Origin: Oricola sp.
Lineage (GTDB): Bacteria; Pseudomonadota; Alphaproteobacteria; Rhizobiales; Rhizobiaceae
Reading direction: 5' to 3'
Length of the DNA: 64,000 nucleotides
Assembly: GCF_022763245.1 (NCBI RefSeq)
Contig: NZ_JALEGV010000043.1
Span: 186,001 to 250,000, forward strand
Positions 1 to 64,000 of the stretch are shown piece by piece. Both the position numbers and the translations under genes were made by a program. The notes beneath the pieces are model-generated. The model had not been told where the DNA came from. It worked only from the letters and a program-made list of their open reading frames with translations, and ran no database searches. Every line of letters starts with the position of its first letter. Positions within the stretch are counted from its first letter, which is position 1.

Positions 1-894
1 CCGGTCCTGTGCATCGGAAACCTGACAGTCGGCGGCTCCGGCAAGACCCCGACCGCGATCGCCATGGCCAAGGCGGTGCGCGCGGCGGGCTATTCTCCGG
101 GCTTTCTCACACGCGGTTACGGCGGTTCGCATGCCGGGCCGCACATGGTCGATCTGGAGGCCGACACGGCCATGGCGGTCGGCGACGAGCCCCTGCTGCT
201 TGCCCGCGTGGCGCCGACGGTGGTCGCGCACAACCGCGCCGCCGGGGCGCAGTATCTTGTTGATCGCGGCATCGACTTCATGATCATGGATGACGGGTTC
301 CAGAGCCGGCGCGTGCATTTCGACTACGCCCTGATCGCGCTCGACGCCCGCCGCGGCATCGGCAACGGCGCGGTCATCCCCGCCGGGCCGCTACGCGCGC
401 CGTTGATCGACCAGATGCGCCACGCCGACGCCCTGCTCAGGATCGGGGACGGACCGGGCGGCATCGCCGTGGTCCGAGCCGCCTCGCGCGCCGCCAAGCC
501 GATCCTGCGCGCCGACTTCGTGCCCGAGCCGCTGGAAGGGCTGGAGGGCCGGTCCGTGCTGGCCTATTCGGGCATCGCCGACCCGTCGAAATTCTACGAA
601 ACGCTGACCGCGGCCGGTTACACGATCGGCGCGAAACGCAGTTTCGGCGACCACCACGTCTTCACCGAAGGGGAAGCCGCGGAACTGCTCGCCATGGCCC
701 GCGCCGAAAACCTTGTGCCCGTGACGACCGAGAAGGACATCGTGCGCCTGACCCGGCTGGAAGGCCCCGTGGCGGAACTGCGCGCGATCAGCAAGGCGCT
801 CCCCGTCGACCTCGTCTTCGAGAACCAGGTGGTGCTCGCCTCTCTGATCGAAGACGTCGCGAAACGCTACCACAAGCGCCGCATCACCGGCTGA
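1..894 (+). CDS. lpxK: Tetraacyldisaccharide 4'-kinase (LpxK), 5' end cut by window
   Basis: LpxK phosphorylates the 4' position of the tetraacyl-disaccharide precursor to make lipid IVA, at the cytoplasmic face of the inner membrane. The frame is open from base 1, so the start codon lies outside the window. About 297 residues are visible, against roughly 340 in the family. The first visible residues carry the family's P-loop, GNLTVGGSGKTP. Further family blocks are SRGYGG-like TRGYGG, GDEP, DDGFQ and the C-terminal TTEKDIVRL. It is followed by the DUF2093 and mutL genes on the other strand, a neighbourhood seen in Rhizobiales. The identification is firm; only the N-terminus is missing. Confidence 0.96.
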   Translation, partial: PVLCIGNLTVGGSGKTPTAIAMAKAVRAAGYSPGFLTRGYGGSHAGPHMVDLEADTAMAVGDEPLLLARVAPTVVAHNRAAGAQYLVDRGIDFMIMDDGFQSRRVHFDYALIALDARRGIGNGAVIPAGPLRAPLIDQMRHADALLRIGDGPGGIAVVRAASRAAKPILRADFVPEPLEGLEGRSVLAYSGIADPSKFYETLTAAGYTIGAKRSFGDHHVFTEGEAAELLAMARAENLVPVTTEKDIVRLTRLEGPVAELRAISKALPVDLVFENQVVLASLIEDVAKRYHKRRITG

Positions 895-955
895 AGCGGT
901 TCAGGCCCCGCTCGCCGGCAAGGCACGCAATCGAAAAGTCTGAAAAGGTCGGGTG

Positions 956-1174
956 TCAGCCGCGCTGCATGAATTCGAGCTCGCGCTTCAGCGAGGTCTC
1001 GGCGTCGGCATAGGCTTCCTGGCGCGCGACGCTCCAGTATTTCAGTTCGTCGAGCGGGATCGGCTTGCCGGTGACGGCGCAACGCACGAAGGCTCCGGGC
1101 GAGAGCACCTGATAGTCGGCGTCCAGATAGCGAAGCTTGGCTTCCGACGCGTTTGCCATGTCGAAAATGTTCAT
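956..1174 (-). CDS. DUF2093 small protein
   Basis: A 72-residue acidic soluble protein of the DUF2093 type, recognised by its DADYQVLSPGAFVRCAVTG core followed by IPLDELKYWSV and a helical tail. The function of the family is unknown. The core contains one Cys and resembles a small beta fold. It lies between lpxK (convergent) and mutL (same strand, upstream). ATG at 1174 is used; an internal ATG at 1159 would drop five residues. There is no signal peptide or membrane segment. The gene is short but its composition and codon use match its neighbours, so I take it as real. Confidence 0.8.
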   Translation of the reverse strand: MNIFDMANASEAKLRYLDADYQVLSPGAFVRCAVTGKPIPLDELKYWSVARQEAYADAETSLKRELEFMQRG

Positions 1175-1219
1175 GCGCCCTTAGCGCCACAAAATGACGT
1201 AAACGTCAACGCCGTAAGC

Positions 1220-3046
1220 TTACCGGCGGCCGAAAAGCCGCTCGATATCGGTCAGTTTCAGCTCGATGAAGGTCGGCCGGCCATGGTTGCAGGTGCCCGA
1301 TCCGGGCGTCGCCTCCATCTGCCGAAGAAGCGCGTTCATCTCCTCGGCGCGCATGCGCCGGCCGGAGCGCACCGACCCGTGGCACGCCATGGTCGAGGCG
1401 ACCTTCTCGATATTGTCGCGGATGCGCAGCGCGCCGTTGCCGTCGGCAAGGTCGTCGGCGAGATCGCGCATCAGGCCCTGCGCGTCCACCTCGCCGAGCA
1501 TGGCCGGCGTCGCGCGCACCGCGACCGCACCCGGCCCGAACCGCTCGATCTCCAGCCCGAACCGCGCCAGCGTCTCGTGCTCGGCCACCAGCCGCTCGAC
1601 ATCCTCCACCGGCAGGTCGACGATGTCGGGCACCAGCAGCATCTGCGAGGGCAGGGTGCGCCGCGACAGCGCGTCCTTCAGCGCCTCGAACACCAGCCGC
1701 TCATGGGCGGCGTGCTGGTCGACGATCACCAGGCTGTCGGCGGTCTGCGCGACGATGTAGTTCTCGTGGATCTGCGCCCGTGCCGCGCCCAGCGGATGGT
1801 CCGCCGCCGGTTCGGTCTCCGGGGCCGCCATGGCCGGCTCCGCGATCGCGGCCGACGGCGTGAAACCGGCGAAATCCGATTGTCGCTTCTCGGCCATGCC
1901 GGGCGCGAAATCGAGCGGCCGGTTGACCGACGGGGCCGCTGCGCCGCCGTGGTGTTGCGGCGCGCCGTGCGTCGAATAACCGGGCCGGAAGGCGGCCGTC
2001 ATCGCCTCGGCCGCCGATGTCGAGGCGCGCACCCCTTCCTCGGCCAGCGCACGGCGGATCGCGGAGATCGTCAGCGCGCGCACCAGGCCCGGATCGCGGA
2101 AGCGCACTTCCGCCTTGGCCGGATGGACATTGACATCGACGAGCCGCGGATCGACCTCGATGAAGATCGCGCAGACGGCGTGCCGGTCGCGGGCGAGCAT
2201 GTCGGAATAGGCGCCGCGCAGCGCGCCGGTCAGTTGCCGGTCACGCACGGGCCGGCCGTTCACATGCACGAACTGGTGGCTCGCCGACGCGCGGTTGAAG
2301 GACGGCAGCCCGGCAAAGCCCAGCACGCGCACGCCTTCCTTGTCGCCGGCGATCGCCACGCAATTGTCCTGGAAATCGCGGCCGAGGATCTGCGCGATCC
2401 GGGCGATCAGCGCCTGCGGGTCCGTGCCGGTCGCGGGCAGGTCCAGCGTGCTGCGGTCGGAGCCGGCGAGCGTGAACGACACGTCCGGGCGCGCCATCGC
2501 GATGCGCCGCACCGTCTCGGAGATCGCGTTTGCCTCGGCGCGGTCGGACTTCAGGAATTTCAGCCGCGCCGGCACGTTGCGAAACAGGCCGGTGACCTCC
2601 ACCATCGTGCCCGGATTGCCGGGCGCCGGCCGCGGACCGGCGATCGCCCCGCCATCGACGACGATCTCGTTGGACTCGCCGTCCTCGCGCCGCCGCGACC
2701 GGATGACGAGCCGCGACACCGAGCCGATCGACGGCAGCGCCTCGCCGCGAAAGCCGAGCGTGGCGATGGCTTCCAGGTCGCGGTCGATCTTGGAGGTGCA
2801 GTGGCGCGCGATCGACAGGGGCAGTTCCCCGGCGCTCATGCCCGACCCGTTGTCGGTGACGCGGATCAGCGTCTTGCCGCCGCCGCCGGTCAGGATCTCG
2901 ATGCGGTCCGCGCCGGCGTCGAGCGCGTTCTCGACCAGTTCCTTGACGACATTGGCCGGGCGTTCGATAACCTCGCCCGCGGCGATCTGGTTGACGATCG
3001 TCTCGTCGAGGCGGTGTATCCGGGGGTGGCTCATCGGCAGAATCAT
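1220..3046 (-). CDS. mutL: DNA mismatch repair protein MutL
   Basis: MutL couples mismatch recognition by MutS to strand removal. The N-terminal GHKL ATPase is clear: [14 protein letters not shown] and [13 protein letters not shown], with a [10 protein letters not shown] block after it. A Pro/Ala-rich linker runs from roughly residue 335 to 420. The C-terminal dimerisation domain carries [12 protein letters not shown], which fits the DQHA-x2-E-x4-E metal-binding endonuclease motif, with ACHGSVRSG and CNHGRP as supporting metal-site motifs. This should therefore be a nicking MutL, as expected in a bacterium without MutH. Start codons at 3046 or 3034 are both possible; neither has a convincing ribosome binding site. 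Confidence 0.96.
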
Positions 3047-3172
3047 AGAGGCTTCGGCTGGCTGGCGAAATGCCGGGCGGCGACTATCAACCGAAGCTTC
3101 GGGGGTGAATGACGGACTTGCTCAACACATGCCGAAAAATGTATATTACGAGGAAAAAAGGAGTTCGCAGAG

Positions 3173-3517
3173 ATGAGCAACCTGCCTTACGGCATGCGCC
3201 CGGTGGACAACGGCGTCTTCGTCGCCGGCCAGATCAAGCCGGACAACGTCGAGGCCCTCGCTGCGGAGGGCTGCAAGACGATCATCTGCAACCGCCCGGA
3301 CAACGAGGGGTGGGGCCAGCCTTCCTCCGACCAGATTCGCGCCGAGGCCGAAAAGCACGGCATCGCCTTCCACTACATCCCGGTCGGCCATGGCGGCGTG
3401 ACCGCCGACATGGTGGCCGCCATGCGCAAGGCCCTGTCGGAATCGGACGGCGTGGTGCTCGCCTATTGCCGTTCCGGCGCCCGCTCGGCGCATATGTGCG
3501 CCTTCTCCAAGCCCTGA
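3173..3517 (+). CDS. DUF442 / TIGR01244-type phosphatase-like protein
   Basis: A 114-residue protein of the DUF442 (beta-lactamase-hydrolase-like) family, with a fold related to dual-specificity phosphatases and rhodaneses. The signature is the active-site loop YCRSGARS near the C-terminus, with ICNRPDNEGWGQP before it and the usual GVFVAGQIKPD start. In rhizobia related domains are fused to or placed near sulfide-handling enzymes; here the gene stands alone, so no substrate can be named. ATG at 3173 is preceded by AAGGAG. Upstream are mutL (divergent) and downstream the AbrB-type membrane gene. Confidence 0.82.
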   Translation: MSNLPYGMRPVDNGVFVAGQIKPDNVEALAAEGCKTIICNRPDNEGWGQPSSDQIRAEAEKHGIAFHYIPVGHGGVTADMVAAMRKALSESDGVVLAYCRSGARSAHMCAFSKP

Positions 3518-3611
3518 CGCGCGGCGCACATGCGCGCCGGCCTTCGCAGATCCGTTTTGTGAGCATTCCGGGTCGCGCGCGGTAGCGCGAGACGATCTCC
3601 CTCTGATAGAG

Positions 3612-3632
3612 ACCGAACATTCACGGTTCGGT
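3612..3632 (+). terminator. Short hairpin upstream of the AbrB-type gene
   Basis: ACCGAAC pairs with GTTCGGT over a seven-base loop, followed by TTTGG. It lies after the DUF442 gene and 18 bases before the next start codon. It could be a weak terminator or a leader hairpin; the T run is too short to decide. Confidence 0.3.
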
Positions 3633-3649
3633 TTGGCAGGAAGGAGCGC

Positions 3650-4684
3650 ATGGCGGGTTTCGATTGGCGGCGTACGGCCATCGCGCTTCTGGCCGGTTTC
3701 GCCGGCGCGTCGATCGCGCATATCCTCGAATTGCCGGCCGCCGCGCTGCTCGGCAGCACCTTCGCAGTGACGCTGGCCTCCATGGCGCGGCTGCAGCCGG
3801 CGCTTCCGGCCCCGTTGCGCGATATCGGCCTGTGCGTCATCGCGGTCACGCTCGGGTCCGGCGTCACGCCCGACATCTGGTCCGAGCTCGCCCACTGGCC
3901 GCTGTCCATCGCCATGCTGGCGCTGACCATGCTGATGGTGATGCTGATCTGCGGTTTCCTGTTGAAGCGCCTGTTCCGGGCCGACCTGCCGACCGCGATG
4001 ATGGCGACCGCGCCGGGCGCCCTGTCCTACGCGCTGGCGCTCGCCAACGATCGCGACGCAGACCTGCGTTTCGTCACCGTCCTGCAGAGCCTCCGTCTCT
4101 TCCTGATCACCATGCTGCTGCCGCCCGTGATCGGCTATGCCGAAAACGCCGGCGAGGGGGGCGGCCGCGCCCCGCTGGAGCATCTCACCTATCCCGCGGC
4201 CGCTGTCCTGCTGGTCCTCACCTTCGGCCTCGGCCAGCTCTTCACGCGGCTGCGCGTCCCCGCGCCGATCATCATGGCCGGCCTCCTCGTCTCGGGCTTC
4301 GCCCATGGTGCGGGCCTCGTCTCCGGCCGCTTCGCCGATCCGCTCACCTTCTTCGGCTTCGCCGTCACCGGCACGATGATCGGGGCGCGCTTCGCCGGCA
4401 TCACGCTCGCCGAGGTCAAGCGCCTGGGGCTGGCCGGCGTCGTCTCCACCAGCGTCGCAGTGGCGATCGCGATGGCGGGCGCCTGGCTGGTGTCGTTCAC
4501 GCTCGGCCTGCCCTTCGGCCAGGTCTGGGTGTCGTTCGCGCCCGGCGGCGTCGAGGGGATGTCGTCCATGGCGCTGGCGCTCGGCTACGATCCCGTCTAC
4601 GTCGCCACGCATCACGTCTTCCGCATCCTGTTCCTGATCGCCATCCTCCCGGTGCTGCTCGGCCTGCTCGCCGCGAAGCGCTGA
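3650..4684 (+). CDS. AbrB-family integral membrane protein (PF05145 type)
   Basis: A 344-residue hydrophobic protein with about ten predicted membrane segments arranged as an internal duplication. Similar proteins are annotated as AbrB family or, misleadingly, 'ammonia monooxygenase'. Each half contains a Gly/Pro-rich hairpin (ALLGSTFAVTLAS; FAPGGVEGMSSMALALGYDP). The second of these, with the conserved PGG-x-EGM, is typical of the family. The transported substrate is unknown. ATG at 3650 has AAGGAG seven bases upstream. The gene is alone between the DUF442 protein and a universal stress protein. Confidence 0.85.
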   Translation: MAGFDWRRTAIALLAGFAGASIAHILELPAAALLGSTFAVTLASMARLQPALPAPLRDIGLCVIAVTLGSGVTPDIWSELAHWPLSIAMLALTMLMVMLICGFLLKRLFRADLPTAMMATAPGALSYALALANDRDADLRFVTVLQSLRLFLITMLLPPVIGYAENAGEGGGRAPLEHLTYPAAAVLLVLTFGLGQLFTRLRVPAPIIMAGLLVSGFAHGAGLVSGRFADPLTFFGFAVTGTMIGARFAGITLAEVKRLGLAGVVSTSVAVAIAMAGAWLVSFTLGLPFGQVWVSFAPGGVEGMSSMALALGYDPVYVATHHVFRILFLIAILPVLLGLLAAKR

Positions 4685-4811
4685 ATGTCGCAGCCGCGAG
4701 ACGCTTTGCCTCCTCCCGCGGGCAGGCCTCGCCATGCTACGCTTCGTCGGCGATGCCGGTCGCGCATCCGTCCGAAACCGAGAACAGGGCCGTGGTCCGC
4801 AGGGGGAGAAT

Positions 4812-5243
4812 ATGACGATCTACAAATCCATCATGGTGCCGGTCGATCTGGAGCATGAGAGTTCGTGGGAAAAGGCGTTCCCGGTCGCGCTGAAGATGGC
4901 CGAGACCTTCGCTGCGAGCCTGCATGTCGTCACCGTCGAGCAGGACATCCGCAACCCCACGGTGATGCAGTACTTCCCGAAGGACTACGAGGCGAAGCTC
5001 GTCGAAAACGCCTCCAAGCGGCTGGCCGAACTCGTCGCGCGCGAGATGCCGGGCGTCGAGGTGACGCGCCATGTCGCCGTCGGGCAGATCTTCCGCGAGA
5101 TCGTGCGCGCGGCCAAAGAAAACGACTGCGACCTGATCGTCATGGCGTCGCACCGGCCCGAACTGGTCGATCTCCTGATCGGTCCGAATGCCGAGGGCGT
5201 GACGCGGCACACCACCGCCTCCGTGATGATCGTCAGGAGCTGA
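4812..5243 (+). CDS. Universal stress protein (UspA family)
   Basis: A 143-residue single Usp domain: IYKSIMVPVDLEHESSW at the start, an alternating alpha/beta pattern, and VASVMIVRS-like TTASVMIVRS at the end. The usual ATP-binding G-x2-G-x9-G(S/T) loop is altered: the segment reads ASHRPELVDLLIGPNAEG, so the first Gly is Ala. It may therefore belong to the non-ATP-binding UspA-like type. The start is placed at 4812, after GGGGGAGAAT; longer versions of the frame begin in non-coding sequence. The gabD gene follows by 123 bases and is probably a separate unit. Confidence 0.88.
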   Translation: MTIYKSIMVPVDLEHESSWEKAFPVALKMAETFAASLHVVTVEQDIRNPTVMQYFPKDYEAKLVENASKRLAELVAREMPGVEVTRHVAVGQIFREIVRAAKENDCDLIVMASHRPELVDLLIGPNAEGVTRHTTASVMIVRS

Positions 5244-5366
5244 TCCGGGCGTGGCCGGCTCGTTCCGGCCACCGCCTCGCGACCCGCATTGACCCGACGT
5301 CGACGCTGGTGCAGACCACGCGTGAAAACACCAATTAGGCCGCGCCGCCACCTGGAGGACCAAGGG

Positions 5367-6824
5367 ATGCTCACCAAGACCAGCGCTTTCATGAAAGAGG
5401 CCAACCTGATCGGCGGACAGTGGGTCGAAGCCGATTCGGGCAACACGCTGACCGTCACCGATCCGGCCACCGGCGCGGTGATCGGCACGGTGCCCAAATC
5501 CGGGCAGGCCGAAACCGCGCGCGCCATCGCCGCGGCCTCCGCCGCCTTCGAGAGCTTCTCCCGCACCACGGCCGCCGAGCGCGCCGCGATCCTGCGGCGC
5601 ATGCATGACGTGATGATCGAGAATGCCGACGAACTGGCGGAACTCCTGACCCGCGAACAAGGCAAGCCGCTGGCCGAGGCGAAGGGCGAGATCGTCATCG
5701 GCGCCAACTACATCCTCTGGTTCGCCGAGGAAGGCCGCCGCGTCTATGGCGACATCGTGCCGTCGCCCTGGGCCGACCGCCGCATCCTGGTGCGCAAGGA
5801 GCCGGTCGGCGTGGTCGGCGCGATCACGCCGTGGAATTTCCCGTCCTCCATGCTGGCGCGCAAGATCGGTCCGGCGATCGCCGCCGGCTGCACCGCCGTC
5901 ATCAAGCCCGCCTCGCAGACGCCCTATTCGGGCCTCGCCTGGGGCGTCATCGCCGAGATGGCGGGCCTGCCGGCCGGCGTGATGAACATCGTCACCGGCT
6001 CGGCCTCCGAGATCGGCGGCGAACTCACCTCCAATCCGGCGGTCAAGAAGATCACCTTCACTGGCTCCACCGAGATCGGCAAGCTGCTGCTCAAGCAGTG
6101 CGCCGACACGGTCAAGAAGGTGTCGATGGAACTGGGCGGCAACGCGCCCTTCCTGATCTTCGATTCGGCCGACATCGACCGCGCGGTGGAAGGCGCCGTC
6201 GCCGCCAAATACCGCAACTCCGGCCAGACCTGCGTCTGCACCAACCGCTTCTACGTGCAGGCCGGCGTCTATGACGAATTCGCCGAGAAACTGGCCCGCA
6301 AGTCCGAAGCCCTGAAGGTCGGCCCGGGCACGCAGGAGGGGACGCAGCAGGGTCCGCTCATCGACATGGCGGCTGTGGAAAAGGTCGAGGAACTGATCGC
6401 CGACGCCGTCGCCAAGGGCGGCACGGTCTTGTCCGGCGGCAACCGCCACGAACTCGGCCAGACCTTCTTCCAGCCGACCGTCATCTCCAACGCGACCGCC
6501 GAGATGCGGTTCTCGCGCGAGGAGATCTTCGGCCCGGTCTCGCCGATCTTCCGCTTCGAGACCGAGGAAGAGGCGATCGCGCTCGCCAACGACACCGAAT
6601 ACGGCCTGGCCTGCTACTTCTACACCCGCGATCTCGGCCAGTCCTTCCGCGTGATGGAGCAGCTGAATTACGGCCTCGTCGGGGTCAACGAGGGCGTCAT
6701 CACCACGCCGGAAGCGCCCTTCGGCGGTGCCAAGGAATCGGGCCTCGGTTCCGAAGGCGGCAAGGAAGGCATCAACGAATATCTCGACACCAAATATGTC
6801 TGCATCGGCGGCCTCGGCCTCTGA
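5367..6824 (+). CDS. gabD: NAD(P)-dependent succinate-semialdehyde dehydrogenase
   Basis: This aldehyde dehydrogenase oxidises succinate semialdehyde to succinate, the last step of the GABA shunt. The 485 residues match GabD in length. Landmarks are the substrate/NAD segment ITPWNFPSSMLARKIGPA, FTGSTEIGK, the general base Glu in MELGGNAPFLIF, and the nucleophile in NSGQTCVCTNR, with the second Cys two residues later as in GabD. The C-terminus EGGKEGINEYLDTKYVCIG is also GabD-like. GGAGG lies ten bases before ATG 5367. The maiA gene follows after 22 bases, so the two may be cotranscribed. Closely related semialdehyde substrates cannot be excluded. Confidence 0.92.
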   Translation: MLTKTSAFMKEANLIGGQWVEADSGNTLTVTDPATGAVIGTVPKSGQAETARAIAAASAAFESFSRTTAAERAAILRRMHDVMIENADELAELLTREQGKPLAEAKGEIVIGANYILWFAEEGRRVYGDIVPSPWADRRILVRKEPVGVVGAITPWNFPSSMLARKIGPAIAAGCTAVIKPASQTPYSGLAWGVIAEMAGLPAGVMNIVTGSASEIGGELTSNPAVKKITFTGSTEIGKLLLKQCADTVKKVSMELGGNAPFLIFDSADIDRAVEGAVAAKYRNSGQTCVCTNRFYVQAGVYDEFAEKLARKSEALKVGPGTQEGTQQGPLIDMAAVEKVEELIADAVAKGGTVLSGGNRHELGQTFFQPTVISNATAEMRFSREEIFGPVSPIFRFETEEEAIALANDTEYGLACYFYTRDLGQSFRVMEQLNYGLVGVNEGVITTPEAPFGGAKESGLGSEGGKEGINEYLDTKYVCIGGLGL

Positions 6825-6846
6825 CCCGCGACGCATTGGGGGACCC

Positions 6847-7494
6847 ATGCTCCGTTTCCACGGCTATTTCCGCTCTTCCTCGTCCTATCGCTGCCGCATC
6901 GCCTTCAATCTGAAGGCGGTCGGCTACGAATTCGTGCCCGTGCACCTGCTGAAGGACGGCGGCCAGCAGAAACAGGCGGGCTACCGCGCCCTCAACCCGC
7001 AGATGCTGGTGCCGACGCTGGAGGCGGGCGACCTTGCGATCGGCCAGTCCATGGCGATCCTGGAATGGCTCGACGAGAGCTATCCGGACCCCGCCTTCCT
7101 GCCTGCCAGCCCCGACGACCGCGCCCGCGTGCGCGCGTTCGCCGACATCATCGCCTGCGACATCCACCCCCTCCAGAACCTCCGCGTCCTGCAATATCTG
7201 CGCGAGAATTACGACGAGGACCAGGACGGCGTCGAACGCTGGTGCCAGCGCTGGATCGGCGACGGCCTGGCGGCCTGCGAGGCGATGCTGCGCAAGCAGG
7301 AGACGCCGTCGACCTTCTGTTTCGGCGAACAGCCGGGGCTGGCCGACATCTGCCTCGTGCCGCAGGTCTTCTCCGCGCATCGCTTCAAGGTCGATCTGAC
7401 CGACATGCCCCGCATCCGCGCCATCCACGAGGCCTGCGAGGCGCTCCCCGCCTTCGCCGAGGCGCATCCGTCCAGGCAGCCCGACGCGGAGTGA
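6847..7494 (+). CDS. maiA: Maleylacetoacetate isomerase / zeta-class glutathione transferase
   Basis: A 215-residue zeta-class GST that isomerises maleylacetoacetate to fumarylacetoacetate in tyrosine breakdown, with glutathione as cofactor. The N-terminal thioredoxin-fold domain carries FRSSSSYRCRIAFNLK, which contains the catalytic Ser of the zeta class (SSCS-x-R-x-R-I-A-L-x-L-K type). PTLEAGDLAIGQSMAILEWLDE is the glutathione-binding region. The all-helical C-terminal domain includes CDIHPLQNLRVLQYL, also zeta-specific. It sits 22 bases after gabD, and no other tyrosine-degradation gene is nearby. Confidence in the family is high; the exact substrate is by family. Confidence 0.9.
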   Translation: MLRFHGYFRSSSSYRCRIAFNLKAVGYEFVPVHLLKDGGQQKQAGYRALNPQMLVPTLEAGDLAIGQSMAILEWLDESYPDPAFLPASPDDRARVRAFADIIACDIHPLQNLRVLQYLRENYDEDQDGVERWCQRWIGDGLAACEAMLRKQETPSTFCFGEQPGLADICLVPQVFSAHRFKVDLTDMPRIRAIHEACEALPAFAEAHPSRQPDAE

Positions 7495-7522
7495 AGGCCG
7501 CCGGGCCCGTCCGGCCCATTTC

Positions 7523-7539
7523 TTTAGAATCGTTAAAAA
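7523..7539. promoter_or_regulatory. ICE-like (Irr) box
   Basis: TTTAGAATCGTTAAAAA matches the rhizobial iron-control element TTTAGAA-N3-TTCTAAA at 12 of 14 defined positions. It lies just upstream of a -35 element and at the head of an iron storage and uptake operon, which supports a role for Irr. The match is by eye. Confidence 0.5.
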
Positions 7540-7548
7540 CTAGAGTGT

Positions 7549-7577
7549 TTGACACAAGTTTTCGGCTGCGGCATAAA
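7549..7577 (+). promoter_or_regulatory. Sigma-70-type promoter of the iron operon
   Basis: TTGACA at 7549-7554, a 17-base spacer, then CATAAA at 7572-7577. It is placed about 20-40 bases before the first gene and directly downstream of the ICE-like box. Confidence 0.6.
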
Positions 7578-7597
7578 CCTGACACCAACTATCAGCT

Positions 7598-8149
7598 TTG
7601 AAAGCCGCGAGCCGATCCGTGTACGACCGCTTCGATTGCCAGAACGGGAACTCCGCCGCCTATTTCGCGCGGCCTCCCGAGCGCCTCGTGCTCGAGGGCT
7701 ATCGCAACTGGAGTTATGGCGTCGCGACGGCCGATGAAGCGGCCTGGCAGCGCGCGATCGACCTCTATTCCGGCCTTCTCGGCACGCGCGCTTCGGCCGC
7801 CGCCGTCCAGGCGCTGTCGGAATTCGTCGGTGCCCTCGGGCGTTGCGCGTCCTGCCCGCTGAAGACCTTCGAAACCGGCTCGCGCCATATCTGCCGCGAC
7901 GAGGTTCTGGTCATGGGGCTCATCGCCGGCATCCAGAACCAGGACGACGAAGTCGTCGGGCTCTGCCTGACGGAACTGAGCTGCGCGACGCGCTGCGACG
8001 AAGTGGCGCTGGCGGCCGGCAGCTTCGCGCTGGTCCTGCGCGGTCTCGACAAGACCCTGCTTCCCATCCCCGCACCGGTGGTGCGGGACATTCTGGAGCG
8101 TTCGCGCCGGGCGTGGCGTGACGTGAAACCTGCACCAACCTTGCATTGA
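7598..8149 (+). CDS. Cys-rich protein of unknown function heading the iron operon
   Basis: I do not recognise a named family. The 183-residue protein (TTG start; GTG at 7619 gives 176) is soluble and mainly helical, with no signal peptide. It holds seven Cys, including C-x2-C-PLKTF followed closely by HIC, then CLTELSCATRC. Such spacing could hold an Fe-S cluster, zinc or haem, but this is inference. It lies first in the operon, directly after the ICE-like box and promoter, and 23 bases before the imelysin gene. A cytosolic sensor or accessory role in iron handling is plausible. Neither start has a strong ribosome binding site; the position close behind the -10 favours the GTG. Confidence 0.75.
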   Translation: MKAASRSVYDRFDCQNGNSAAYFARPPERLVLEGYRNWSYGVATADEAAWQRAIDLYSGLLGTRASAAAVQALSEFVGALGRCASCPLKTFETGSRHICRDEVLVMGLIAGIQNQDDEVVGLCLTELSCATRCDEVALAAGSFALVLRGLDKTLLPIPAPVVRDILERSRRAWRDVKPAPTLH

Positions 8150-8172
8150 AAAGAAAGATCCGGAGAGGAACA

Positions 8173-9450
8173 ATGATCGCATTGCGAACGACCACATTCT
8201 TGGCGGGCATGGCGCTCGCCGGCGCGGTTTCGGCGCCGGCCCTGGCCGCCGACGTCACGCCGGAGGCTGTCGTGAAGACATATGCCGACATCGCGCTCGC
8301 CAAGTACGAAGACTCGCTGGCCACCGCCAAGGCGCTGGACGAGGCCGTGGACGCCTTCATCGAGGCGCCGTCGGCTGACGCCCTGCAGGCTGCCAAGGAC
8401 GCCTGGCTCGCCTCGCGCGTGCCCTACCAGCAGACCGAGGCCTACCGTTTCGGCAACGCGATCGTCGATGACTGGGAAGGCCGCGTCAACGCCTGGCCGC
8501 TGGACGAGGGCCTGATCGACTATGTCGACGCTTCCTATGGCGTCGAGAGCGACGAGAACAGCCTCTACACCGCCAATGTCATCGCCAACCCGACCATCGT
8601 CATCAACGGCGAAGAGGTCGATGCGTCCGCGATCACGCCGGAGTTCCTGTCCGGCACGCTGCAGGAAGCCGGCGACATCGAAGCCAATGTCGCCACCGGC
8701 TACCATGCCATCGAATTCCTGCTCTGGGGCCAGGACCTGAACGGCACCGGCGAGGGCGCCGGCAACCGGTCGTGGACGGATTTCTCGACCAGCGAATGCA
8801 CCAACGGCAATTGCGACCGTCGCGCCGAATATCTCGCCGCCGCGTCCGACCTGCTGGTCTCCGATCTGGAGGAAATGGTCGCCAACTGGAAAGAAGGCGG
8901 TGACGCGCGCGCCGAACTGACTGCCGATCCGGCTGCCGGCCTGTCGGCGATGCTGACCGGCATGGGTTCGCTCTCCTACGGCGAACTGGCCGGCGAGCGC
9001 ATGAAGCTCGGCCTGCTGCTGCACGATCCGGAAGAGGAGCATGACTGCTTCTCCGACAACACCGACAAGTCGCATCTCTACGACGCCGTCGGCATCCAGA
9101 ACGTCTATCTGGGCTCCTACAAGCGCGTTGACGGCTCGGTCGTCTCCGGTCCGTCGCTCGCCGAGCTCGTCGCCGCCAAGGACGCCGATCTCGACGCCGA
9201 GCTGAAGGCCAAGCTGCAGACCACGATCGACGCGATGACCGTCATGTCGCAGCGCGCCGACACGGTGGAGTCCTACGACCAGATGATCGGCGAGGGCAAT
9301 GAAGAGGGCAACGCCGTCGTTCAGGCCGCCATCGACGGTCTGGTCGATCAGACCCGTTCCATCGAAAGGGCCGTTGCGCTGCTCGAGCTCGATGCGATAG
9401 AATTCGAGGGCTCCGACAGCCTCGACGATCCCGGAGCGGTTTTCCAGTAA
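8173..9450 (+). CDS. Imelysin-family periplasmic iron-uptake protein 1
   Basis: A 425-residue exported protein of the imelysin (insulin-cleaving membrane protease / iron-regulated protein A) family, thought to bind iron in the periplasm. The signal peptide (TTTFLAGMALAGAVSAPALA, cleavage before ADVTPEA) is clear. The conserved motif G-x-H-x2-E is present as GYHAIE, with His178 and Glu181, followed by FLLWGQDLNGTG. SYGELAGERMKLGLLL and the EEEHDCFSDNT region are also typical. GGAGAGGAA precedes ATG 8173. It is second in an operon with iron storage and di-haem genes, so the iron role is well supported by context. Confidence 0.9.
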   Translation: MIALRTTTFLAGMALAGAVSAPALAADVTPEAVVKTYADIALAKYEDSLATAKALDEAVDAFIEAPSADALQAAKDAWLASRVPYQQTEAYRFGNAIVDDWEGRVNAWPLDEGLIDYVDASYGVESDENSLYTANVIANPTIVINGEEVDASAITPEFLSGTLQEAGDIEANVATGYHAIEFLLWGQDLNGTGEGAGNRSWTDFSTSECTNGNCDRRAEYLAAASDLLVSDLEEMVANWKEGGDARAELTADPAAGLSAMLTGMGSLSYGELAGERMKLGLLLHDPEEEHDCFSDNTDKSHLYDAVGIQNVYLGSYKRVDGSVVSGPSLAELVAAKDADLDAELKAKLQTTIDAMTVMSQRADTVESYDQMIGEGNEEGNAVVQAAIDGLVDQTRSIERAVALLELDAIEFEGSDSLDDPGAVFQ

Positions 9451-9463
9451 GGGCTTCACGACC

Positions 9464-9781
9464 ATGATCGTTTGCAGCTGCAACGTCATCATGCGCAAGG
9501 ACATCGAGGAGGTCATCACCGGCCTCCTCGTCGAGGACGCCTGGCAGTTGATCACGCCGGGCGTCGTCTATCACGCCATGAAGAAGCGCGGCCGCTGCTG
9601 CGGCTGTTTTCCGAACGTGATTTCGATCATCGTGGACGTCACCGAGCGCTATCACCGCGAGATCGAGACGCCCGACGACAAGATCATCCCCTTCATCCAG
9701 AAGATCCGGGCCGAGCACGAACGCTGCGAGACGGCACGGATGATCGCCCGCCAGGCCAGGTTGCGGCGCACTGCGGCTTGA
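9464..9781 (+). CDS. bfd: Bacterioferritin-associated ferredoxin-like [2Fe-2S] protein
   Basis: A 105-residue Bfd-type protein. MIVCSCNVIMRKDIEEVI gives the first C-x-C pair, and RCCGCFPNVISIIVD supplies the second pair, matching the four Cys of the BFD domain. Bfd gives electrons to bacterioferritin to release stored iron. The bacterioferritin gene follows directly, which supports this role. The C-terminal 45 residues are a charged helix beyond the usual Bfd length of about 65 residues. The gap to the imelysin gene is 13 bases, so translation is from the same message. Confidence 0.88.
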   Translation: MIVCSCNVIMRKDIEEVITGLLVEDAWQLITPGVVYHAMKKRGRCCGCFPNVISIIVDVTERYHREIETPDDKIIPFIQKIRAEHERCETARMIARQARLRRTAA

Positions 9782-9853
9782 TAGCCGGACCTGTTGCGAG
9801 TAGGGCTTGTCCGGCTGCCGCCGGGCCGACCGAATCTGAACAGGAGTGGATAG

Positions 9854-10339
9854 ATGAAGGGCAATCAAAAGGTTATCGAACGTCTGAACGAGGCGCTTTT
9901 TCTCGAACTGGGCGCAGTCAACCAGTATTGGCTTCACTACCGTCTGCTGGATGACTGGGGCTACGGGAAGCTCGCCAAGAAGGAACGCGCCGAATCGATC
10001 GAGGAGATGCAGCACGCCGACAAGCTGGTCGAGCGCATCATCTTCCTGGAAGGCCATCCCAACCTCCAGACCGTCGCCCCGATGCGCATCGGGCAGACCG
10101 TCAAGGAAGTGCTGGAAGCCGACCTTGCCGGCGAATATGACGCCCGCACCTCCTACAAGCTGTCGCGCGAGATCTGCCGCGAAGAGGAAGACTACGTCAC
10201 GATGCACCTCTTCGAAGAGCTTCTGACGGACGAGGAGGGTCACATCGACTTCCTCGAAACCCAGCTCGAGCTCCTGGAGAAGATCGGCGAGGAGAGATAC
10301 GGACTGTTGAATGCGACGAGTGCCGACGAGGCCGAATAA
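9854..10339 (+). CDS. bfr: Bacterioferritin
   Basis: A 161-residue haem-containing ferritin that stores iron as a 24-mer in the cytoplasm. All functional residues fall at the canonical numbers: ferroxidase ligands Glu18, Glu51, His54, Glu94, Glu127 and His130, and the haem ligand Met52. The order in the operon, bfd then bfr, fits mobilisation of the store. CAGGAG precedes ATG 9854. The last 29 bases overlap the start of the di-haem oxidoreductase gene, suggesting coupled translation. Identity is certain. Confidence 0.97.
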
Positions 10340-11855
10340 TGCGGCCCTCGCGATCCTGATTGCGCTCAGCGCGGGTGCGGCGCTTGCGGGCGACGCGCCC
10401 GGCGGCGCGTTTCCCGCGGTTCGCGCCGATCTGACGCATGAGGATCTGACCCGCGTCGAGGCCGTCACGGCCCCGACGACGGATTTTTCCAGGGCCGAGC
10501 CCTTCGAACTGATGCAGGGCGGCGCGGCGACCTCGCGCAAGAAGGTCAATCGCGACGCCTTTTCCCAGTTCTCCGCCAATCTGACCTTCGAGCAGGAGCG
10601 CGATTTCAAGCTCGGCAACGCGCTGTTCCGCAAGCTCTGGGTGTCCTCGCCGTCCTCGACGCAGGCCTCCGACGGGCTCGGTCCGCTGTTCAACGCGCGC
10701 TCCTGCCAGAGCTGCCACCTCAAGGACGGCCGCGGCCATCCGCCGGAAGGCGATGCCGACGCCACCTCGATGTTCCTGCGCCTCGCCAGGCCGGCCGAAA
10801 CCGACGCTGAGCGCCAGGCGCTGATCGACCATCTGGCGCTGAACTTCCCCGACCCGGTCTATGGCGGCCAGCTTCAGGATCTCGCGGTGCCCGGTCTCCT
10901 GGCCGAGGGCCACATGCGCATCGCCTACGAGGAAACGCCGGTCACGCTGGGCGACGGCGAGGTCGTGTCGTTGCGCAAGCCCGCCTATTCGGTCGACGAT
11001 CTCGGCTACGGGCCGCTCCACCCCGCGACCACCCTGTCGCCGCGGGTGACCCCGCAGATGATCGGCCTCGGTCTCGTCGAGGCGATCGAGCCGGCTGACA
11101 TCGTTGCACGCGCCGATCCCGACGACGCGGATGGCGACGGCATTTCCGGCCGCCCGCAACTGGTGCGCAGCGCGCCCGACGCCCCCCTGGCGCTCGGCCG
11201 CTTCGGCTGGAAGGCGCAGAATCCGACCATCCGCATCCAGAGCGCGCATGCCTTCACCGACGACATCGGCATCTCGACCCCCGACACGCCGGCCGCCCAT
11301 GGCGACTGCACGGTCGTGCAGACCGATTGCACCCGATTGCCGACGGGCGTCCAGCCGCGCCTGGGCGACACAGAAGCCCCCGATCCGGTGCTCGACCTGG
11401 TGACCTTCTATTCGGAAAACCTCGCCGTCCCGGCGCGCCGCGACGTGTCGGACCCGCAGGTCCTGCGCGGCAAGGAAATCTTCTATGCGCTAGGCTGCAC
11501 GTCGTGCCACCAGCCGAAATTCGTCACCAGCCGCGACGCCGCGATCGAGCAGCTCGCCTTCCAGCTCATCTGGCCCTATTCCGATTTCCTGCTGCACGAC
11601 ATGGGCGAGGGGCTCGCCGACGGCCAGCAGGTCGGCGTCGCGAACGGCCGCGAATGGCGCACCGCGCCCTTGTGGGGCATCGGCCTGACGGAAACCGTCA
11701 ACGGCCATACCTTCTTTCTGCATGACGGGCGTGCCCGCAACCTGACCGAGGCGATCCTCTGGCATGGCGGCGAGGCACAGTCCTCCCGCGATGCTTTCGC
11801 CGCATTGGAAAAGGCGGACCGCGCCGCCCTGATCCGCTTTCTGGAGTCGCTTTGA
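10311..11855 (+). CDS. Di-haem oxidoreductase (DUF1111, DHOR family)
   Basis: A 514-residue exported c-type cytochrome of the DUF1111 'di-haem oxidoreductase, putative peroxidase' family. A signal peptide ends near ALAGDAPG. Haem-binding motifs are CQSCH (Cys132-His136), preceded by GPLFNARS, and CTSCH at about residue 396. [14 protein letters not shown] is a family Ca-like loop. It sits between two imelysin genes, an arrangement known for periplasmic iron uptake modules, where it may oxidise ferrous iron or an iron ligand; that role is inferred. ATG 10311 lies inside the end of bfr with GAGGAGAGAT upstream; GTG 10320 is an alternative. Confidence 0.9.
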
Positions 11856-12943
11856 TGCGTAAACTTGCCGCCGCAATCGCCGGTCTCGCCATGCTGGTCG
11901 CCAGCCCGGCCGCCGCGCAAACCCTGACGATCGACGAGGCGCAGGCCGCCGCTTCGGTCGAAAATCTCGTCGATGGCTTCATCCGGCCGGGCTTTGCGAA
12001 TTTCGCCGCCACCGCCGGTAAGACGGCCGGCGCGGTCGGGGCTTTGTGCGAAACGCCCGGCGCGGGCTCGCTGCAGGCCGCGCGCGACGCCTTCCGCGAC
12101 AGCGCGCTTGCCTTCGCCGGCGTCGAGTTCCTGCGCATCGGTCCGCTCATCCAGGACAACCGCCTCGAGCGGCTCCTGTTCTGGCCGGATCGCCGCGGCA
12201 TCGCGCTGCGCCAGGTGCAGGGCGCGATCGCGCAGGAAGACGAGACCGTGCTCGACGCCGCCAACCTGCCCGCCAAGAGCGTCGCGTTGCAGGGCTTCAC
12301 GGCGCTGGAATACCTGCTGTTCGGCACCGGGTCGGACGCGCTGGCCGGAACCGGCGCGGCGCATCGATGCGGCTTTGCCGCCGCGGTCAGCGAGAACATC
12401 CACGCCATCGCGCAGGAGCTGGACACGGCCTGGGCCGATCCGCAGGGCTTCGCCGCGGCATGGTCGCATCCCGGCCCGGACAATGCGATGTTCCGCAATG
12501 GCGAGGAGGTCGTCAGCGAGCTCCTCTCCATCCCGTCGGAGGCCTTCGAGATCATCCGCGACCAGCGTCTGAAACCCGTCGCGCCAGGCGACGGCGACGC
12601 CAATCCCAAGCGGGCGCTGTTCTGGCGTTCCGATCTGAGCGTGCAGTTCGTCGGCGCCGGCCTGGAGGCGCTGCGCGCCTATTTCAACGCCGCCGGCATC
12701 GCCGACCTCCTGCCCGAGGACGCGCGCTGGCAGGCGAACTCCATCGCCTTCGAGTTCAACAATGCCGAGGCGACACTGTCGCGCCTGCAGATGCCGGTCG
12801 CCGACATCCTGGCCGACGAGGAGCGCGCCGGCGACCTCAATTACGTGATCATCCTGACGCAGAGCCTGCAAAGCCTGTTCGGCCAGCAATTGACCGCCAC
12901 GCTCGGCCTCTCCGTCGGCTTTTCCTCCCTGGACGGTGACTGA
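11855..12943 (+). CDS. Imelysin-family periplasmic protein 2
   Basis: A 362-residue exported imelysin-family protein (signal peptide [22 protein letters not shown]). The sequence corresponding to the G-x-H-x2-E motif reads GFTALE, so the His is replaced by Thr149 while Glu152 is kept. It may therefore bind a different ligand or act as a non-binding partner of imelysin 1. The ATG overlaps the stop codon of the di-haem gene (TGATG), and the same overlap links it to the DUF1513 gene, so the three are translationally coupled. The C-terminus ends in LNYVIILTQSLQSLFGQQLTATLG-like repeats of helix, typical of the family. Confidence 0.88.
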   Translation: MRKLAAAIAGLAMLVASPAAAQTLTIDEAQAAASVENLVDGFIRPGFANFAATAGKTAGAVGALCETPGAGSLQAARDAFRDSALAFAGVEFLRIGPLIQDNRLERLLFWPDRRGIALRQVQGAIAQEDETVLDAANLPAKSVALQGFTALEYLLFGTGSDALAGTGAAHRCGFAAAVSENIHAIAQELDTAWADPQGFAAAWSHPGPDNAMFRNGEEVVSELLSIPSEAFEIIRDQRLKPVAPGDGDANPKRALFWRSDLSVQFVGAGLEALRAYFNAAGIADLLPEDARWQANSIAFEFNNAEATLSRLQMPVADILADEERAGDLNYVIILTQSLQSLFGQQLTATLGLSVGFSSLDGD

Positions 12944-14037
12944 TGCGCCTTTTCTCGCGAACCGGACTGATCGACCGCCGCGCGCTGCTCAAGGCGGCGG
13001 GCGGCGCCTTTGCGGCAAGCCTCGCCCCCCGCGCGGCCGCCGCACTCGCCAACGCCGACGCGGTCTACGCCTCGGCCTATATGGACGGATACGAGGGGTT
13101 CGGCGTCGCGCTTCTGACCGAGGCCGGCGAGGTCGTCCACCGCTACGCCCTGCCGCAGCGCGGCCATGACGCCGAGTTCGATCCGAGCGGCCGCCGTCTG
13201 GTGGTCTTCGCCCGCCGCCCGGGCACCTTCGCCGCCGTCATCGATCTCGCCCGCAACGCCGAGCCGCTGATCATCCACGCGCCCGAGGGCCGGCATTTCT
13301 ACGGCCACGGCTGCTTTTCGGCCGACGGCCGCCTGCTCTATGTCACCGAAAACGACTACGACAACGCCCGCGGCGTGATCAGCGTCTATGACGCCACCGA
13401 CGGTTTCCGCCGCATCGGCGAGTTCGATTCCGGCGGCATCGGCCCGCACGACATGGTGGTGCTGCCCGGCGGACGGTCCATGCTGATCGCCAATGGCGGC
13501 CTGGAAACCCATCCGGACTACGGCCGCACGGTTCTCAACCTGGCGACGATGAAGCCGAACCTGGCGCTGATCGACCTTGCCGACCTTTCCGTGTCGGCCC
13601 GGCACGAACTGCCGCAGGCCATGCACAAGCTCTCCATCCGCCATCTGGCGATGACCGCCGACGGCACCGTCTGGTTCGCCACCCAGAACCAGGGCGACAT
13701 CCACGCGCTGCTGCCGCTGGCAGGGTCCGTGTCGCCGGATGGCGACGTTCGGCTCGTCGACATGCCGGAAGAGGATCTGCGCCTTATGCGCGGCTATATC
13801 GGCTCGGTCGCCGCCAACGAGGCGGCCGGCTCCGTGGTCTTCACCTCGCCGCAGGGCAATGTCGCCTTCGAGATCGGCTGCGCGGACGGCGCGGTGATCG
13901 CGCGGCACGACCTGGCCGATGTCTGCGGTGCCGCGGCCAAGCCCGGCGGCTTCTTCCTGTCCACCGGCAAGGGCTGGCTCGACGGGCGCACGACGCGCCT
14001 GTCCTGGGACAATCACATCGTCCGGCGTCCGACCTGA
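12943..14037 (+). CDS. DUF1513 exported protein, probable beta-propeller
   Basis: A 364-residue DUF1513 protein, usual last member of imelysin / di-haem operons. The N-terminus IDRRALLKAAGGAFAASLAP is a Tat-like signal, so it may be exported folded, perhaps with a cofactor. The body has recurring blades such as GHGCFSADGRLLYVTENDY, GGIGPHDMVVLPGGRSMLIA and LSIRHLAMTADGTVWFATQ, consistent with a seven-bladed propeller. Its function is unknown; the genetic linkage suggests a periplasmic iron-processing complex. It overlaps imelysin 2 by one base, and its stop abuts the convergent VOC gene with no gap. Confidence 0.88.
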   Translation: MRLFSRTGLIDRRALLKAAGGAFAASLAPRAAAALANADAVYASAYMDGYEGFGVALLTEAGEVVHRYALPQRGHDAEFDPSGRRLVVFARRPGTFAAVIDLARNAEPLIIHAPEGRHFYGHGCFSADGRLLYVTENDYDNARGVISVYDATDGFRRIGEFDSGGIGPHDMVVLPGGRSMLIANGGLETHPDYGRTVLNLATMKPNLALIDLADLSVSARHELPQAMHKLSIRHLAMTADGTVWFATQNQGDIHALLPLAGSVSPDGDVRLVDMPEEDLRLMRGYIGSVAANEAAGSVVFTSPQGNVAFEIGCADGAVIARHDLADVCGAAAKPGGFFLSTGKGWLDGRTTRLSWDNHIVRRPT

Positions 14038-14625
14038 TCAGCCGGAATAGGGGTCCTTCGGGCTCCGGTCGGACGACAGGCTGTCGAAGCTCCTGGCCGT
14101 CAGCGCCTCGATCGCGTCGGCGAGGTGGATTCGGTCGATGTGGTGGTCGCCGCGCGCGACCCGCAGCCGGTGCGCCTCCAGCATGACCTGGCCGTGCGAC
14201 ACGCCGAAAGGCGGCTCGAAGCGGTAGGACGCCAGTTCGATCAGGAAGCCGAGCGGGTCGTTGAAATAGATCGAGTCCATGAAGCCGCGATCCTTCGGCC
14301 CGCTGTGCTTGATGCCGCGCTCGTCGAGCCGCTCGACGCATTGCCAGAAGGTCGCCTGCGAAATCGACAGCGCCAGATGGTGCACGCAGCCGATGTCCGT
14401 TGGCGTGCGGCTCGGTTCGGGCGTGCGGCTCTCGTCGGTGAAGATCGTGATCAGCCGCCCGTCGCCCGGATCGAAATAGAGGTGGCTTTCGCCCTCATTG
14501 TCGAGATTGGGCTGCTCGAAGACGAAGGGCATGCCCAGCAGCCCCTCCCAGAAATCGATCGACGTGCGGCGGTCCGCGCCCACGAGGGTGATGTGGTGAA
14601 CGCCCTGGCTTTGCAGTTTTCGCAT
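14038..14625 (-). CDS. VOC-family (glyoxalase/extradiol dioxygenase-like) protein
   Basis: A 195-residue vicinal-oxygen-chelate protein. The N-terminal module starts GVHHITLVGADRRTSIDFWEGLLGMPFVF with a metal-binding His, and the second module has IGCVHHLALSIS. GFLIELASYRFEPPFGV provides the final metal Glu. This arrangement is typical of ring-cleaving dioxygenase-like proteins whose substrates are unknown. It is divergent from sitA across a 156-base gap containing Mur-like boxes, so it may share metal regulation. ATG 14625 has AGGGAGG eight bases upstream on its own strand. Confidence 0.82.
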   Translation of the reverse strand: MRKLQSQGVHHITLVGADRRTSIDFWEGLLGMPFVFEQPNLDNEGESHLYFDPGDGRLITIFTDESRTPEPSRTPTDIGCVHHLALSISQATFWQCVERLDERGIKHSGPKDRGFMDSIYFNDPLGFLIELASYRFEPPFGVSHGQVMLEAHRLRVARGDHHIDRIHLADAIEALTARSFDSLSSDRSPKDPYSG

Positions 14626-14704
14626 CGCTGCCTCCCTTTCGTTGCGTAAGCCGGTTGCCGCCAGCCTACACGCCGGGCCTTTCCATGTCCTTTCCCTCCT
14701 TTGT

Positions 14705-14719
14705 TGCGAATGATTCGCA
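14705..14719. promoter_or_regulatory. Mur/Fur-like box 1 upstream of sitA
   Basis: TGCGAATGATTCGCA is a perfect 7-1-7 palindrome upstream of the -35 region of sitA. It resembles Mur (manganese-responsive Fur) boxes of rhizobial sit operons, which have TGC...AA...TT...GCA symmetry. Confidence 0.6.
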
Positions 14720-14725
14720 TCTAAC

Positions 14726-14754
14726 TTGACTCTTGCGAATGCTTTGCATAAGCA
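14726..14754 (+). promoter_or_regulatory. Putative sitA promoter
   Basis: TTGACT at 14726-14731 with TAAGCA at 14749-14754 after 17 bases. The second Mur-like box fills the spacer, so binding there would block RNA polymerase. The -10 match is moderate. Confidence 0.45.
14734..14748. promoter_or_regulatory. Mur/Fur-like box 2 within the sitA promoter
   Basis: TGCGAATGCTTTGCA has dyad symmetry (TGC-x-AA...TT-x-GCA) and shares the TGCGAATG half with box 1. Its centre lies 29 bases from that of box 1, close to three helical turns. Confidence 0.6.
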
Positions 14755-14781
14755 TTAAAAAATGAGAATGGAGACCGCGAG

Positions 14782-15687
14782 ATGATCTCGAAATTCCTGA
14801 AATCCATGCTGCTCGGCGGCGCTGTCCTGCTGGCGGCGAGCGGCGTTTCGGCGGCCGCCGACAAGTTCAAGGCCGTGACCACCTTCACCGTGATCGCCGA
14901 CATGGCGCAGAACGTCGCCGGAGACGCTGCGGTGGTGGAATCGATCACCAAGCCCGGCGCGGAGATCCACGGCTACGATCCGACGCCGCGCGACATCCTG
15001 CGCGCCCAGAACGCCGATCTCGTCTTGTGGAACGGAATGAACCTCGAACTGTGGTTCGAGCAGTTCTTCGCCAATCTCAGAAACGTCCCGGCAGCCACGC
15101 TCACCGACGGCATCGAGCCGATCTCGATCGCGGAGGGCTCCTACGAGGGCAAGCCCAACCCGCATGCCTGGATGGCGCTGGAAAGCGCGCAGGTCTATGT
15201 GGACAACATCCGCGACGCCTTCGTCGAGCACGATCCGGACCACGCGGAGACCTACAAGGCCAATGCGGAGGCCTACAAGCAGCAGATCCGCGAGGCGATC
15301 GAGCCGCTGAAGGCGATGATCGCGACCGTGCCTGAGGACAAGCGCTGGCTCGTCACCTGCGAGGGCGCCTTCAGCTATCTGGCCCGCGATTTCGGCCTCA
15401 AGGAGCTCTATCTCTGGCCGATGAACGCCGACCAGACCGGCACGCCGCAACAGGTGCGCAAGGTCATCGACGGCGTGAAGCAACACGACATCCCGGTCGT
15501 CTTCTGCGAGAGCACGGTCAACAACGATCCGGCCAAGCAGGTCGCCCGCGAGACCGGCGCGAAATATGGCGGCATGCTCTACGTGGACTCTTTGACCGAG
15601 GCCGACGGCCCGGTGCCGACCTATCTCGACCTCCTGCGCGTCACGTCGGAGACGGTCGCCAAGAGCCTCGCCGGGACGGTCAACTGA
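14782..15687 (+). CDS. sitA: Mn/Fe ABC transporter substrate-binding protein SitA
   Basis: A 301-residue periplasmic binding protein of cluster A-I, with a signal peptide ending at GVSAAA. The four metal ligands can be placed: His63 (EIHGYDPTP), His128 (NPHAWMALE), Glu194 (TCEGAFSYL) and Asp269 (YVDSLTEADG). A Glu at the third position, rather than the His of ZnuA, marks the manganese/iron type. The operon is sitABCD, behind two Mur-like palindromes, which also points to manganese. A 14-base GC palindrome (15719-15732) lies between sitA and sitB and may favour higher SitA expression. The start ATG 14782 has GGAGACC upstream. Confidence 0.93.
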   Translation: MISKFLKSMLLGGAVLLAASGVSAAADKFKAVTTFTVIADMAQNVAGDAAVVESITKPGAEIHGYDPTPRDILRAQNADLVLWNGMNLELWFEQFFANLRNVPAATLTDGIEPISIAEGSYEGKPNPHAWMALESAQVYVDNIRDAFVEHDPDHAETYKANAEAYKQQIREAIEPLKAMIATVPEDKRWLVTCEGAFSYLARDFGLKELYLWPMNADQTGTPQQVRKVIDGVKQHDIPVVFCESTVNNDPAKQVARETGAKYGGMLYVDSLTEADGPVPTYLDLLRVTSETVAKSLAGTVN

Positions 15688-15718
15688 TCGCCATGTCCGA
15701 CGCGGCCCGAAATTCGCA

Positions 15719-15732
15719 CCGCCGCGCGGCGG
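15719..15732 (+). other. GC-rich palindrome between sitA and sitB
   Basis: CCGCCGCGCGGCGG can fold as a CCGCC/GGCGG hairpin just after the binding-protein gene. No T run follows, so it is more likely an mRNA-stabilising or attenuating element than a full terminator. Confidence 0.4.
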
Positions 15733-15758
15733 CCCCCGACAGGAAACGCTAGAGCGAC

Positions 15759-16640
15759 ATGCAGCAGGAAACCTCCGCCGGCATCACCGTCCGCGACATC
15801 ACGGTCACCTATCGCAACGGCCACACCGCGCTGCGCGACGCCTCCTTCGAGATCCCCACCGGCACCATCGCCGCCCTTGTCGGCGTCAACGGGTCGGGCA
15901 AGTCCACCCTGTTCAAGGCGATCATGGGCTTCGTGCCGACCGCGCGCGGCGAGATCCGGGTGCTCGACCAGACCGTGCGGGAGGCGCTGAAGCGCAATCT
16001 CGTCGCCTATGTGCCGCAGGCCGAGGAGGTCGACTGGAGCTTTCCCGTCCTGGTCGAGGACGTGGTGATGATGGGCCGCTACGGCCACATGAACTTTCTC
16101 CGCATCCCGACGGCGAACGACCGCGCCGCGGTCGATCAGGCGCTGGAGCGCGTCGGCATGTCGGAGTTCCGCCACCGCCAGATCGGCGAATTGTCGGGCG
16201 GCCAGAAGAAGCGTGTCTTCCTCGCCCGGGCGCTCGCCCAGGACGGCCGCGTCATCCTGCTCGACGAGCCCTTCACCGGCGTCGACGTCAAGACCGAGGA
16301 CGCGATCGTGACGCTCCTGCGCGACCTGCGCGACGAGGGCCGCGTCATGCTGGTCTCGACCCACAATCTCGGCTCGGTGCCGGAATTCTGCGACCGCACG
16401 GTCCTGATCAAGGGCACGGTTCTGGCCTATGGCCCGACGCCCACCACCTTCACCGCCGAAAACCTCGAACGCGCCTTCGGCGGCGTGCTGCGCCACTTCG
16501 TCCTCGGCGGACAGGACCTGCACGACGACGACGACCGCCGTCAGGTGAAGATCTTCACCGACGACGAGCGCCCGCTGGTCATCTATGACGAGAAGACGCA
16601 GCGCGCCGATCCGAACCCGCTGGACACGGGGGAGCAGTGA
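15759..16640 (+). CDS. sitB: Mn/Fe ABC transporter ATP-binding protein SitB
   Basis: A 293-residue ATPase of the metal ABC family. It has Walker [11 protein letters not shown]-loop [10 protein letters not shown], signature LSGGQKKR, Walker B VILLDEP and switch His in STHN. The C-terminal tail of about 40 residues is acidic and charged ([13 protein letters not shown]), an extension beyond the core. It powers SitC/SitD. The GTG start of sitC overlaps its stop by four bases, so SitB and SitC are made together. Confidence 0.93.
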
Positions 16641-17506
16641 GCGTGTCGGTCCTGCTCGAGCCCTTCGCCTATGGCTACATGACCAACGCCATGTGGGTCA
16701 GCGCGCTGGTCGGCGGGGTCTGCGCCTTCCTGTCGGCCTATCTCATGCTCAAGGGCTGGTCGCTCATCGGCGACGCGCTCAGCCATTCCATCGTGCCGGG
16801 CGTCGCCGGCGCCTACATGCTGGGCCTGCCCTTCGCGCTCGGCGCCTTCATCGCCGGCGGCCTAGCTGCGGGCACCATGCTGTTCCTCAACGAACGCTCC
16901 GGCCTGAAGGTGGACACGATCATCGGGCTGATCTTCACCTCCTTTTTCGGCCTCGGCCTGTTCATGGTGTCGGTCTCGCCCACTTCGGTCGACATCAAGA
17001 CCATCACGCTCGGCAACATCCTGGCGATCACACCCGAGGACACCCTGCAACTGGCGATCATCGGCTTCGTCTCGCTCGCCGTGCTTCTGGCCAAGTGGAA
17101 GGACCTGATGGTCACCTTCTTCGACGAGAGCCACGCCCGCTCCATCGGGCTTCGCACCGGCCTGCTCAAGGTGGTCTTCTTCACCCTCCTGTCGGCCTCC
17201 TGCGTCGCCGCGCTGCAGACCGTCGGCGCGTTCCTCGTCATCGCCATGGTGGTGACGCCCGGGGCCACGGCCTATCTCCTGACGGATCGCTTCCCGCGGC
17301 TGCTGACGCTCAGCGTCGCCATCGGCGCGGGCACCAGCTTCGTCGGCGCCTATCTGAGCTTCTTCCTCGACGGCGCGACGGGCGGGGTCATCATCACGCT
17401 GCAGACGCTGATCTTCCTCGCCACCTTCGTCTTCGCGCCCAAGCACGGCATGCTGGCCGCCCGCCGCCGCGCGGCCGAGGCGCTTCTGGAGGAGGCCGAC
17501 GCATGA
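16637..17506 (+). CDS. sitC: Mn/Fe ABC transporter permease SitC
   Basis: A 289-residue ABC-3 family permease with about eight membrane segments. [28 protein letters not shown] is the family signature, with the GDALSH block that contacts the ATPase, and ATVFAPKHG-like [10 protein letters not shown] closes the last segment. The start is GTG 16637, overlapping sitB; the stop overlaps the ATG of sitD by four bases. It pairs with SitD as a heterodimeric channel for Mn(II)/Fe(II). Confidence 0.92.
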
Positions 17507-18339
17507 TCGAGCAGGCCCTCATGCCCTTCCAGTTCGCCTTCATGCAGAACGCCTTCTGGATCTCGCTCATCATCGCCGTGCCGACCGCGCTGCTCTCCTG
17601 CTATCTCGTGCTGAAGGGCTGGGCGCTGATGGGCGACGCGATCAGCCACGCGGTCCTGCCCGGCATCGTCATTGCCTATATAGCCAACATCCCGCTCGTC
17701 ATCGGCGCCTTCGCCGCCGGCATGGTCTGTTCGCTCGGCGCGGGCTTCCTGCAGCAGAACAGCCGCGTCAAGCAGGATACGGTGCTCGGCATCGTCTATT
17801 CCGGCATGTTCGGCTTCGGCATGGTGCTCTACACCAAGATCCAGACCGCCGTGCATCTCGACCACATCCTGTTCGGCAACATGCTCGGCGTCGGCCCGGC
17901 CGACCTGTGGACCGCCGGGCTGATCTCGCTCTTCGTGTCCGGCGCGATCCTGTTGAAATGGAAGGACCTGCTCCTGCATTCCTTCGATCCGGCGCAGGCC
18001 AAAGCCTCCGGCCTGCCGGTCGCCGTCTTCCATTACGGCCTGCTCGCCATCCTCTCGCTGACCATCGTCGCCACGCTCAAGGCGGTCGGCCTGATCCTCG
18101 CCATCGGCCTTCTGATCGCGCCCGGCGCGATCGCCTATCTCGTCACCCGCAGCTTCGGTCGCATGCTGGCGGTCGCCGTCGCCGTCACGCTGGTCGCCAC
18201 CACCGGCGGCGTCTATGCCAGCTTCTGGCTCGACAGCGCGCCCGCGCCCACCATCATCCTGATCCTGACGGGCATCTTCATCGCGGCCTTCGTTTTCCGC
18301 ACGCTGCGCACCCGAACCGTCACCGCCCGCTTGTCCTGA
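17503..18339 (+). CDS. sitD: Mn/Fe ABC transporter permease SitD
   Basis: A 278-residue ABC-3 permease, a paralogue of SitC, with the matching block LKGWALMGDAISHAVLPGIVIAYI and about eight membrane segments. It ends with FIAAFVFRTLRTRTVTARLS. ATG 17503 overlaps the sitC stop (ATGA). It is the last sit gene; a short GCCC/GGGC dyad at 18344-18355 follows. The gene downstream, 50 bases away, encodes an unrelated Cys-containing small protein. Confidence 0.92.
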   Translation: MIEQALMPFQFAFMQNAFWISLIIAVPTALLSCYLVLKGWALMGDAISHAVLPGIVIAYIANIPLVIGAFAAGMVCSLGAGFLQQNSRVKQDTVLGIVYSGMFGFGMVLYTKIQTAVHLDHILFGNMLGVGPADLWTAGLISLFVSGAILLKWKDLLLHSFDPAQAKASGLPVAVFHYGLLAILSLTIVATLKAVGLILAIGLLIAPGAIAYLVTRSFGRMLAVAVAVTLVATTGGVYASFWLDSAPAPTIILILTGIFIAAFVFRTLRTRTVTARLS

Positions 18340-18389
18340 CCGCGCCCGAGCGGGCATGCTGCGGACATACAGCGCGGAGGAGGCGGTTC

Positions 18390-18719
18390 ATGAAGATCCA
18401 CTGTGAATGCGGCCACGTCATCCATGACGGCACCGACGGTCTCGCCCACAAGGGGCACGTCATCCCGGATCGCCGCTGGAACGAACTCGCCGACGCGATC
18501 GACGAAGCGGTCGAGACGAGCGACACGCCGCGCCAGCGCGAGGCGGCCTGCATGCGCCTGCGCGTGCTTCTGAACGACATGGCGCGCACCGCCTGGCAGT
18601 GCACCGAATGCGGCCGTCTCTATCTGGACAATGCCGACCATCACTTGCGTTCATTCGAGCCCCGACCGGACGAGGATGTCCGCGATATTCTTGCCGGCGG
18701 GTCGAAAGGCCGGGCATGA
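18390..18719 (+). CDS. Small protein with two Cys pairs, unknown function
   Basis: I recognise no named family. The 109-residue protein begins MKIHCECGHVIHDGTDGL and later has CTECGRLYLDNADHHL, two C-x(1-2)-C pairs about 60 residues apart that could form a zinc ribbon. The middle is helical (RRWNELADAIDEAVE). It lacks a signal peptide or membrane segment. GGAGG lies ten bases before ATG 18390. It follows sitD by 50 bases and may be cotranscribed, which hints at metal handling, but nothing firmer can be said. Confidence 0.75.
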   Translation: MKIHCECGHVIHDGTDGLAHKGHVIPDRRWNELADAIDEAVETSDTPRQREAACMRLRVLLNDMARTAWQCTECGRLYLDNADHHLRSFEPRPDEDVRDILAGGSKGRA

Positions 18720-18770
18720 TCGTGAAGGGGAGGGGCGAAGCCTTCCGGCCTCGTCCCAACGCGGTTTGAC

Positions 18771-19337
18771 TTAGCGAAGCTGCTTCAGCAGGCGGCAGAA
18801 GCGGACCATGTCGGCCTCGTATCCCGCGCTGCGTGCCAGCACTTGGCGGCAGGTCTTGCGGATGCGGGCCTGGTCGCCTCCCGACATGCTGTTGTAGGCA
18901 TCGGCGACCTGGGCGCCGCCACCGCCCGCACCACCGCCGCCGCCGGAACCACCGCCACCGCCGGATCCGCCGCCGCCTCCACCGTTGCCGCCGCCAATTC
19001 CGACGCCGATATCGACACCGATGCCGTCGCCGCCACCCAGTGAGACGCCCGCCGTCGCGCCGACGCCACCGCCGACGGAAGCATCGACATTCGCATCGAC
19101 ACCGCGTCCGCCGCCGAGTGAGGCTGAAACGTCGGCATTGACCCCGTTGTTGCCGCCCACCGAGGCGGATACTCCGGCATCAAGGCCGCTGCCGCGACCG
19201 CCGCCGACCGAAGCGCTGACATTGGTGTCTCCAAGGGAGACGCCGAGATCGATGGCCATGGCCGCGGGAGTGGATGCCGTCAGCAAACCGATGATTGCAG
19301 CGGATCCGGCAAGTCTGCTCAGGAAAGTCCTTTTCAT
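18771..19337 (-). CDS. Secreted Gly-rich repeat protein
   Basis: A 188-residue exported protein of unknown function. The signal peptide (RLAGSAAIIGLLTASTPAAMA, cut before IDLGVS) is followed by about seven imperfect repeats of 12-15 residues built on D-A-x-V-S-A-S-V-G-G-G-x-G. Next comes a nearly pure Gly/Ser stretch, then a 45-residue globular tail with two Cys (KTCRQVLARS... RFCRLLKQ) that may form a disulfide. The start is set at 19337 behind GAGGAAGC; longer versions of the frame lack a signal peptide. The alternating hydrophobic/Gly pattern could give a beta-roll or a surface matrix. It opens a run of nine exported proteins. Confidence 0.82.
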   Translation of the reverse strand: MKRTFLSRLAGSAAIIGLLTASTPAAMAIDLGVSLGDTNVSASVGGGRGSGLDAGVSASVGGNNGVNADVSASLGGGRGVDANVDASVGGGVGATAGVSLGGGDGIGVDIGVGIGGGNGGGGGGSGGGGGSGGGGGAGGGGAQVADAYNSMSGGDQARIRKTCRQVLARSAGYEADMVRFCRLLKQLR

Positions 19338-19500
19338 TGCTTCCTCCTGTTTCGACACAGGCAGCGCCTTGCCCATCGCGCTGCGAATTCGGCGCCATGT
19401 CAGGCGCCGAAGCGAGAGAGGTCTCCCATGTTGCGCAGATTGAGGAGAGCAAAAGAGACATCTCACATGCGCATTATCTCACACGTATCGCGTGTTTAAA

Positions 19501-19515
19501 ACTACACGTTGTAGT
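19501..19515. promoter_or_regulatory. Operator-like dyad ACTACA-N3-TGTAGT
   Basis: Perfect six-base arms, three-base spacer, in an AT-rich patch about 165 bases upstream of the Gly-rich secreted protein gene. The binding protein is unknown. Confidence 0.35.
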
Positions 19516-19599
19516 AGTCAGATCTTTGCATGCTGTGGTGGTGGAAATTCCTTTCCCGCCAGTGAGGAGGTCCCGGCGAGATGGCAGCCGCACGCGTGC

Positions 19600-19635
19600 A
19601 AACGCCGCACCGGCCGGGAGGCGGGTGCGGCGTTT
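19600..19635 (-). terminator. Terminator-like hairpin after the 133-residue secreted protein gene
   Basis: A 12-base perfect stem (AAACGCCGCACC with its complement) and a 12-base loop, 55 bases beyond the stop of the minus-strand gene ending at 19690. The minus strand reads TTT at the foot of the stem. Confidence 0.55.
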
Positions 19636-19689
19636 GGCAGGCTTTGGTCGGACCGGAAGTGTGGTTCCGGGGCGAACCCCGAAAAGGCG

Positions 19690-20091
19690 TCAGTTGGCGA
19701 ACTGCGAACCCGGCGGGCAGGAGAAGGCGCCCGTGCCGCCGTTCCAGTTGTAGCAGCCGCGCGAACTCGCGGCGTCGATGTCGTCGGCGATGCCGATCAG
19801 GTCGCTGCGGCCCTGCGCATAGTCCTTGGCTTCCTGCATCAGGTCGGCCTTGTCGGGCACGGAACCGGCTTCGGCGAGCGCATCGTTGGTCAGGTTGTTG
19901 CGCAGATGCGCGCCGGCAAGGATCAGCAGCGCGTCCTTGCGTTCGCGGCCGAGCGCGATCAACTGGTCGGAAAGTTGCAATTGCTGTTGTGCGCCGGCCG
20001 ACATCTCTGCACTGTCGTCGGCGGCGAGGCCGGGCATGGCAAGGGAGGCGGTCATGCAGGTCGCGAGCGCGAAAGTCCGTATCGAAATCAT
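19690..20091 (-). CDS. Small secreted helical protein, paralogue of the 21428-22120 product
   Basis: A 133-residue exported protein of unknown function. The signal peptide ends at MPGLAADDS. The mature part has the helical block LSDQLIALGRERKDALLILAGAHLR, then LIGIADDIDAASS, and ends with a Cys pair in CYNWNGGTGAFSC. Both helical blocks recur in the larger secreted protein at 21428-22120 (LSRTLYERALERSDPILMLAAARLR and IAGLADDIRSM). That makes the two paralogues, with the larger one carrying an added domain. It is divergent from the 20160 gene across a 68-base AT-rich promoter region. Confidence 0.78.
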   Translation of the reverse strand: MISIRTFALATCMTASLAMPGLAADDSAEMSAGAQQQLQLSDQLIALGRERKDALLILAGAHLRNNLTNDALAEAGSVPDKADLMQEAKDYAQGRSDLIGIADDIDAASSRGCYNWNGGTGAFSCPPGSQFAN

Positions 20092-20159
20092 GGGTCGTCC
20101 TCTTGAAAAAACGATGCGATGAAGATCCTCTTCGTCTTCACCTAACGGAATATTACAGA

Positions 20160-20864
20160 ATGAAATCGTTGCAATTTTGGCTCAATTACGTCGATTTTCG
20201 TGCGTTTTCAGGGACGTGGGTCCGATTGTCGTGCGCCCGCGCGGCGGTCTTTTCGGGCGTTCTCTTCGCAAGCGCGGCCGTCGCGCAGGCGGGAACGCAG
20301 GCCGGCGCCATCGCCTATTTCGACGCCGCCTTCAACGGCGATTGCCGCCCCTATGCGGAGACGGTGGGCCTGTTGGAGGACGAAGGCGGCCCGATGCCGC
20401 GCCGCTACGAATTCACCTACGAGGCCAGTTGGGCGAGTGCGGGCGACCCGCCCGAACAGGCGGTGCTGTTCGAGTTCTTCTGCGACGCCGGCGCCTACAA
20501 TGTGCGCACGGTCTTCCTGCGCGACCGCGGCGACTATTTCGAACCTGTGAGCTTCGCGCGCCCCTCCGTCGCGGTGGAAAACGAGACCGAGGACTACGAT
20601 TCGCCGGTCCGTTCCGTCACCGTGACCGGCTACGGCGCCTCGCTCTCCGTCACCAACGGGCGCTTCGACCCGGAAACGAGGCGCCTGACCGCGCATGCCT
20701 ACTGGCGCGGCCTCGGCGACGCCTATGACGAGGCGGTCTGGATCTTCCGCGACGACGGCTTTGTGCTTGAACGCTTCGAGGTTGACGCCGATTATGACGG
20801 CGAGGTCGATCCGCAGCTCCGTCTGGACTTTTCCGGTCAGGAGCCGGGCGCCGCTCCGAATTGA
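20160..20864 (+). CDS. Secreted protein of unknown function (DUF1176-like)
   Basis: A 234-residue exported protein. A signal-peptide-like segment (AAVFSGVLFASAAVAQA) lies about 40 residues from ATG 20160, so the true start may be further in. The mature part is acidic and beta-rich: YEFTYEASW, FEFFCDAGAYNVRTVFL, RSVTVTGYGASLSVTNGRFD and AYWRGLGDAYDEAVWIFRDDGFVLERFEVDADYDGEVDP. The last segment recalls the DUF1176 family, but I am not sure of it. Two Cys may form a disulfide. The next gene starts 44 bases later on the same strand. Confidence 0.72.
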   Translation: MKSLQFWLNYVDFRAFSGTWVRLSCARAAVFSGVLFASAAVAQAGTQAGAIAYFDAAFNGDCRPYAETVGLLEDEGGPMPRRYEFTYEASWASAGDPPEQAVLFEFFCDAGAYNVRTVFLRDRGDYFEPVSFARPSVAVENETEDYDSPVRSVTVTGYGASLSVTNGRFDPETRRLTAHAYWRGLGDAYDEAVWIFRDDGFVLERFEVDADYDGEVDPQLRLDFSGQEPGAAPN

Positions 20865-20908
20865 AGCCGCGTCGCCGACGGCGCGCACCAGCGATGGGGG
20901 AGAACAGC

Positions 20909-21424
20909 ATGGCTCGAACGAATGGCGTCAACGCCGCACCGGCCTTCGCGCGAATGGCGCTGGCGGGCGCGCTTCTGTGTCTCTCGGCTCCGGCCGGCGG
21001 AGCGCTTGCGCTGGAATGCGCGGCCGAGGACGGCATCTACAAGATGGGCTTCGCCGACGACGCCATGCTGCTCATGAACCCGCTGGCCGAGCCGACCGCC
21101 CATTCCGATCTCGGCATCGAGATCTCCATCGAGGGTCATGACGGGCCGTTCAACTTCTCCCTGACCGCCTCCAACGGCTACAGCAACGTCTACGCCATTC
21201 CCGACGCGGACACCGCGCTGGAGGACGGCCTGATGGTCTTCTTCTTCGAGGAGAAGAGCGGCCGCCTGATGGCCTATCCGGACGACATCCCGTCGGCGGG
21301 CAAGCCCGCGCCCGACGCGATCTTCCTGCCCGAACTCGGCAGCGCGCTCTGGTACGGCACCAACGGCACCGACAACCCGGTCATGATCACCACGGGCGTG
21401 TGGTATCTCGACGACTGCCGCTGA
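20909..21424 (+). CDS. Small secreted protein of unknown function
   Basis: A 171-residue exported protein. The signal peptide (FARMALAGALLCLSAPAGGALA) ends before LECAAEDG. The mature part, about 135 residues, is acidic and beta-rich with Cys near each end (ECAAEDGIY and YLDDCR), probably a disulfide closing the domain. I see no catalytic motif and do not recognise the family. ATG 20909 is chosen because GGGGGAGAAC lies just upstream. It is probably cotranscribed with the preceding gene and convergent with the next, only three bases apart. Confidence 0.75.
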   Translation: MARTNGVNAAPAFARMALAGALLCLSAPAGGALALECAAEDGIYKMGFADDAMLLMNPLAEPTAHSDLGIEISIEGHDGPFNFSLTASNGYSNVYAIPDADTALEDGLMVFFFEEKSGRLMAYPDDIPSAGKPAPDAIFLPELGSALWYGTNGTDNPVMITTGVWYLDDCR

Positions 21425-21427
21425 CCG

Positions 21428-22120
21428 TCAGTTGGTCATCAGCGCGTAGGTGTCGGCGAAATCGCTCTTGTTTTCCAGCGTGACGTCGAACGGTCCGGTC
21501 GCGCCCGGCGTCCAGCCGCACTGGTTGACGTTGCTGGGGTCGGTCTGCGAGCACACCAGCGCGCCGTTGTTGTCATAGACGAACATGTCGATGTCGGCCG
21601 GGCCGAGGCCTTCCGAGTAGATCTCGGCGAAGGCGCCGCCGACGAAGTTCAGGTCGTAGTGATAGCGCTTGCCGCGCGCGGCGATGGTCGCCTCGGTGTA
21701 GATCCCGCCTTCCTCCAGCCCCTTCGGCTTCATGCTGCGGATGTCGTCGGCCAGCCCCGCGATGATCGAGCTGCCGTTCGACAGGCGCACCGCCAGTTGC
21801 AGCCATTGTTCCGACGAGAAAACCTGCCCGTCTCCACTGGCATTCGGGCCGTTGCGCGGCGCGAGGTCCGAACCGGACGGCTCCGTCCTGCCGACCTTGC
21901 CCGGCTCGGCGTCGGCGTCCATGCGCAGCCGCGCCGCCGCCAGCATCAGGATCGGGTCCGACCGTTCCAGCGCGCGTTCATACAGTGTCCGTGAGAGCTT
22001 GATGAGTTCCAGCGACCGTGCCTGCGGGTCGTCTTCGGCCGAGAGGCCGGCGGTTGAATTTGCCGCAACGGCAAGTCCGGTCATGGCAAGAACAGTGATG
22101 CTGCGTCCGAGAAGTCTCAT
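21428..22120 (-). CDS. Secreted protein with PPC-like C-terminal domain
   Basis: A 230-residue exported protein. A signal peptide ends near STAGLSAED. Residues about 40-70 and 130-145 match the helical blocks of the smaller secreted protein at 19690-20091. The C-terminal 80 residues (GKRYHYDLNFVGGAFAEI, ADIDMFVYDNNGALVC, CGWTPGATGPFDVTLENKS, DTYALMTN) look like a pre-peptidase C-terminal (PPC-type) beta-sandwich, a module found on secreted proteases and their partners. ATG 22120 follows GGAGGC on its strand. No catalytic residues are seen. It may bind or present other exported proteins of this island; that is inference. Confidence 0.78.
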   Translation of the reverse strand: MRLLGRSITVLAMTGLAVAANSTAGLSAEDDPQARSLELIKLSRTLYERALERSDPILMLAAARLRMDADAEPGKVGRTEPSGSDLAPRNGPNASGDGQVFSSEQWLQLAVRLSNGSSIIAGLADDIRSMKPKGLEEGGIYTEATIAARGKRYHYDLNFVGGAFAEIYSEGLGPADIDMFVYDNNGALVCSQTDPSNVNQCGWTPGATGPFDVTLENKSDFADTYALMTN

Positions 22121-22265
22121 GAATGCGCCTCCAGCCGGCTCAAGAATGCCCCGACGGTCGATATTTCGCAATAATCAGGCGTCAAAAGGGCAGTGGGCGC
22201 GCTGCTTGGCAGTTCTCGCGCTTTGACCTAGAACATTGTGGGGCAGTCGAAAACGGGAAGCGGCG

Positions 22266-23720
22266 ATGCTGGGGTTTCCAACGAAAATCTGGTCTCGGAC
22301 CGGGGCCTTGCTGGCCGCCACGGCGCTCGCGGGCTGCGTGTCCGTCAACAGTGCGCTCAACTCCTTTTCCGACCTGCAGCCGACGGCCGAACCGGGCTTC
22401 ACCACCCAGGCCGACAGCGACGCGCCGGCTTCCGATTTCGTCGCCCTGGCCTTTTCCGGCGGCGGCACCCGCGCCGCGGCCTTCGCGCTGGGCGTGCTGG
22501 AGGAAATGAAGGCGACGCCCTTTCCGGGCGAGGAGGGCGTCAGCGCCTTCGACAAGGTCCGCTTCCTGTCGGGCGTCTCCGGCGGTTCGGTCGCCGCAGC
22601 CTATTTCGGGCTGAAGGGCGACGCCGCTTTCGCCGACTTCAAGAGCGCCTTCCTGCTGCGCAACGGCGAGGAGTATCTGCGCACCTCCAAGGTCGATCCG
22701 GTCAACCTGCTGCGCGCCGCCAATGGCGGCGTCAACAGCCGGCAGGGCTTCGGCCGCTGGCTCGACGAGAACCTGTTCAAGGGCGCGACCTTCGGCGATC
22801 TCTATCGCAACGAGAAGACGACGACCTGGATCAACGCCTCCGACATCTACAACCGAACGCCCTTCACCTTCGAGCCGGAGACGTTCCGCGCCCTGTGCAG
22901 CGACCTGCGCAAATTGCCGCTCGCCGAGGCCGTGGCGGCGTCGGCGGCGGTGCCGATCGTCTTCAGCCCGATCGTGCTGGAAGCATACGGCCCGCGCTGC
23001 CGCTACCAGCAGCCCGCATGGCTGACCACGGCGGCCCACAATGTCGAGGCGTCGGCGTCGCTGCGCGCCTATGCCCGGGCGCTGCGCAATTACCGCGATC
23101 CGGAGAAGATGCGCTACGTCAAGCTGCTCGACGGCGCGGTGACGGACAATTTCGGCCTGACGGGCATCTCGATCGCCCGCGCCCGCGCCCAGACCCGGCA
23201 TGCCCCCTTCACCGAGGAGGAGGCGGTCGCGCTGAAGCGCATGCTGTTCATCGTTTCCAATGCCGGGCGCGAGCTTGACGGCGACTGGGCGACGGAAGTC
23301 GCGGGCCCCGGTGGGCTGGAACTCGTCTCCGCCATCGCCGACACCGCCATGGCCTCGGCCACCCGCGAGGGCTTCGACGCCTTCAACGCCGCGATGAAGA
23401 AATGGCAGCAGGACCTGATCGCCTATCGCTGCTCGCTGAAACCGGCCGAGGTGCGCAAATATGGCGGCGATCCGAAGACCTGGAATTGTCGCAACCTGAA
23501 GCTCTCGGTGGCCGAACTGCGCTTCGACCAGCTCGGCGACAAGATGGAGGCGCGGCTGAACAAGGTGCCGACGCGCCTGAAGCTGCCGCGCGACGAGGTC
23601 GACCTGACGATTTCCGCCGGCCGGCAGGCGCTGGCGCAGCACGCGGTCTTCCGCACCTATCTGCGCTCCATCGAGGGCATCGCCCGGCGCGGCAAGCGCC
23701 GCGTCCAGCCGGACGGATAG
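22266..23720 (+). CDS. Patatin-like phospholipase, outer-membrane lipoprotein
   Basis: A 484-residue lipoprotein with lipobox LAGC (Cys24); Val at +2 predicts outer-membrane sorting. The patatin domain shows the oxyanion loop SGGGTRAAAF, the nucleophile motif GVSGG (Ser105), and the catalytic Asp in LLDGAVTDNFGL. It should hydrolyse acyl esters such as phospholipids from the periplasmic side. Between Ser and Asp are the WINASDIYNRTPFTFEP and AAVPIVFSPI blocks typical of bacterial patatins. It is convergent with the serine protease gene, with a strong hairpin between them. Confidence 0.9.
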   Translation: MLGFPTKIWSRTGALLAATALAGCVSVNSALNSFSDLQPTAEPGFTTQADSDAPASDFVALAFSGGGTRAAAFALGVLEEMKATPFPGEEGVSAFDKVRFLSGVSGGSVAAAYFGLKGDAAFADFKSAFLLRNGEEYLRTSKVDPVNLLRAANGGVNSRQGFGRWLDENLFKGATFGDLYRNEKTTTWINASDIYNRTPFTFEPETFRALCSDLRKLPLAEAVAASAAVPIVFSPIVLEAYGPRCRYQQPAWLTTAAHNVEASASLRAYARALRNYRDPEKMRYVKLLDGAVTDNFGLTGISIARARAQTRHAPFTEEEAVALKRMLFIVSNAGRELDGDWATEVAGPGGLELVSAIADTAMASATREGFDAFNAAMKKWQQDLIAYRCSLKPAEVRKYGGDPKTWNCRNLKLSVAELRFDQLGDKMEARLNKVPTRLKLPRDEVDLTISAGRQALAQHAVFRTYLRSIEGIARRGKRRVQPDG

Positions 23721-23742
23721 GCCGGCCCCCGGGACAAAAGAA

Positions 23743-23766
23743 AAGGGCGGCGTTGCCGCCGCCCTT
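23743..23766 (-). terminator. Strong terminator hairpin between patatin and serine protease genes
   Basis: AAGGGCGGC pairs with GCCGCCCTT over a six-base loop. On the minus strand the stem is followed by TTTTCTTTTG, a good intrinsic terminator for the protease operon; on the plus strand it may also stop the patatin message. Confidence 0.8.
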
Positions 23767-23791
23767 CCGGATGTCGTGAAGCGACAGCCGC

Positions 23792-24841
23792 TTACTTGTA
23801 GCCGAGCTTGGTCAGCACCCAGTCGGCATAGTTGCCGGTGCGCGTATAGGCCGAGAACTTGGCGTCGCGGTTGCAGCCCACGCCGTCGGCCGAGGCCAAG
23901 CCCCAGCTCACGATGCCGGCCTGGATGAACTTGCCGTCGCCGACCGGCACGACCAGCGGACCGCCGCTGTCACCGTCGCAGGCGCCGCGCGGACCTTCCG
24001 GCGTGCCCGAGCAGATCATGTTTTCCGTCAGCGGCGTCGGCACGTGGCTCATCAGCTCGTCCCACATCGCGTTGGCGTCGTCGCCCGAAAGCGACAGCGC
24101 GTTGGCGGCCTGCTGGAAATAGCCGGCGGCGGCCTTCACCGGGCCGGCCATGATCGCCGCGTTGCAGATGTTGCGGTCGATGATCTTGATCTCGCCTTCA
24201 CGCAGTTCGCGCGACGGGGTGCCCGCCTCGGTGCGGCCCCAGCCGGTGACGATCGTCTTCGTGTCCGGCCGTTCCAGCACGTCGGCATATTCGGCGGTCG
24301 GGATCGTGATCGTCTTGAACGACGCGTTCGGCACGCGGCCGAGCTTGATCAGCGCGATGTCGTTGTCGAAGCCGTTCGGATCGTAGCCCTCATGCACGAC
24401 GATCTGGGACACCTCGACGAAATCGCCCTCGTTGGAGATGCGGTTCGTGCCGACCATGATGCGCGTGGTCGCCGGATCGATGATGTAATAGCCGTCGTCG
24501 CGCTTCTCGACGACGCAGTGGGCAGCGGTCAGCACCCAGTCCTTCTGGATCATCGAGCCGCCGCAGAACTGCGACAGGACGCTCTTTTCGACGTCGACGC
24601 GCATCAGCGCCACCTGCCACGGCCAGGCTCCGTCCTCGGAGATCTTGCCGTTGAGCACGCGGCCCTGCTCGGCGTCGGTGCTGCCTTCCAGCATCGCTGC
24701 CTTTTCCGGGCTGGCGGCGAAGTTGAACGGCATGTCCGGCGAGCCGTCCTTCACGTCCCAGGTCGGGTCGGCCATGGACATCGTCGGAAGCAGGGCCGCC
24801 GCGACGGCGATGCCTGCCAGTTTCGTCAGTCGTGATTTCAT
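23792..24841 (-). CDS. Exported trypsin-fold (S1) serine protease
   Basis: A 349-residue S1 peptidase with a signal peptide (AAALLPTMSMA). The triad is His108 (TAAHC), Asp161 (DNDIALIKL) and Ser292 (GDSGGP). A propeptide of about 35 residues precedes the activation-type junction GR/VLNGKISEDGAWPWQ, so cutting after Arg61 would release the active enzyme. The residue six before the Ser, which is Asp in trypsin, is Gly286, so Arg/Lys specificity is unlikely. About 35 extra residues sit in the segment before the Ser. The gene lies 74 bases behind the CHAT gene on the same strand, with AAGGACC before ATG 24841. Confidence 0.92.
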   Translation of the reverse strand: MKSRLTKLAGIAVAAALLPTMSMADPTWDVKDGSPDMPFNFAASPEKAAMLEGSTDAEQGRVLNGKISEDGAWPWQVALMRVDVEKSVLSQFCGGSMIQKDWVLTAAHCVVEKRDDGYYIIDPATTRIMVGTNRISNEGDFVEVSQIVVHEGYDPNGFDNDIALIKLGRVPNASFKTITIPTAEYADVLERPDTKTIVTGWGRTEAGTPSRELREGEIKIIDRNICNAAIMAGPVKAAAGYFQQAANALSLSGDDANAMWDELMSHVPTPLTENMICSGTPEGPRGACDGDSGGPLVVPVGDGKFIQAGIVSWGLASADGVGCNRDAKFSAYTRTGNYADWVLTKLGYK

Positions 24842-24915
24842 GTCAGGTCCTTTCGAGGTTTTCGGGTCTCTTGCGATGACGGGGTCAACGGGGCTGGCCA
24901 TGCGGCGTTCACGGT

Positions 24916-27774
24916 TCAAAGCCAGTTTCCCATAAGGATGAAGGGCGACCAGTAATAGGGGTGCGAGAACCCGGCCTGGTCGGTCCGTTTGCGTTTCTGT
25001 TTCGATTGCGCGGCGCGCTCGTCATCCGCGTCGGCGGCGGCGACCACCGTCTCGCCGGACAGCATGCGCATCTGCGCGGCGCGCAGCGCGTCGGCCTTGG
25101 AGAGGTTCTGGCGCACCATGCCGTCGTAGAAATCGCCCATCAGCCGGGCCGTCGCGGCATCGGCCACCGGCCAGAGCGACGCTATGACGGCGGAGGCGCC
25201 GCTCAGCTGCGCGGTCGCGCCGAAGCCTTCGATTTCCGACCCGTCCCCGCCTCCGCCACGCGCGGTCTGGCAGGCCGAGAGGGTCACGAGGTCGATGCCC
25301 TTGAACGACAGCGCCTGCTCGCTGCGGATGTCCGACAGCGCCAGATGCGTTCCGTCGCCGAGCAGCAGGAAGGAATCGTCCTCGCGCCCGGGGATGAGGC
25401 TGAAATGGCTGGCAATGTGCAGGATCGACGGCTGCAGCAGCAGGGTCAGTTGCAGGCTCGTCTCCGAGAAGTCCTCGTCGAGTTCGACCGGACCCTCCAG
25501 CACGCCCGCCTTGTCGTCGCCGGCGAAGATTGTCTCGATCTCGCGCTTCACGCCGGGCAGGGGGGAGAACCCCGGATGCGCCGCCGTCACGCCGAAGCCC
25601 GCGCTGCGGTTGGCCGCCCGGTCGCCGCGCTTGAACTGGGTCTGCACCGAGGTCGTGTAGAGCGAGACGGCATAGTCCTCGACGAAATAGCGCTTCCCGT
25701 CATAGAGCGCCGCGAAGGGCACGTAGCGCAGGAAGCCGTCGAGATTGAGCATCACGACCTTCACCTCGGCTTCCTCGAGCGTGTCGGCCACCGGCCGCAC
25801 CAGCACGTCATAGAGCGCGGCGAGCTTGTCGTTGGCCGCCGGGTCCAGCGCCTCGATGGACACCAGCGCGTCGAAGGTCATGCGCGACAGGTCCGCCTTC
25901 GAGACGTCGGACTTTCGGTGCAGCGTCAGTTCCGGCAGCGTCAGGAAGATATGCGTCGCGTCGTCGATCGCCGCGACCTGCAGGATCGCGGTCTTGTCCT
26001 CGAACGTCTCCAAGAGCGCCTGGTAGGAGCCGACGGCGTCCAGCCTCTCCTTGTAGATCTCCTGGTTCTGGTCCGTGACGCTGGCCAGGAACGCGTCGAC
26101 CTGCGTGTTGAAGTCGTTGACCGCCAGTTGCACGCTCTTTTGCAGGAGCAGCATCCGTCCCTTGTCGTCGTCGGAGGCATCGCCCGCGCGGAACTTGGCG
26201 ACCAGCCGGTCCAGTTCCTGGGCGGCGCTCAGGGGAAACGCGGCGATCGCGGTGATCTTCTCCTGCTCGCCGAGTTCGGAATCGTTGAGGATCGCCCGCG
26301 TGTCGCGCAGGTCGGCGCTGCCGTCGCGGCGCAGGAACTCGAAGACCTCCTGCTCCTTTTCCATGTTGAGCACGGCCTGGGCTTCCGTGAACCGGCCTTC
26401 CTCGATCAGCATGTCGGCGAGGTGCTGGTAGAGCCAGCGCCATTCGTCCTGCAATTCCTTGCTCTCGCCGGCGGAAAGAGCGCTGTTGGCCGAGCGGATG
26501 GACTGCTGGGCGTTGACGGCGAGCTTGGCGAACGCGATCGCGCGGGTGCGGTCGCCCTTGGCGCGGAAGGCCCGCGCCAGCGTGTCGAAGGCCCATCGCT
26601 GGTCGTCGAGGGTGATCTCGCGATTGGCCTGGATGAACGGCATCGCGTCCATCGTCCAGCGGATCGCGGCGTCCTGGTCGCCGAGATAATGCTCGATGAT
26701 GCCGAGATTGATCGCGACCTTGCTGTGATTGAACGAATAGCGGCCCTCCAGGGTCGCGATGATCGGCTCGGCCTGCAGGAAGGCGGCCTTGGAGGCCTCG
26801 AAATTCCCCAGGCGCCGCTGCACCCAGGCGACATTGTTGGTGACCCAGGCGATCTGCACCGCGTCGTCCCCGAGCGCCTCGGAATAGAGCTGCAGCGCCT
26901 TGTCATAGGTCTCCAGCGCGGCGTCGTAGTCGGTCAGGCCTTCCAGGCTGATGCCCTCGTTGAGATAGGTGTCGGCCACTTGCGAGCTGACTTCGCCGGT
27001 GGTCGGGACGAGGATCTCGCGCGCCTCTTTGAAGAAGCCGATCGCGTCCTGGTATTTCGACAGGCCCTGCAGCGCCATGCCCTTGTCCACGAGGCTTTGC
27101 GCCTTGCTCGCCGGATCGCCGATCTCCTGCCAGATCGCGCCGGCGGCGTCGAAGGACTGGATCGCGTCGTTGAACCGGGCCGACGACATGTCGACGTGAC
27201 CGATCGCGGAGTGGAGCGCGGCCTGCCACTTGAGGTCGTCGCCCTGGGCGCCCGCATAGGCGTCGAGCGCGGCTTTCATGTAGGTGCGGGCGCGGTCGAG
27301 ATTCTCCGCGCCGCCCCTGCTGCTGTAGATCCAGCCGAGATTGTAGAGGGCCACTCTCAGGCTGCCGAGGTCTTCGCCCTCGGTCTGCGAATAGAGGTCC
27401 ACGGCCTTCAGATAATAATCTTCGGCAAGCTCCAGATCGGCGGCGTCGCCCGTATTGAGATGAATGCCGGCGAGGCTGGCGAAGGTCTCGGCCTTCCACT
27501 TCAGGTCCTCGCCCGCGGCGTCGCCATAGGCGTCGATGGCCTTGCGGAAGGCCTCCGCCGCCGCACTCGTTTCCTCGCGGTCGAGATAGGCCCAGCCGAG
27601 ATCGTAGAGCGAGGCGGCGTTGCCTTCTTTCGCCGCTTCGACCAGCGCGGGGTCGATCGGCGTGTCTTCCACAACCTCCTGGGCCGATGCGGAAGCGGCG
27701 ATGAGCGCCGTGCTCGCCACGCCGGCGAGCAGGACGGAAACAGCGACCGTGGTCGTCTTGAAGAACTGCCTCAT
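24916..27774 (-). CDS. Exported TPR-CHAT cysteine protease
   Basis: A 952-residue protein with a signal peptide (residues 1-31, ending SASAQ). About 550 residues of tetratricopeptide-type repeats follow, and then a C-terminal CHAT (caspase HetF-associated with TPRs) peptidase domain. Catalytic His790 is in HIASHFS and Cys835 in TLSACQTA; the domain ends with the usual HPYYWSPFILMGNW. A short basic linker (QSKQKRKRTDQ) interrupts the last part. Unlike cytoplasmic CHAT defence proteins, this one is exported. It starts 25 bases after the caspase-like gene and precedes the S1 protease gene, so the three are probably one operon. Substrates are unknown; the TPRs should bind a protein partner. Confidence 0.92.
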   Translation of the reverse strand: MRQFFKTTTVAVSVLLAGVASTALIAASASAQEVVEDTPIDPALVEAAKEGNAASLYDLGWAYLDREETSAAAEAFRKAIDAYGDAAGEDLKWKAETFASLAGIHLNTGDAADLELAEDYYLKAVDLYSQTEGEDLGSLRVALYNLGWIYSSRGGAENLDRARTYMKAALDAYAGAQGDDLKWQAALHSAIGHVDMSSARFNDAIQSFDAAGAIWQEIGDPASKAQSLVDKGMALQGLSKYQDAIGFFKEAREILVPTTGEVSSQVADTYLNEGISLEGLTDYDAALETYDKALQLYSEALGDDAVQIAWVTNNVAWVQRRLGNFEASKAAFLQAEPIIATLEGRYSFNHSKVAINLGIIEHYLGDQDAAIRWTMDAMPFIQANREITLDDQRWAFDTLARAFRAKGDRTRAIAFAKLAVNAQQSIRSANSALSAGESKELQDEWRWLYQHLADMLIEEGRFTEAQAVLNMEKEQEVFEFLRRDGSADLRDTRAILNDSELGEQEKITAIAAFPLSAAQELDRLVAKFRAGDASDDDKGRMLLLQKSVQLAVNDFNTQVDAFLASVTDQNQEIYKERLDAVGSYQALLETFEDKTAILQVAAIDDATHIFLTLPELTLHRKSDVSKADLSRMTFDALVSIEALDPAANDKLAALYDVLVRPVADTLEEAEVKVVMLNLDGFLRYVPFAALYDGKRYFVEDYAVSLYTTSVQTQFKRGDRAANRSAGFGVTAAHPGFSPLPGVKREIETIFAGDDKAGVLEGPVELDEDFSETSLQLTLLLQPSILHIASHFSLIPGREDDSFLLLGDGTHLALSDIRSEQALSFKGIDLVTLSACQTARGGGGDGSEIEGFGATAQLSGASAVIASLWPVADAATARLMGDFYDGMVRQNLSKADALRAAQMRMLSGETVVAAADADDERAAQSKQKRKRTDQAGFSHPYYWSPFILMGNWL

Positions 27775-27799
27775 GAGCTTGTCCTCGTCCCCGCCAATG

Positions 27800-29923
27800 T
27801 CAGTCTTCCAGCGTGCCGGGCGCGACGGTCTCCAGCACGACCTGTGCGATGCCGGAGCTCTTGTCCTCGCGCGACTTGCGCTGAGCGGCACGGGTCGTCT
27901 CGCCGAAGCCCGCCTCCGCCAGCATGTCGCCGAAGCCGCCGCCTTCCTCCGCCGCCGCCTCGCGGGTGCGGCCGATCGCCGGCTGCGCCAGCCAGCCGAA
28001 ATCCGCCAGCGCCGATTGCGGATCGGCCTGCGTGACGATGTTGATCAGCCGCTCGCGCCCGTATTCGCCCTCGACGAAATCCAGCACGCCGTCGCGCAGC
28101 GTCTCGTTGGGAAAGATCCGGCCGTTATACATGAAGTCGATCGAGTAGCTGACGCCGACATAGAGGATGTTGAGGTCGAGCGGTCGGTTGCTGGTGTTGC
28201 GGGCCTCCACGAACAGTTCGTCGCCCGGTTCCACGCGCGGGATCGCCGGCGGCGCGATCGGCGTCATCTCGCCGGTCCGCGCGGATTTCACCAGATAGGT
28301 GACCTCCAGCCCGCCTTCGCCGTTGCCGAAGGAATCGCCGAGCCGGATCAGGTTGGTGACCCGCGCGATCCGCGCCAGCGTGTCGGCCAGGAGGCCGGCG
28401 GCCTCGCCCGCGTCGCGCCCGTCGAACTGCACCGAGATCGTCTTGTTGGCGCCGTCCTTGATCCATTCCGAGCCGACCGGAAGCAGCCAGACGGCGCCGT
28501 CGGCGGCCTGCAGGTAGATGTCGGCGCGTTCGCCGGGGCCGACCAGTTCGAGGCGAAGGCCCTCGCGGTCCGTCTCCCGCAACGTGTCGATCACCGCCGT
28601 GACCGCCTCGCGCTCGGCATCCGTCAGCTTGTCCTGGTCCGGCATGGCCGCGGTGATGGAAAAGCGCAGCTCTTCCGCCGGCTTGCGCGCGTAATAGCCC
28701 GGTTCGAGCAGCACGAAGCCGCCGTCGACGATCTCGAATTCCGACTTGAACTCGTCCGTCTTGGTGACGCGGATCGTCGCCAGCTTGGCGTCGTCGCTTG
28801 CCGCCGGGCTGTCCAGCAACGCCAGTTCGTCGCCCACCGAGATGCCGTGCAGGCGTCCGGCGGAGAACACTTTCGCCGCGCCGTCCTGCTTGACCGGCCA
28901 TTGCTGTATCCGGCCGCCTTCGCCGATGTCGCTGCCGAAGACCGGCGTGTCGAGCGACCCTTCGAAGAGCGGCGTCGGCTGGGCGCGATAGCCCGTCGAA
29001 TAACGGCGCAGCACCTCTTCGCCGAGCTGGCGATAGGTCAGCGCCGGGTTCTGGGCCAGCGTCTCGAACAGCGTGAAGGTGAAGAGCCCGTGCGACACCC
29101 GGTCCGGGTCGTCGGCGGGCAGGCGCATCTCCGGCGTCGTCTCGTTGGTTTGCGCCGCGTAGAAATAGACGAACGCGCCGTCGCCGTCGTCGACGGTTTC
29201 CAGCGTCGCCGCTTCCGGTTGCGGATTGCCGGAGCGGGTGCGCACCGGCTCGACGGCGTCCAGCACCTCCTGCGGCACGCCCAGCGCCAGCGGGCTGAGC
29301 TTGCGGGAGCGTTCGGCGTCCAGCGGATCGCCGGCGGTGATCCCGGCGCGCGTGACGGTGCCGGAATGGCAGCTGTCGAACACCGCCCAGACGCGGGCGC
29401 CCTTGTCGATGATCGCGTTGATCATCGCGCCCAGTTCGTCGTCGACGAGCGCGTTGCGGATGGTGCCCGTCTTCTGGTCCCAACCGGCGACGTCGGCCGG
29501 CAGGAACAACTCGTCGAGCCCGTCCTGCTCGGTGCCCGGCTGCAGGGCCGGCGCCTGCGAGCCGTGGCCGGAGAAATGCAGCAGCACGAAGTCGCCCGGC
29601 TCGGTCTCGCTGGCGAGCGTCGCGAGCGCGGCGCGGATGTTGTCGCCGGTCGGCGCCTTGGAATCGTCCACGCCGTCGGCCAGGACCGCGATGTTGGAAT
29701 CGAAGAACTCGATCGGCGCGTTGTCGAGCAGGTAGCTGCGCACCAGCCTGGCGTCATTGGCGGGGCCGGTCAGCCACAGCGTCGGGTCGAGCTCCGGATA
29801 TTCCGAAACCGCCACGATCAGCGCCCGATTGGTCTGCGCCCATGCCGGCGCTGCCGAAAGGACGACCGTCGTCATCCCGGCGAACAAGGCGGCACGTGCC
29901 GCGCTGGATGCCCATGTCATCAT
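27800..29923 (-). CDS. Exported caspase-like (peptidase C14 / metacaspase) protein
   Basis: A 707-residue exported protein (signal peptide TTVVLSAAPAWA). The p20-like domain starts NRALIVAVSEYPELD, with catalytic His120 in FSGHG and Cys185 in FDSCHSG. The remainder, from about residue 330, holds a DUF4384-like segment (VEPGDELFVEARNTSNRPLDLNILYVG) and further beta-rich parts. In metacaspases the pocket prefers Arg or Lys, so this enzyme could cut the Arg61 junction of the neighbouring serine protease zymogen; that link is inference. ATG 29923 (next codon also ATG) follows GAGGGATCAGG. It is the first gene of the presumed protease operon. Confidence 0.92.
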   Translation of the reverse strand: MMTWASSAARAALFAGMTTVVLSAAPAWAQTNRALIVAVSEYPELDPTLWLTGPANDARLVRSYLLDNAPIEFFDSNIAVLADGVDDSKAPTGDNIRAALATLASETEPGDFVLLHFSGHGSQAPALQPGTEQDGLDELFLPADVAGWDQKTGTIRNALVDDELGAMINAIIDKGARVWAVFDSCHSGTVTRAGITAGDPLDAERSRKLSPLALGVPQEVLDAVEPVRTRSGNPQPEAATLETVDDGDGAFVYFYAAQTNETTPEMRLPADDPDRVSHGLFTFTLFETLAQNPALTYRQLGEEVLRRYSTGYRAQPTPLFEGSLDTPVFGSDIGEGGRIQQWPVKQDGAAKVFSAGRLHGISVGDELALLDSPAASDDAKLATIRVTKTDEFKSEFEIVDGGFVLLEPGYYARKPAEELRFSITAAMPDQDKLTDAEREAVTAVIDTLRETDREGLRLELVGPGERADIYLQAADGAVWLLPVGSEWIKDGANKTISVQFDGRDAGEAAGLLADTLARIARVTNLIRLGDSFGNGEGGLEVTYLVKSARTGEMTPIAPPAIPRVEPGDELFVEARNTSNRPLDLNILYVGVSYSIDFMYNGRIFPNETLRDGVLDFVEGEYGRERLINIVTQADPQSALADFGWLAQPAIGRTREAAAEEGGGFGDMLAEAGFGETTRAAQRKSREDKSSGIAQVVLETVAPGTLED

Positions 29924-30327
29924 CCTGATCCCTCGATTGCGCACCGCAGCCTCCCCGGCGCGATGCTCGCCCTGCCGCGTGCCGAACACACGCCCGGCAG
30001 GGTTGTGCTGCATAGCATTGCGGCAAGCATGGAAAAATTTTGGCGGTTCTCGCAAAATCTTGCGGACTGTCATCTTTGGTGATCTGCCGAGGTCCGAAAT
30101 CTGCCTCCGCATTCCGACCCCACCCGTCAAGATTCGCCGTCCCCTCCTTGGAATTTTGGCATTTCGCAGCGTAAGCCAGGTGCAATTTCTTGCAAGCGGC
30201 TTACCCTGAAAAAGTAATCGCTTTCTTTCGGCGTGTTGCACTGGCGTGACGGAAAAACCACTGTGCCACGCTGCAATATGGCAAAAAATGGGCCCGTGAC
30301 AGGCCAAACAAACCACAGATCCGGCCT
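29924..30327. other. 404-base divergent intergenic region
   Basis: No credible ORF. It should hold the promoters of the minus-strand protease operon and of the plus-strand membrane protein gene. The AT-richer parts are near 30030-30060 and 30150-30290; a nested inverted repeat lies at 30171-30204. Confidence 0.6.
30171..30204. promoter_or_regulatory. Nested inverted repeat in the protease-operon control region
   Basis: Outer arms GTAAGCC / GGCTTAC enclose TGCAA-TTTC-TTGCA. Two dyads share one centre, as expected for an operator or a hairpin in a long leader. Confidence 0.4.
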
Positions 30328-31278
30328 ATGTTGACCGCTTACTTCGATCGTCTCGCCAGCCCCGCGGGTATTCTTCTCCTGCTCGCCGGCGCCTTTTACG
30401 TCTTCGCCGGCTGGTTCGCCTGCCGCCACATCCGCACGGAGATGCTGATCGACCGGGCCCTGGACGCGCTCGGCGGGGCGCAGCCCGACGCGGCCGACCG
30501 CGCCCGCACGATCTGGCTTCTCGCCGGCACCGTCGTGACATTCGCCTCGGGCGCGAGCCTCGTCGCGCTGTCGTCGCTGGCGATCTGGGCCTTCGTCGCC
30601 GGCTTCCTGCAGCAGGTCGTCTACATCCTGGTCGCCGCGCCGCGCTATTTCGACGTCGACGAACCGCCGGATCCGCGCGGGCGCAGACAGACGACCAATG
30701 CGGCGATCATCTATGGCGTTGTCGCGGTCGGCGTCATCTTCGCCGGCGCGCGCGGCGCGCTCCTGCCGGTCGCGGGCGCCGGTCTGCCGGCCACCGTGGC
30801 CGTGGCGCTCGCCGTCGCGGGTTTCGTCGTCTGGATGGTCTACGGCGTGAAGGCGTCGCGAGACGTCGCCTCGCCATTGGCGGGTCTAGACCTCGACGCC
30901 GGCGAGGACGCGGAAGACGATGTCGCGCTGGCGGACCTCGTGGCGCTCCGGCTCTCCGCCGAGCAGGACCAGTGGCCGCTGGAGGCCGTCTTTCACGACG
31001 GGCAGGCGCGCCGCGTGTCGCCGCAGAGCCTGTTCGACGCCGCCGACCTCTGCCGCGATCTCCTCGCCTGGCAGGACCGTTTCGACGACATCTTCGAACC
31101 GCTCGACCTGTCCCTGGCCCGCGACTGGACGCCGGAGGAGGAGCAGGCGCATTTCCGCGAGGCGCGGGCGCTGGCCGAAAGGCTTCGAGACGAGATCGAC
31201 GAGATCGGCTTCACCGCCATCGCGGTGTCATACGCGGCAATCGACGGCAGCTGGATCGACGCGCGTCAGCCGGGCTGA
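30328..31278 (+). CDS. Membrane protein of unknown function
   Basis: A 316-residue protein with about five membrane segments in the first 180 residues, then an acidic cytosolic domain of about 135 residues (DLDAGEDAEDDVALADLVALRL ... RDWTPEEEQAHFREARALAERLRDEID). No motif is recognised. It is divergent from the caspase-like gene and could be connected with it, but this is only position. The last 13 bases overlap the end of the convergent gene at 31266. Confidence 0.75.
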   Translation: MLTAYFDRLASPAGILLLLAGAFYVFAGWFACRHIRTEMLIDRALDALGGAQPDAADRARTIWLLAGTVVTFASGASLVALSSLAIWAFVAGFLQQVVYILVAAPRYFDVDEPPDPRGRRQTTNAAIIYGVVAVGVIFAGARGALLPVAGAGLPATVAVALAVAGFVVWMVYGVKASRDVASPLAGLDLDAGEDAEDDVALADLVALRLSAEQDQWPLEAVFHDGQARRVSPQSLFDAADLCRDLLAWQDRFDDIFEPLDLSLARDWTPEEEQAHFREARALAERLRDEIDEIGFTAIAVSYAAIDGSWIDARQPG

Positions 31279-31904
31279 TCGTCCGCTTCCGGTTCCTTGT
31301 CCATGTCCTGCAGCGCCTTGGCGAAGGACTTCACCGGCACCTGCGGCGGCTTGCGCCACGGCGCGTTGCCGATGAGGAGGGCGATGCCCATCAGGAACAT
31401 CATGCCGAGCGGAACGAGCGCCTCGCCGACCAGCGCGTCGCCCCTTCCGCCGGCGGTCGCCAGCACGGTGATCGTCAGCGCTGCGACCGTCGTGAGCGCG
31501 CCGATGGCGAATATCCAGTGCCGCGAGCGGCCATATTCGCCGATCGTCACCGGCAGGTCGGGCGCCAGTTCGGCCAGCCGGTCCGCGACGAGCGCCACCG
31601 AGGCGCGAAACCCGATGAATTCGGGATCTGAATGCGCGCTCGCTGCCGGGCTGGTGCAGGACAGCGAGCGCTTCGGCGCCGTCCCGCGCGGCTTGAGGTC
31701 GAGCCGGCTCAGCCGCATGCCGCGCATCCTGTGCTGCACATAGGCGAGGCCGTCGATGTCGTGCCAGGCGATGCGCCATTTCTCGGCGCCGTCGGCATCG
31801 GTGCAGATCAGGTCGCGCGTCCCCGCCTCGAAGAATTCGCGGCCGCGCAGCAGCGCCGGCTTGTAGCCGGACCGGGTGTCGTCGGTCGGGGGTTTGTCGC
31901 TCAT
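31266..31904 (-). CDS. Membrane protein of unknown function
   Basis: A 212-residue protein. The first 115 residues form a cytosolic, PH-like beta-rich domain (REFFEAGTRDLICTDADGAEKWRIAWHDIDGLAYV). Two membrane segments follow (WIFAIGALTTVAALTITVLA and LVPLGMMFLMGIALLIG), then a short acidic tail. I do not recognise the family. The start ATG 31904 overlaps the end of the upstream gene by four bases; the neighbours at 31901-33646 are on the same strand, so it ends a four-gene operon. Confidence 0.72.
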   Translation of the reverse strand: MSDKPPTDDTRSGYKPALLRGREFFEAGTRDLICTDADGAEKWRIAWHDIDGLAYVQHRMRGMRLSRLDLKPRGTAPKRSLSCTSPAASAHSDPEFIGFRASVALVADRLAELAPDLPVTIGEYGRSRHWIFAIGALTTVAALTITVLATAGGRGDALVGEALVPLGMMFLMGIALLIGNAPWRKPPQVPVKSFAKALQDMDKEPEADDQPG

Positions 31905-32377
31905 GGCGTCTCCATCCTGCGCCGCGCCCACAGCGTCACCAGGCAGGCCGCGACGATGGCGGCCGGCACGGTGACCCAGCCGCTGAAGACGATGGTCATC
32001 ACGGAGAGATAGAGGATGCCGGGCAGCAGCAGGTGCATCTCCGACTTCTCCGCCAGCATCCCGACCACGGGCTGGAAGGTGAAGGCGATGGTCGGCAGCC
32101 ACATCAGCATCGACGACGAGATCGCCGACAGCGCGCCGGCGAGTCCCGCCCGCCAATAGCTGAAACCGGTGGGCGTCGGCGTCAGCCACCGCCAGAACAG
32201 CGCCATGGTCGCCGTCGCCGCCACCATCGCCGACACCGCCAGGACGAAGGAAAGCTTGGTCTCCATGAAGTCGTCGGCGATGATGGCGACCACGATGGCG
32301 CTCGCCACGAAGCCGGCCACGCCGGCCGCATGGGTCCCGATCCGGATCGTCGCCGCGAGGGTCTGCGCGAATGTCAT
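31901..32377 (-). CDS. Four-helix membrane protein of unknown function
   Basis: A 158-residue hydrophobic protein with four membrane segments (about residues 14-35, 45-62, 80-100 and 115-150). No family is recognised and no catalytic residue stands out. GGGAGGG lies seven bases before ATG 32377. The stop overlaps the start of the following gene (ATGA type), indicating coupled translation within the 31266-33646 operon. Confidence 0.72.
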   Translation of the reverse strand: MTFAQTLAATIRIGTHAAGVAGFVASAIVVAIIADDFMETKLSFVLAVSAMVAATATMALFWRWLTPTPTGFSYWRAGLAGALSAISSSMLMWLPTIAFTFQPVVGMLAEKSEMHLLLPGILYLSVMTIVFSGWVTVPAAIVAACLVTLWARRRMETP

Positions 32378-32394
32378 GCCGTCCCTCCCGCAGC

Positions 32395-33330
32395 TCACAC
32401 GAAGGCCAGCCGGAAGGCGAAGAGGCCGATCGGCACGCTGATCAGGGCGAGCGGAATGATCATCAGGGCGAGGAAATCGGGGAAGCGCCAGCGCACGACA
32501 TAAAGGTCGCCATTCGGCGATTGCATCGCCCGCACGGTCTCGCCCGGCAGGTAGCGGTCCTGCCGCAGCGCCTCGGCCTCGGGGATCGGCACCCAGCCAT
32601 AGGTGACGCCGAGAAGCGGCACGCCGCCATCGGCGAAACCGTCCGGCGCGTCCACGGTGACGTCGAGATAGGCGGCGACGGTGCCGTTGCCGACCTGGTG
32701 GCGACGAATGTCGGCGGCAAGGACCGTCACGGCGTGGCGCGGCCATGTGATGGAGTAGGGCGGCGGGTCGCCGAAGGTCCAGAAGACATAGGCCAGAAAC
32801 AGCGGCGTGCCGGTGAAGATCACGCCGAACAGCAGCGCGAAGGGCCGGAACGCCCCGCCGGCGTTCTTGCGTGCCGCGGGGCCGCCCTGCCGGCGCCAGC
32901 GCGCGTCGAAGAACGGCCGCAGGAGGACGTATCCGATCAGCGCCAGGACCACGGTCGCCACCGTCGCCGGCACGAGCATGAAGGGCCGCCAGTCGGACGG
33001 GTAGGCGATCCTGCCGTCGGGCGCGATGCGCACCGCCGTCGTCAGGCCCACGGGCCAGCGGCTGACGAGCGTGTCGCGCTCCTCCGTCGCGTCCCGGACG
33101 AGGAGCCGGATCGGCGTGCGCACGCGGCTTCCGCTCACGACCTCGACGATCGGGTCGGTGCGTTGGTCGTTGCCCCAGCCGTCGTCCACCTGCCGCGTGT
33201 CGTGGCGCATGACGGTGGCTTCGGCCCGGTCCCAGAAGATCGAGATGGCCGGCGGCGAGCCGGTGAGCCACAGGCCGAGGAGGACGATGAGCGCGATGGC
33301 GCCCATGAACAGAGTCGAGACGAGCCTCAT
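32395..33330 (-). CDS. Membrane protein with two DUF3592-like segments
   Basis: A 311-residue protein. Two extracytoplasmic beta-rich segments, each flanked by membrane helices, resemble DUF3592 domains: ISIFWDRAEATVMRHDTRQ and YSITWPRHAVTVLAADIRRH begin the two copies. Membrane segments lie near residues 5-22, 115-135, 170-190 and 285-308. DUF3592 has no assigned function. ATG 33330 follows GTCGGGG-poor sequence, so the start is less sure; the longer frame to 33417 lacks support. It is second in a four-gene operon of membrane proteins. Confidence 0.75.
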   Translation of the reverse strand: MRLVSTLFMGAIALIVLLGLWLTGSPPAISIFWDRAEATVMRHDTRQVDDGWGNDQRTDPIVEVVSGSRVRTPIRLLVRDATEERDTLVSRWPVGLTTAVRIAPDGRIAYPSDWRPFMLVPATVATVVLALIGYVLLRPFFDARWRRQGGPAARKNAGGAFRPFALLFGVIFTGTPLFLAYVFWTFGDPPPYSITWPRHAVTVLAADIRRHQVGNGTVAAYLDVTVDAPDGFADGGVPLLGVTYGWVPIPEAEALRQDRYLPGETVRAMQSPNGDLYVVRWRFPDFLALMIIPLALISVPIGLFAFRLAFV

Positions 33331-33361
33331 GCCGCGTCGCCGCCCCGTGTCCGCGGGCCCG

Positions 33362-33646
33362 TCACGAGGCCAGTCCCGAAAGCAGGACGAAGGGAAAGAA
33401 GAGCACCGCGCCCGCAAGTCCCGCCGAGAACAGGAGAACGCCGCGCTTTGCGACGAGCCGGCGGTGTTCCGGCTCGATCGTGTCGAGATAGCGGCTCGAC
33501 CAGATCAGCCCGGGCCGCTCGTTTCGCGCCCGGCAGTCGGCGGCATGGGCGGGCCAGGACCGCGTCGCCATCACGGCGCCGAGAATGCCGATGGCGAGGC
33601 TCAACACGAGGCCGGCGATGCCGGCATAGGCAAGCACGGCAATCAT
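33362..33646 (-). CDS. Small two-helix membrane protein
   Basis: A 94-residue protein with hydrophobic segments at residues 3-25 and 70-92 and a 40-residue charged loop between them (WPAHAADCRARNERPGLIWSS). It is not recognised. It is the first gene of the minus-strand operon 31266-33646. The 282-base gap upstream to the divergent thioesterase gene contains no ORF I would accept. Confidence 0.68.
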   Translation of the reverse strand: MIAVLAYAGIAGLVLSLAIGILGAVMATRSWPAHAADCRARNERPGLIWSSRYLDTIEPEHRRLVAKRGVLLFSAGLAGAVLFFPFVLLSGLAS

Positions 33647-33928
33647 GGATGTCTGCGCCGGATGCGGGGGGAAGGGAAACGCGGTGCCGGTCGTGCGTGT
33701 CTGGTCGTCGCCAATGTCTTCTGTCCCTGTGAGCGTCCGGCGTCTATCGGGCGATCGCGCCGAAATCGCGGCACGGCCCCGTCGCCCGCGATGCCCGGAT
33801 GGTTAGCACAAGGAATTCGTTGGGGAAATCGTGTTGCTGCCCGAGACGGCCGCGCCGCGACCGCATTGCCTTGTGGCGCGAAAGCCTTAAGACGGACTGT
33901 CACCGGGGCAACGTGGAGGACGACGGTC

Positions 33929-34351
33929 ATGGGCGAGGGGATCGAATGCTATCGCGGCGTCGTGCATCCGTGGCTGTGCGATTCCATGGGCCACATGACG
34001 ACGCGCCATTACACCGCGATGTTCGACGACGCCTCCTACCACCTCCTGGCCGCGCTCGGCTTCACGCCGGATCATCTGGCCGCCGGCATCGGCTTTGCCG
34101 ACGTGAAGATGACGACCACCTTCGTCGCCGAACTGAACGCCGGCGCGCTGACCGTCGTCTTCGGCCGCGTCGTGCGGGTGGGCAACAAGTCCCTGACGAC
34201 GCATTATCGCATGTGCGACCGCCACACCGGCGAGACCGCCGCGGAACTGGAAGTCGTCACCACGCAGTTCGACCTCAAATCGAGGCGCGCCGTGCCGCTT
34301 CTGCCGGAAATCCGCGCCGCGTCCGAGGCCATGCTGGCTGAGGCGGATTGA
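33929..34351 (+). CDS. Acyl-CoA thioesterase, hotdog fold (4HBT type)
   Basis: A 140-residue hotdog thioesterase. VVHPWLCDSMGHMTTRHYTAMFDDA is the family signature, with the catalytic Asp and the GHM-x4-Y pattern of 4-hydroxybenzoyl-CoA-type enzymes. The strands TTTFVAELNAGALTVVFGRV and KSLTTHYRMCD follow in order. It hydrolyses an acyl-CoA that cannot be named from the sequence. GTGGAGGAC lies just upstream of ATG 33929. A P-loop kinase gene follows after 43 bases. Confidence 0.85.
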   Translation: MGEGIECYRGVVHPWLCDSMGHMTTRHYTAMFDDASYHLLAALGFTPDHLAAGIGFADVKMTTTFVAELNAGALTVVFGRVVRVGNKSLTTHYRMCDRHTGETAAELEVVTTQFDLKSRRAVPLLPEIRAASEAMLAEAD

Positions 34352-34394
34352 GGCCGCGTCCGGCACGCGGCGTCGCACACATTCGGAGGAGCCC

Positions 34395-35030
34395 ATGGTT
34401 GCCCGCGACATCGAACCTTCAAGCCTCGCGGAAGCGCTGATCGCCCGCGCCGGGGCAGGGCGCCTGATCGTCGCGCTCGCCGGCGCGCCCGGTTCCGGCA
34501 AGTCGACGCTCGCCGAGGATCTGGTCGAGCGGATCAACCGCGCCGATCCGGGCGCCGCCGCGATCCTGCCGATGGACGGCTATCACTATGACGACGGCCT
34601 GCTCGACGAATTGGGCCGGCGTGCGCGCAAGGGCGCGCCCGACACCTTCGACGTCGGCGGTTTCGCCCACATGCTGCGCAGGCTTCGCGCCAACGAGGAA
34701 GACGCGGTCGCCGTGCCGGTCTTCGACCGCGCCATCGAGGTTGCCCGCGCAGGCGCCCGGATGATCGCCCGCGACATCCGCATCGTCGTCGCCGAGGGCA
34801 ACTACCTGCTGCTCGACGAGGCGCCATGGTCGCAACTGCGCCCGCTCTTCGACGTGACGGTGTCGATCGACGCGACGCTCGACGTCCTGCGCGACAGGCT
34901 GGAGGCGCGGTGGCGGGGCTTCAACCTGCCGCCGGAGGTCATCGCCACGAAGGTCGAGGGCAACGATCTCGTCAATGCGCGCCGCGTCATCGAGGGCAGC
35001 GTCGAGGCCGATTTCAGGATCCGCACCTGA
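34395..35030 (+). CDS. P-loop nucleoside/sugar kinase-like protein (YggC/FrcK type)
   Basis: A 211-residue kinase of the uridine kinase / pantothenate kinase-like group. It has Walker A GAPGSGKST, substrate block PMDGYHYDDGLLDELG, TFDVGGF, VPVFDRAIEVARAGAR and IVVAEGNYLLLDEAPW. This is the pattern of YggC and of FrcK, a rhizobial protein linked to fructose uptake. Fructose is the product of the sorbitol and mannitol dehydrogenases encoded 2-4 kb away, so a fructokinase role is possible but not shown. GGAGGAGCCC precedes ATG 34395. Confidence 0.82.
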   Translation: MVARDIEPSSLAEALIARAGAGRLIVALAGAPGSGKSTLAEDLVERINRADPGAAAILPMDGYHYDDGLLDELGRRARKGAPDTFDVGGFAHMLRRLRANEEDAVAVPVFDRAIEVARAGARMIARDIRIVVAEGNYLLLDEAPWSQLRPLFDVTVSIDATLDVLRDRLEARWRGFNLPPEVIATKVEGNDLVNARRVIEGSVEADFRIRT

Positions 35031-35162
35031 CCCGACGGCAGATTGCCGCACTGCGAAACTTGTCGCGAAATCCGGCATTTGCGGGCTGGCAATTGTCGCC
35101 GCCCTTGTGCACCATCGACGCAGCAAGCCGTCCGCGAGACGGCGCGATTTGGAGACGGGACG

Positions 35163-35858
35163 ATGGACGACGCACTTCTGAAACTGCTGGCGACGGTCGA
35201 CACGCCGACGGTCTGCAACGCCATTGAAACCGCGCTGGGCCGGGGCGGTTTCGCCGCCTTCACCCGCGGCACCCCGTTCGCGACCGCCCCGGACGCGCCG
35301 CCCATGGTCGGCTACGCCTCCACCGGCAAGGTCGCCGGCCGCTTCCCGTCGCCGGAAACCCCGGAATCCGTGCGCGAACGCCGCCTCGACTACTACCGCC
35401 ACATGGCCGCGGCGCGAAATCCGGCGATCGCGGTGGTCGAGGACATCGACTATCCCGACTGCGTCGGCGCGTTCTGGGGCGAGATCAACGCGACCGTGCA
35501 CAAGGGGCTGGGCCTCTCCGGCGCGGTCACCAACGGCCTTGTGCGCGATCTCGGAAACCTGCCCGACGGCTTTCCCGTCATCGCCGGCTCGGTCGGGCCG
35601 AGCCGCGCCTTCGTCCACGTCACCGGCTTCGGCATGCCGGTCGAGGTCTTCGGCCTGACGGTGCGCCAGGGCGATCTCATCCATGCCGACCGGCACGGCG
35701 CCGTCGTCATTCCGCCGGAAGTCGTCGGCGGATTGCAGGACGCCGTGCGCCTTGTGCTTGAGTCCGAGAAGGTCGTGCTGGAAACCGCGCGCAGGCCCGA
35801 CTTCAATGTCGAGATGTTCGAAGCCGTCTGGGCGCGCTTCGAAGAGACCAGAAGCTGA
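35163..35858 (+). CDS. RraA-like protein (HMG aldolase / oxaloacetate decarboxylase type)
   Basis: A 231-residue member of the RraA-like superfamily. It has GAFWGEINATVHKGLGLSGAVTNGLVRDL, holding the Arg-Asp pair of the metal site, and LIHADRHGAVVIPPEV, which is also conserved. Related enzymes cleave 4-hydroxy-4-methyl-2-oxoglutarate or decarboxylate oxaloacetate. True RraA regulators of RNase E are shorter (about 160 residues), so an aldolase-type role is more likely. GGGACG precedes ATG 35163. An unusually AT-rich stretch follows the stop. Confidence 0.83.
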   Translation: MDDALLKLLATVDTPTVCNAIETALGRGGFAAFTRGTPFATAPDAPPMVGYASTGKVAGRFPSPETPESVRERRLDYYRHMAAARNPAIAVVEDIDYPDCVGAFWGEINATVHKGLGLSGAVTNGLVRDLGNLPDGFPVIAGSVGPSRAFVHVTGFGMPVEVFGLTVRQGDLIHADRHGAVVIPPEVVGGLQDAVRLVLESEKVVLETARRPDFNVEMFEAVWARFEETRS

Positions 35859-35986
35859 AAGTGACCTAGTAATATTTCTATTATATAATATTTGGCATGT
35901 TTGAAAGTCATTACGTGGCGTGATGTAGTTCAGTTTCGGGCAGTGCCAGTATTTGGCAATTGACTCTACCCCGGCCGAGGAACACG
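35859..35986. other. AT-rich intergenic stretch
   Basis: The block is strikingly AT-rich against its GC-rich surroundings and includes the palindrome TATTATATAATA (35879-35890). It probably holds the promoter of the next gene and may mark a junction of foreign DNA. Confidence 0.5.
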
Positions 35987-36580
35987 ATGGCCTCCTCAGC
36001 ATTCCGTGGGGCGGAAGAGATGAAGATACTGTGCGGAGATTGGCGTTCGGACGCCGACTTGGCGGTCCGGACTTCAGAAGAGGGCATCATACAGGGACTC
36101 GTGTTCCCCGTATCGAAATTTGCCTTTGAAAACATACCTTTGGCCAAGGTGAAGCGGATCGAGCCGGTCACGCATGACAATCATGCGTCGATCGGGAGCA
36201 GCCTCGACTGGGGCCTGGACGCCGCGGCGATCCTCGGGCCGATCGAGAACATCGTTCCCACCTTCGCCAACGAGGACGTGGGCGACTGCCTGCTCCTGAT
36301 CGAACTGCATGACGGGCGAAAGGCGCTCGTCGCCGGCTTCGAGCGGGAGTTCCGGGCGGTTCTGGTGCTCGACATCGCCGCCGAAACGGCCATCTCCGGC
36401 GCCGGCACGCGGCGCGTGCGTGGCGGATACGCGTCGAGGAGCCGGCAGCGCGAGGAGCGCGAGATGATCAACCGCCTGCCGCGCAGCCCGTTTTCGGACC
36501 CGCCCGGCGGCGGCGAGCGCGTCGTGCGCCAGGAAGAGCCGCCGCGTTTCGGCAAGCGGCGCACGCCCACCGTGCGCTGA
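35987..36580 (+). CDS. Orphan protein of unknown function
   Basis: A 197-residue soluble protein, not recognised. The first 130 residues form an alpha/beta domain (ILCGDWRSDADLAVRTSEEGIIQGLVFPVSKFAF, DCLLLIELHDGRKALVAGF, AVLVLDIAAETAI). The last 65 are basic and Pro-rich (RRVRGGYASRSRQREERE ... RFGKRRTPTVR), likely disordered and able to bind nucleic acid. The 5' third is lower in GC than the neighbours and follows an AT-rich spacer, a sign of possible transfer. ATG 35987 is chosen for its GAGGAAC; TTG 35960 and ATG 36020 are alternatives. Confidence 0.65.
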   Translation: MASSAFRGAEEMKILCGDWRSDADLAVRTSEEGIIQGLVFPVSKFAFENIPLAKVKRIEPVTHDNHASIGSSLDWGLDAAAILGPIENIVPTFANEDVGDCLLLIELHDGRKALVAGFEREFRAVLVLDIAAETAISGAGTRRVRGGYASRSRQREEREMINRLPRSPFSDPPGGGERVVRQEEPPRFGKRRTPTVR

Positions 36581-36599
36581 CGCGGCTCGGCCGCGTCAG
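36577..36599. terminator. Bidirectional hairpin between convergent genes
   Basis: CTGACGCGGC pairs with GCCGCGTCAG over three bases, in the 29-base gap between the orphan gene and mtlK. There is no T run, so termination would be structure-driven. Confidence 0.55.
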
Positions 36600-36609
36600 G
36601 CTCGAAGCC

Positions 36610-38082
36610 TTATCCGATATAGTCCTGCAGGGTCGCGGCCGTGCCCTTGGTCCAAAGGCTGTTCAAGGCCGCGGCGAAGGCGTCGGCGAAGGCCGGATCC
36701 TGGCCGAGATCGCCGAAGATGTCGTGCATGGAAAGCCATGCGGAGGGATCCTCGCGCGCCGCCAGCGCCTGTCGCGTCAGCCGTTCGGCGGCGATGTCCT
36801 CGATCGTGATCGCGTTGCCCTTGTCGTCCGTTCCGGCGCAGTAGCGGCACCACAGCGCGACTTCCAGCGCCAGCCCGTCCACCGTCTGTCCTGCGGCCAG
36901 CCGCGCGGCGACGGTCGGCAGGATGAATTTCGGCTGCCGGTTGGAGCCGTCGAGGCAGAGCCGCGGGATCGTGTCGCCCACCGCGGCGTTGGAGAAGCGC
37001 TCGACGATCTTCTCGTAATAGCCCGTCAGGCTGACGCCCGCGATCTCCGGCACGGTCGGGATGATCTCGGAGAATTCGAGCTTGGCCAGGAAGCCCGAGA
37101 CCAGCGGGTCCGCCATCGCCTCGTGCACGTAATGGATGCCCATCAGCCCGGCCGGATAGGCGATCGTCGCATGGCCGCCATTGAGGATGCGCAGCTTCAT
37201 CAGTTCGTAGGGCGCGACGTCCTCGACGAATTCCACGCCGACTGTCTCCAGCGCCGGGCGCCCCTGCGGGAAATTGTCTTCCAGCACCCATTGGCGGAAC
37301 GGTTCGCAGATCACCGGCGCCGCGTCCTCGACGCCGAACTGGTCGCGCACGATGGCGATCTCGCGCGGCCCGGTGGCCGGCGTGATGCAGTCGACCATCC
37401 CGCACGGAAAGGCGACGTTCTCGGCGATCCAGTCATGCGATCCGTCGGCGCGGCCCGCCGCCAGCCCGAGCACGGCGTTGCGCGCCACATGGCCGTTTTC
37501 CGGCAGGTTGTCGCAGGACATGACGGTAAAGGGCGGGGTGCCGGCCTCGCGCCGGCGCATCAGCGCGGCGATCAGCAGGCCGAACACCGTCTTCGGATGG
37601 TCGGGGTCGGCCTGGTCGGCCACGATGTCGGGATGCGAGGCGTCGAACCCGCCGGTCTTGGCATCGACGAAATAGCCGCCCTCGGTCACGGTCAGCGACA
37701 CGATGCGGATTTCGGGCCGGGTCATCGTCTCGATCAGCGCGTCCGGGTCGACGTCTGCAAAGCCGATCATCGAGCCGCTCACCGTCGCCGAGAAGCCGTT
37801 CGGGTCGAGTTCGACCACCGTGGTCAGCCAGTCCTGGCCTTCCAGCTTGGCGCGCATCGCGGCGTCATAGGGCTTCACGCCGCCACCGACGATCGCCCAG
37901 TCGCGGTCCTCGCCGGTCTCGAACAGCCGGTGCAGGTAGATCGCCTGGTGGGCGCGGTGGAAATTGCCGACGCCGATATGGACGATGCCGGGGGAGAGGT
38001 CCTCGCGGCCATAGGAGGGCTTCGCGACATTTTCGGGAAGCGCGGGCAATGCGGCAAGCGACAGCTTCGTGGCCATGGTCAT
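36610..38082 (-). CDS. mtlK: Mannitol 2-dehydrogenase
   Basis: A 490-residue NAD-dependent long-chain polyol dehydrogenase that oxidises mannitol to fructose. GIVHIGVGNFHRAHQAIYLHRLF gives the nucleotide-binding start of the family, and LKIRLLNGGH-like MKLRILNGGHATIAYPAGLMG contains the catalytic Lys-x5-Asn-x3-His. SCDNLPENG and FPCGMVDCITPATG are also conserved. It is the last gene of the smo operon. ATG 38082 overlaps the smoS stop (TGATG) and is preceded by GGATGAG. Confidence 0.94.
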   Translation of the reverse strand: MTMATKLSLAALPALPENVAKPSYGREDLSPGIVHIGVGNFHRAHQAIYLHRLFETGEDRDWAIVGGGVKPYDAAMRAKLEGQDWLTTVVELDPNGFSATVSGSMIGFADVDPDALIETMTRPEIRIVSLTVTEGGYFVDAKTGGFDASHPDIVADQADPDHPKTVFGLLIAALMRRREAGTPPFTVMSCDNLPENGHVARNAVLGLAAGRADGSHDWIAENVAFPCGMVDCITPATGPREIAIVRDQFGVEDAAPVICEPFRQWVLEDNFPQGRPALETVGVEFVEDVAPYELMKLRILNGGHATIAYPAGLMGIHYVHEAMADPLVSGFLAKLEFSEIIPTVPEIAGVSLTGYYEKIVERFSNAAVGDTIPRLCLDGSNRQPKFILPTVAARLAAGQTVDGLALEVALWCRYCAGTDDKGNAITIEDIAAERLTRQALAAREDPSAWLSMHDIFGDLGQDPAFADAFAAALNSLWTKGTAATLQDYIG

Positions 38083-38851
38083 CAACTCATCCAGTTGCCG
38101 CCGTCGACATTGTATGTCTGGGCGACGATGTAATCGGCTTCCTTGGAAGCCAGGAACACGGCCATGCCGGTCAGGTCCTCGGCGCGGCCCATGCGGCCGT
38201 AGGGAACGGCAGCGCCGACCTGTTTCATCTTCTCTCCGGGCGCCAGCCCCTCATATTTGGCGAAGAAGGCGTCGACCCCGAGCCAGTGCTCGCCCTCGAC
38301 CACGCCGGGCGCGATGGCGTTGACGTTGATGCCGTGCCTGATCAGGTCCAGTCCGGCCGACTGGGTCAGCGAGATGACGGCGGCCTTGGTGGCGCAATAG
38401 ACGGCGACCAGCGCTTCGCCGCGCCGTCCCGCCTGGCTCGCCATGTTGATGATCTTGCCGCCGCCGCCCCGTTCGATCATGTGGCGCGCGACCGCCTGCA
38501 GCGTGAACAGCGTGCCGCCGACATTGATGTCGAAGACGCGGGCGTAGTCCTCGCGGGTGATCTCGACGATCGGCGCGGCGGTGAACAGCGCCGCATTGTT
38601 GATCAGAATGTCGATCCGGCCCAGCCTGTCGACGGTCTCCGTGACCGCCGCATCGACGCTCTCCTGCCTGGTGACGTCCATTTCGACGGCGATGGCGGCG
38701 CTGCCCAGTTCGGCGGCGGTCGCCTGCGCGCCCGCCAGGTTGATGTCGGCGATCGCCACCGACGCGCCCTCGCGCAGATAGGCCTGCGCGAACGCCTTGC
38801 CGATGCCGCGCGCGGCTCCGGTGATCAGCGCCGACTTGCCGTCGAGCCGTT

Positions 38852-38855
<4 letters not shown>
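38082..38855 (-). CDS. smoS: Sorbitol (L-iditol/galactitol) dehydrogenase, SDR family
   Basis: A 257-residue short-chain dehydrogenase that oxidises sorbitol to fructose. It has cofactor loop [18 protein letters not shown], and the catalytic Ser in [25 protein letters not shown] with YCATK (Tyr-x3-Lys). The C-terminus [10 protein letters not shown] is characteristic of the SmoS/PolS enzymes. It overlaps smoK by four bases and mtlK by one, so the three proteins are coupled. D-threo polyols other than sorbitol may also be accepted, as known for this family. Confidence 0.92.
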
Positions 38856-39856
<1,001 letters not shown>

Positions 39857-39866
39857 CTTGCGCTCC

Positions 39867-40697
39867 TCACTTCACCGCGCCGAAGGTCAGGCCCCGGACG
39901 AGTTGTTTCTGGCTGAACCAGCCCATGATCAGGATTGGCGCGATGGCCATGGTCGAAGCCGCCGAAAGCTTGGCGTAGAACAGCCCTTCGGGGCTGGAAT
40001 AGCTGGCGATGAAGGCCGTCAGCGGAGCCGCCTTGGCCGCCGTCAGGTTGAGGGTCCAGAAGGCCTCGTTCCAGGCGAGGATGACGTTCAGGAGGACGGT
40101 CGAGGCCATGCCCGGGATCGCCATCGGCGTCAGCACGTAGAGGATCTCCTCGCGCAGGCTCGCCCCGTCCATCCGCGCGGCTTCCAGGATCTCGCCGGGG
40201 ATTTCCTTGAAGTAGGTGTAGAGCATCCAGACGATGATCGGCAGGTTGATCAGCATCAGCACGATCACCAGGCCCGCACGCGTGTCCAGCAGTCCCAGCC
40301 GGATGAAGACGAGGTAGATCGGATAGAGCACCCCGACCGCCGGCAGCATCTTGGTGGACAGCATCCACATCAGGATGTCCTTGGTGCGCTTGGACGGCAC
40401 GAAGGCCATCGACCAGGCGGCGGGCACGGCGATGATCAGCCCCAGGATCGTCGAGCCGAAGGCCAGGATCACGGAGTTGAAGAAGTGCTTGGAATAGTCC
40501 GAGCGCTCCTGCACGACCCCGTAATTCTCGAAGGTCCAGGCCGATGTCAGGACCTCGATCGGCGTCTTGATCGCGTCGCCTTCCGCCTTGAAGGACAGGA
40601 TCAGGATCCACAGGATCGGGAAGAAGATCAGCAGGCCGATCCCCCAGGCGACGACGGTGTTGATCGTCTTGCGTTGCGTGGTGACTGCGCGGGCCAT
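39867..40697 (-). CDS. smoG: Polyol ABC transporter permease SmoG
   Basis: A 276-residue MalG-type permease with six membrane segments. The cytosolic EAA loop that docks the ATPase reads [21 protein letters not shown]. The N-terminal [13 protein letters not shown] and the periplasmic loop [13 protein letters not shown] are typical of the SmoG/MtlG group. It lies 13 bases after smoF and ten before smoK, all on the minus strand in the usual smoEFGK order. Confidence 0.92.
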
Positions 40698-40710
40698 GGG
40701 TCTGTCCTCC

Positions 40711-41589
40711 TCACGCGTCCAGGTTCTTGCCGACGATGCGCATCAGGAAGATGGCAACGATGTTGGCAAGGATGATTGCGTAGACGCCGCCGGCCGATCC
40801 GAGGCCGACATTCTGGCTCTCCAGCACCCGCTGGAAGATCAGGTAGGTGAGCGTCCTTGTGCCGAACGCGCCGCCGGTGGTCACGAAGATTTCCGCGAAG
40901 ATCGACAGAAGGAAGATCGTCTGGATCAGGATCACGATGGTGATCGCGCGGGCGAGGTGCGGCAGCACGATGTGGACGAAGCGCGAGGTGACCGGCGCGC
41001 CGTCCATTTCGGCGGCTTCCAGCTGCTCGCTGTCGAGCGACTGGATGGCGGTCAGGAGGATCAGCGTCGCGAAGGGCAGCCACTGCCAGCTGACGATCAT
41101 GATGATCGACTGCAGCGAGGCCTGGCTCAGCCATTCGACCGGCGTCGCGCCGAAGAAGCGGAAGACATGCGCCAGGAAGCCGTTGACCGGGTCCATGAAG
41201 AGGTTCTTCCAGACCAGCGCGGAAACGGTGGGCATGACGAAGAAGGGCGCGATCACCAGGATGCGCACGATGCCCTGGCCCCACATCGGCTGGTCCAGGA
41301 GGATCGCCAGCAGGATGCCGAGGACGACGGTGATGACGAGCACGCCGCCGACGATGAGAAGGGTGGTGAAGACGCTCGGCCAGAAGGAGCTGGCGGACAC
41401 GAAGCGCACATAGTTCTCGAAGCCGACCCACTCCAGCCCGTTGCCGAGGGAATCGCCCCTGAGCGGCAGGTACTTCTTGAAGGAGAAGAAGAGGGTCATC
41501 GTCAGCGGGACGAGCATCCATCCCAGAAGCAGGATCACAGCGGGCGCCATCATCAGGCGGGCTGCGGAGCGGGAATGCTGGGTAGCCAT
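40711..41589 (-). CDS. smoF: Polyol ABC transporter permease SmoF
   Basis: A 292-residue MalF-type permease. Six membrane segments and the EAA loop SLDSEQLEAAEMDGAPVTSRF are present. MLVPLTMTLFFSFKKYLPL and WVGFENYVRFV open the protein as in SmoF. AGGAGG lies ten bases before ATG 41589. A 109-base gap with an eight-base-pair hairpin separates it from smoE, consistent with lower expression than the binding protein. Longer versions of the frame start in the gap and have no support. Confidence 0.92.
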   Translation of the reverse strand: MATQHSRSAARLMMAPAVILLLGWMLVPLTMTLFFSFKKYLPLRGDSLGNGLEWVGFENYVRFVSASSFWPSVFTTLLIVGGVLVITVVLGILLAILLDQPMWGQGIVRILVIAPFFVMPTVSALVWKNLFMDPVNGFLAHVFRFFGATPVEWLSQASLQSIIMIVSWQWLPFATLILLTAIQSLDSEQLEAAEMDGAPVTSRFVHIVLPHLARAITIVILIQTIFLLSIFAEIFVTTGGAFGTRTLTYLIFQRVLESQNVGLGSAGGVYAIILANIVAIFLMRIVGKNLDA

Positions 41590-41662
41590 GGACACACCTC
41601 CTCTGTTGACGGGAATCGCCGCCGAGAACGGTATTTGTAAGGGACTTGACGAAAGGCCCGAA

Positions 41663-41681
41663 GGGCGGCCGGTGGCCGCCC
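41663..41681 (-). other. Hairpin between smoE and smoF
   Basis: GGGCGGCC-GGT-GGCCGCCC, a perfect eight-base stem, 18 bases after the smoE stop on the transcribed strand. No T run. Likely protects the smoE message or attenuates read-through into smoF. Confidence 0.6.
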
Positions 41682-41698
41682 CCCGGTGGGAGGATGGC

Positions 41699-43003
41699 TT
41701 ACTTGTAGCCTGCGGCTTCCATGGCGTCGTTGGTGATCGCCTGGGCCTTGGCGAGCGCTTCGTCGACGCTCTGCTGGCCTGCATAGACTGCCGAGAACTC
41801 CTGGCTGACCTCGGTCGCGATGCCCGCGAATTCCGGGATGGCCGCGAACTGGACGCCCACATACGGGCTCGGCTCGACGGTGGAGTTGTTCGGGTCCGCG
41901 GTCAGGATGGAGTCCAGCGTCATCTTGGCGAACGGCACGTCCATGTAGTTCGGGTTCTCATAGAGCGACTTGCGTGCGCCCGGAGGAACGTTGGCCCAGC
42001 CTTCCTTCGAAGCGACGAGCTCGATGTAGCCCTTGGACGTCGCCCACTCGATGAACTGCTTGGCCGCGTCGACCTTCTGCGAACCGGCGGGGATCGCCAG
42101 CGCCCAGGCCCAGAGCCAGTTGGAGCGCTTGCCGAGGCCGTTGTCCGGAGCGAGCGCGAAACCGACCTTGTCGGCGACGGTCGAGTCGTTCGGGTTGGTC
42201 ACGAAGGACGCCGCGACGGTCGCGTCGATCCACATGCCGCACTTGCCCTGCTGGAACAGCGACAGGTTCTCGTTGAAGCCGTTGGTGGCGTAGCCGGCGG
42301 GGCCGGATTCCGACATCATGCCGACGAAGAACTCGAGCGTGTCCTTCCAGGGCTGGGTGTCGAACTGGGCGTTCCAGTCCATGTCGAACCAGCGGGCGCC
42401 GAACGAGTTGGACATCGCGGTGATGAAGGCGCCGCCTTCGCCCCAGCCGGCCTTGCCGCGCAGGCAGATGCCGTTGATGTCGTTGTCGCGGTCGGTCATC
42501 GCGGCCGCGGCCTCGCGGATGAACGTCCAGGTCGGCGCGTCCGGCATCTCGAGCCCGGCCTTTTCCATCAGGTCGGTCCGGTACATGATCATCGAGGATT
42601 CGCCGTAGAACGGTGCCGCGTAGAGCGTGCCGTCATGGCTCAGGCCGCCTGCCATCGCCGGCAGGATGTCGTCGGCGTCGTATTCGGCGCTCAGGTCGTC
42701 CAGCGGGACCAGCCAGCCGTTCGCACCCCAGATCGGGGTCTCGTACATGCCGATGGTCATGATGTCGAAAGCGCCACCCTTGGTGGTGATGTCGGTGGTG
42801 ACGCGCTGGCGCAGCACGTTTTCTTCCAGCGTGACCCACTCGACGTCATGGCCGGTCTTGGCCGTGAAGTCCTCGGTGAGCCCCTGCATGCGGATCATGT
42901 CGCCATTGTTCACGGTAGCGATGGTCAGGGTCTCGGCGGAGACCCCCGTGACGGCGAGTGACAACGCAGACGCGCCCAGGAGGGCGCGAACGAAGATTTT
43001 CAT
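41699..43003 (-). CDS. smoE: Polyol-binding periplasmic protein SmoE
   Basis: A 434-residue extracellular solute-binding protein (family 1) with a signal peptide (ALLGASALSLAVTGVSAE). ETLTIATVNNGDMIRMQGLTEDF and YAAPFYGESSMIMYRTDLM are characteristic of the sorbitol/mannitol group, and WLWAWALAIPAGSQK lies near the binding cleft. It delivers sorbitol, mannitol or related polyols to SmoFGK. GGGAGG precedes ATG 43003. The 166-base gap upstream contains tandem operator-like dyads for the adjacent regulator. Confidence 0.93.
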   Translation of the reverse strand: MKIFVRALLGASALSLAVTGVSAETLTIATVNNGDMIRMQGLTEDFTAKTGHDVEWVTLEENVLRQRVTTDITTKGGAFDIMTIGMYETPIWGANGWLVPLDDLSAEYDADDILPAMAGGLSHDGTLYAAPFYGESSMIMYRTDLMEKAGLEMPDAPTWTFIREAAAAMTDRDNDINGICLRGKAGWGEGGAFITAMSNSFGARWFDMDWNAQFDTQPWKDTLEFFVGMMSESGPAGYATNGFNENLSLFQQGKCGMWIDATVAASFVTNPNDSTVADKVGFALAPDNGLGKRSNWLWAWALAIPAGSQKVDAAKQFIEWATSKGYIELVASKEGWANVPPGARKSLYENPNYMDVPFAKMTLDSILTADPNNSTVEPSPYVGVQFAAIPEFAGIATEVSQEFSAVYAGQQSVDEALAKAQAITNDAMEAAGYK

Positions 43004-43156
43004 GATTTTCCTCCCAATGCCGTTGTCGGGCATTTGCTACGATAACGGGCAGATACTCACATCGACAAGCGCATGAGTCAACCCGCCGACAGCGCAGATT
43101 CTTGCGGTCGGCTGGGGAGAAGGCGATTCGTGTTGTTATATCAGATATTTACGGTA

Positions 43157-43174
43157 GATGAGCAATAGCTCATC
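43157..43174. promoter_or_regulatory. SmoC operator-like dyad 1
   Basis: GATGAGCAATAGCTCATC, a perfect seven-base dyad with a four-base centre, straddling the smoC stop codon and about 155 bases upstream of smoE. The core GAGCAATAGCTC is repeated at 43179-43190. Confidence 0.6.
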
Positions 43175-44123
43175 TGTTGAGCAAAAGCTCTGCCGTGTGC
43201 TCGTTGGTGATCAGGCGGTTGATCAGCCGGCCGGTCATCGCGCCCCGGATCGCCTCCACCTTGGCCTCGCCGGCGGCGATGCCGACGATCGGATTCGGTG
43301 AGTCGGCGACCAGCGGCGCGCTGTTCACCCGGTCGTTGACGAGGCCCTTGATGACCTCGCCCTTGCCGTCATAGACCCAGCTGGTGATCTCGCCCGCCGC
43401 GCCGGCCCGGTCGAAGGCGCGGATGTCGTCGCGCGTCAGGAAGCCGTCGACCAGCAGCGGCGCCGTCATGTCCATGTTGCCGATCCCGACGAAGGTGACG
43501 TCCGCCTGGCGCGCCAGCTCCAGGATGTTGTGCACCGGCTCCTGGTTGTGGAGGATGTGCTTCTCCTCGATCGAGCGCGCATAGACCGGCAGCGGCATCG
43601 GATAGTGTTTGGCGTTGACGCGCTCGGCCATGCGGATGACGACGTTGTAGGCGGTCGCCGACCCGTCCGACATCATGTTGCCGAGCAGCGAGACGATGGA
43701 ATGCTGCGGGCAGTCGAGCGGCGGCAGTTGCTCGACGCAGGCGCGCAGCGCGCGCCCCGTCCCGATGGCGACGATCTTGGGATGCTGCGACTTGAAGTGC
43801 CGTTCCATCTCCGCGGCGCCCGCCTGGGCGATGCCGACGATGGAGGAGGGCGCGTCGGGATCGCTCGGCACCACCTCGCACCCGTTCAGGCCGAACGTCT
43901 CGGTCAGCCTGACGCTCAGTTCCATGCATTTGGCGATCGGATGGTCGAGGCGGACCTTGATCAGCTTCTCGCTGACGGCGAGCGAGACCAGGCGCTGCGC
44001 CGATTGCCGCGACACGCCCAGCTTGCGGGCGATCTCGTCCTGCGTGTTGCCGGCGACGTAATAGAGCCAGCCCGCGCGCGCCGCGTCGTCCAGCCGGCTC
44101 GTTTCATTGTCTTGTCTGGCCAT
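43170..44123 (-). CDS. smoC: SorC/DeoR-type sugar-binding transcription regulator
   Basis: A 317-residue SorC-family regulator. The N-terminal HTH is RAGWLYYVAGNTQDEIARKLGVSRQSAQRLVSLA, and the effector domain (VGIAQAGAAEMERHF, AIGTGRALRACVEQLP, LLGNMMSDGSATAYNVVIRMAE, GEITSWVYDGKGEVI) has the sugar-phosphate-isomerase-like fold of the family. Position directly upstream of smoE on the same strand and the tandem dyads at its 3' end make it the polyol operon regulator. It overlaps the HAD gene by 20 bases. ATG 44123 begins MARQDNETSRLDDAARAGW. Confidence 0.9.
   Translation of the reverse strand: MARQDNETSRLDDAARAGWLYYVAGNTQDEIARKLGVSRQSAQRLVSLAVSEKLIKVRLDHPIAKCMELSVRLTETFGLNGCEVVPSDPDAPSSIVGIAQAGAAEMERHFKSQHPKIVAIGTGRALRACVEQLPPLDCPQHSIVSLLGNMMSDGSATAYNVVIRMAERVNAKHYPMPLPVYARSIEEKHILHNQEPVHNILELARQADVTFVGIGNMDMTAPLLVDGFLTRDDIRAFDRAGAAGEITSWVYDGKGEVIKGLVNDRVNSAPLVADSPNPIVGIAAGEAKVEAIRGAMTGRLINRLITNEHTAELLLNR
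43179..43190. promoter_or_regulatory. SmoC operator-like dyad 2
   Basis: GAGCAAAAGCTC, same half-sites as dyad 1 with one change in the centre; centres are 19 bases apart, nearly two helical turns. It lies within the last codons of smoC. Confidence 0.55.
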
Positions 44124-44820
44124 GGCCTGTCGTCGCCGCCTTTTCGGATATGCGCAAATGAGGCGCCATTTCGAAGAAATGCTCCCATTTGTCAAAAATC
44201 GTGAGCGCGCCGTTCTCGCTGAGCTCAGCCGCGGCGAGGCCCTGCAGGTGGCTGCCGCCGGTGAAGCGCCAGACGTCCATGCCCGCCGCGCGCGCGGCGA
44301 AGACGCCCGGCATGCTGTCCTCGACGACGAGGCAGTGCCGCGGATCGACGCCCATCTGGTCGGCAGTGAACAGGAACAGGTCCGGCTCCGGCTTGCCGCG
44401 GCTCACCTGCGAGGCGGTGTAGAGCCGGTCGCCGAACCGGTCGGCGAGGCCGGTCAGCGCCAGCGAGCGCCGCGCCCGTGTCGGGCTGGAGCTGGTCGCC
44501 ACGCACGAGCGCACCGCCAGCGCGTCGATGACGTCGGCCACGCCGGGCACCGCGTCGAGCTCGGTCTCGAAGGCGGCCAGCAATTCGCTGCGGTAGCGCT
44601 CCTCGAAGTCGGAATCGAGCGCCAGCCCGTAGGTTATGCGCACCTCCGCGGCGACCTTCGTCCAGGAGCGGCCGAGGAAGTGCTTCTGCACATAGGGAAA
44701 ATCGACGCGCACGCCGACGCGCCCGAGCTGCTCGATCAGGATGCGCGCGCTGATGACCTCGCTGTCGATCAGCACGCCGTCGCAGTCGAAGATCACCAGC
44801 TCGATATGTTCTGACACCAT
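44104..44820 (-). CDS. HAD-superfamily sugar-phosphate phosphatase-like hydrolase
   Basis: A 238-residue HAD subfamily IA hydrolase. Motif I is IFDCDGVLIDSE, motif II is in CVATSSSPTRARRSL, motif III Lys is in SRGKPEPDLF, and motif IV is VVEDSMPGVFAARAAGM. Such enzymes remove phosphate from sugar or polyol phosphates. Because its 3' end overlaps the polyol regulator gene by 20 bases, it may dephosphorylate a polyol phosphate or clear an inhibitory by-product. The exact substrate cannot be read from the sequence. Confidence 0.88.
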   Translation of the reverse strand: MVSEHIELVIFDCDGVLIDSEVISARILIEQLGRVGVRVDFPYVQKHFLGRSWTKVAAEVRITYGLALDSDFEERYRSELLAAFETELDAVPGVADVIDALAVRSCVATSSSPTRARRSLALTGLADRFGDRLYTASQVSRGKPEPDLFLFTADQMGVDPRHCLVVEDSMPGVFAARAAGMDVWRFTGGSHLQGLAAAELSENGALTIFDKWEHFFEMAPHLRISEKAATTGHGQTRQ

Positions 44821-44901
44821 TGCGCGATCCGCGTCCCGTGGGCTTTGAGAGGTCGGAACCTGCCCCGAACCGCGTTTCGCCGCAATGCCGTTTCGGCGGT
44901 C

Positions 44902-45420
44902 CTACTGGATGTCGCCGAACGCCTTGGTGAAGCCGCGCAGCGAAAATTCCAGCAGGATCGGGCGCCGGCCATTGTCGGCGAATTCCACGATCGCCCCGTT
45001 TCCGGCCTTCATCGCCGTCAGCATGTCGGCCGTGATCTGGCCGCCGGCATAGCAGCCCTGCGGGTCGCAGGTCTGGAACGGCAATTGCGCGATCGGCTTG
45101 CTGTCGACGCTGACCTTCAGCCCCTCGGTCAGGAGGGTGCGCAGCGGAACGTGGATCATGAAGGCCGCGTTGTTGGCGGAGGCGGATTTGCGGATCACCA
45201 TGCGCGCCAGCACCGCGCCGTTCTGCTTGTTGACGATGCGCTGCTCCATCGCGCATTCCAGCGCCGCGTTGCGGCCTGCGCCGGAGCACTGCACGGCCCA
45301 GGGTTCGGGCGGCGGGGTCGCGCCGTCGCCGCCGGATTGCGCCGCTGCCGGATGTGCCGCCGCCGCGATCAACGCGAGCGCGCCCAGTCTCGACAAAACG
45401 GGTTTCAGGCTGATCGTCAT
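44902..45420 (-). CDS. Invasion-associated locus B (IalB) family protein
   Basis: A 172-residue exported protein of the IalB family, first known from Bartonella. The signal peptide ends AHPAAAQSGGD. The mature domain has PPEPWAVQCSGAG, ECAMEQRIVNKQNGAVLARMVI, IHVPLRTLLTEGLKVSVDSKP, LPFQTCDPQGCYAGGQI and VEFADNGRRPILLEFSLRGFTKAF, all standard. Four Cys should form two disulfides. The molecular role is unknown and the family is widespread in non-pathogenic Rhizobiales. GGGGGA lies upstream of ATG 45420. Confidence 0.9.
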   Translation of the reverse strand: MTISLKPVLSRLGALALIAAAAHPAAAQSGGDGATPPPEPWAVQCSGAGRNAALECAMEQRIVNKQNGAVLARMVIRKSASANNAAFMIHVPLRTLLTEGLKVSVDSKPIAQLPFQTCDPQGCYAGGQITADMLTAMKAGNGAIVEFADNGRRPILLEFSLRGFTKAFGDIQ

Positions 45421-45706
45421 CTCAAGGTCCCCCTGCTTCTGTGCGATCGGTCTTCCTGGCTGATGTCTTCGTCGCCGAAAGTCTTGCGCCCTCAGGCCTG
45501 CCGGCCCCCGGCGACGGTATTGTCGGCGCCTTTGCACTGCCGGATACTGGCCCGGCCGGCGATTTCGATTGCGTCCGGGCCGGCGCGCGTCCGGTTCCTC
45601 TACGCCATGGTCGTTCAACTGCTCGTTGCAACAGTCATTGGCACGGCGGACCGTCCAGATCAATTGCAGCGGGGCCTTTTGCCGGCGTCGCGGCGGGTTT
45701 TTCGGC

Positions 45707-46903
45707 TCACGACCAGCCCGTCTCGCGCACCGATCGGGTGTGTTCGCCGAGCCGCGGCGAGGGGCGCTCGGCCACGGGCGCGTCGGCCCCGGCGAAACGG
45801 ATCGGCGTGCGCAGGCCCGCCACCCCGCCGACGTCGATGCGCATGCCGCGATGGACCACCTGCGGGTCGGCGAAGACGTCGGCCACGGTGTTGATCGGCC
45901 CGGCCGGCACCACCGCCGCTTCCATCGCCGCCAGCAGGTCGTCGCGCGTCCGGCGCGTCGTCTTCTCGGTGATCATGCCCGCTAGCGCCTCGCGGTTTTC
46001 CACCCGCGCGGCGTTGGTCGCAAACCGCGCGTCGGCGGCGAGTGCCTCCAGCCCGAGGACGCCGCACAGCCGCGCGAACTGCCCTTCATTGCCGACAGCG
46101 ACGATCAGCCAGCCGTCGGCCGTCTCGAAGGTCTGGTAGGGCGCGATGTTGGGATGCGCGTTGCCCATCCGGTGCGGCGTCGCGCCGGAAGCCAGGAAAT
46201 TCATCGCCTGGTTGGCGAGAACGCCCGTCATGCAGTCGAGCAGCGCCATGTCGACATGCTTGCCGCGGCCGGTCCGCGCGCGCTCGGCCAGCGCCGCCTG
46301 GATGGCGATGACGCCGTAGAGCCCGGTGAAGATGTCGGCGAAGGCGACGCCGACCTTCTGCGGTTCGCCGGCGGGATCGCCGGTCAGGTCCATGATGCCG
46401 CCCATCCCCTGGATCAGGAAATCGTAGCCGGCGCGCGCCGCATAGGGCCCGTCCTGGCCGAACCCCGTGACCGAGCAGTAGACGAGGCCCGGATTGTCCG
46501 CCGACAGGGTCGCGTAATCGAGCCCGAACTTCGCCAGTCCGCCGAGCTTGAAATTCTCGACCACGACGTCGGCCTCGCCCGCGAGCCGCCGTATGAGCGC
46601 GAGGTCGTCCGCGTTTCGATAATCGGCGGTGATCGAGCGCTTGCCCCGGTTGCAGGAATGGAAATAGGCCGCCGCCTTCTCGCCGTCGCGCTCGATGAAG
46701 GGCGGCCCCCATGTGCGCGTGTCGTCGCCCTCGGGGCTTTCCACCTTGATCACGTCGGCGCCGAGATCGGCCAGCGTCTGCCCGATCCACGGCCCCGCCA
46801 GGATCCGCGCCAGTTCCAGCACCTTGAGGCCGGCGAGGGGAGCCTGCGGCGCGGTTTGGTCATCGCCCATTTGCGGGGCGTCGGCTGTCTTTGCGGATGT
46901 CAT
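45707..46903 (-). CDS. CaiB/BaiF-family (class III) CoA transferase
   Basis: A 398-residue family III CoA transferase. LAGLKVLELARILAGPWIGQTLADLGADVIKVESPEGDDTRTWGPPF is the N-terminal family block, and the catalytic Asp is in GRGKHVDMALLDCMTG. It moves CoA between an unnamed pair of carboxylic acids. The first 20 residues are Ala/Gln-rich and precede the domain. The neighbours do not suggest a substrate. The 286-base gap downstream (45421-45706) holds the ialB promoter and no ORF. Confidence 0.9.
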   Translation of the reverse strand: MTSAKTADAPQMGDDQTAPQAPLAGLKVLELARILAGPWIGQTLADLGADVIKVESPEGDDTRTWGPPFIERDGEKAAAYFHSCNRGKRSITADYRNADDLALIRRLAGEADVVVENFKLGGLAKFGLDYATLSADNPGLVYCSVTGFGQDGPYAARAGYDFLIQGMGGIMDLTGDPAGEPQKVGVAFADIFTGLYGVIAIQAALAERARTGRGKHVDMALLDCMTGVLANQAMNFLASGATPHRMGNAHPNIAPYQTFETADGWLIVAVGNEGQFARLCGVLGLEALAADARFATNAARVENREALAGMITEKTTRRTRDDLLAAMEAAVVPAGPINTVADVFADPQVVHRGMRIDVGGVAGLRTPIRFAGADAPVAERPSPRLGEHTRSVRETGWS

Positions 46904-47001
46904 GGCGTCTCCGGACCTGTCGCGGGCGCGACCGTTCGGGCGCCTTTATCGATGCAAGCCGGCCCGTTGCCAACCCGCTTCTTCGCGGGTCGCCGAACCC
47001 G

Positions 47002-47914
47002 TCAGCCCTCGTTCCACAGGATGCGCACGGCCATGGTCGCCGCCGCGGTGCGGTTCTCGATGCCGAGCTTGTTGAAGATCTGCTCCAGATGCTTGTTCAC
47101 GGTGCGCGGCGACATCTGCAGGATCTCGGCGATCTCCTTGTTCGACTTGCCATGCGTGATCCACAGAAGCACTTCCGCCTCGCGCAGCGTCAGGCCGAAC
47201 CCGTCGGCCAGCCGCTCCTCGTCGGAGCCCTGGTCGCAGTCGAACAGCCGCAGCAGGATCTCGCCGTCGGCGGCCCGCTCCAGGAGGCGGAATTCGACGC
47301 AGGCGCCGGTCTTGCGGGTGCGCAGCCCGGCCAGCCCGGCCGTCTCGCTCTCCATCTCCGAGCCGAGCCAGTCGATCACCTCCCAGGGCAGCCGGTCGCC
47401 CTCGTCGGCGCGCAGGCCGGCGCGCGCCAGCAACTGCGCGGCCTGCGGCGTCGTCCACAGGATCGCGCCGTTCTGGTCGCAGGCGACGATCCGCCGGCCG
47501 GTCCGGTCGAGCGCCTTGCGCGCCGAGCGCGCCTTGCGGGCATTGGCCAGATGCACCTTGATGCGCGCCAGCAACTCGTCCAGCGGCACCGGCTTGGCGA
47601 TGAAATCGACGCCGCCGGACGCGAGCGCCCGCACCACGTGCTCGGTCTCGTCGAAGCCGGTCATGAAGATGATCGGCACGTCCTCCAGCCCCTTTTCGCC
47701 CTTCAGGATCTGGCAGGTCTCGAACCCGTCGAGCCCCGGCATCATCGCGTCCATCAGCACGATGTCCGGCAGGCGCCGGTCGACGGAGGTCAGCGCTTCG
47801 CGGCCGGAATGGGCGACCTCGACGTTCATGCCCGAAAGGCTCAGCGCGTCGGTCAGCATGGCGAGCGTATCCGGCGAATCGTCGACGAGAAGCACCGATG
47901 TCGGATCATGTGTC

Positions 47915-47925
<11 letters not shown>
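47002..47925 (-). CDS. Response regulator, REC plus LuxR-type HTH
   Basis: A 307-residue regulator. The receiver domain occupies residues 10-125 with phospho-acceptor Asp59 (VLMDAMMP), acidic pair VDDS and Lys in FIAKPVP. A PAS-like linker (DRTGRRIVACDQNGAILWTTPQAAQLL) spans about 140-225. The LuxR/GerE HTH is LTLREAEVLLWITHGKSNKEIAEILQMSPRTVNKHLEQIF. Its start overlaps the end of the hybrid kinase gene by 11 bases, so it is the cognate output. The target is probably the divergent urt-fmd operon; that is inferred from position. Confidence 0.92.
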
Positions 47926-51292
<3,367 letters not shown>

Positions 51293-51637
51293 GGCTCACG
51301 CCCACCATGTCGATGCCGCGGCCGGGGATGTGCCGGCGCCGGCGGCCTTGTTGCATGCGATGCAAAAAACACGCCAACCCGCCTGCGCCACGCCCGGACC
51401 GTGGCCTTGCCCTCGCGCGCCTCGTGCCCCTGCAAGATGCGGTTCAAAATCCCTCGCAATTCCAATGCCTTGGCACGGGGAATTGCTCATTTGCACCTAT
51501 CATATGGAGAGAATGACCGGGGCCATATACGTCAAATACCCCATTGTTGCGTCGCACAATCGGTGACGAAAATTCGGGCAGTTGGCACCAAATTGTCAGC
51601 GCTCTCGACCACCACCGCGAGACACGAAGAGGGAAAT
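51293..51637. other. 345-base divergent control region of kinase and urt-fmd operons
   Basis: No credible ORF. Visible elements are a TTGCAT-GCG-ATGCAA dyad (51351-51365) and an AT-richer tract around 51480-51550. A TGGCAC...TTGC sequence at 51471-51486 recalls a sigma-54 promoter but has one base too many in the spacer. Confidence 0.6.
51351..51365. promoter_or_regulatory. Palindrome in the kinase/urt control region
   Basis: TTGCAT-GCG-ATGCAA, perfect six-base arms, 59 bases upstream of the kinase start and 273 upstream of urtA. A candidate site for the LuxR-type regulator or another nitrogen regulator. Confidence 0.4.
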
Positions 51638-52906
51638 ATGACTGAGAAAACGCGTAGCGAAAACGCATTCTCGTTGCGACGCCGCGAGCTCCTCGCCGGC
51701 ATGGCTTCGATCCCGATGATGAGCATGCTGGGCGGCCCGGTTCGCGCCCAGGACTATCCGACAGCCGAGGTCAACACGACCGGCCTGGCGGTCACCGACG
51801 ACACGGTCACGGTTGGCATCCTGCACTCCGTCACCGGCACGATGGCGATCTCCGAGACCGGCTCCGTGCAGGCCGAAAAGCTCGCCATCAAGCAGATCAA
51901 CGAGATGGGCGGCGTGCTCGGCCGCAAGATCGAGTTCATCCAGGAAGACGGCGCGTCCGACTGGCCGACCTTCGCCGAGAAGGCCAAGAAGCTCCTGGTC
52001 AACGACAAGGTCGCCTCCGTGATGGGCTGCTGGACGTCGGCCTCGCGCAAGGCCGTGCTGCCGGTCTTCGAGCAGTATAACGGCATGCTGTTCTACCCGA
52101 CCTTCTACGAAGGCCTGGAGGAGAGCCCGAACGTCATCTACACCGGCCAGGAAGCCACCCAGCAGATCATCGCCGGTCTTGACTGGGTCGCCAAGGAGAA
52201 GGGCGCCAAGTCGTTCTACCTGCTCGGCTCCGACTACATCTGGCCGCGCACCTCAAACAAGATCGCCCGCAAGCACATCGAGGAGCATCTCGGCGCCAAG
52301 GTCGTGGGCGAGGAGTACTACCCGCTCGGCCACACCCAGTTCAACTCGGTCATCAACAAGATCAAGCTGAAGAAGCCCGATGTCATCTACGCCATCGTCG
52401 TCGGCGGCTCCAACGTCGCCTTCTACAAGCAGCTCAAGGCTGCCGGCATCGACATGACCAAGGAAAAGCCGGTTCTGCTGACCATCTCGGTCACCGAGGA
52501 CGAAATCCTCGGCATCGGCGGCGAGAACATCGTCGGGGCCTATGCCTGCATGAAGTACTTCCAGTCGCTCGACAATCCCAACAACGAGGCCTTCGTGGCC
52601 GCCTTCAAGGAAATGTGGGGCGACGACATCGTCATCGGCGACGTGACCCAGGCGGCCTATCTCGGCCCGTGGCTGTGGAAGCTCGCCGTCGAGAAGGCCG
52701 GCTCCTTCGACATCGACAAGATCAAGGCGGCGCTGCCCGGCATCGAGTTCGACAAGGCGCCGGAAGGCTACGTCAAGGTCCACGAGAACCATCACCTGTG
52801 GTCCAAGACCCGCGTCGGCCGCGCCCGCGACGACGGCCAGTACGACCTCGTCTACGAGACCGCCGACCTCGTCGAGCCGGATCCGTTCCCCGAGGGCTAC
52901 CAGTAA
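51638..52906 (+). CDS. urtA: Amide/urea ABC transporter substrate-binding protein (UrtA/FmdD type)
   Basis: A 422-residue branched-chain-type binding protein of the urea/short-chain amide group. A Tat-like signal (LRRRELLAGMASIPMMSM) precedes the mature part. TVTVGILHSVTGTMAISE, WTSASRKAVLPVFEQYNGMLFYPT and EEYYPLGHTQFNSVINKIK are UrtA hallmarks. In Methylophilus the similar FmdD serves formamide and urea; the formamidase gene in this operon favours that role. ATG 51638 is preceded by GAGGGAAAT. A nine-base-pair hairpin follows the stop. Confidence 0.92.
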   Translation: MTEKTRSENAFSLRRRELLAGMASIPMMSMLGGPVRAQDYPTAEVNTTGLAVTDDTVTVGILHSVTGTMAISETGSVQAEKLAIKQINEMGGVLGRKIEFIQEDGASDWPTFAEKAKKLLVNDKVASVMGCWTSASRKAVLPVFEQYNGMLFYPTFYEGLEESPNVIYTGQEATQQIIAGLDWVAKEKGAKSFYLLGSDYIWPRTSNKIARKHIEEHLGAKVVGEEYYPLGHTQFNSVINKIKLKKPDVIYAIVVGGSNVAFYKQLKAAGIDMTKEKPVLLTISVTEDEILGIGGENIVGAYACMKYFQSLDNPNNEAFVAAFKEMWGDDIVIGDVTQAAYLGPWLWKLAVEKAGSFDIDKIKAALPGIEFDKAPEGYVKVHENHHLWSKTRVGRARDDGQYDLVYETADLVEPDPFPEGYQ

Positions 52907-52913
52907 GTCCGGC

Positions 52914-52936
52914 CGGCCCGGCCTCGCGCCGGGCCG
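52914..52936 (+). other. Hairpin between urtA and urtB
   Basis: CGGCCCGGC-CTCGC-GCCGGGCCG, a perfect nine-base stem eight bases after the urtA stop. No T run. Same position relative to the binding-protein gene as the hairpin after smoE. Confidence 0.6.
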
Positions 52937-53042
52937 TTCGCACGGGCAGCCGCGCCGGACGGCCGTTCCGGCGGGCGCCCTGTCCGACATCCGCATCGCC
53001 ATTCTCGCCCGTTCGCGGCGCGCGCTTTCTGGAGGCAGCACA

Positions 53043-53969
53043 ATGTTCGCCGACTATTCCTGGTCCGAACTCGGTTCCATCTTCGCCATGCAGGGCTTCG
53101 CAGGGCTGATCCTGTTCTCGGTCTTCGTCCTGATGGCGCTCGGCCTTGCGATCATCTTCGGCCAGATGGGCGTCATCAACATGGCCCATGGCGAGTTCAT
53201 GATCTTGGGCGCCTATGTCACCTATCTGTGCTCCAACTTCTTCTCCACCTACCTGCCGGCGCTGTTCGGCATCTACTTCTTCGTCGCGATGATCCTGGCC
53301 TTCTTCGCCTCCGGCGCGCTCGGCGCGCTGGTCGAGTGGGGGCTGATCCGCCACCTCTACAAGCGGCCGCTCGACACGCTGCTGGCGACATGGGGCCTCA
53401 GCCTCATCCTGCAGCAGGCCTACCGCTCCATCTTCGGCGCCCGCGAGGTCGGCGTCTCGCTGCCCAGCTGGCTGCTCGGCTCCTGGCCGCTGACCGACCT
53501 GATCGAGATCCCGATCAACGGCCTCTTCGTGATGAGCCTGACCTTCCTGATCGCGGTCGGCGTCTACTTCCTGATGTTCCGCTCGCGGCTCGGCATGCAG
53601 ACCCGCGCCGTCGTGCAGAACCGCGTCATGGCCGGCGCCGTCGGCATCAACACCGAGCGCGTCGACCGCATGACCTTCGCGATCGGCTGCGGCATCGCCG
53701 GCGTCGCCGGCTCGGCCTTCACGATGATCGGCTCGACCGGCCCGACCGCCGGCCAGCTCTACATCGTCGACACATTCCTGATCGTCGTCTTCGGCGGCGC
53801 AGCAAGCCTGCTTGGAACCATCGCCTCCGCCTTCACCATCTCTCAGGCGCAATCGACGATGGAGTTCTTCCTGTCCGGCTCGATGGCGAAGGTCCTGACG
53901 CTCCTGACCGTCGTGGGCATTCTCATGCTGCGCCCCGAAGGCCTGTTCTCGCTGAAAATCCGTCGCTGA
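53043..53969 (+). CDS. urtB: Amide/urea ABC transporter permease UrtB
   Basis: A 308-residue LivH-type permease with about eight membrane segments. It has ALGLAIIFGQMGVINMAHGEFMILGAY, the NMAHGE signature of the urea group, and GLSLILQQAYRSIFGAREVGVSLP. The C-terminus MLRPEGLFSLKIRR is the usual end. It forms the channel with UrtC. A 136-base gap with a hairpin separates it from urtA; urtC follows after 12 bases. Confidence 0.92.
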   Translation: MFADYSWSELGSIFAMQGFAGLILFSVFVLMALGLAIIFGQMGVINMAHGEFMILGAYVTYLCSNFFSTYLPALFGIYFFVAMILAFFASGALGALVEWGLIRHLYKRPLDTLLATWGLSLILQQAYRSIFGAREVGVSLPSWLLGSWPLTDLIEIPINGLFVMSLTFLIAVGVYFLMFRSRLGMQTRAVVQNRVMAGAVGINTERVDRMTFAIGCGIAGVAGSAFTMIGSTGPTAGQLYIVDTFLIVVFGGAASLLGTIASAFTISQAQSTMEFFLSGSMAKVLTLLTVVGILMLRPEGLFSLKIRR

Positions 53970-53981
53970 GGGAGCCCGACC

Positions 53982-55136
53982 ATGACGTCCGGAAACAGCT
54001 TTCTGACCCGCCAGGAACTCCTGGGCCTGGCAGTGGTGTCACTACTGATCCTCGTGGTTCTGCCGGCCTCGGTCGACATCTTCCGCCTCAACCTGATCGG
54101 CAAGTACCTGACCTACGCCTTCGTCGCCATCGGCCTCGTCCTGTGCTGGGGCATGGGCGGCATCCTGTCGCTCGGCCAGGGCGTGTTCTTCGGCCTCGGC
54201 GGCTACTGCATGGCGATGTTCCTGAAGCTCGAGGCCTCTACGCCGGAAGCCACCAAGATCCAGTCGACGCCGGGCATCCCCGACTTCATGGACTGGAACC
54301 AGCTCACCGAACTGCCCTGGTTCTGGGAGCCGTTCCACTCCTTCCCCTTCACGCTGGTCGCCATCGTGGCGCTGCCGTCGCTGTTCGCCTTCGTCATCGG
54401 CGCGGCCATGTTCAAGCGGCGGGTCGGCGGCGTCTACTTCGCCATCATCACCCAGGCGATCGCCGCCATCCTGACGATCCTGATCATCGGCCAGCAGGGC
54501 TACACCGGCGGCGTCAACGGCATCACAGACCTGCGCACGCTGCTCGGCTGGGACATCCGCACCGACAGCGCCAAATACGTCCTCTATTTCGTCAATGCCG
54601 GCCTGCTGATCGCCGTCATCGTCGCCGCCCAGGCGGTGCGCAAGTCCAAGCTCGGCCGCCTGCTCGTCGCCCTGCGCGACAAGGAGGACCGGGTGCGCTT
54701 CTCCGGCTACGACGTCGCCAACTTCAAGATCTTCGCCTTCTGCCTGGCGGCGGCCTTCTCGGCGATCGGCGGCGCCATGTTCACCCTGCAGGTCGGCTTC
54801 ATGTCGCCGTCCTTCGTCGGCATCGTCCCGTCCATCGAGATGGTCATCTACACCGCGGTCGGCGGCCGCCTGTCGATCTTCGGCGCGGTCTACGGAACCC
54901 TGCTCGTCAACTGGGCCAAGACCACCTTCTCCGAGACCTTCCCCGAACTCTGGCTGTTCGGCCTCGGCGCGCTGTTCATCGCCGTCGTGCTGGTCTTCCC
55001 GAACGGTCTCGCCGGTCTCTACCGCAGCTACCTGCAGCCGCATGTCGACCGCCTGCTCGGCGTGAAGAAGCCGGCTGACGACGACGAACCCGCCAGCGAC
55101 GCCGTGCCCGAAGCGGCCGCCCGCGCTGCCGAATAG
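53982..55136 (+). CDS. urtC: Amide/urea ABC transporter permease UrtC
   Basis: A 384-residue LivM-type permease with about ten membrane segments. GLVLCWGMGGILSLGQGVFFGLGGYCMAMFLKLE is the UrtC signature, and GGVNGITDLRTLLGWDI and ALRDKEDRVRFSGYDVANFKIFAF follow. A 30-residue charged C-terminal tail (KKPADDDEPASDAVPEA) extends past the last helix. It pairs with UrtB; the gene is 11 bases before urtD. Confidence 0.92.
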   Translation: MTSGNSFLTRQELLGLAVVSLLILVVLPASVDIFRLNLIGKYLTYAFVAIGLVLCWGMGGILSLGQGVFFGLGGYCMAMFLKLEASTPEATKIQSTPGIPDFMDWNQLTELPWFWEPFHSFPFTLVAIVALPSLFAFVIGAAMFKRRVGGVYFAIITQAIAAILTILIIGQQGYTGGVNGITDLRTLLGWDIRTDSAKYVLYFVNAGLLIAVIVAAQAVRKSKLGRLLVALRDKEDRVRFSGYDVANFKIFAFCLAAAFSAIGGAMFTLQVGFMSPSFVGIVPSIEMVIYTAVGGRLSIFGAVYGTLLVNWAKTTFSETFPELWLFGLGALFIAVVLVFPNGLAGLYRSYLQPHVDRLLGVKKPADDDEPASDAVPEAAARAAE

Positions 55137-55147
55137 GAGGCCGACCG

Positions 55148-55906
<759 letters not shown>

Positions 55907-55916
55907 GAGCCAGACC

Positions 55917-56606
55917 ATGCTCAATGTCGCGAACTACCACGTCGCCTACGGCCAGAGCGAAGTCCTGCACGGCCTGGATTTCACCGTCGCCCCCGGCGAG
56001 ATCATCGCCATCATGGGCCGCAACGGCATGGGCAAGACGACGCTCATGAAGTCGCTGATGGGCATCGTGCCCACCAGCGGCGGCGCGGCAAGAGTCGGCG
56101 ACACCGACATCACGGCGATGAAGAGCTACGACCGCGTCGCCAGGGGCATCGCCTATGTGCCGCAGGGCCGCATGATCTTCTCCACCATGACGGTGCGCGA
56201 GAACATCGAGACCGGCCTGACCGTCTCCGGCAAGACGAAGGTGCCGGCCGACATCTACGAACTCTTTCCCGTGCTCCTGGAAATGAAGGGCCGGCGCGGC
56301 GGCAACCTCTCCGGCGGCCAGCAGCAGCAATTGGCCATCGCAAGGGCGCTCGCCACCGACCCCAAGGTGCTGCTCCTCGACGAGCCGACCGAGGGCATCC
56401 AGCCCTCCATCATCCGCGAGATGGCGCGCACGCTCAAACGCATCCGCGACGAGCGCGGCCTGTCCATCGTCGTCTCCGAACAGGTGCTGTCGTTTGCGCT
56501 CGACGTCGCCGACCGCGTCCTCGTCCTGGAAAACGGCCGCCTCGTCCATGACGAACCGCGCGCCGGCGTCGACGAGGCCAAGGTCGCCGCCTTCCTGTCC
56601 GTCTGA
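55917..56606 (+). CDS. urtE: Amide/urea ABC transporter ATP-binding protein UrtE
   Basis: A 229-residue LivF-type ATPase. Walker A GRNGMGKTT, Q-loop YVPQGRMIFSTMTV, signature LSGGQQQQ, Walker B VLLLDEPTEGIQPS and switch VVSEQVL, in which Glu replaces the usual His as in LivF/UrtE proteins. The GIQPSII segment is typical of UrtE. It is the last transporter gene; fmdA starts 55 bases further on. Confidence 0.93.
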   Translation: MLNVANYHVAYGQSEVLHGLDFTVAPGEIIAIMGRNGMGKTTLMKSLMGIVPTSGGAARVGDTDITAMKSYDRVARGIAYVPQGRMIFSTMTVRENIETGLTVSGKTKVPADIYELFPVLLEMKGRRGGNLSGGQQQQLAIARALATDPKVLLLDEPTEGIQPSIIREMARTLKRIRDERGLSIVVSEQVLSFALDVADRVLVLENGRLVHDEPRAGVDEAKVAAFLSV

Positions 56607-56661
56607 TCCTTCAACCCCTTCACACGCGTCCGAAGAACGGCGCCAACCAGAGGAGAAAGCC

Positions 56662-57891
56662 ATGGCTGAAACACTGATCTCCGTTGATCTCTCGGAATCG
56701 CCGCACACCAACGAGAAGGTGCACAATCGCTGGCATCCCGACATTCCGATCGCCGTCTGGGTCGAGCCCGGCGACGATTTCAAGATCGAGACCTATGACT
56801 GGACCGGCGGCCAGATCAACAACGACGACGACGCCGCCGACGTGCGCGACGTGGAGCTCGAACAGGTCCACTATCTCTCCGGCCCGATCGGCGTGAAAGG
56901 TGCGGAACCGGGCGACCTGCTGGTGGTCGACATCCTCGACATCGGCGCCAAGGATGACAGTCTCTGGGGCTTCAACGGCTTCTTCTCCAAGCAGAATGGC
57001 GGCGGCTTCCTGACCGAGCATTTCCCCGAGGCCCAGAAATCCATCTGGGACATCGACGGCATGTTCACCAAGTCGCGTCATGTGCCGGGCGTGCGCTATG
57101 CCGGTCTCATCCATCCGGGCCTGATCGGCTGCCTGCCGGATCGCGCGATGCTCGACATGTGGAACGAGCGCGAAAAGGCGCTCTTCGACACCGACCCGGA
57201 CCGCGTGCCGCAGCTCGCCGCCCTGCCGACCACCCAGTCGGCGCATATGGGCCAGTTGAAGGGCGAGGCCCGCGACAAGGCCGCCGCCGAGGGCGCCCGC
57301 ACCGTGCCCCCGCGCGAACATGGCGGCAACTGCGACATCAAGGACCTGTCGCGCGGCTCCAAGATCTACTTCCCGGTCTATGTCGACGGCGCCGGCCTCT
57401 CCATGGGCGACCTGCACTTCAGCCAGGGCGACGGCGAGATCACCTTCTGCGGCGCCATCGAGATGGCGGGCTGGCTGCACATCAAGGTGTCGCTGATCAA
57501 GGAAGGCGTCTCGAAATACGGGATCAGGAACCCGATCTTCAAGCCGTCGCCGATCGTGCCGAAATATGACGACTACCTGATCTTCGAGGGCATCTCGGTC
57601 GACGAGGCCGGCACGCAGCATTACCTCGACGTGCACATCGCCTACCGCATGGCCTGCCTCAACGCGATCGAGTATCTGAAGAAGTTCGGCTACACGGGCG
57701 CCCAGGCCTACGCCATCCTCGGCACCGCGCCGGTGCAGGGCCACATATCGGGCGTCGTCGACATCCCGAATGCCTGCGCGACGCTGTGGCTGCCGACCGA
57801 CGTGTTCGAGTTCGACATGATGCCGGGCGCCGACGGACCGACGAAATATCTCGACGGCTCCATCGACGTGCCGCTCGCGCCGGATCTCTGA
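56662..57891 (+). CDS. fmdA: Formamidase
   Basis: A 409-residue enzyme of the FmdA/AmdA acetamidase-formamidase family that hydrolyses formamide to formate and ammonia. Landmarks include SPHTNEKVHNRWHPDIP, GDDFKIETYDWTGGQI, LSGPIGVKGAEPGDLLVVDILDIG, PGVRYAGLIHPGLIGCLP, HGGNCDIKDLSRGSKIYFPVYVDGAGLSMGDLHFSQGDGEI and GTAPVQGHISGVVDIPNACATLWLP. The length and order match FmdA of Methylophilus. It is encoded in one run with the urt genes, so uptake and hydrolysis are linked. AGGAGA precedes ATG 56662. Confidence 0.94.
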   Translation: MAETLISVDLSESPHTNEKVHNRWHPDIPIAVWVEPGDDFKIETYDWTGGQINNDDDAADVRDVELEQVHYLSGPIGVKGAEPGDLLVVDILDIGAKDDSLWGFNGFFSKQNGGGFLTEHFPEAQKSIWDIDGMFTKSRHVPGVRYAGLIHPGLIGCLPDRAMLDMWNEREKALFDTDPDRVPQLAALPTTQSAHMGQLKGEARDKAAAEGARTVPPREHGGNCDIKDLSRGSKIYFPVYVDGAGLSMGDLHFSQGDGEITFCGAIEMAGWLHIKVSLIKEGVSKYGIRNPIFKPSPIVPKYDDYLIFEGISVDEAGTQHYLDVHIAYRMACLNAIEYLKKFGYTGAQAYAILGTAPVQGHISGVVDIPNACATLWLPTDVFEFDMMPGADGPTKYLDGSIDVPLAPDL

Positions 57892-57907
57892 GGAAGGGGC
57901 GACGATC

Positions 57908-58240
57908 ATGCCATTCTACGATTACCAATGCGAAGAATGCGGCCCCTTCACCGCGATGCGGCCGATGGCCATGTCGGGCGAGCCCTGCCACTGTCCCGAC
58001 TGCGGCAGCCAGTCGCCGCGCGCGATCCTGCGGGCGCCGAATTTCGCGCTGATGGATTCGTCGACCCGCATGGCCCACGCCACCAACGAGAAGTCGCGCC
58101 ACGAGCCGAAGGTTTCCAGCAAGACGGGCCACGGCCCGGGCTGCTCCTGCTGCTCCGGCAAGGGCAAGTCGAAAGCGGTCTACCGCGCCGACGGCTCCAA
58201 GACCTTCCCGTCCTCGCGCCCCTGGCAAATCAGCCACTGA
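57908..58240 (+). CDS. fmdB: FmdB-type zinc ribbon protein
   Basis: A 110-residue FmdB-family protein. The N-terminal zinc ribbon MPFYDYQCEECGPFTAMRPM ... CHCPDCGS has two C-x2-C pairs, and a second Cys cluster CSCCSGKGK lies near residue 80. In Methylophilus FmdB is thought to regulate formamidase expression. It follows fmdA by 16 bases with GGAAGGGGCG upstream, completing the amide operon. Confidence 0.9.
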   Translation: MPFYDYQCEECGPFTAMRPMAMSGEPCHCPDCGSQSPRAILRAPNFALMDSSTRMAHATNEKSRHEPKVSSKTGHGPGCSCCSGKGKSKAVYRADGSKTFPSSRPWQISH

Positions 58241-58382
58241 CCGCCTTCGCCCGAAAGGCGAGGGGAGGAAGCCAACCCGCCGGGAGCCCCGAAAAGGCCC
58301 CCGGCGGTGTGCGTTTGGCCCGGTGAAGGAGCGGGGGCGAAGTGAACTGATGTCGGCGATTAGCCGAGCCATATCCCCACCT

Positions 58383-58557
58383 CCGTCATCCTAGGGCTCG
58401 ACCCGAGACAAGCGGAGCGCCGTCGTCGCCCCTAGGATCCATTCCGTGAATGCCCCACTTCACTGGAGGTCCAGAACGCCCGCCTTCCCATGCAGGCACA
58501 GCTGCCGCCTTGTCGGCTTCACGGAATGGGTCCTCGGCTCAAGGCCGAGGATGACGG
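58383..58557. repeat. Palindromic intergenic repeat, copy A (expanded)
   Basis: Two arms of about 40 bases in inverted orientation (outer ends CCGTCATCCTAGG and CCGAGGATGACGG, inner ends CATTCCGTGAA and TTCACGGAATG). This copy has about 25 extra bases in the hairpin of the left arm. Its upstream flank GGCGATTAGCCGAGCCAT is shared with copy B. Confidence 0.85.
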
Positions 58558-58621
58558 CGGGGGAAGAGGCATCGCGGCTAACGTCATGCATTGGCGATTA
58601 GCCGAGCCATATCCCCCACTG

Positions 58622-58767
58622 CCGTCATCCTAGGGCTCGACCCTAGGATCCATTCCGTGAATGCGCCACGTCACTGGAGATGCAGAACAGTCGCCCTCCC
58701 GAATAGGCACAGCCGCCGCCTTGTCAGCTTCACGGAATGGATCCTCGGCTCAAGGCCGAGGATGACG
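58622..58767. repeat. Palindromic intergenic repeat, copy B
   Basis: The cleanest copy: left arm 58622-58661, right arm 58729-58767, about 67 bases between. Each arm also folds on itself (CCTAGGGCTCGACCCTAGG; CCTCGGCTCAAGGCCGAGG). Translated, it gives VILGLDPRIHS and WILGSRPRMT, peptides well known from repeats in Rhizobiales. Confidence 0.88.
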
Positions 58768-58860
58768 CGGTGTGTTTGTCGCCCGCACCCAATCACCCAC
58801 ACCACAAGAAAATCGCCCCCAACTTATCCACCATCCCGCCACCGCCCATACCCTTGCCCG

Positions 58861-59640
58861 ATGACTGACCCGCAAGGCCCCACCTTCGACTGGCAAGCCG
58901 CCATCGACCGCAACCGCGAGGCGCTGTTGCGCATCGTCGCGGTGCTGTTCGTGCGCGCCGGGCTGGACGAGGGCGGGGCCGATCTGGTGACGCGGCGCGC
59001 CTGGCGGGTGATCCTGCGCGTGCTGCGTCCGGCCGAATCCGCCGCCCGTCGGCTGATCGTCATCGCCGCGCGCAGCATCGGCGTCGGCCTCCTGAAACCG
59101 CGCCCCGCGAAGGAGCCAACCGCCCTCGAACAGCTCCAGGCGGCGGGACTTGTCATCACCCACACCGGCCTCAATCTCGGCCTTGCCCGCATGTGGCAGC
59201 CACCACCCGAAGTTCAGCAACCCGCACCGCCACGCCCCCCGACCTTCGCGCTCACCGACCCGCCGCGCCGCTTCGACCCGAAGGGCTGGGACGGAAGGCG
59301 CCCGTTCCCGCGCGACGGGTTCGATCTTGCCGACGACCACGAGGACGTCAGCGCCGACCACCTCTGCGCCCGCCTCAAGGCGCTGAAGCGCGCTCTGGAG
59401 GATATCGACGGACACGCAAGACGGCTCGCCCGACTGCAGGCCCGACGCGCCGCAACCCTTTTCGCGCCAGCAAGCGAAGCGCAGCTTAAGGGCGCGAACA
59501 AAGGGCGCGCGAGAGCCAGACCTCCCCTGCGCCACGGCTGGCCCCCGGGCCACCGCAAACTCTCCACCCACACGGTCGACAGCGTCCTGCGCGAATGCCA
59601 CGGCCTCGCGCTGCAGGCGTTGAGGCCGGACACGTCGTGA
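58861..59640 (+). CDS. Orphan protein of unknown function
   Basis: A 259-residue soluble, Arg/Pro-rich protein that I do not recognise. The N-terminal 100 residues are helical (WQAAIDRNREALLRIVAVLFVRAGLDEGGADLVTRRAWRVILRVLRPAESAARRLIV) and could hold one weak membrane-associated helix. A Pro-rich link (QPPPEVQQPAPPRPPTF) leads to a basic helical C-terminal part. ATG 58861 is used; the frame runs 270 bases further upstream only because it reads through repeat copy B. It stands alone between repeat copies, so it may be one of the dispensable genes of the species. Confidence 0.68.
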   Translation: MTDPQGPTFDWQAAIDRNREALLRIVAVLFVRAGLDEGGADLVTRRAWRVILRVLRPAESAARRLIVIAARSIGVGLLKPRPAKEPTALEQLQAAGLVITHTGLNLGLARMWQPPPEVQQPAPPRPPTFALTDPPRRFDPKGWDGRRPFPRDGFDLADDHEDVSADHLCARLKALKRALEDIDGHARRLARLQARRAATLFAPASEAQLKGANKGRARARPPLRHGWPPGHRKLSTHTVDSVLRECHGLALQALRPDTS

Positions 59641-59775
59641 AGGGCATCGACCGCTCCGAATCCTGCAATCCGCACTCGAAGACGAGCCGCGGTGTCGTTA
59701 CCGCGCGCCTGTCTCTGCGTACGGAAGCCGACTCTTCATGCTTTTGGCGATTGGCCGTGAACCCGAAACCTCTCC

Positions 59776-59922
59776 CCGTCATCCTAGGGCTTGACCCTAG
59801 GACCCATTCCGTGAACGTCCCACTTCACAGAACAGGCAGAACAGGTGCCATCACATTCGGACACCGCGGCCCACCCGTCAGCCTCACGGAATGGATCCTC
59901 GGGTCAAGCCCGAGGATGACGG
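59776..59922. repeat. Palindromic intergenic repeat, copy C
   Basis: Same element as copies A and B, about 1 kb further on, with covarying changes in the arm hairpins (CCTAGGGCTTGACCCTAGG; CCTCGGGTCAAGCCCGAGG). The pairing is kept although bases differ, which suggests the structure matters. Confidence 0.85.
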
Positions 59923-60078
59923 GTCAGAGGGGCCGGCCCGTTGCCGCGCGCGCCCCAATCCCCTCCAATTCCGCCCGCCAATACCGTTCCGCGAATGCAG
60001 TTTTCGCGAGCGTGAATACAATAGCCGGCGAAAGTTCTGCCGGGTCGAATTTGTGGCCTGTCTTTGCGGTGTCGCCGG

Positions 60079-60084
60079 TTGACA
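60079..60084 (+). promoter_or_regulatory. TTGACA hexamer, possible -35 of the selenoprotein gene
   Basis: A perfect -35 hexamer 76 bases before the start codon. No good -10 sits at 16-18 bases, so the promoter is uncertain. Confidence 0.3.
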
Positions 60085-60107
60085 GCCCGAATCCTTTCGG
60101 TCAGTCA

Positions 60108-60115
60108 TGTATACA
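60108..60115. promoter_or_regulatory. TGTATACA palindrome, GntR-like operator candidate
   Basis: TGTATACA resembles the core of operators used by GntR/FadR-type repressors. It lies 45 bases before the selenoprotein start, where a repressor would act. A single eight-base site is weak evidence. Confidence 0.3.
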
Positions 60116-60159
60116 CGAAGCGGCCGGATCGGGCCGCGTCAGGACTTCGGGAGGCTGCC

Positions 60160-61821
60160 ATGGCGGACAAGATCAAGGTGCTCGATCCGCGGGGATACCC
60201 GCCGAAAGTGGTCGGCAAACGTCTCGCCAACCGGCCGATGAGTCTCGACGGCAAGGTGCTCTACCTGATCGACGCGCTCTTCGACAATGCCGACGTCTTC
60301 ATGGAACAGCTGCGCGACTGGTTCGCCACCAACATGCCGTCGGTGGAAACCCGGATCATCAAGCCGCGCGAGAGCTGGAAGGACGATCCGGAGATGAGGG
60401 CGACGGTGGTGGCGCAAGGTGACGTCGCCATCATGGGCGTCGGCCTCTGAAGCACCTGCTGTCCCACGGTCGTGGGCTTCGCATTAGCACTGGAAGAAGC
60501 GGGGATCCCGACGATCCCGGTCTCCACCCATGCCTTCGCAAGGCTGGCCAAGGCCACCGCGAAGACGGGCGGCATGCCGACCCTGCGCAACTGCTACGTG
60601 CCGCAGCCGGTCGTCGGCCGCACGCCGTCGGAACTGCGCGACTATATCGAGGGCATGGACCCGATCGAGAAGCGCCCCTTCATGCAGGGCGTCATTGACG
60701 GGCTGACCCAGCCGCTGAGCGACGAGGACCTGAAGGGCGCGACCTTCGAGCGCGAAATGCCGCGCTTCCTGGAGCCGGACACGGAGGACAACCTCCACCA
60801 GCTCTTCCTGGAAAACCACTGGACCGACCAGCTTCCGGTCGTGCTGCCGACCGAGGCGCGCGTCGAAGCGATGCTCAAGGGCACCTCGCATGCGCCCGAC
60901 AAGCATGTCGGCCACATGCGTCCGACCGCCTTCCGCGAGGCCTGGGCCTTCGACGTGGAAAAGGTCGCGGTCAACGCGGTGATGGCCGGCGCGCGGCCGG
61001 AATATCTGCCGGTGATCCTGGCGCTGACGGCGAGCGGCGTGTCCGCGCGGTCCTCCAGCACCACCTCCTGGGCGGCGCTGTCGATCGTCAACGGCCCGAT
61101 CCGCGACGAGATCGGCATGAATAGCGGCATCGGCACGCTCGGACCCTACAACCACGCCAACGCCACGATCGGCCGGGCCTATTGCCTGGCCAGCCAGAAC
61201 GTGCAGGGCGGCTCGGTGCCGGGCGACACCTATATGGGTTCCGTCGGGTCCAACTGGAACTACACGGCCTGCTTCGCCGAAAACGAGGAGCGCAGCCCGT
61301 GGTCGCCCTTCCATGTCGACAACGGTTTCAAGGCGAGCGATTCCACCGTCAGCGTCTTCTTCGGCGGCTGGTACACCCAGTCCGGCTTCGGCCCGCGCGA
61401 AACGTGGAAGGAGAAGTTCATCCGCTGCCTGACAGCGACCGACCACTTCAGCCCGCCGTTGATCGTGATGGACCCGATCGTCGCGCGCGCCTTTGACGAC
61501 ATGGGCTATTCCAAGCAGTCGCTGATCGAGTGGTGCGCCGAAAACGCCAAGATGCCGGCGCGCAACTACTGGGACGACCAGTGGACGACGACGCTGGTCA
61601 AGCCGCATGCCGTGGCCGGCGTCGAGCCCTTCGCCAGCCGCCTGAGGGCCGCGCCCGACGAGATGATCTCGATCTTCCGGCCGGAAGACATCAACATCGT
61701 CGTCATCGGCGGCGAGACGCAGGGCGCCTTCAAGATGATCAGCGGCCGCTATCGCGGTCTCGGGCCCGGCACGATGACCGGCGGCAAATTGCCGACCGTT
61801 CGCGTCGATGACTGGCGATGA
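60160..61821 (+). CDS. Selenoprotein with in-frame UGA (Sec97), UGSC-like N-terminal domain
   Basis: One reading frame of 554 codons interrupted only by TGA at 60448-60450; I read that codon as selenocysteine 97, giving U-S-T-C-C (a U-x2-C redox motif). The N-terminal 180 residues (GKVLYLIDALFDNADVFMEQL, VAIMGVGL-U-STCCPTVVGFALALEEAGIPTIPVSTHAFARLA) resemble the UGSC-type (seleno)proteins I know, where GVGD-U-GSC fills the same place. The C-terminal 370 residues (VMAGARPEYLPVILAL; DEIGMNSGIGTLGPYNHA) are not recognised. GGGAGG precedes ATG 60160. A SECIS-like hairpin follows the UGA, and selD and a thioredoxin-reductase-like gene follow. No signal peptide, so it is cytoplasmic. Splitting it into two genes would leave the second half without a ribosome binding site. 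Confidence 0.88.
60457..60483 (+). promoter_or_regulatory. Bacterial SECIS-like hairpin
   Basis: CCCAC (60463-60467) pairs with GTGGG (60472-60476) around loop GGTC (60468-60471). Below an internal loop, TGC pairs with GCA. The loop begins 18 bases after the UGA, as in E. coli fdhF where a GGUC loop lies at nearly the same distance. Confidence 0.75.
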
Positions 61822-61822
61822 C

Positions 61823-61848
61823 ACCCTCGATCTTTCGCGATCGAGGGT
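61823..61848 (+). terminator. Hairpin after the selenoprotein gene
   Basis: ACCCTCGATC pairs with GATCGAGGGT over six bases, beginning immediately after the stop codon. No T run follows; a second hairpin with T5 lies 24 bases on. Confidence 0.6.
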
Positions 61849-61871
61849 CGGATCGCCGGTGTTTGTCGGCC

Positions 61872-61901
61872 GATCTTTCGTGAATCGCGAAGATCCTTTT
61901 T
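61872..61901 (+). terminator. Hairpin plus T run before selD
   Basis: GATCTT...AAGATC with further CG pairs inside, then CTTTTT. A candidate intrinsic terminator that would separate the selenoprotein message from selD at least partly. Confidence 0.5.
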
Positions 61902-61977
61902 CAAAGAAACCGAATTCTCTCGCCGCCGATCCTGTGCTTTCTGGCTGGACCAATTGCGGATCGGGGAGGAGACGCGA

Positions 61978-62004
61978 ATGACGGATATTTCATCATGGGC
62001 GTGA
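61978..62004 (+). CDS. Eight-codon leader ORF overlapping the selD start
   Basis: ATG 61978 has an excellent ribosome binding site (GGGGAGGAG) and reads MTDISSWA before a stop at 62002-62004. The selD ATG (61995) lies inside it in another frame and has no ribosome binding site at proper distance. Translation of selD is therefore probably coupled to this leader. The peptide itself need have no function. Confidence 0.5.
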
Positions 62005-63065
62005 CCGGAGCGCAAAAGGCCGAGCCGGCGCCCTTTCGCCTGACGAGCCTCGCCCATGGCGGCGGCTGCGGCTGCAAATTGTCGCCCGCGGTCCTGCGCG
62101 ACCTTCTCGCCGGCCAGCCAGCGATGCAGGCCTTTCCCGATCTTCTGGTCGGCACCGAGACCGGCGACGACGCGGCGGCCTATCGCATCAATGACGACAC
62201 CTGCGTGATCGCGACCACCGATTTCTTCATGCCGGTGGTCGACGACCCGACGGATTTCGGCCGCATCGCCGCGACCAACGCGATTTCCGACGTCTATGCC
62301 ATGGGCGGCCGGCCGATCATGGCGCTCGCGGTCCTCGGCATGCCGGTGGACAAGATCGCGCCCGAAATGGTGCGCGCCATCCTCGCCGGCGGCGCCTCCG
62401 TCTGCGCCGATGCCGGAATTCCGGTCGCCGGCGGCCATTCCATCGACGCGCCGGAGCCGATCTACGGCCTCGCCGTCATCGGCGTCTGCCCGACGGATCG
62501 CCTGCGCCGCAATTCCGGCGCGCAGCCCGGCGACGTGCTGATCCTCACCAAAGGCATTGGCGTCGGCATCTATTCCGCCGCCTTCAAGAAGGGCGATCTG
62601 GACGAGGCCGGCTATGGCGAGATGATCGCGACGACGACGCTGCTCAACAGCGTCGGCACGACGCTCGCCGAAAACGCGGCCGTCCACGCGATCACCGACG
62701 TGACCGGCTTCGGCATTCTCGGCCACGGGCTGGAAATGGCGCGCGGCTCGGCCCTGCATCTGAAGCTTCAGGCCGACGCGGTGCCGCTGCTGTCGCAAGC
62801 CGCGGCGCTGGCGCAGGGCGGTTTCATCACCGGCGCGTCGCACCGCAACTGGGCAAGCTATGGCGACGAGGTGACGCTGCCCGAAGGCTTCCCGGACTGG
62901 CGGCGGCTGCTGCTGGCCGATCCCCAGACCTCCGGCGGCCTTCTGGTCGCCGTCGCCCCGGACGCGGCCGAAGCCGTGCTCGCCGACATCCGGCAGGCCC
63001 GCTATCCGGCGGCTTCGATCGTCGGCGTCGCCGAGGCCGGCACGCCGGAAATCACAATCGTATAG
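61995..63065 (+). CDS. selD: Selenophosphate synthase SelD
   Basis: A 356-residue enzyme that makes selenophosphate, the selenium donor for Sec-tRNA and selenouridine, from selenide and ATP. The Gly-rich loop with the catalytic pair is [11 protein letters not shown]: Cys25 corresponds to Cys17 and Lys28 to Lys20 of the E. coli enzyme. The active-site Cys is not Sec here. [42 protein letters not shown] and the C-terminal [12 protein letters not shown] are also standard. It lies between the selenoprotein gene and a flavin reductase gene. selA, selB and selC are not in the window. Expression is probably coupled to the leader ORF at 61978. Confidence 0.96.
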
Positions 63066-63084
63066 ACAGGATGAGACACGCATC

Positions 63085-64000
63085 ATGAGCCAGGAATTCG
63101 ACGTGGCGATCATCGGTGGCGGACTGGCCGGCCTGAGCGCCGCCCTGACCGCCGGCCGGCTGGGACACAGCGTGGTGCTGCTCACCGACGGGGTGCCCGG
63201 CGGCGAGCTGCTCAAGATCGAGAAGATCGACGGCGTGCCGGGCTATGCCGAGGGCGTGCCCGGCTACGATCTCTGCCCGATCACCCAGGAACAGGCCGAG
63301 GAACTGGGCGTCGAATTCGTCGACGAGCCGGCGACAGGCATTTCGGCGGAAGGCGAGGGCTGGAAGATCGCCAGCGGCGCCGGCGACATCGTCGCCCGCG
63401 GCCTGATCATGGCGACCGGAACGGCGATGGCCAGGCTGGGCTTGCCGGGCGAGGAGCGTCTGCACGGCAAGGGCGTCAGCGAATGCGCCAGCTGTGACGC
63501 GCCGCTTCTGCGCGGCAAGGTCGCCGTGGTCGCCGGCGGCGGCGATTCCGCCATGCAGGAGGCGCTGGTGCTTGCCGATCATCTGGAAAAGGTGATCATG
63601 GTCATGCGCGGCGACGGTCTGGCCGGTCAGGCGCGCTACCGCGAGGCTGTGGAGGAGAACCCGAAGATCGAACTGCGCTGCAACACGGTGCCGACCGAGA
63701 TCGTCGGCGAGGACGCCGTCACGGCGGTCAAGGTCAAGGACGAGGCGTCCGGCGTCGAGGATGAAATCGCCGCCGACGCGATCTTCACTTTCATCGGCCT
63801 CGTGCCCAACACCGGCCTCGTCGCCGACCTCGTCGCGCTGGACGACACGGGCCGCATCCGCGTCGATGCCGCGATGCGCAGCGACGCCAAGGGCCTCTGC
63901 GCCGTCGGCAATGTGCGCGAGGGCTCGCCGCATCGCGCCGTCGGCGCCATGGGCGACGCGGCAGCGGCCGCCGTCGCGCTCGACCGGTATCTGGCGACCG
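63085..64000 (+). CDS. Thioredoxin-reductase-like flavoprotein, 3' end cut by window
   Basis: About 305 residues are visible; no stop is reached. FAD binding is VAIIGGGLAGLSAAL; the redox pair is Cys134/Cys137 in GVSECASCDAP, at the place of the C-A-x-C of thioredoxin reductase; NADPH binding is VVAGGGDSAMQEAL; FTFIGLVPNTGLV and AVGNVREGSPHRAVGAMGDAAAAAVAL close the fold. The last motif differs from the usual G-D-G-x2-A-A, and the overall length suggests only a few residues are missing. Its place 19 bases after selD and near the selenoprotein suggests it reduces that protein, as TrxB does for glycine reductase. Frame and start (ATG 63085) are read directly. Confidence 0.9.
   Translation, partial: MSQEFDVAIIGGGLAGLSAALTAGRLGHSVVLLTDGVPGGELLKIEKIDGVPGYAEGVPGYDLCPITQEQAEELGVEFVDEPATGISAEGEGWKIASGAGDIVARGLIMATGTAMARLGLPGEERLHGKGVSECASCDAPLLRGKVAVVAGGGDSAMQEALVLADHLEKVIMVMRGDGLAGQARYREAVEENPKIELRCNTVPTEIVGEDAVTAVKVKDEASGVEDEIAADAIFTFIGLVPNTGLVADLVALDDTGRIRVDAAMRSDAKGLCAVGNVREGSPHRAVGAMGDAAAAAVALDRYLAT

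Follow-up and report, generated by a model that had tools for sequence, protein, structure and literature searches.

A UGSC-fusion selenoprotein gene beside a complete selenocysteine cassette in Oricola sp., and its probable role as a reductase

Positions 60160-61821 of the window, the 64,000-nucleotide stretch of DNA that was analysed (C20:186001-250000 of a 5.63 Mb genome in 45 contigs), almost certainly encode one selenoprotein, in which the UGA at 60448-60450 is read as selenocysteine (Sec) 97. The product joins a UGSC domain to a second, C-terminal domain; it is probably a reductase that is recycled by a flavoprotein resembling thioredoxin reductase (TrxR-like) and serves the catabolism of an imported small molecule, perhaps by a reductive cleavage.

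Reading frame, UGSC domain and codon 97

The following features of the gene were located:
60149-60154, + strand: GGGAGG, likely ribosome-binding site of the UGSC-fusion gene (from the sequence)
60160-61821, + strand: UGSC-fusion selenoprotein gene, 553 residues with Sec97; final stop TGA at 61819-61821
60448-60450, + strand: in-frame TGA, read as selenocysteine 97 (from homologue codons and selA co-occurrence)
60178-60645, + strand: UGSC domain (PF24696), residues 7-162, spanning the in-frame TGA; 94.3 bits, cut-off 25

The initial annotation had described two open reading frames in the same frame, split by one TGA. This was seen: the frame opens with ATG at 60160, 3' of GGGAGG, is interrupted solely by the TGA at 60448-60450, and runs on to the next stop at 61819-61821. 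Translation of the TGA as U gives a 553-residue product with U97 in the sequence GVGL-U-S-T-C, in agreement with the U-x2-C redox motif proposed earlier. The first listed start in the part after the TGA is GTG 60472, and no ribosome-binding site is visible upstream of it, as had been stated for this second part. The GC content at codon position 3 is similarly high in the two parts (0.88 and 0.91). Because the window DNA is GC-rich, the open length alone is weak evidence (chance of 456 stop-free codons 9e-4, from the window triplets); the part of the frame evidence that goes beyond chance is homology, in the form of one UGSC profile match across the TGA.

PF24696 scored 94.3 bits with the joined protein, 33.2 bits with the first half (profile positions 1-91) and 43.7 bits with the second (96-158). 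As each half matches a separate part of the profile, the two are pieces of one UGSC domain, and the UGSC-type domain suspected at the UGA was thereby located at residues 7-162. The fusion passes the cut-off of this family (25), and 54 of 54 relatives match it at E<=0.1. The equivalog cut-off of NF041046 (125) was not reached (71.5 bits); seven other UGSC-type proteins scanned with this model scored 33.5 to 121.5.

A match to the fusion was found in 7 of 199 genomes of the family. Residue 97 is encoded by TGA in G000, in G001 (80% identity) and in G110 (82%), and is Cys in the remaining family copies that extend to the position; the source genome itself carries a Cys paralogue on contig C33 (about 50% identity). 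A scan of GTDB contigs matched at least 594 stretches, at least 562 of them relatives, and the best 80 were kept (79 loci). Codon 97 in the 100 aligned places from these best 80 was TGA in 77, TGC in 13, TGT in 2 and another codon in 8, a TGA share that holds for the closest relatives and not for the family at large. Within this set TGA at the one codon is conserved across phyla. A search for homologues with Cys or Sec aligned to residue 97, recommended in the initial annotation, thus found one of the two, as TGA or a Cys codon, in 92 of the 100 places, and the homologues continue past the UGA instead of all ending there. Motifs at the position include U-STC, U-DGC, U-PGC, U-HGC, U-GSC and C-STC. 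Ramlibacter aurantiacus (L048) and Pseudonocardia acaciae (L069) are among the carriers of the TGA form, Neorhizobium and Rhizobium among those of the Cys form. In a quick tree of 60 rows (unrooted, without bootstrap), 15 of the 16 Cys rows fell in one starred clade amid Sec rows, with two changes in total. No match to patterns of the fusion protein was found in viral contigs.

At five loci (L083, L086, L105, L107, L135) the residue is neither Sec nor Cys but one of Leu, Trp, Ser, Gly and Met; some such relatives are adjacent, as diverged pairs, and their function must differ. Five UGSC-fusion copies lie within about 15 kb at L085, and clustered or tandem copies also occur at L080, L081, L087, L089, L095 and L098. 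Most of these clustered genes have TGA at the same codon, with varying motifs (U-EAC, U-PGC, U-HGC, U-DGC), and they may belong to a single complex as its subunits or represent an expanded set.

One further copy is carried by Acidovorax sp. T1:
8640-10208 of L134 (plasmid p2-T1): U-GSC fusion on a conjugative IncP plasmid
The gene listed there stops at codon 97, a TGA (the gene table is incomplete), a case which shows that annotation can truncate such genes at the UGA. This U-GSC fusion lies about 6 kb from IS1071 and near IS91-like elements, and travels on a catabolic-looking plasmid.

Selenocysteine machinery and the hairpin downstream of the UGA

The genes that follow the fusion, and the hairpin within it, are:
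61995-63065, + strand: selD, selenophosphate synthetase, Cys form (GGGCGCK); PRK00943 503.3 bits, cut-off 299
63085-64000, + strand, on to C20:250020 past the window: TrxR-like flavoprotein gene with a CASC motif, directly after selD
C20:250078-251403, + strand: selA; 588.9 bits, cut-off 267.9
C20:251448-253337, + strand: selB; 401.6 bits, cut-off 242.25
C20:253427-253518, + strand: selC, tRNA-Sec; 78.3 bits, cut-off 47
60462-60477, + strand: SECIS-like hairpin with loop GGUC (60468-60471), five pairs and one U-C mismatch at the base

The order is therefore fusion, selD, TrxR-like gene, selA, selB, selC. That selD is the next gene had been recognised from the start; selA, selB and selC, for which a check of the genome had been advised, were all found directly downstream of the fusion cluster, outside the window and on the same strand as the fusion gene. 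Further tRNA-Sec matches in the source genome comprised one of 47.4 bits, barely above the cut-off of 47, and six below it. Formate dehydrogenase was considered as a second selenoprotein and rejected, with an internal stop in 0 of the 15 listed matches.

Within the family, selA was above the cut-off in 19 of 199 genomes. It is present in G000 and G001, as well as in G070, though only Cys forms were seen there; it was not found in the TGA-form genome G110 (68% complete; the fusion copy runs off the contig). Tracing among the GTDB relatives covered 49 genomes, from 50 of the 79 loci: selA was above the cut-off in 35 of 35 TGA-form genomes compared with 1 of 13 Cys-only genomes (Fisher p 1.9e-10, kinship ignored), and was present in the genome of L083, with Leu at position 97.

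According to PMC1088965 (in excerpt), bacterial SECIS elements carry a guanosine in a small apical loop, and the hairpin 3' of the UGA fits this description as a family feature. In 33 U-STC-type relatives the stem formed by positions 15-20 and 25-30 after the UGA, with the loop GGUC, was paired in 86.4% of cells versus 77.7% after shuffling, and its covariation score was 0.269 versus 0.121; on both measures 0 of 500 shuffles were as high, and stems slid along the alignment scored lower. Two of the five measures in this test were not above shuffles, namely the counts of covarying pairs and of pair types (275 and 237 of 500). RNAalifold on the region recovered the inner four pairs only. In a test with reshuffled synonymous codons, better folding of the 19-nt stretch than expected by chance (p<=0.05) was seen for 16 of the 36 Sec copies in the STC group and for 0 of its 16 Cys copies; outside this group it was seen for 21 of 42 Sec copies. 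Mean values in the STC group were -10.1 kcal/mol (Sec) versus -1.6 kcal/mol (Cys), with a Mann-Whitney p of 1.2e-7, kinship ignored. The hairpin is kept in Sec genes and absent from Cys genes as groups. The window copy by itself was no better than chance (z -0.06; codon-shuffle p 0.27), and Rfam on 56000-64000 at E<=1 gave a single chance sRNA match far under its cut-off.

Standard annotation would read the locus as two genes, a 96-residue UGSC fragment and a gene starting at GTG 60472, or else as a broken pseudogene. The listed gene on p2-T1 indeed ends exactly at the TGA (its table being incomplete), and haloarchaea and some relatives encode the two domains in neighbouring genes whose boundary falls between the domains, whereas here the TGA falls in the middle of the UGSC domain. 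As the TGA is moreover conserved across phyla (77 of 100 places in the best 80 of at least 562 relatives), tracks selA and is followed by a kept hairpin, a reading as two genes or a pseudogene is highly improbable.

C-terminal domain and gene neighbours

60757-61818, + strand: C-terminal domain, residues 200-553, presumed substrate domain, with no clear Pfam or PDB counterpart

The full protein was modelled by AlphaFold2 from 54 sequences (pLDDT 92.5, pTM 0.91), and the C-terminal domain also alone (pLDDT 90.3, pTM 0.91). In the model a strand (89-95) leads to Sec97 and on to a helix (100-113). Invariant polar residues in the 54 rows include D223, N311, R339, E374 and H385. In the model of the UGSC domain, strands and helices follow one another in a Rossmann-like way; a Trx-like fold was suggested for the UGSC family in PMC2398784 (in excerpt), and no thioredoxin occurred among 50 Foldseek rows, all weak. 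With the full model, four PDB chains were matched at E<=0.001, all of one hexosaminidase at a TM-score of about 0.17, and were rejected; the remaining matches were Rossmann-like fragments. A possible resemblance to Asp/Glu racemases was also considered. A sequence search of the PDB returned a single uninformative match (E 0.73).

The C-terminal region had been called unlike anything that could be named, and neither Pfam nor Foldseek against the PDB supplied a clear counterpart. Pfam beyond UGSC gave sporadic weak matches in one or two of the 54 relatives, and the region alone matched only DUF3234 (E 0.15). Foldseek of this domain found nothing in the PDB at E<=0.001 and nothing in a viral structure library. 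Fumarases and cyclic amide hydrolases headed the Foldseek list at E>=1.1e-3 and TM-scores of about 0.2, and because of these values they were rejected and no fold is claimed. Their presence at the top of that weak list, together with the relatives in which Leu, Trp, Ser, Gly or Met occupies the position, would suit a non-redox catalyst, such as a lyase, isomerase or hydrolase, in which Sec or Cys acts as nucleophile and no net reduction takes place. Fold matches at such TM-scores are unreliable, though, and the adjoining TrxR-like gene points to redox turnover, so that this kind of catalysis is quite unlikely.

Of 86 loci, 29 have a TrxR-like gene no more than 3 kb from the fusion, next to Sec and Cys forms alike; the two genes share a strand at 26 of these and are at most 300 nt apart at 24. 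In the other 57 loci, some with short flanks, none was found within 3 kb. CxxC is present in 30 of 30 TrxR-like copies that extend to the motif (31 loci with a match). The TIGR01292 cut-off of 343.45 was not reached by the partner (243.7 bits) or by a second copy in the source genome (280.6 bits), while a third gene of that genome scored 392.2 bits; on these scores the partner seems to be separate from ordinary thioredoxin reductase. The fusion is probably a reductase coupled to this TrxR-like protein.

Malonyl-CoA decarboxylase occurs within 3 kb in four loci, all with Cys forms: L027 (source genome), L057, L076 and L084. Each also has a malonyl-CoA-synthase-type ligase, a GntR gene and a TrxR-like gene, and three of the four an SBP_bac_6 importer. 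The Neorhizobium plasmid CP090555 carries phaZ, malonyl-CoA decarboxylase, malonyl-CoA synthase, the fusion (annotated as two hypothetical proteins owing to a frame difference), GntR and importer genes. On two haloarchaeal plasmids the two domains are adjacent genes, UGSC and a hypothetical protein, surrounded by genes for CoA transferases and transporters; one of these plasmids also has HMG-CoA lyase and an amidohydrolase. Judging by the Cys operon, the product may be malonate or a malonyl-CoA precursor. These malonate genes accompany Cys forms, not the Sec form of the window, and the substrate of the Sec form may differ from that of the Cys form.

Upstream, the permease and ATPase genes at 53043-58240 of the window are taken by us to belong to an importer of the urea/branched-chain amino-acid type. 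Two further genes in this region presumably encode a formamidase-like protein (near 56600-57891) and a small zinc-ribbon protein of the FmdB type (at 57908). A 146-nt intergenic repeat is present upstream of the selenoprotein gene in three copies that are 80-81% alike (58375-58777 and 59767-59923), with inverted ends GTCATCCT.GGGCT.GACCC; the listed reading frame 58591-59640 starts inside it. In the U-DGC/U-PGC branch a short-chain dehydrogenase gene replaces the TrxR-like gene within 3 kb in eight loci, seven on the same strand (L085, L088, L089, L091, L093, L095, L099, L112). A MetE-like methyltransferase gene lies within 3 kb at L039, L068 and L073 (for L073, NF005085 425.6 bits, cut-off 313), which hints that some branches may act on methylated substrates.

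PMC2398784 (in excerpt) regards most UxxC selenoproteins as probable thiol oxidoreductases, and a TrxR-like reductase would also be suitable if the Sec took part in repair or in defence against thiol or peroxide stress and not in catabolism, the C-terminal domain then being a binding module or partner. The catabolic-looking neighbours (importers, CoA ligases, malonyl-CoA decarboxylase, CoA transferases, HMG-CoA lyase, amidohydrolases) argue against such a role, which is regarded as unlikely.

Proposed reaction and comparison with known systems

Two GrdB proteins from genomes of relatives, with their own UGA read through, align with the UGSC domain. The hhalign comparison of UGSC with GrdB gave a probability of 90.4 and P 1.4e-6, with Sec on Sec and Cys on Cys, versus P 0.013 or worse for 13 other proteins and 0.094 for reversed GrdB as controls. 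With the motif masked, P was 0.0012 and the probability 19.2, in unchanged register. One of the two GrdBs weakly matches NF041046 (E 0.01) and PF24696 (E 0.063), the second neither. Common descent of the Sec-bearing parts of UGSC and GrdB has, from these two sequences, moderate support. PF07355 gave no match with the fusion protein and is not among the families listed for its relatives. The C-terminal domain was rejected as a relative of GrdE, the pyruvoyl partner (P 0.45), and of GrdB (P 0.053).

Under the preferred reading as a TrxR-coupled reductase, the UGA at 60448-60450 would be decoded as Sec97 by means of the nearby hairpin and of the SelB and tRNA-Sec that the cluster encodes. Within the chain, the N-terminal UGSC domain would supply the U-x-x-C pair, and the substrate would probably be bound by the C-terminal domain. 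For glycine and D-proline reductase, PMC10298544 (in excerpt) describes an attack by a selenolate, a selenium-carbon bond that is then cleaved, and a selenenylsulfide. By analogy, the Sec97 selenolate might attack the substrate and cleave a bond reductively, and Cys100 might resolve the intermediate to a selenenylsulfide; electrons would then pass from NAD(P)H through the TrxR-like flavoprotein to Sec97/Cys100. Such GrdB-like bond cleavage is conceivable, if somewhat doubtful. The presumed role would be the catabolism of an imported small molecule, whose product in the Cys branch would likely enter a route through malonate to malonyl-CoA.

More tentatively still, these proteins might form a class of single-chain Sec/Cys reductases, the equivalent of glycine/proline reductase in organisms other than the classical amino-acid fermenters. 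Such a class would combine a GrdB-like UGSC domain with a substrate domain of new fold, be driven by its own TrxR-like protein and remove a substituent reductively from imported acids, the Cys branch feeding malonate to malonyl-CoA. The function is testable in ordinary soil bacteria, since the locus has a reductase gene beside the fusion and a complete Sec cassette in the same run, and Cys relatives share an operon with the known end enzymes malonyl-CoA decarboxylase and synthase.

The protein had been put forward as possibly a new selenoenzyme type. The part of this that stands is the C-terminal region, which is unnamed; the UGSC family itself is known, and the GOS survey described a UGSC/Unknown_1 fusion in 2008 (PMC2398784, in excerpt), so that the protein does not represent a novel sort of selenoprotein and the fusion architecture is probably not new in itself. 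A function for UGSC was not found in the literature by titles and abstract openings, a coverage outside which most subscription journals lie.

Compared with the UGSC family (PF24696/NF041046), the fusion shares the domain over residues 7-162, Sec at the UGSC position and U-x-x-C; it differs in the motif (U-STC instead of U-GSC), in its NF041046 score (71.5 against 125) and in a chain longer by about 350-390 residues. UGSC/Unknown_1 is likewise a UGSC protein joined to an unnamed conserved domain, and if Unknown_1 is the C-terminal domain seen here, the fusion would date from 2008. With GrdB/PrdB (PF07355, TIGR01918) the fusion has in common a U-x-x-C between a preceding strand and a following helix, whereas the long N-terminal part of GrdB and its partner GrdE are without counterpart in the fusion. 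GrdB-like FarB, part of a proposed fluoroacetate reductase and suggested in PMC10838667 (in excerpt) to attack the C-F bond of fluoroacetate, resembles the present case as a GrdB-type Sec protein with a proposed attack on a carbon-heteroatom bond, an imported acid and a co-encoded transporter; unlike the fusion, the FarB system is a true GrdB/GrdE pair from an anaerobe, and its chemistry is likewise a proposal.
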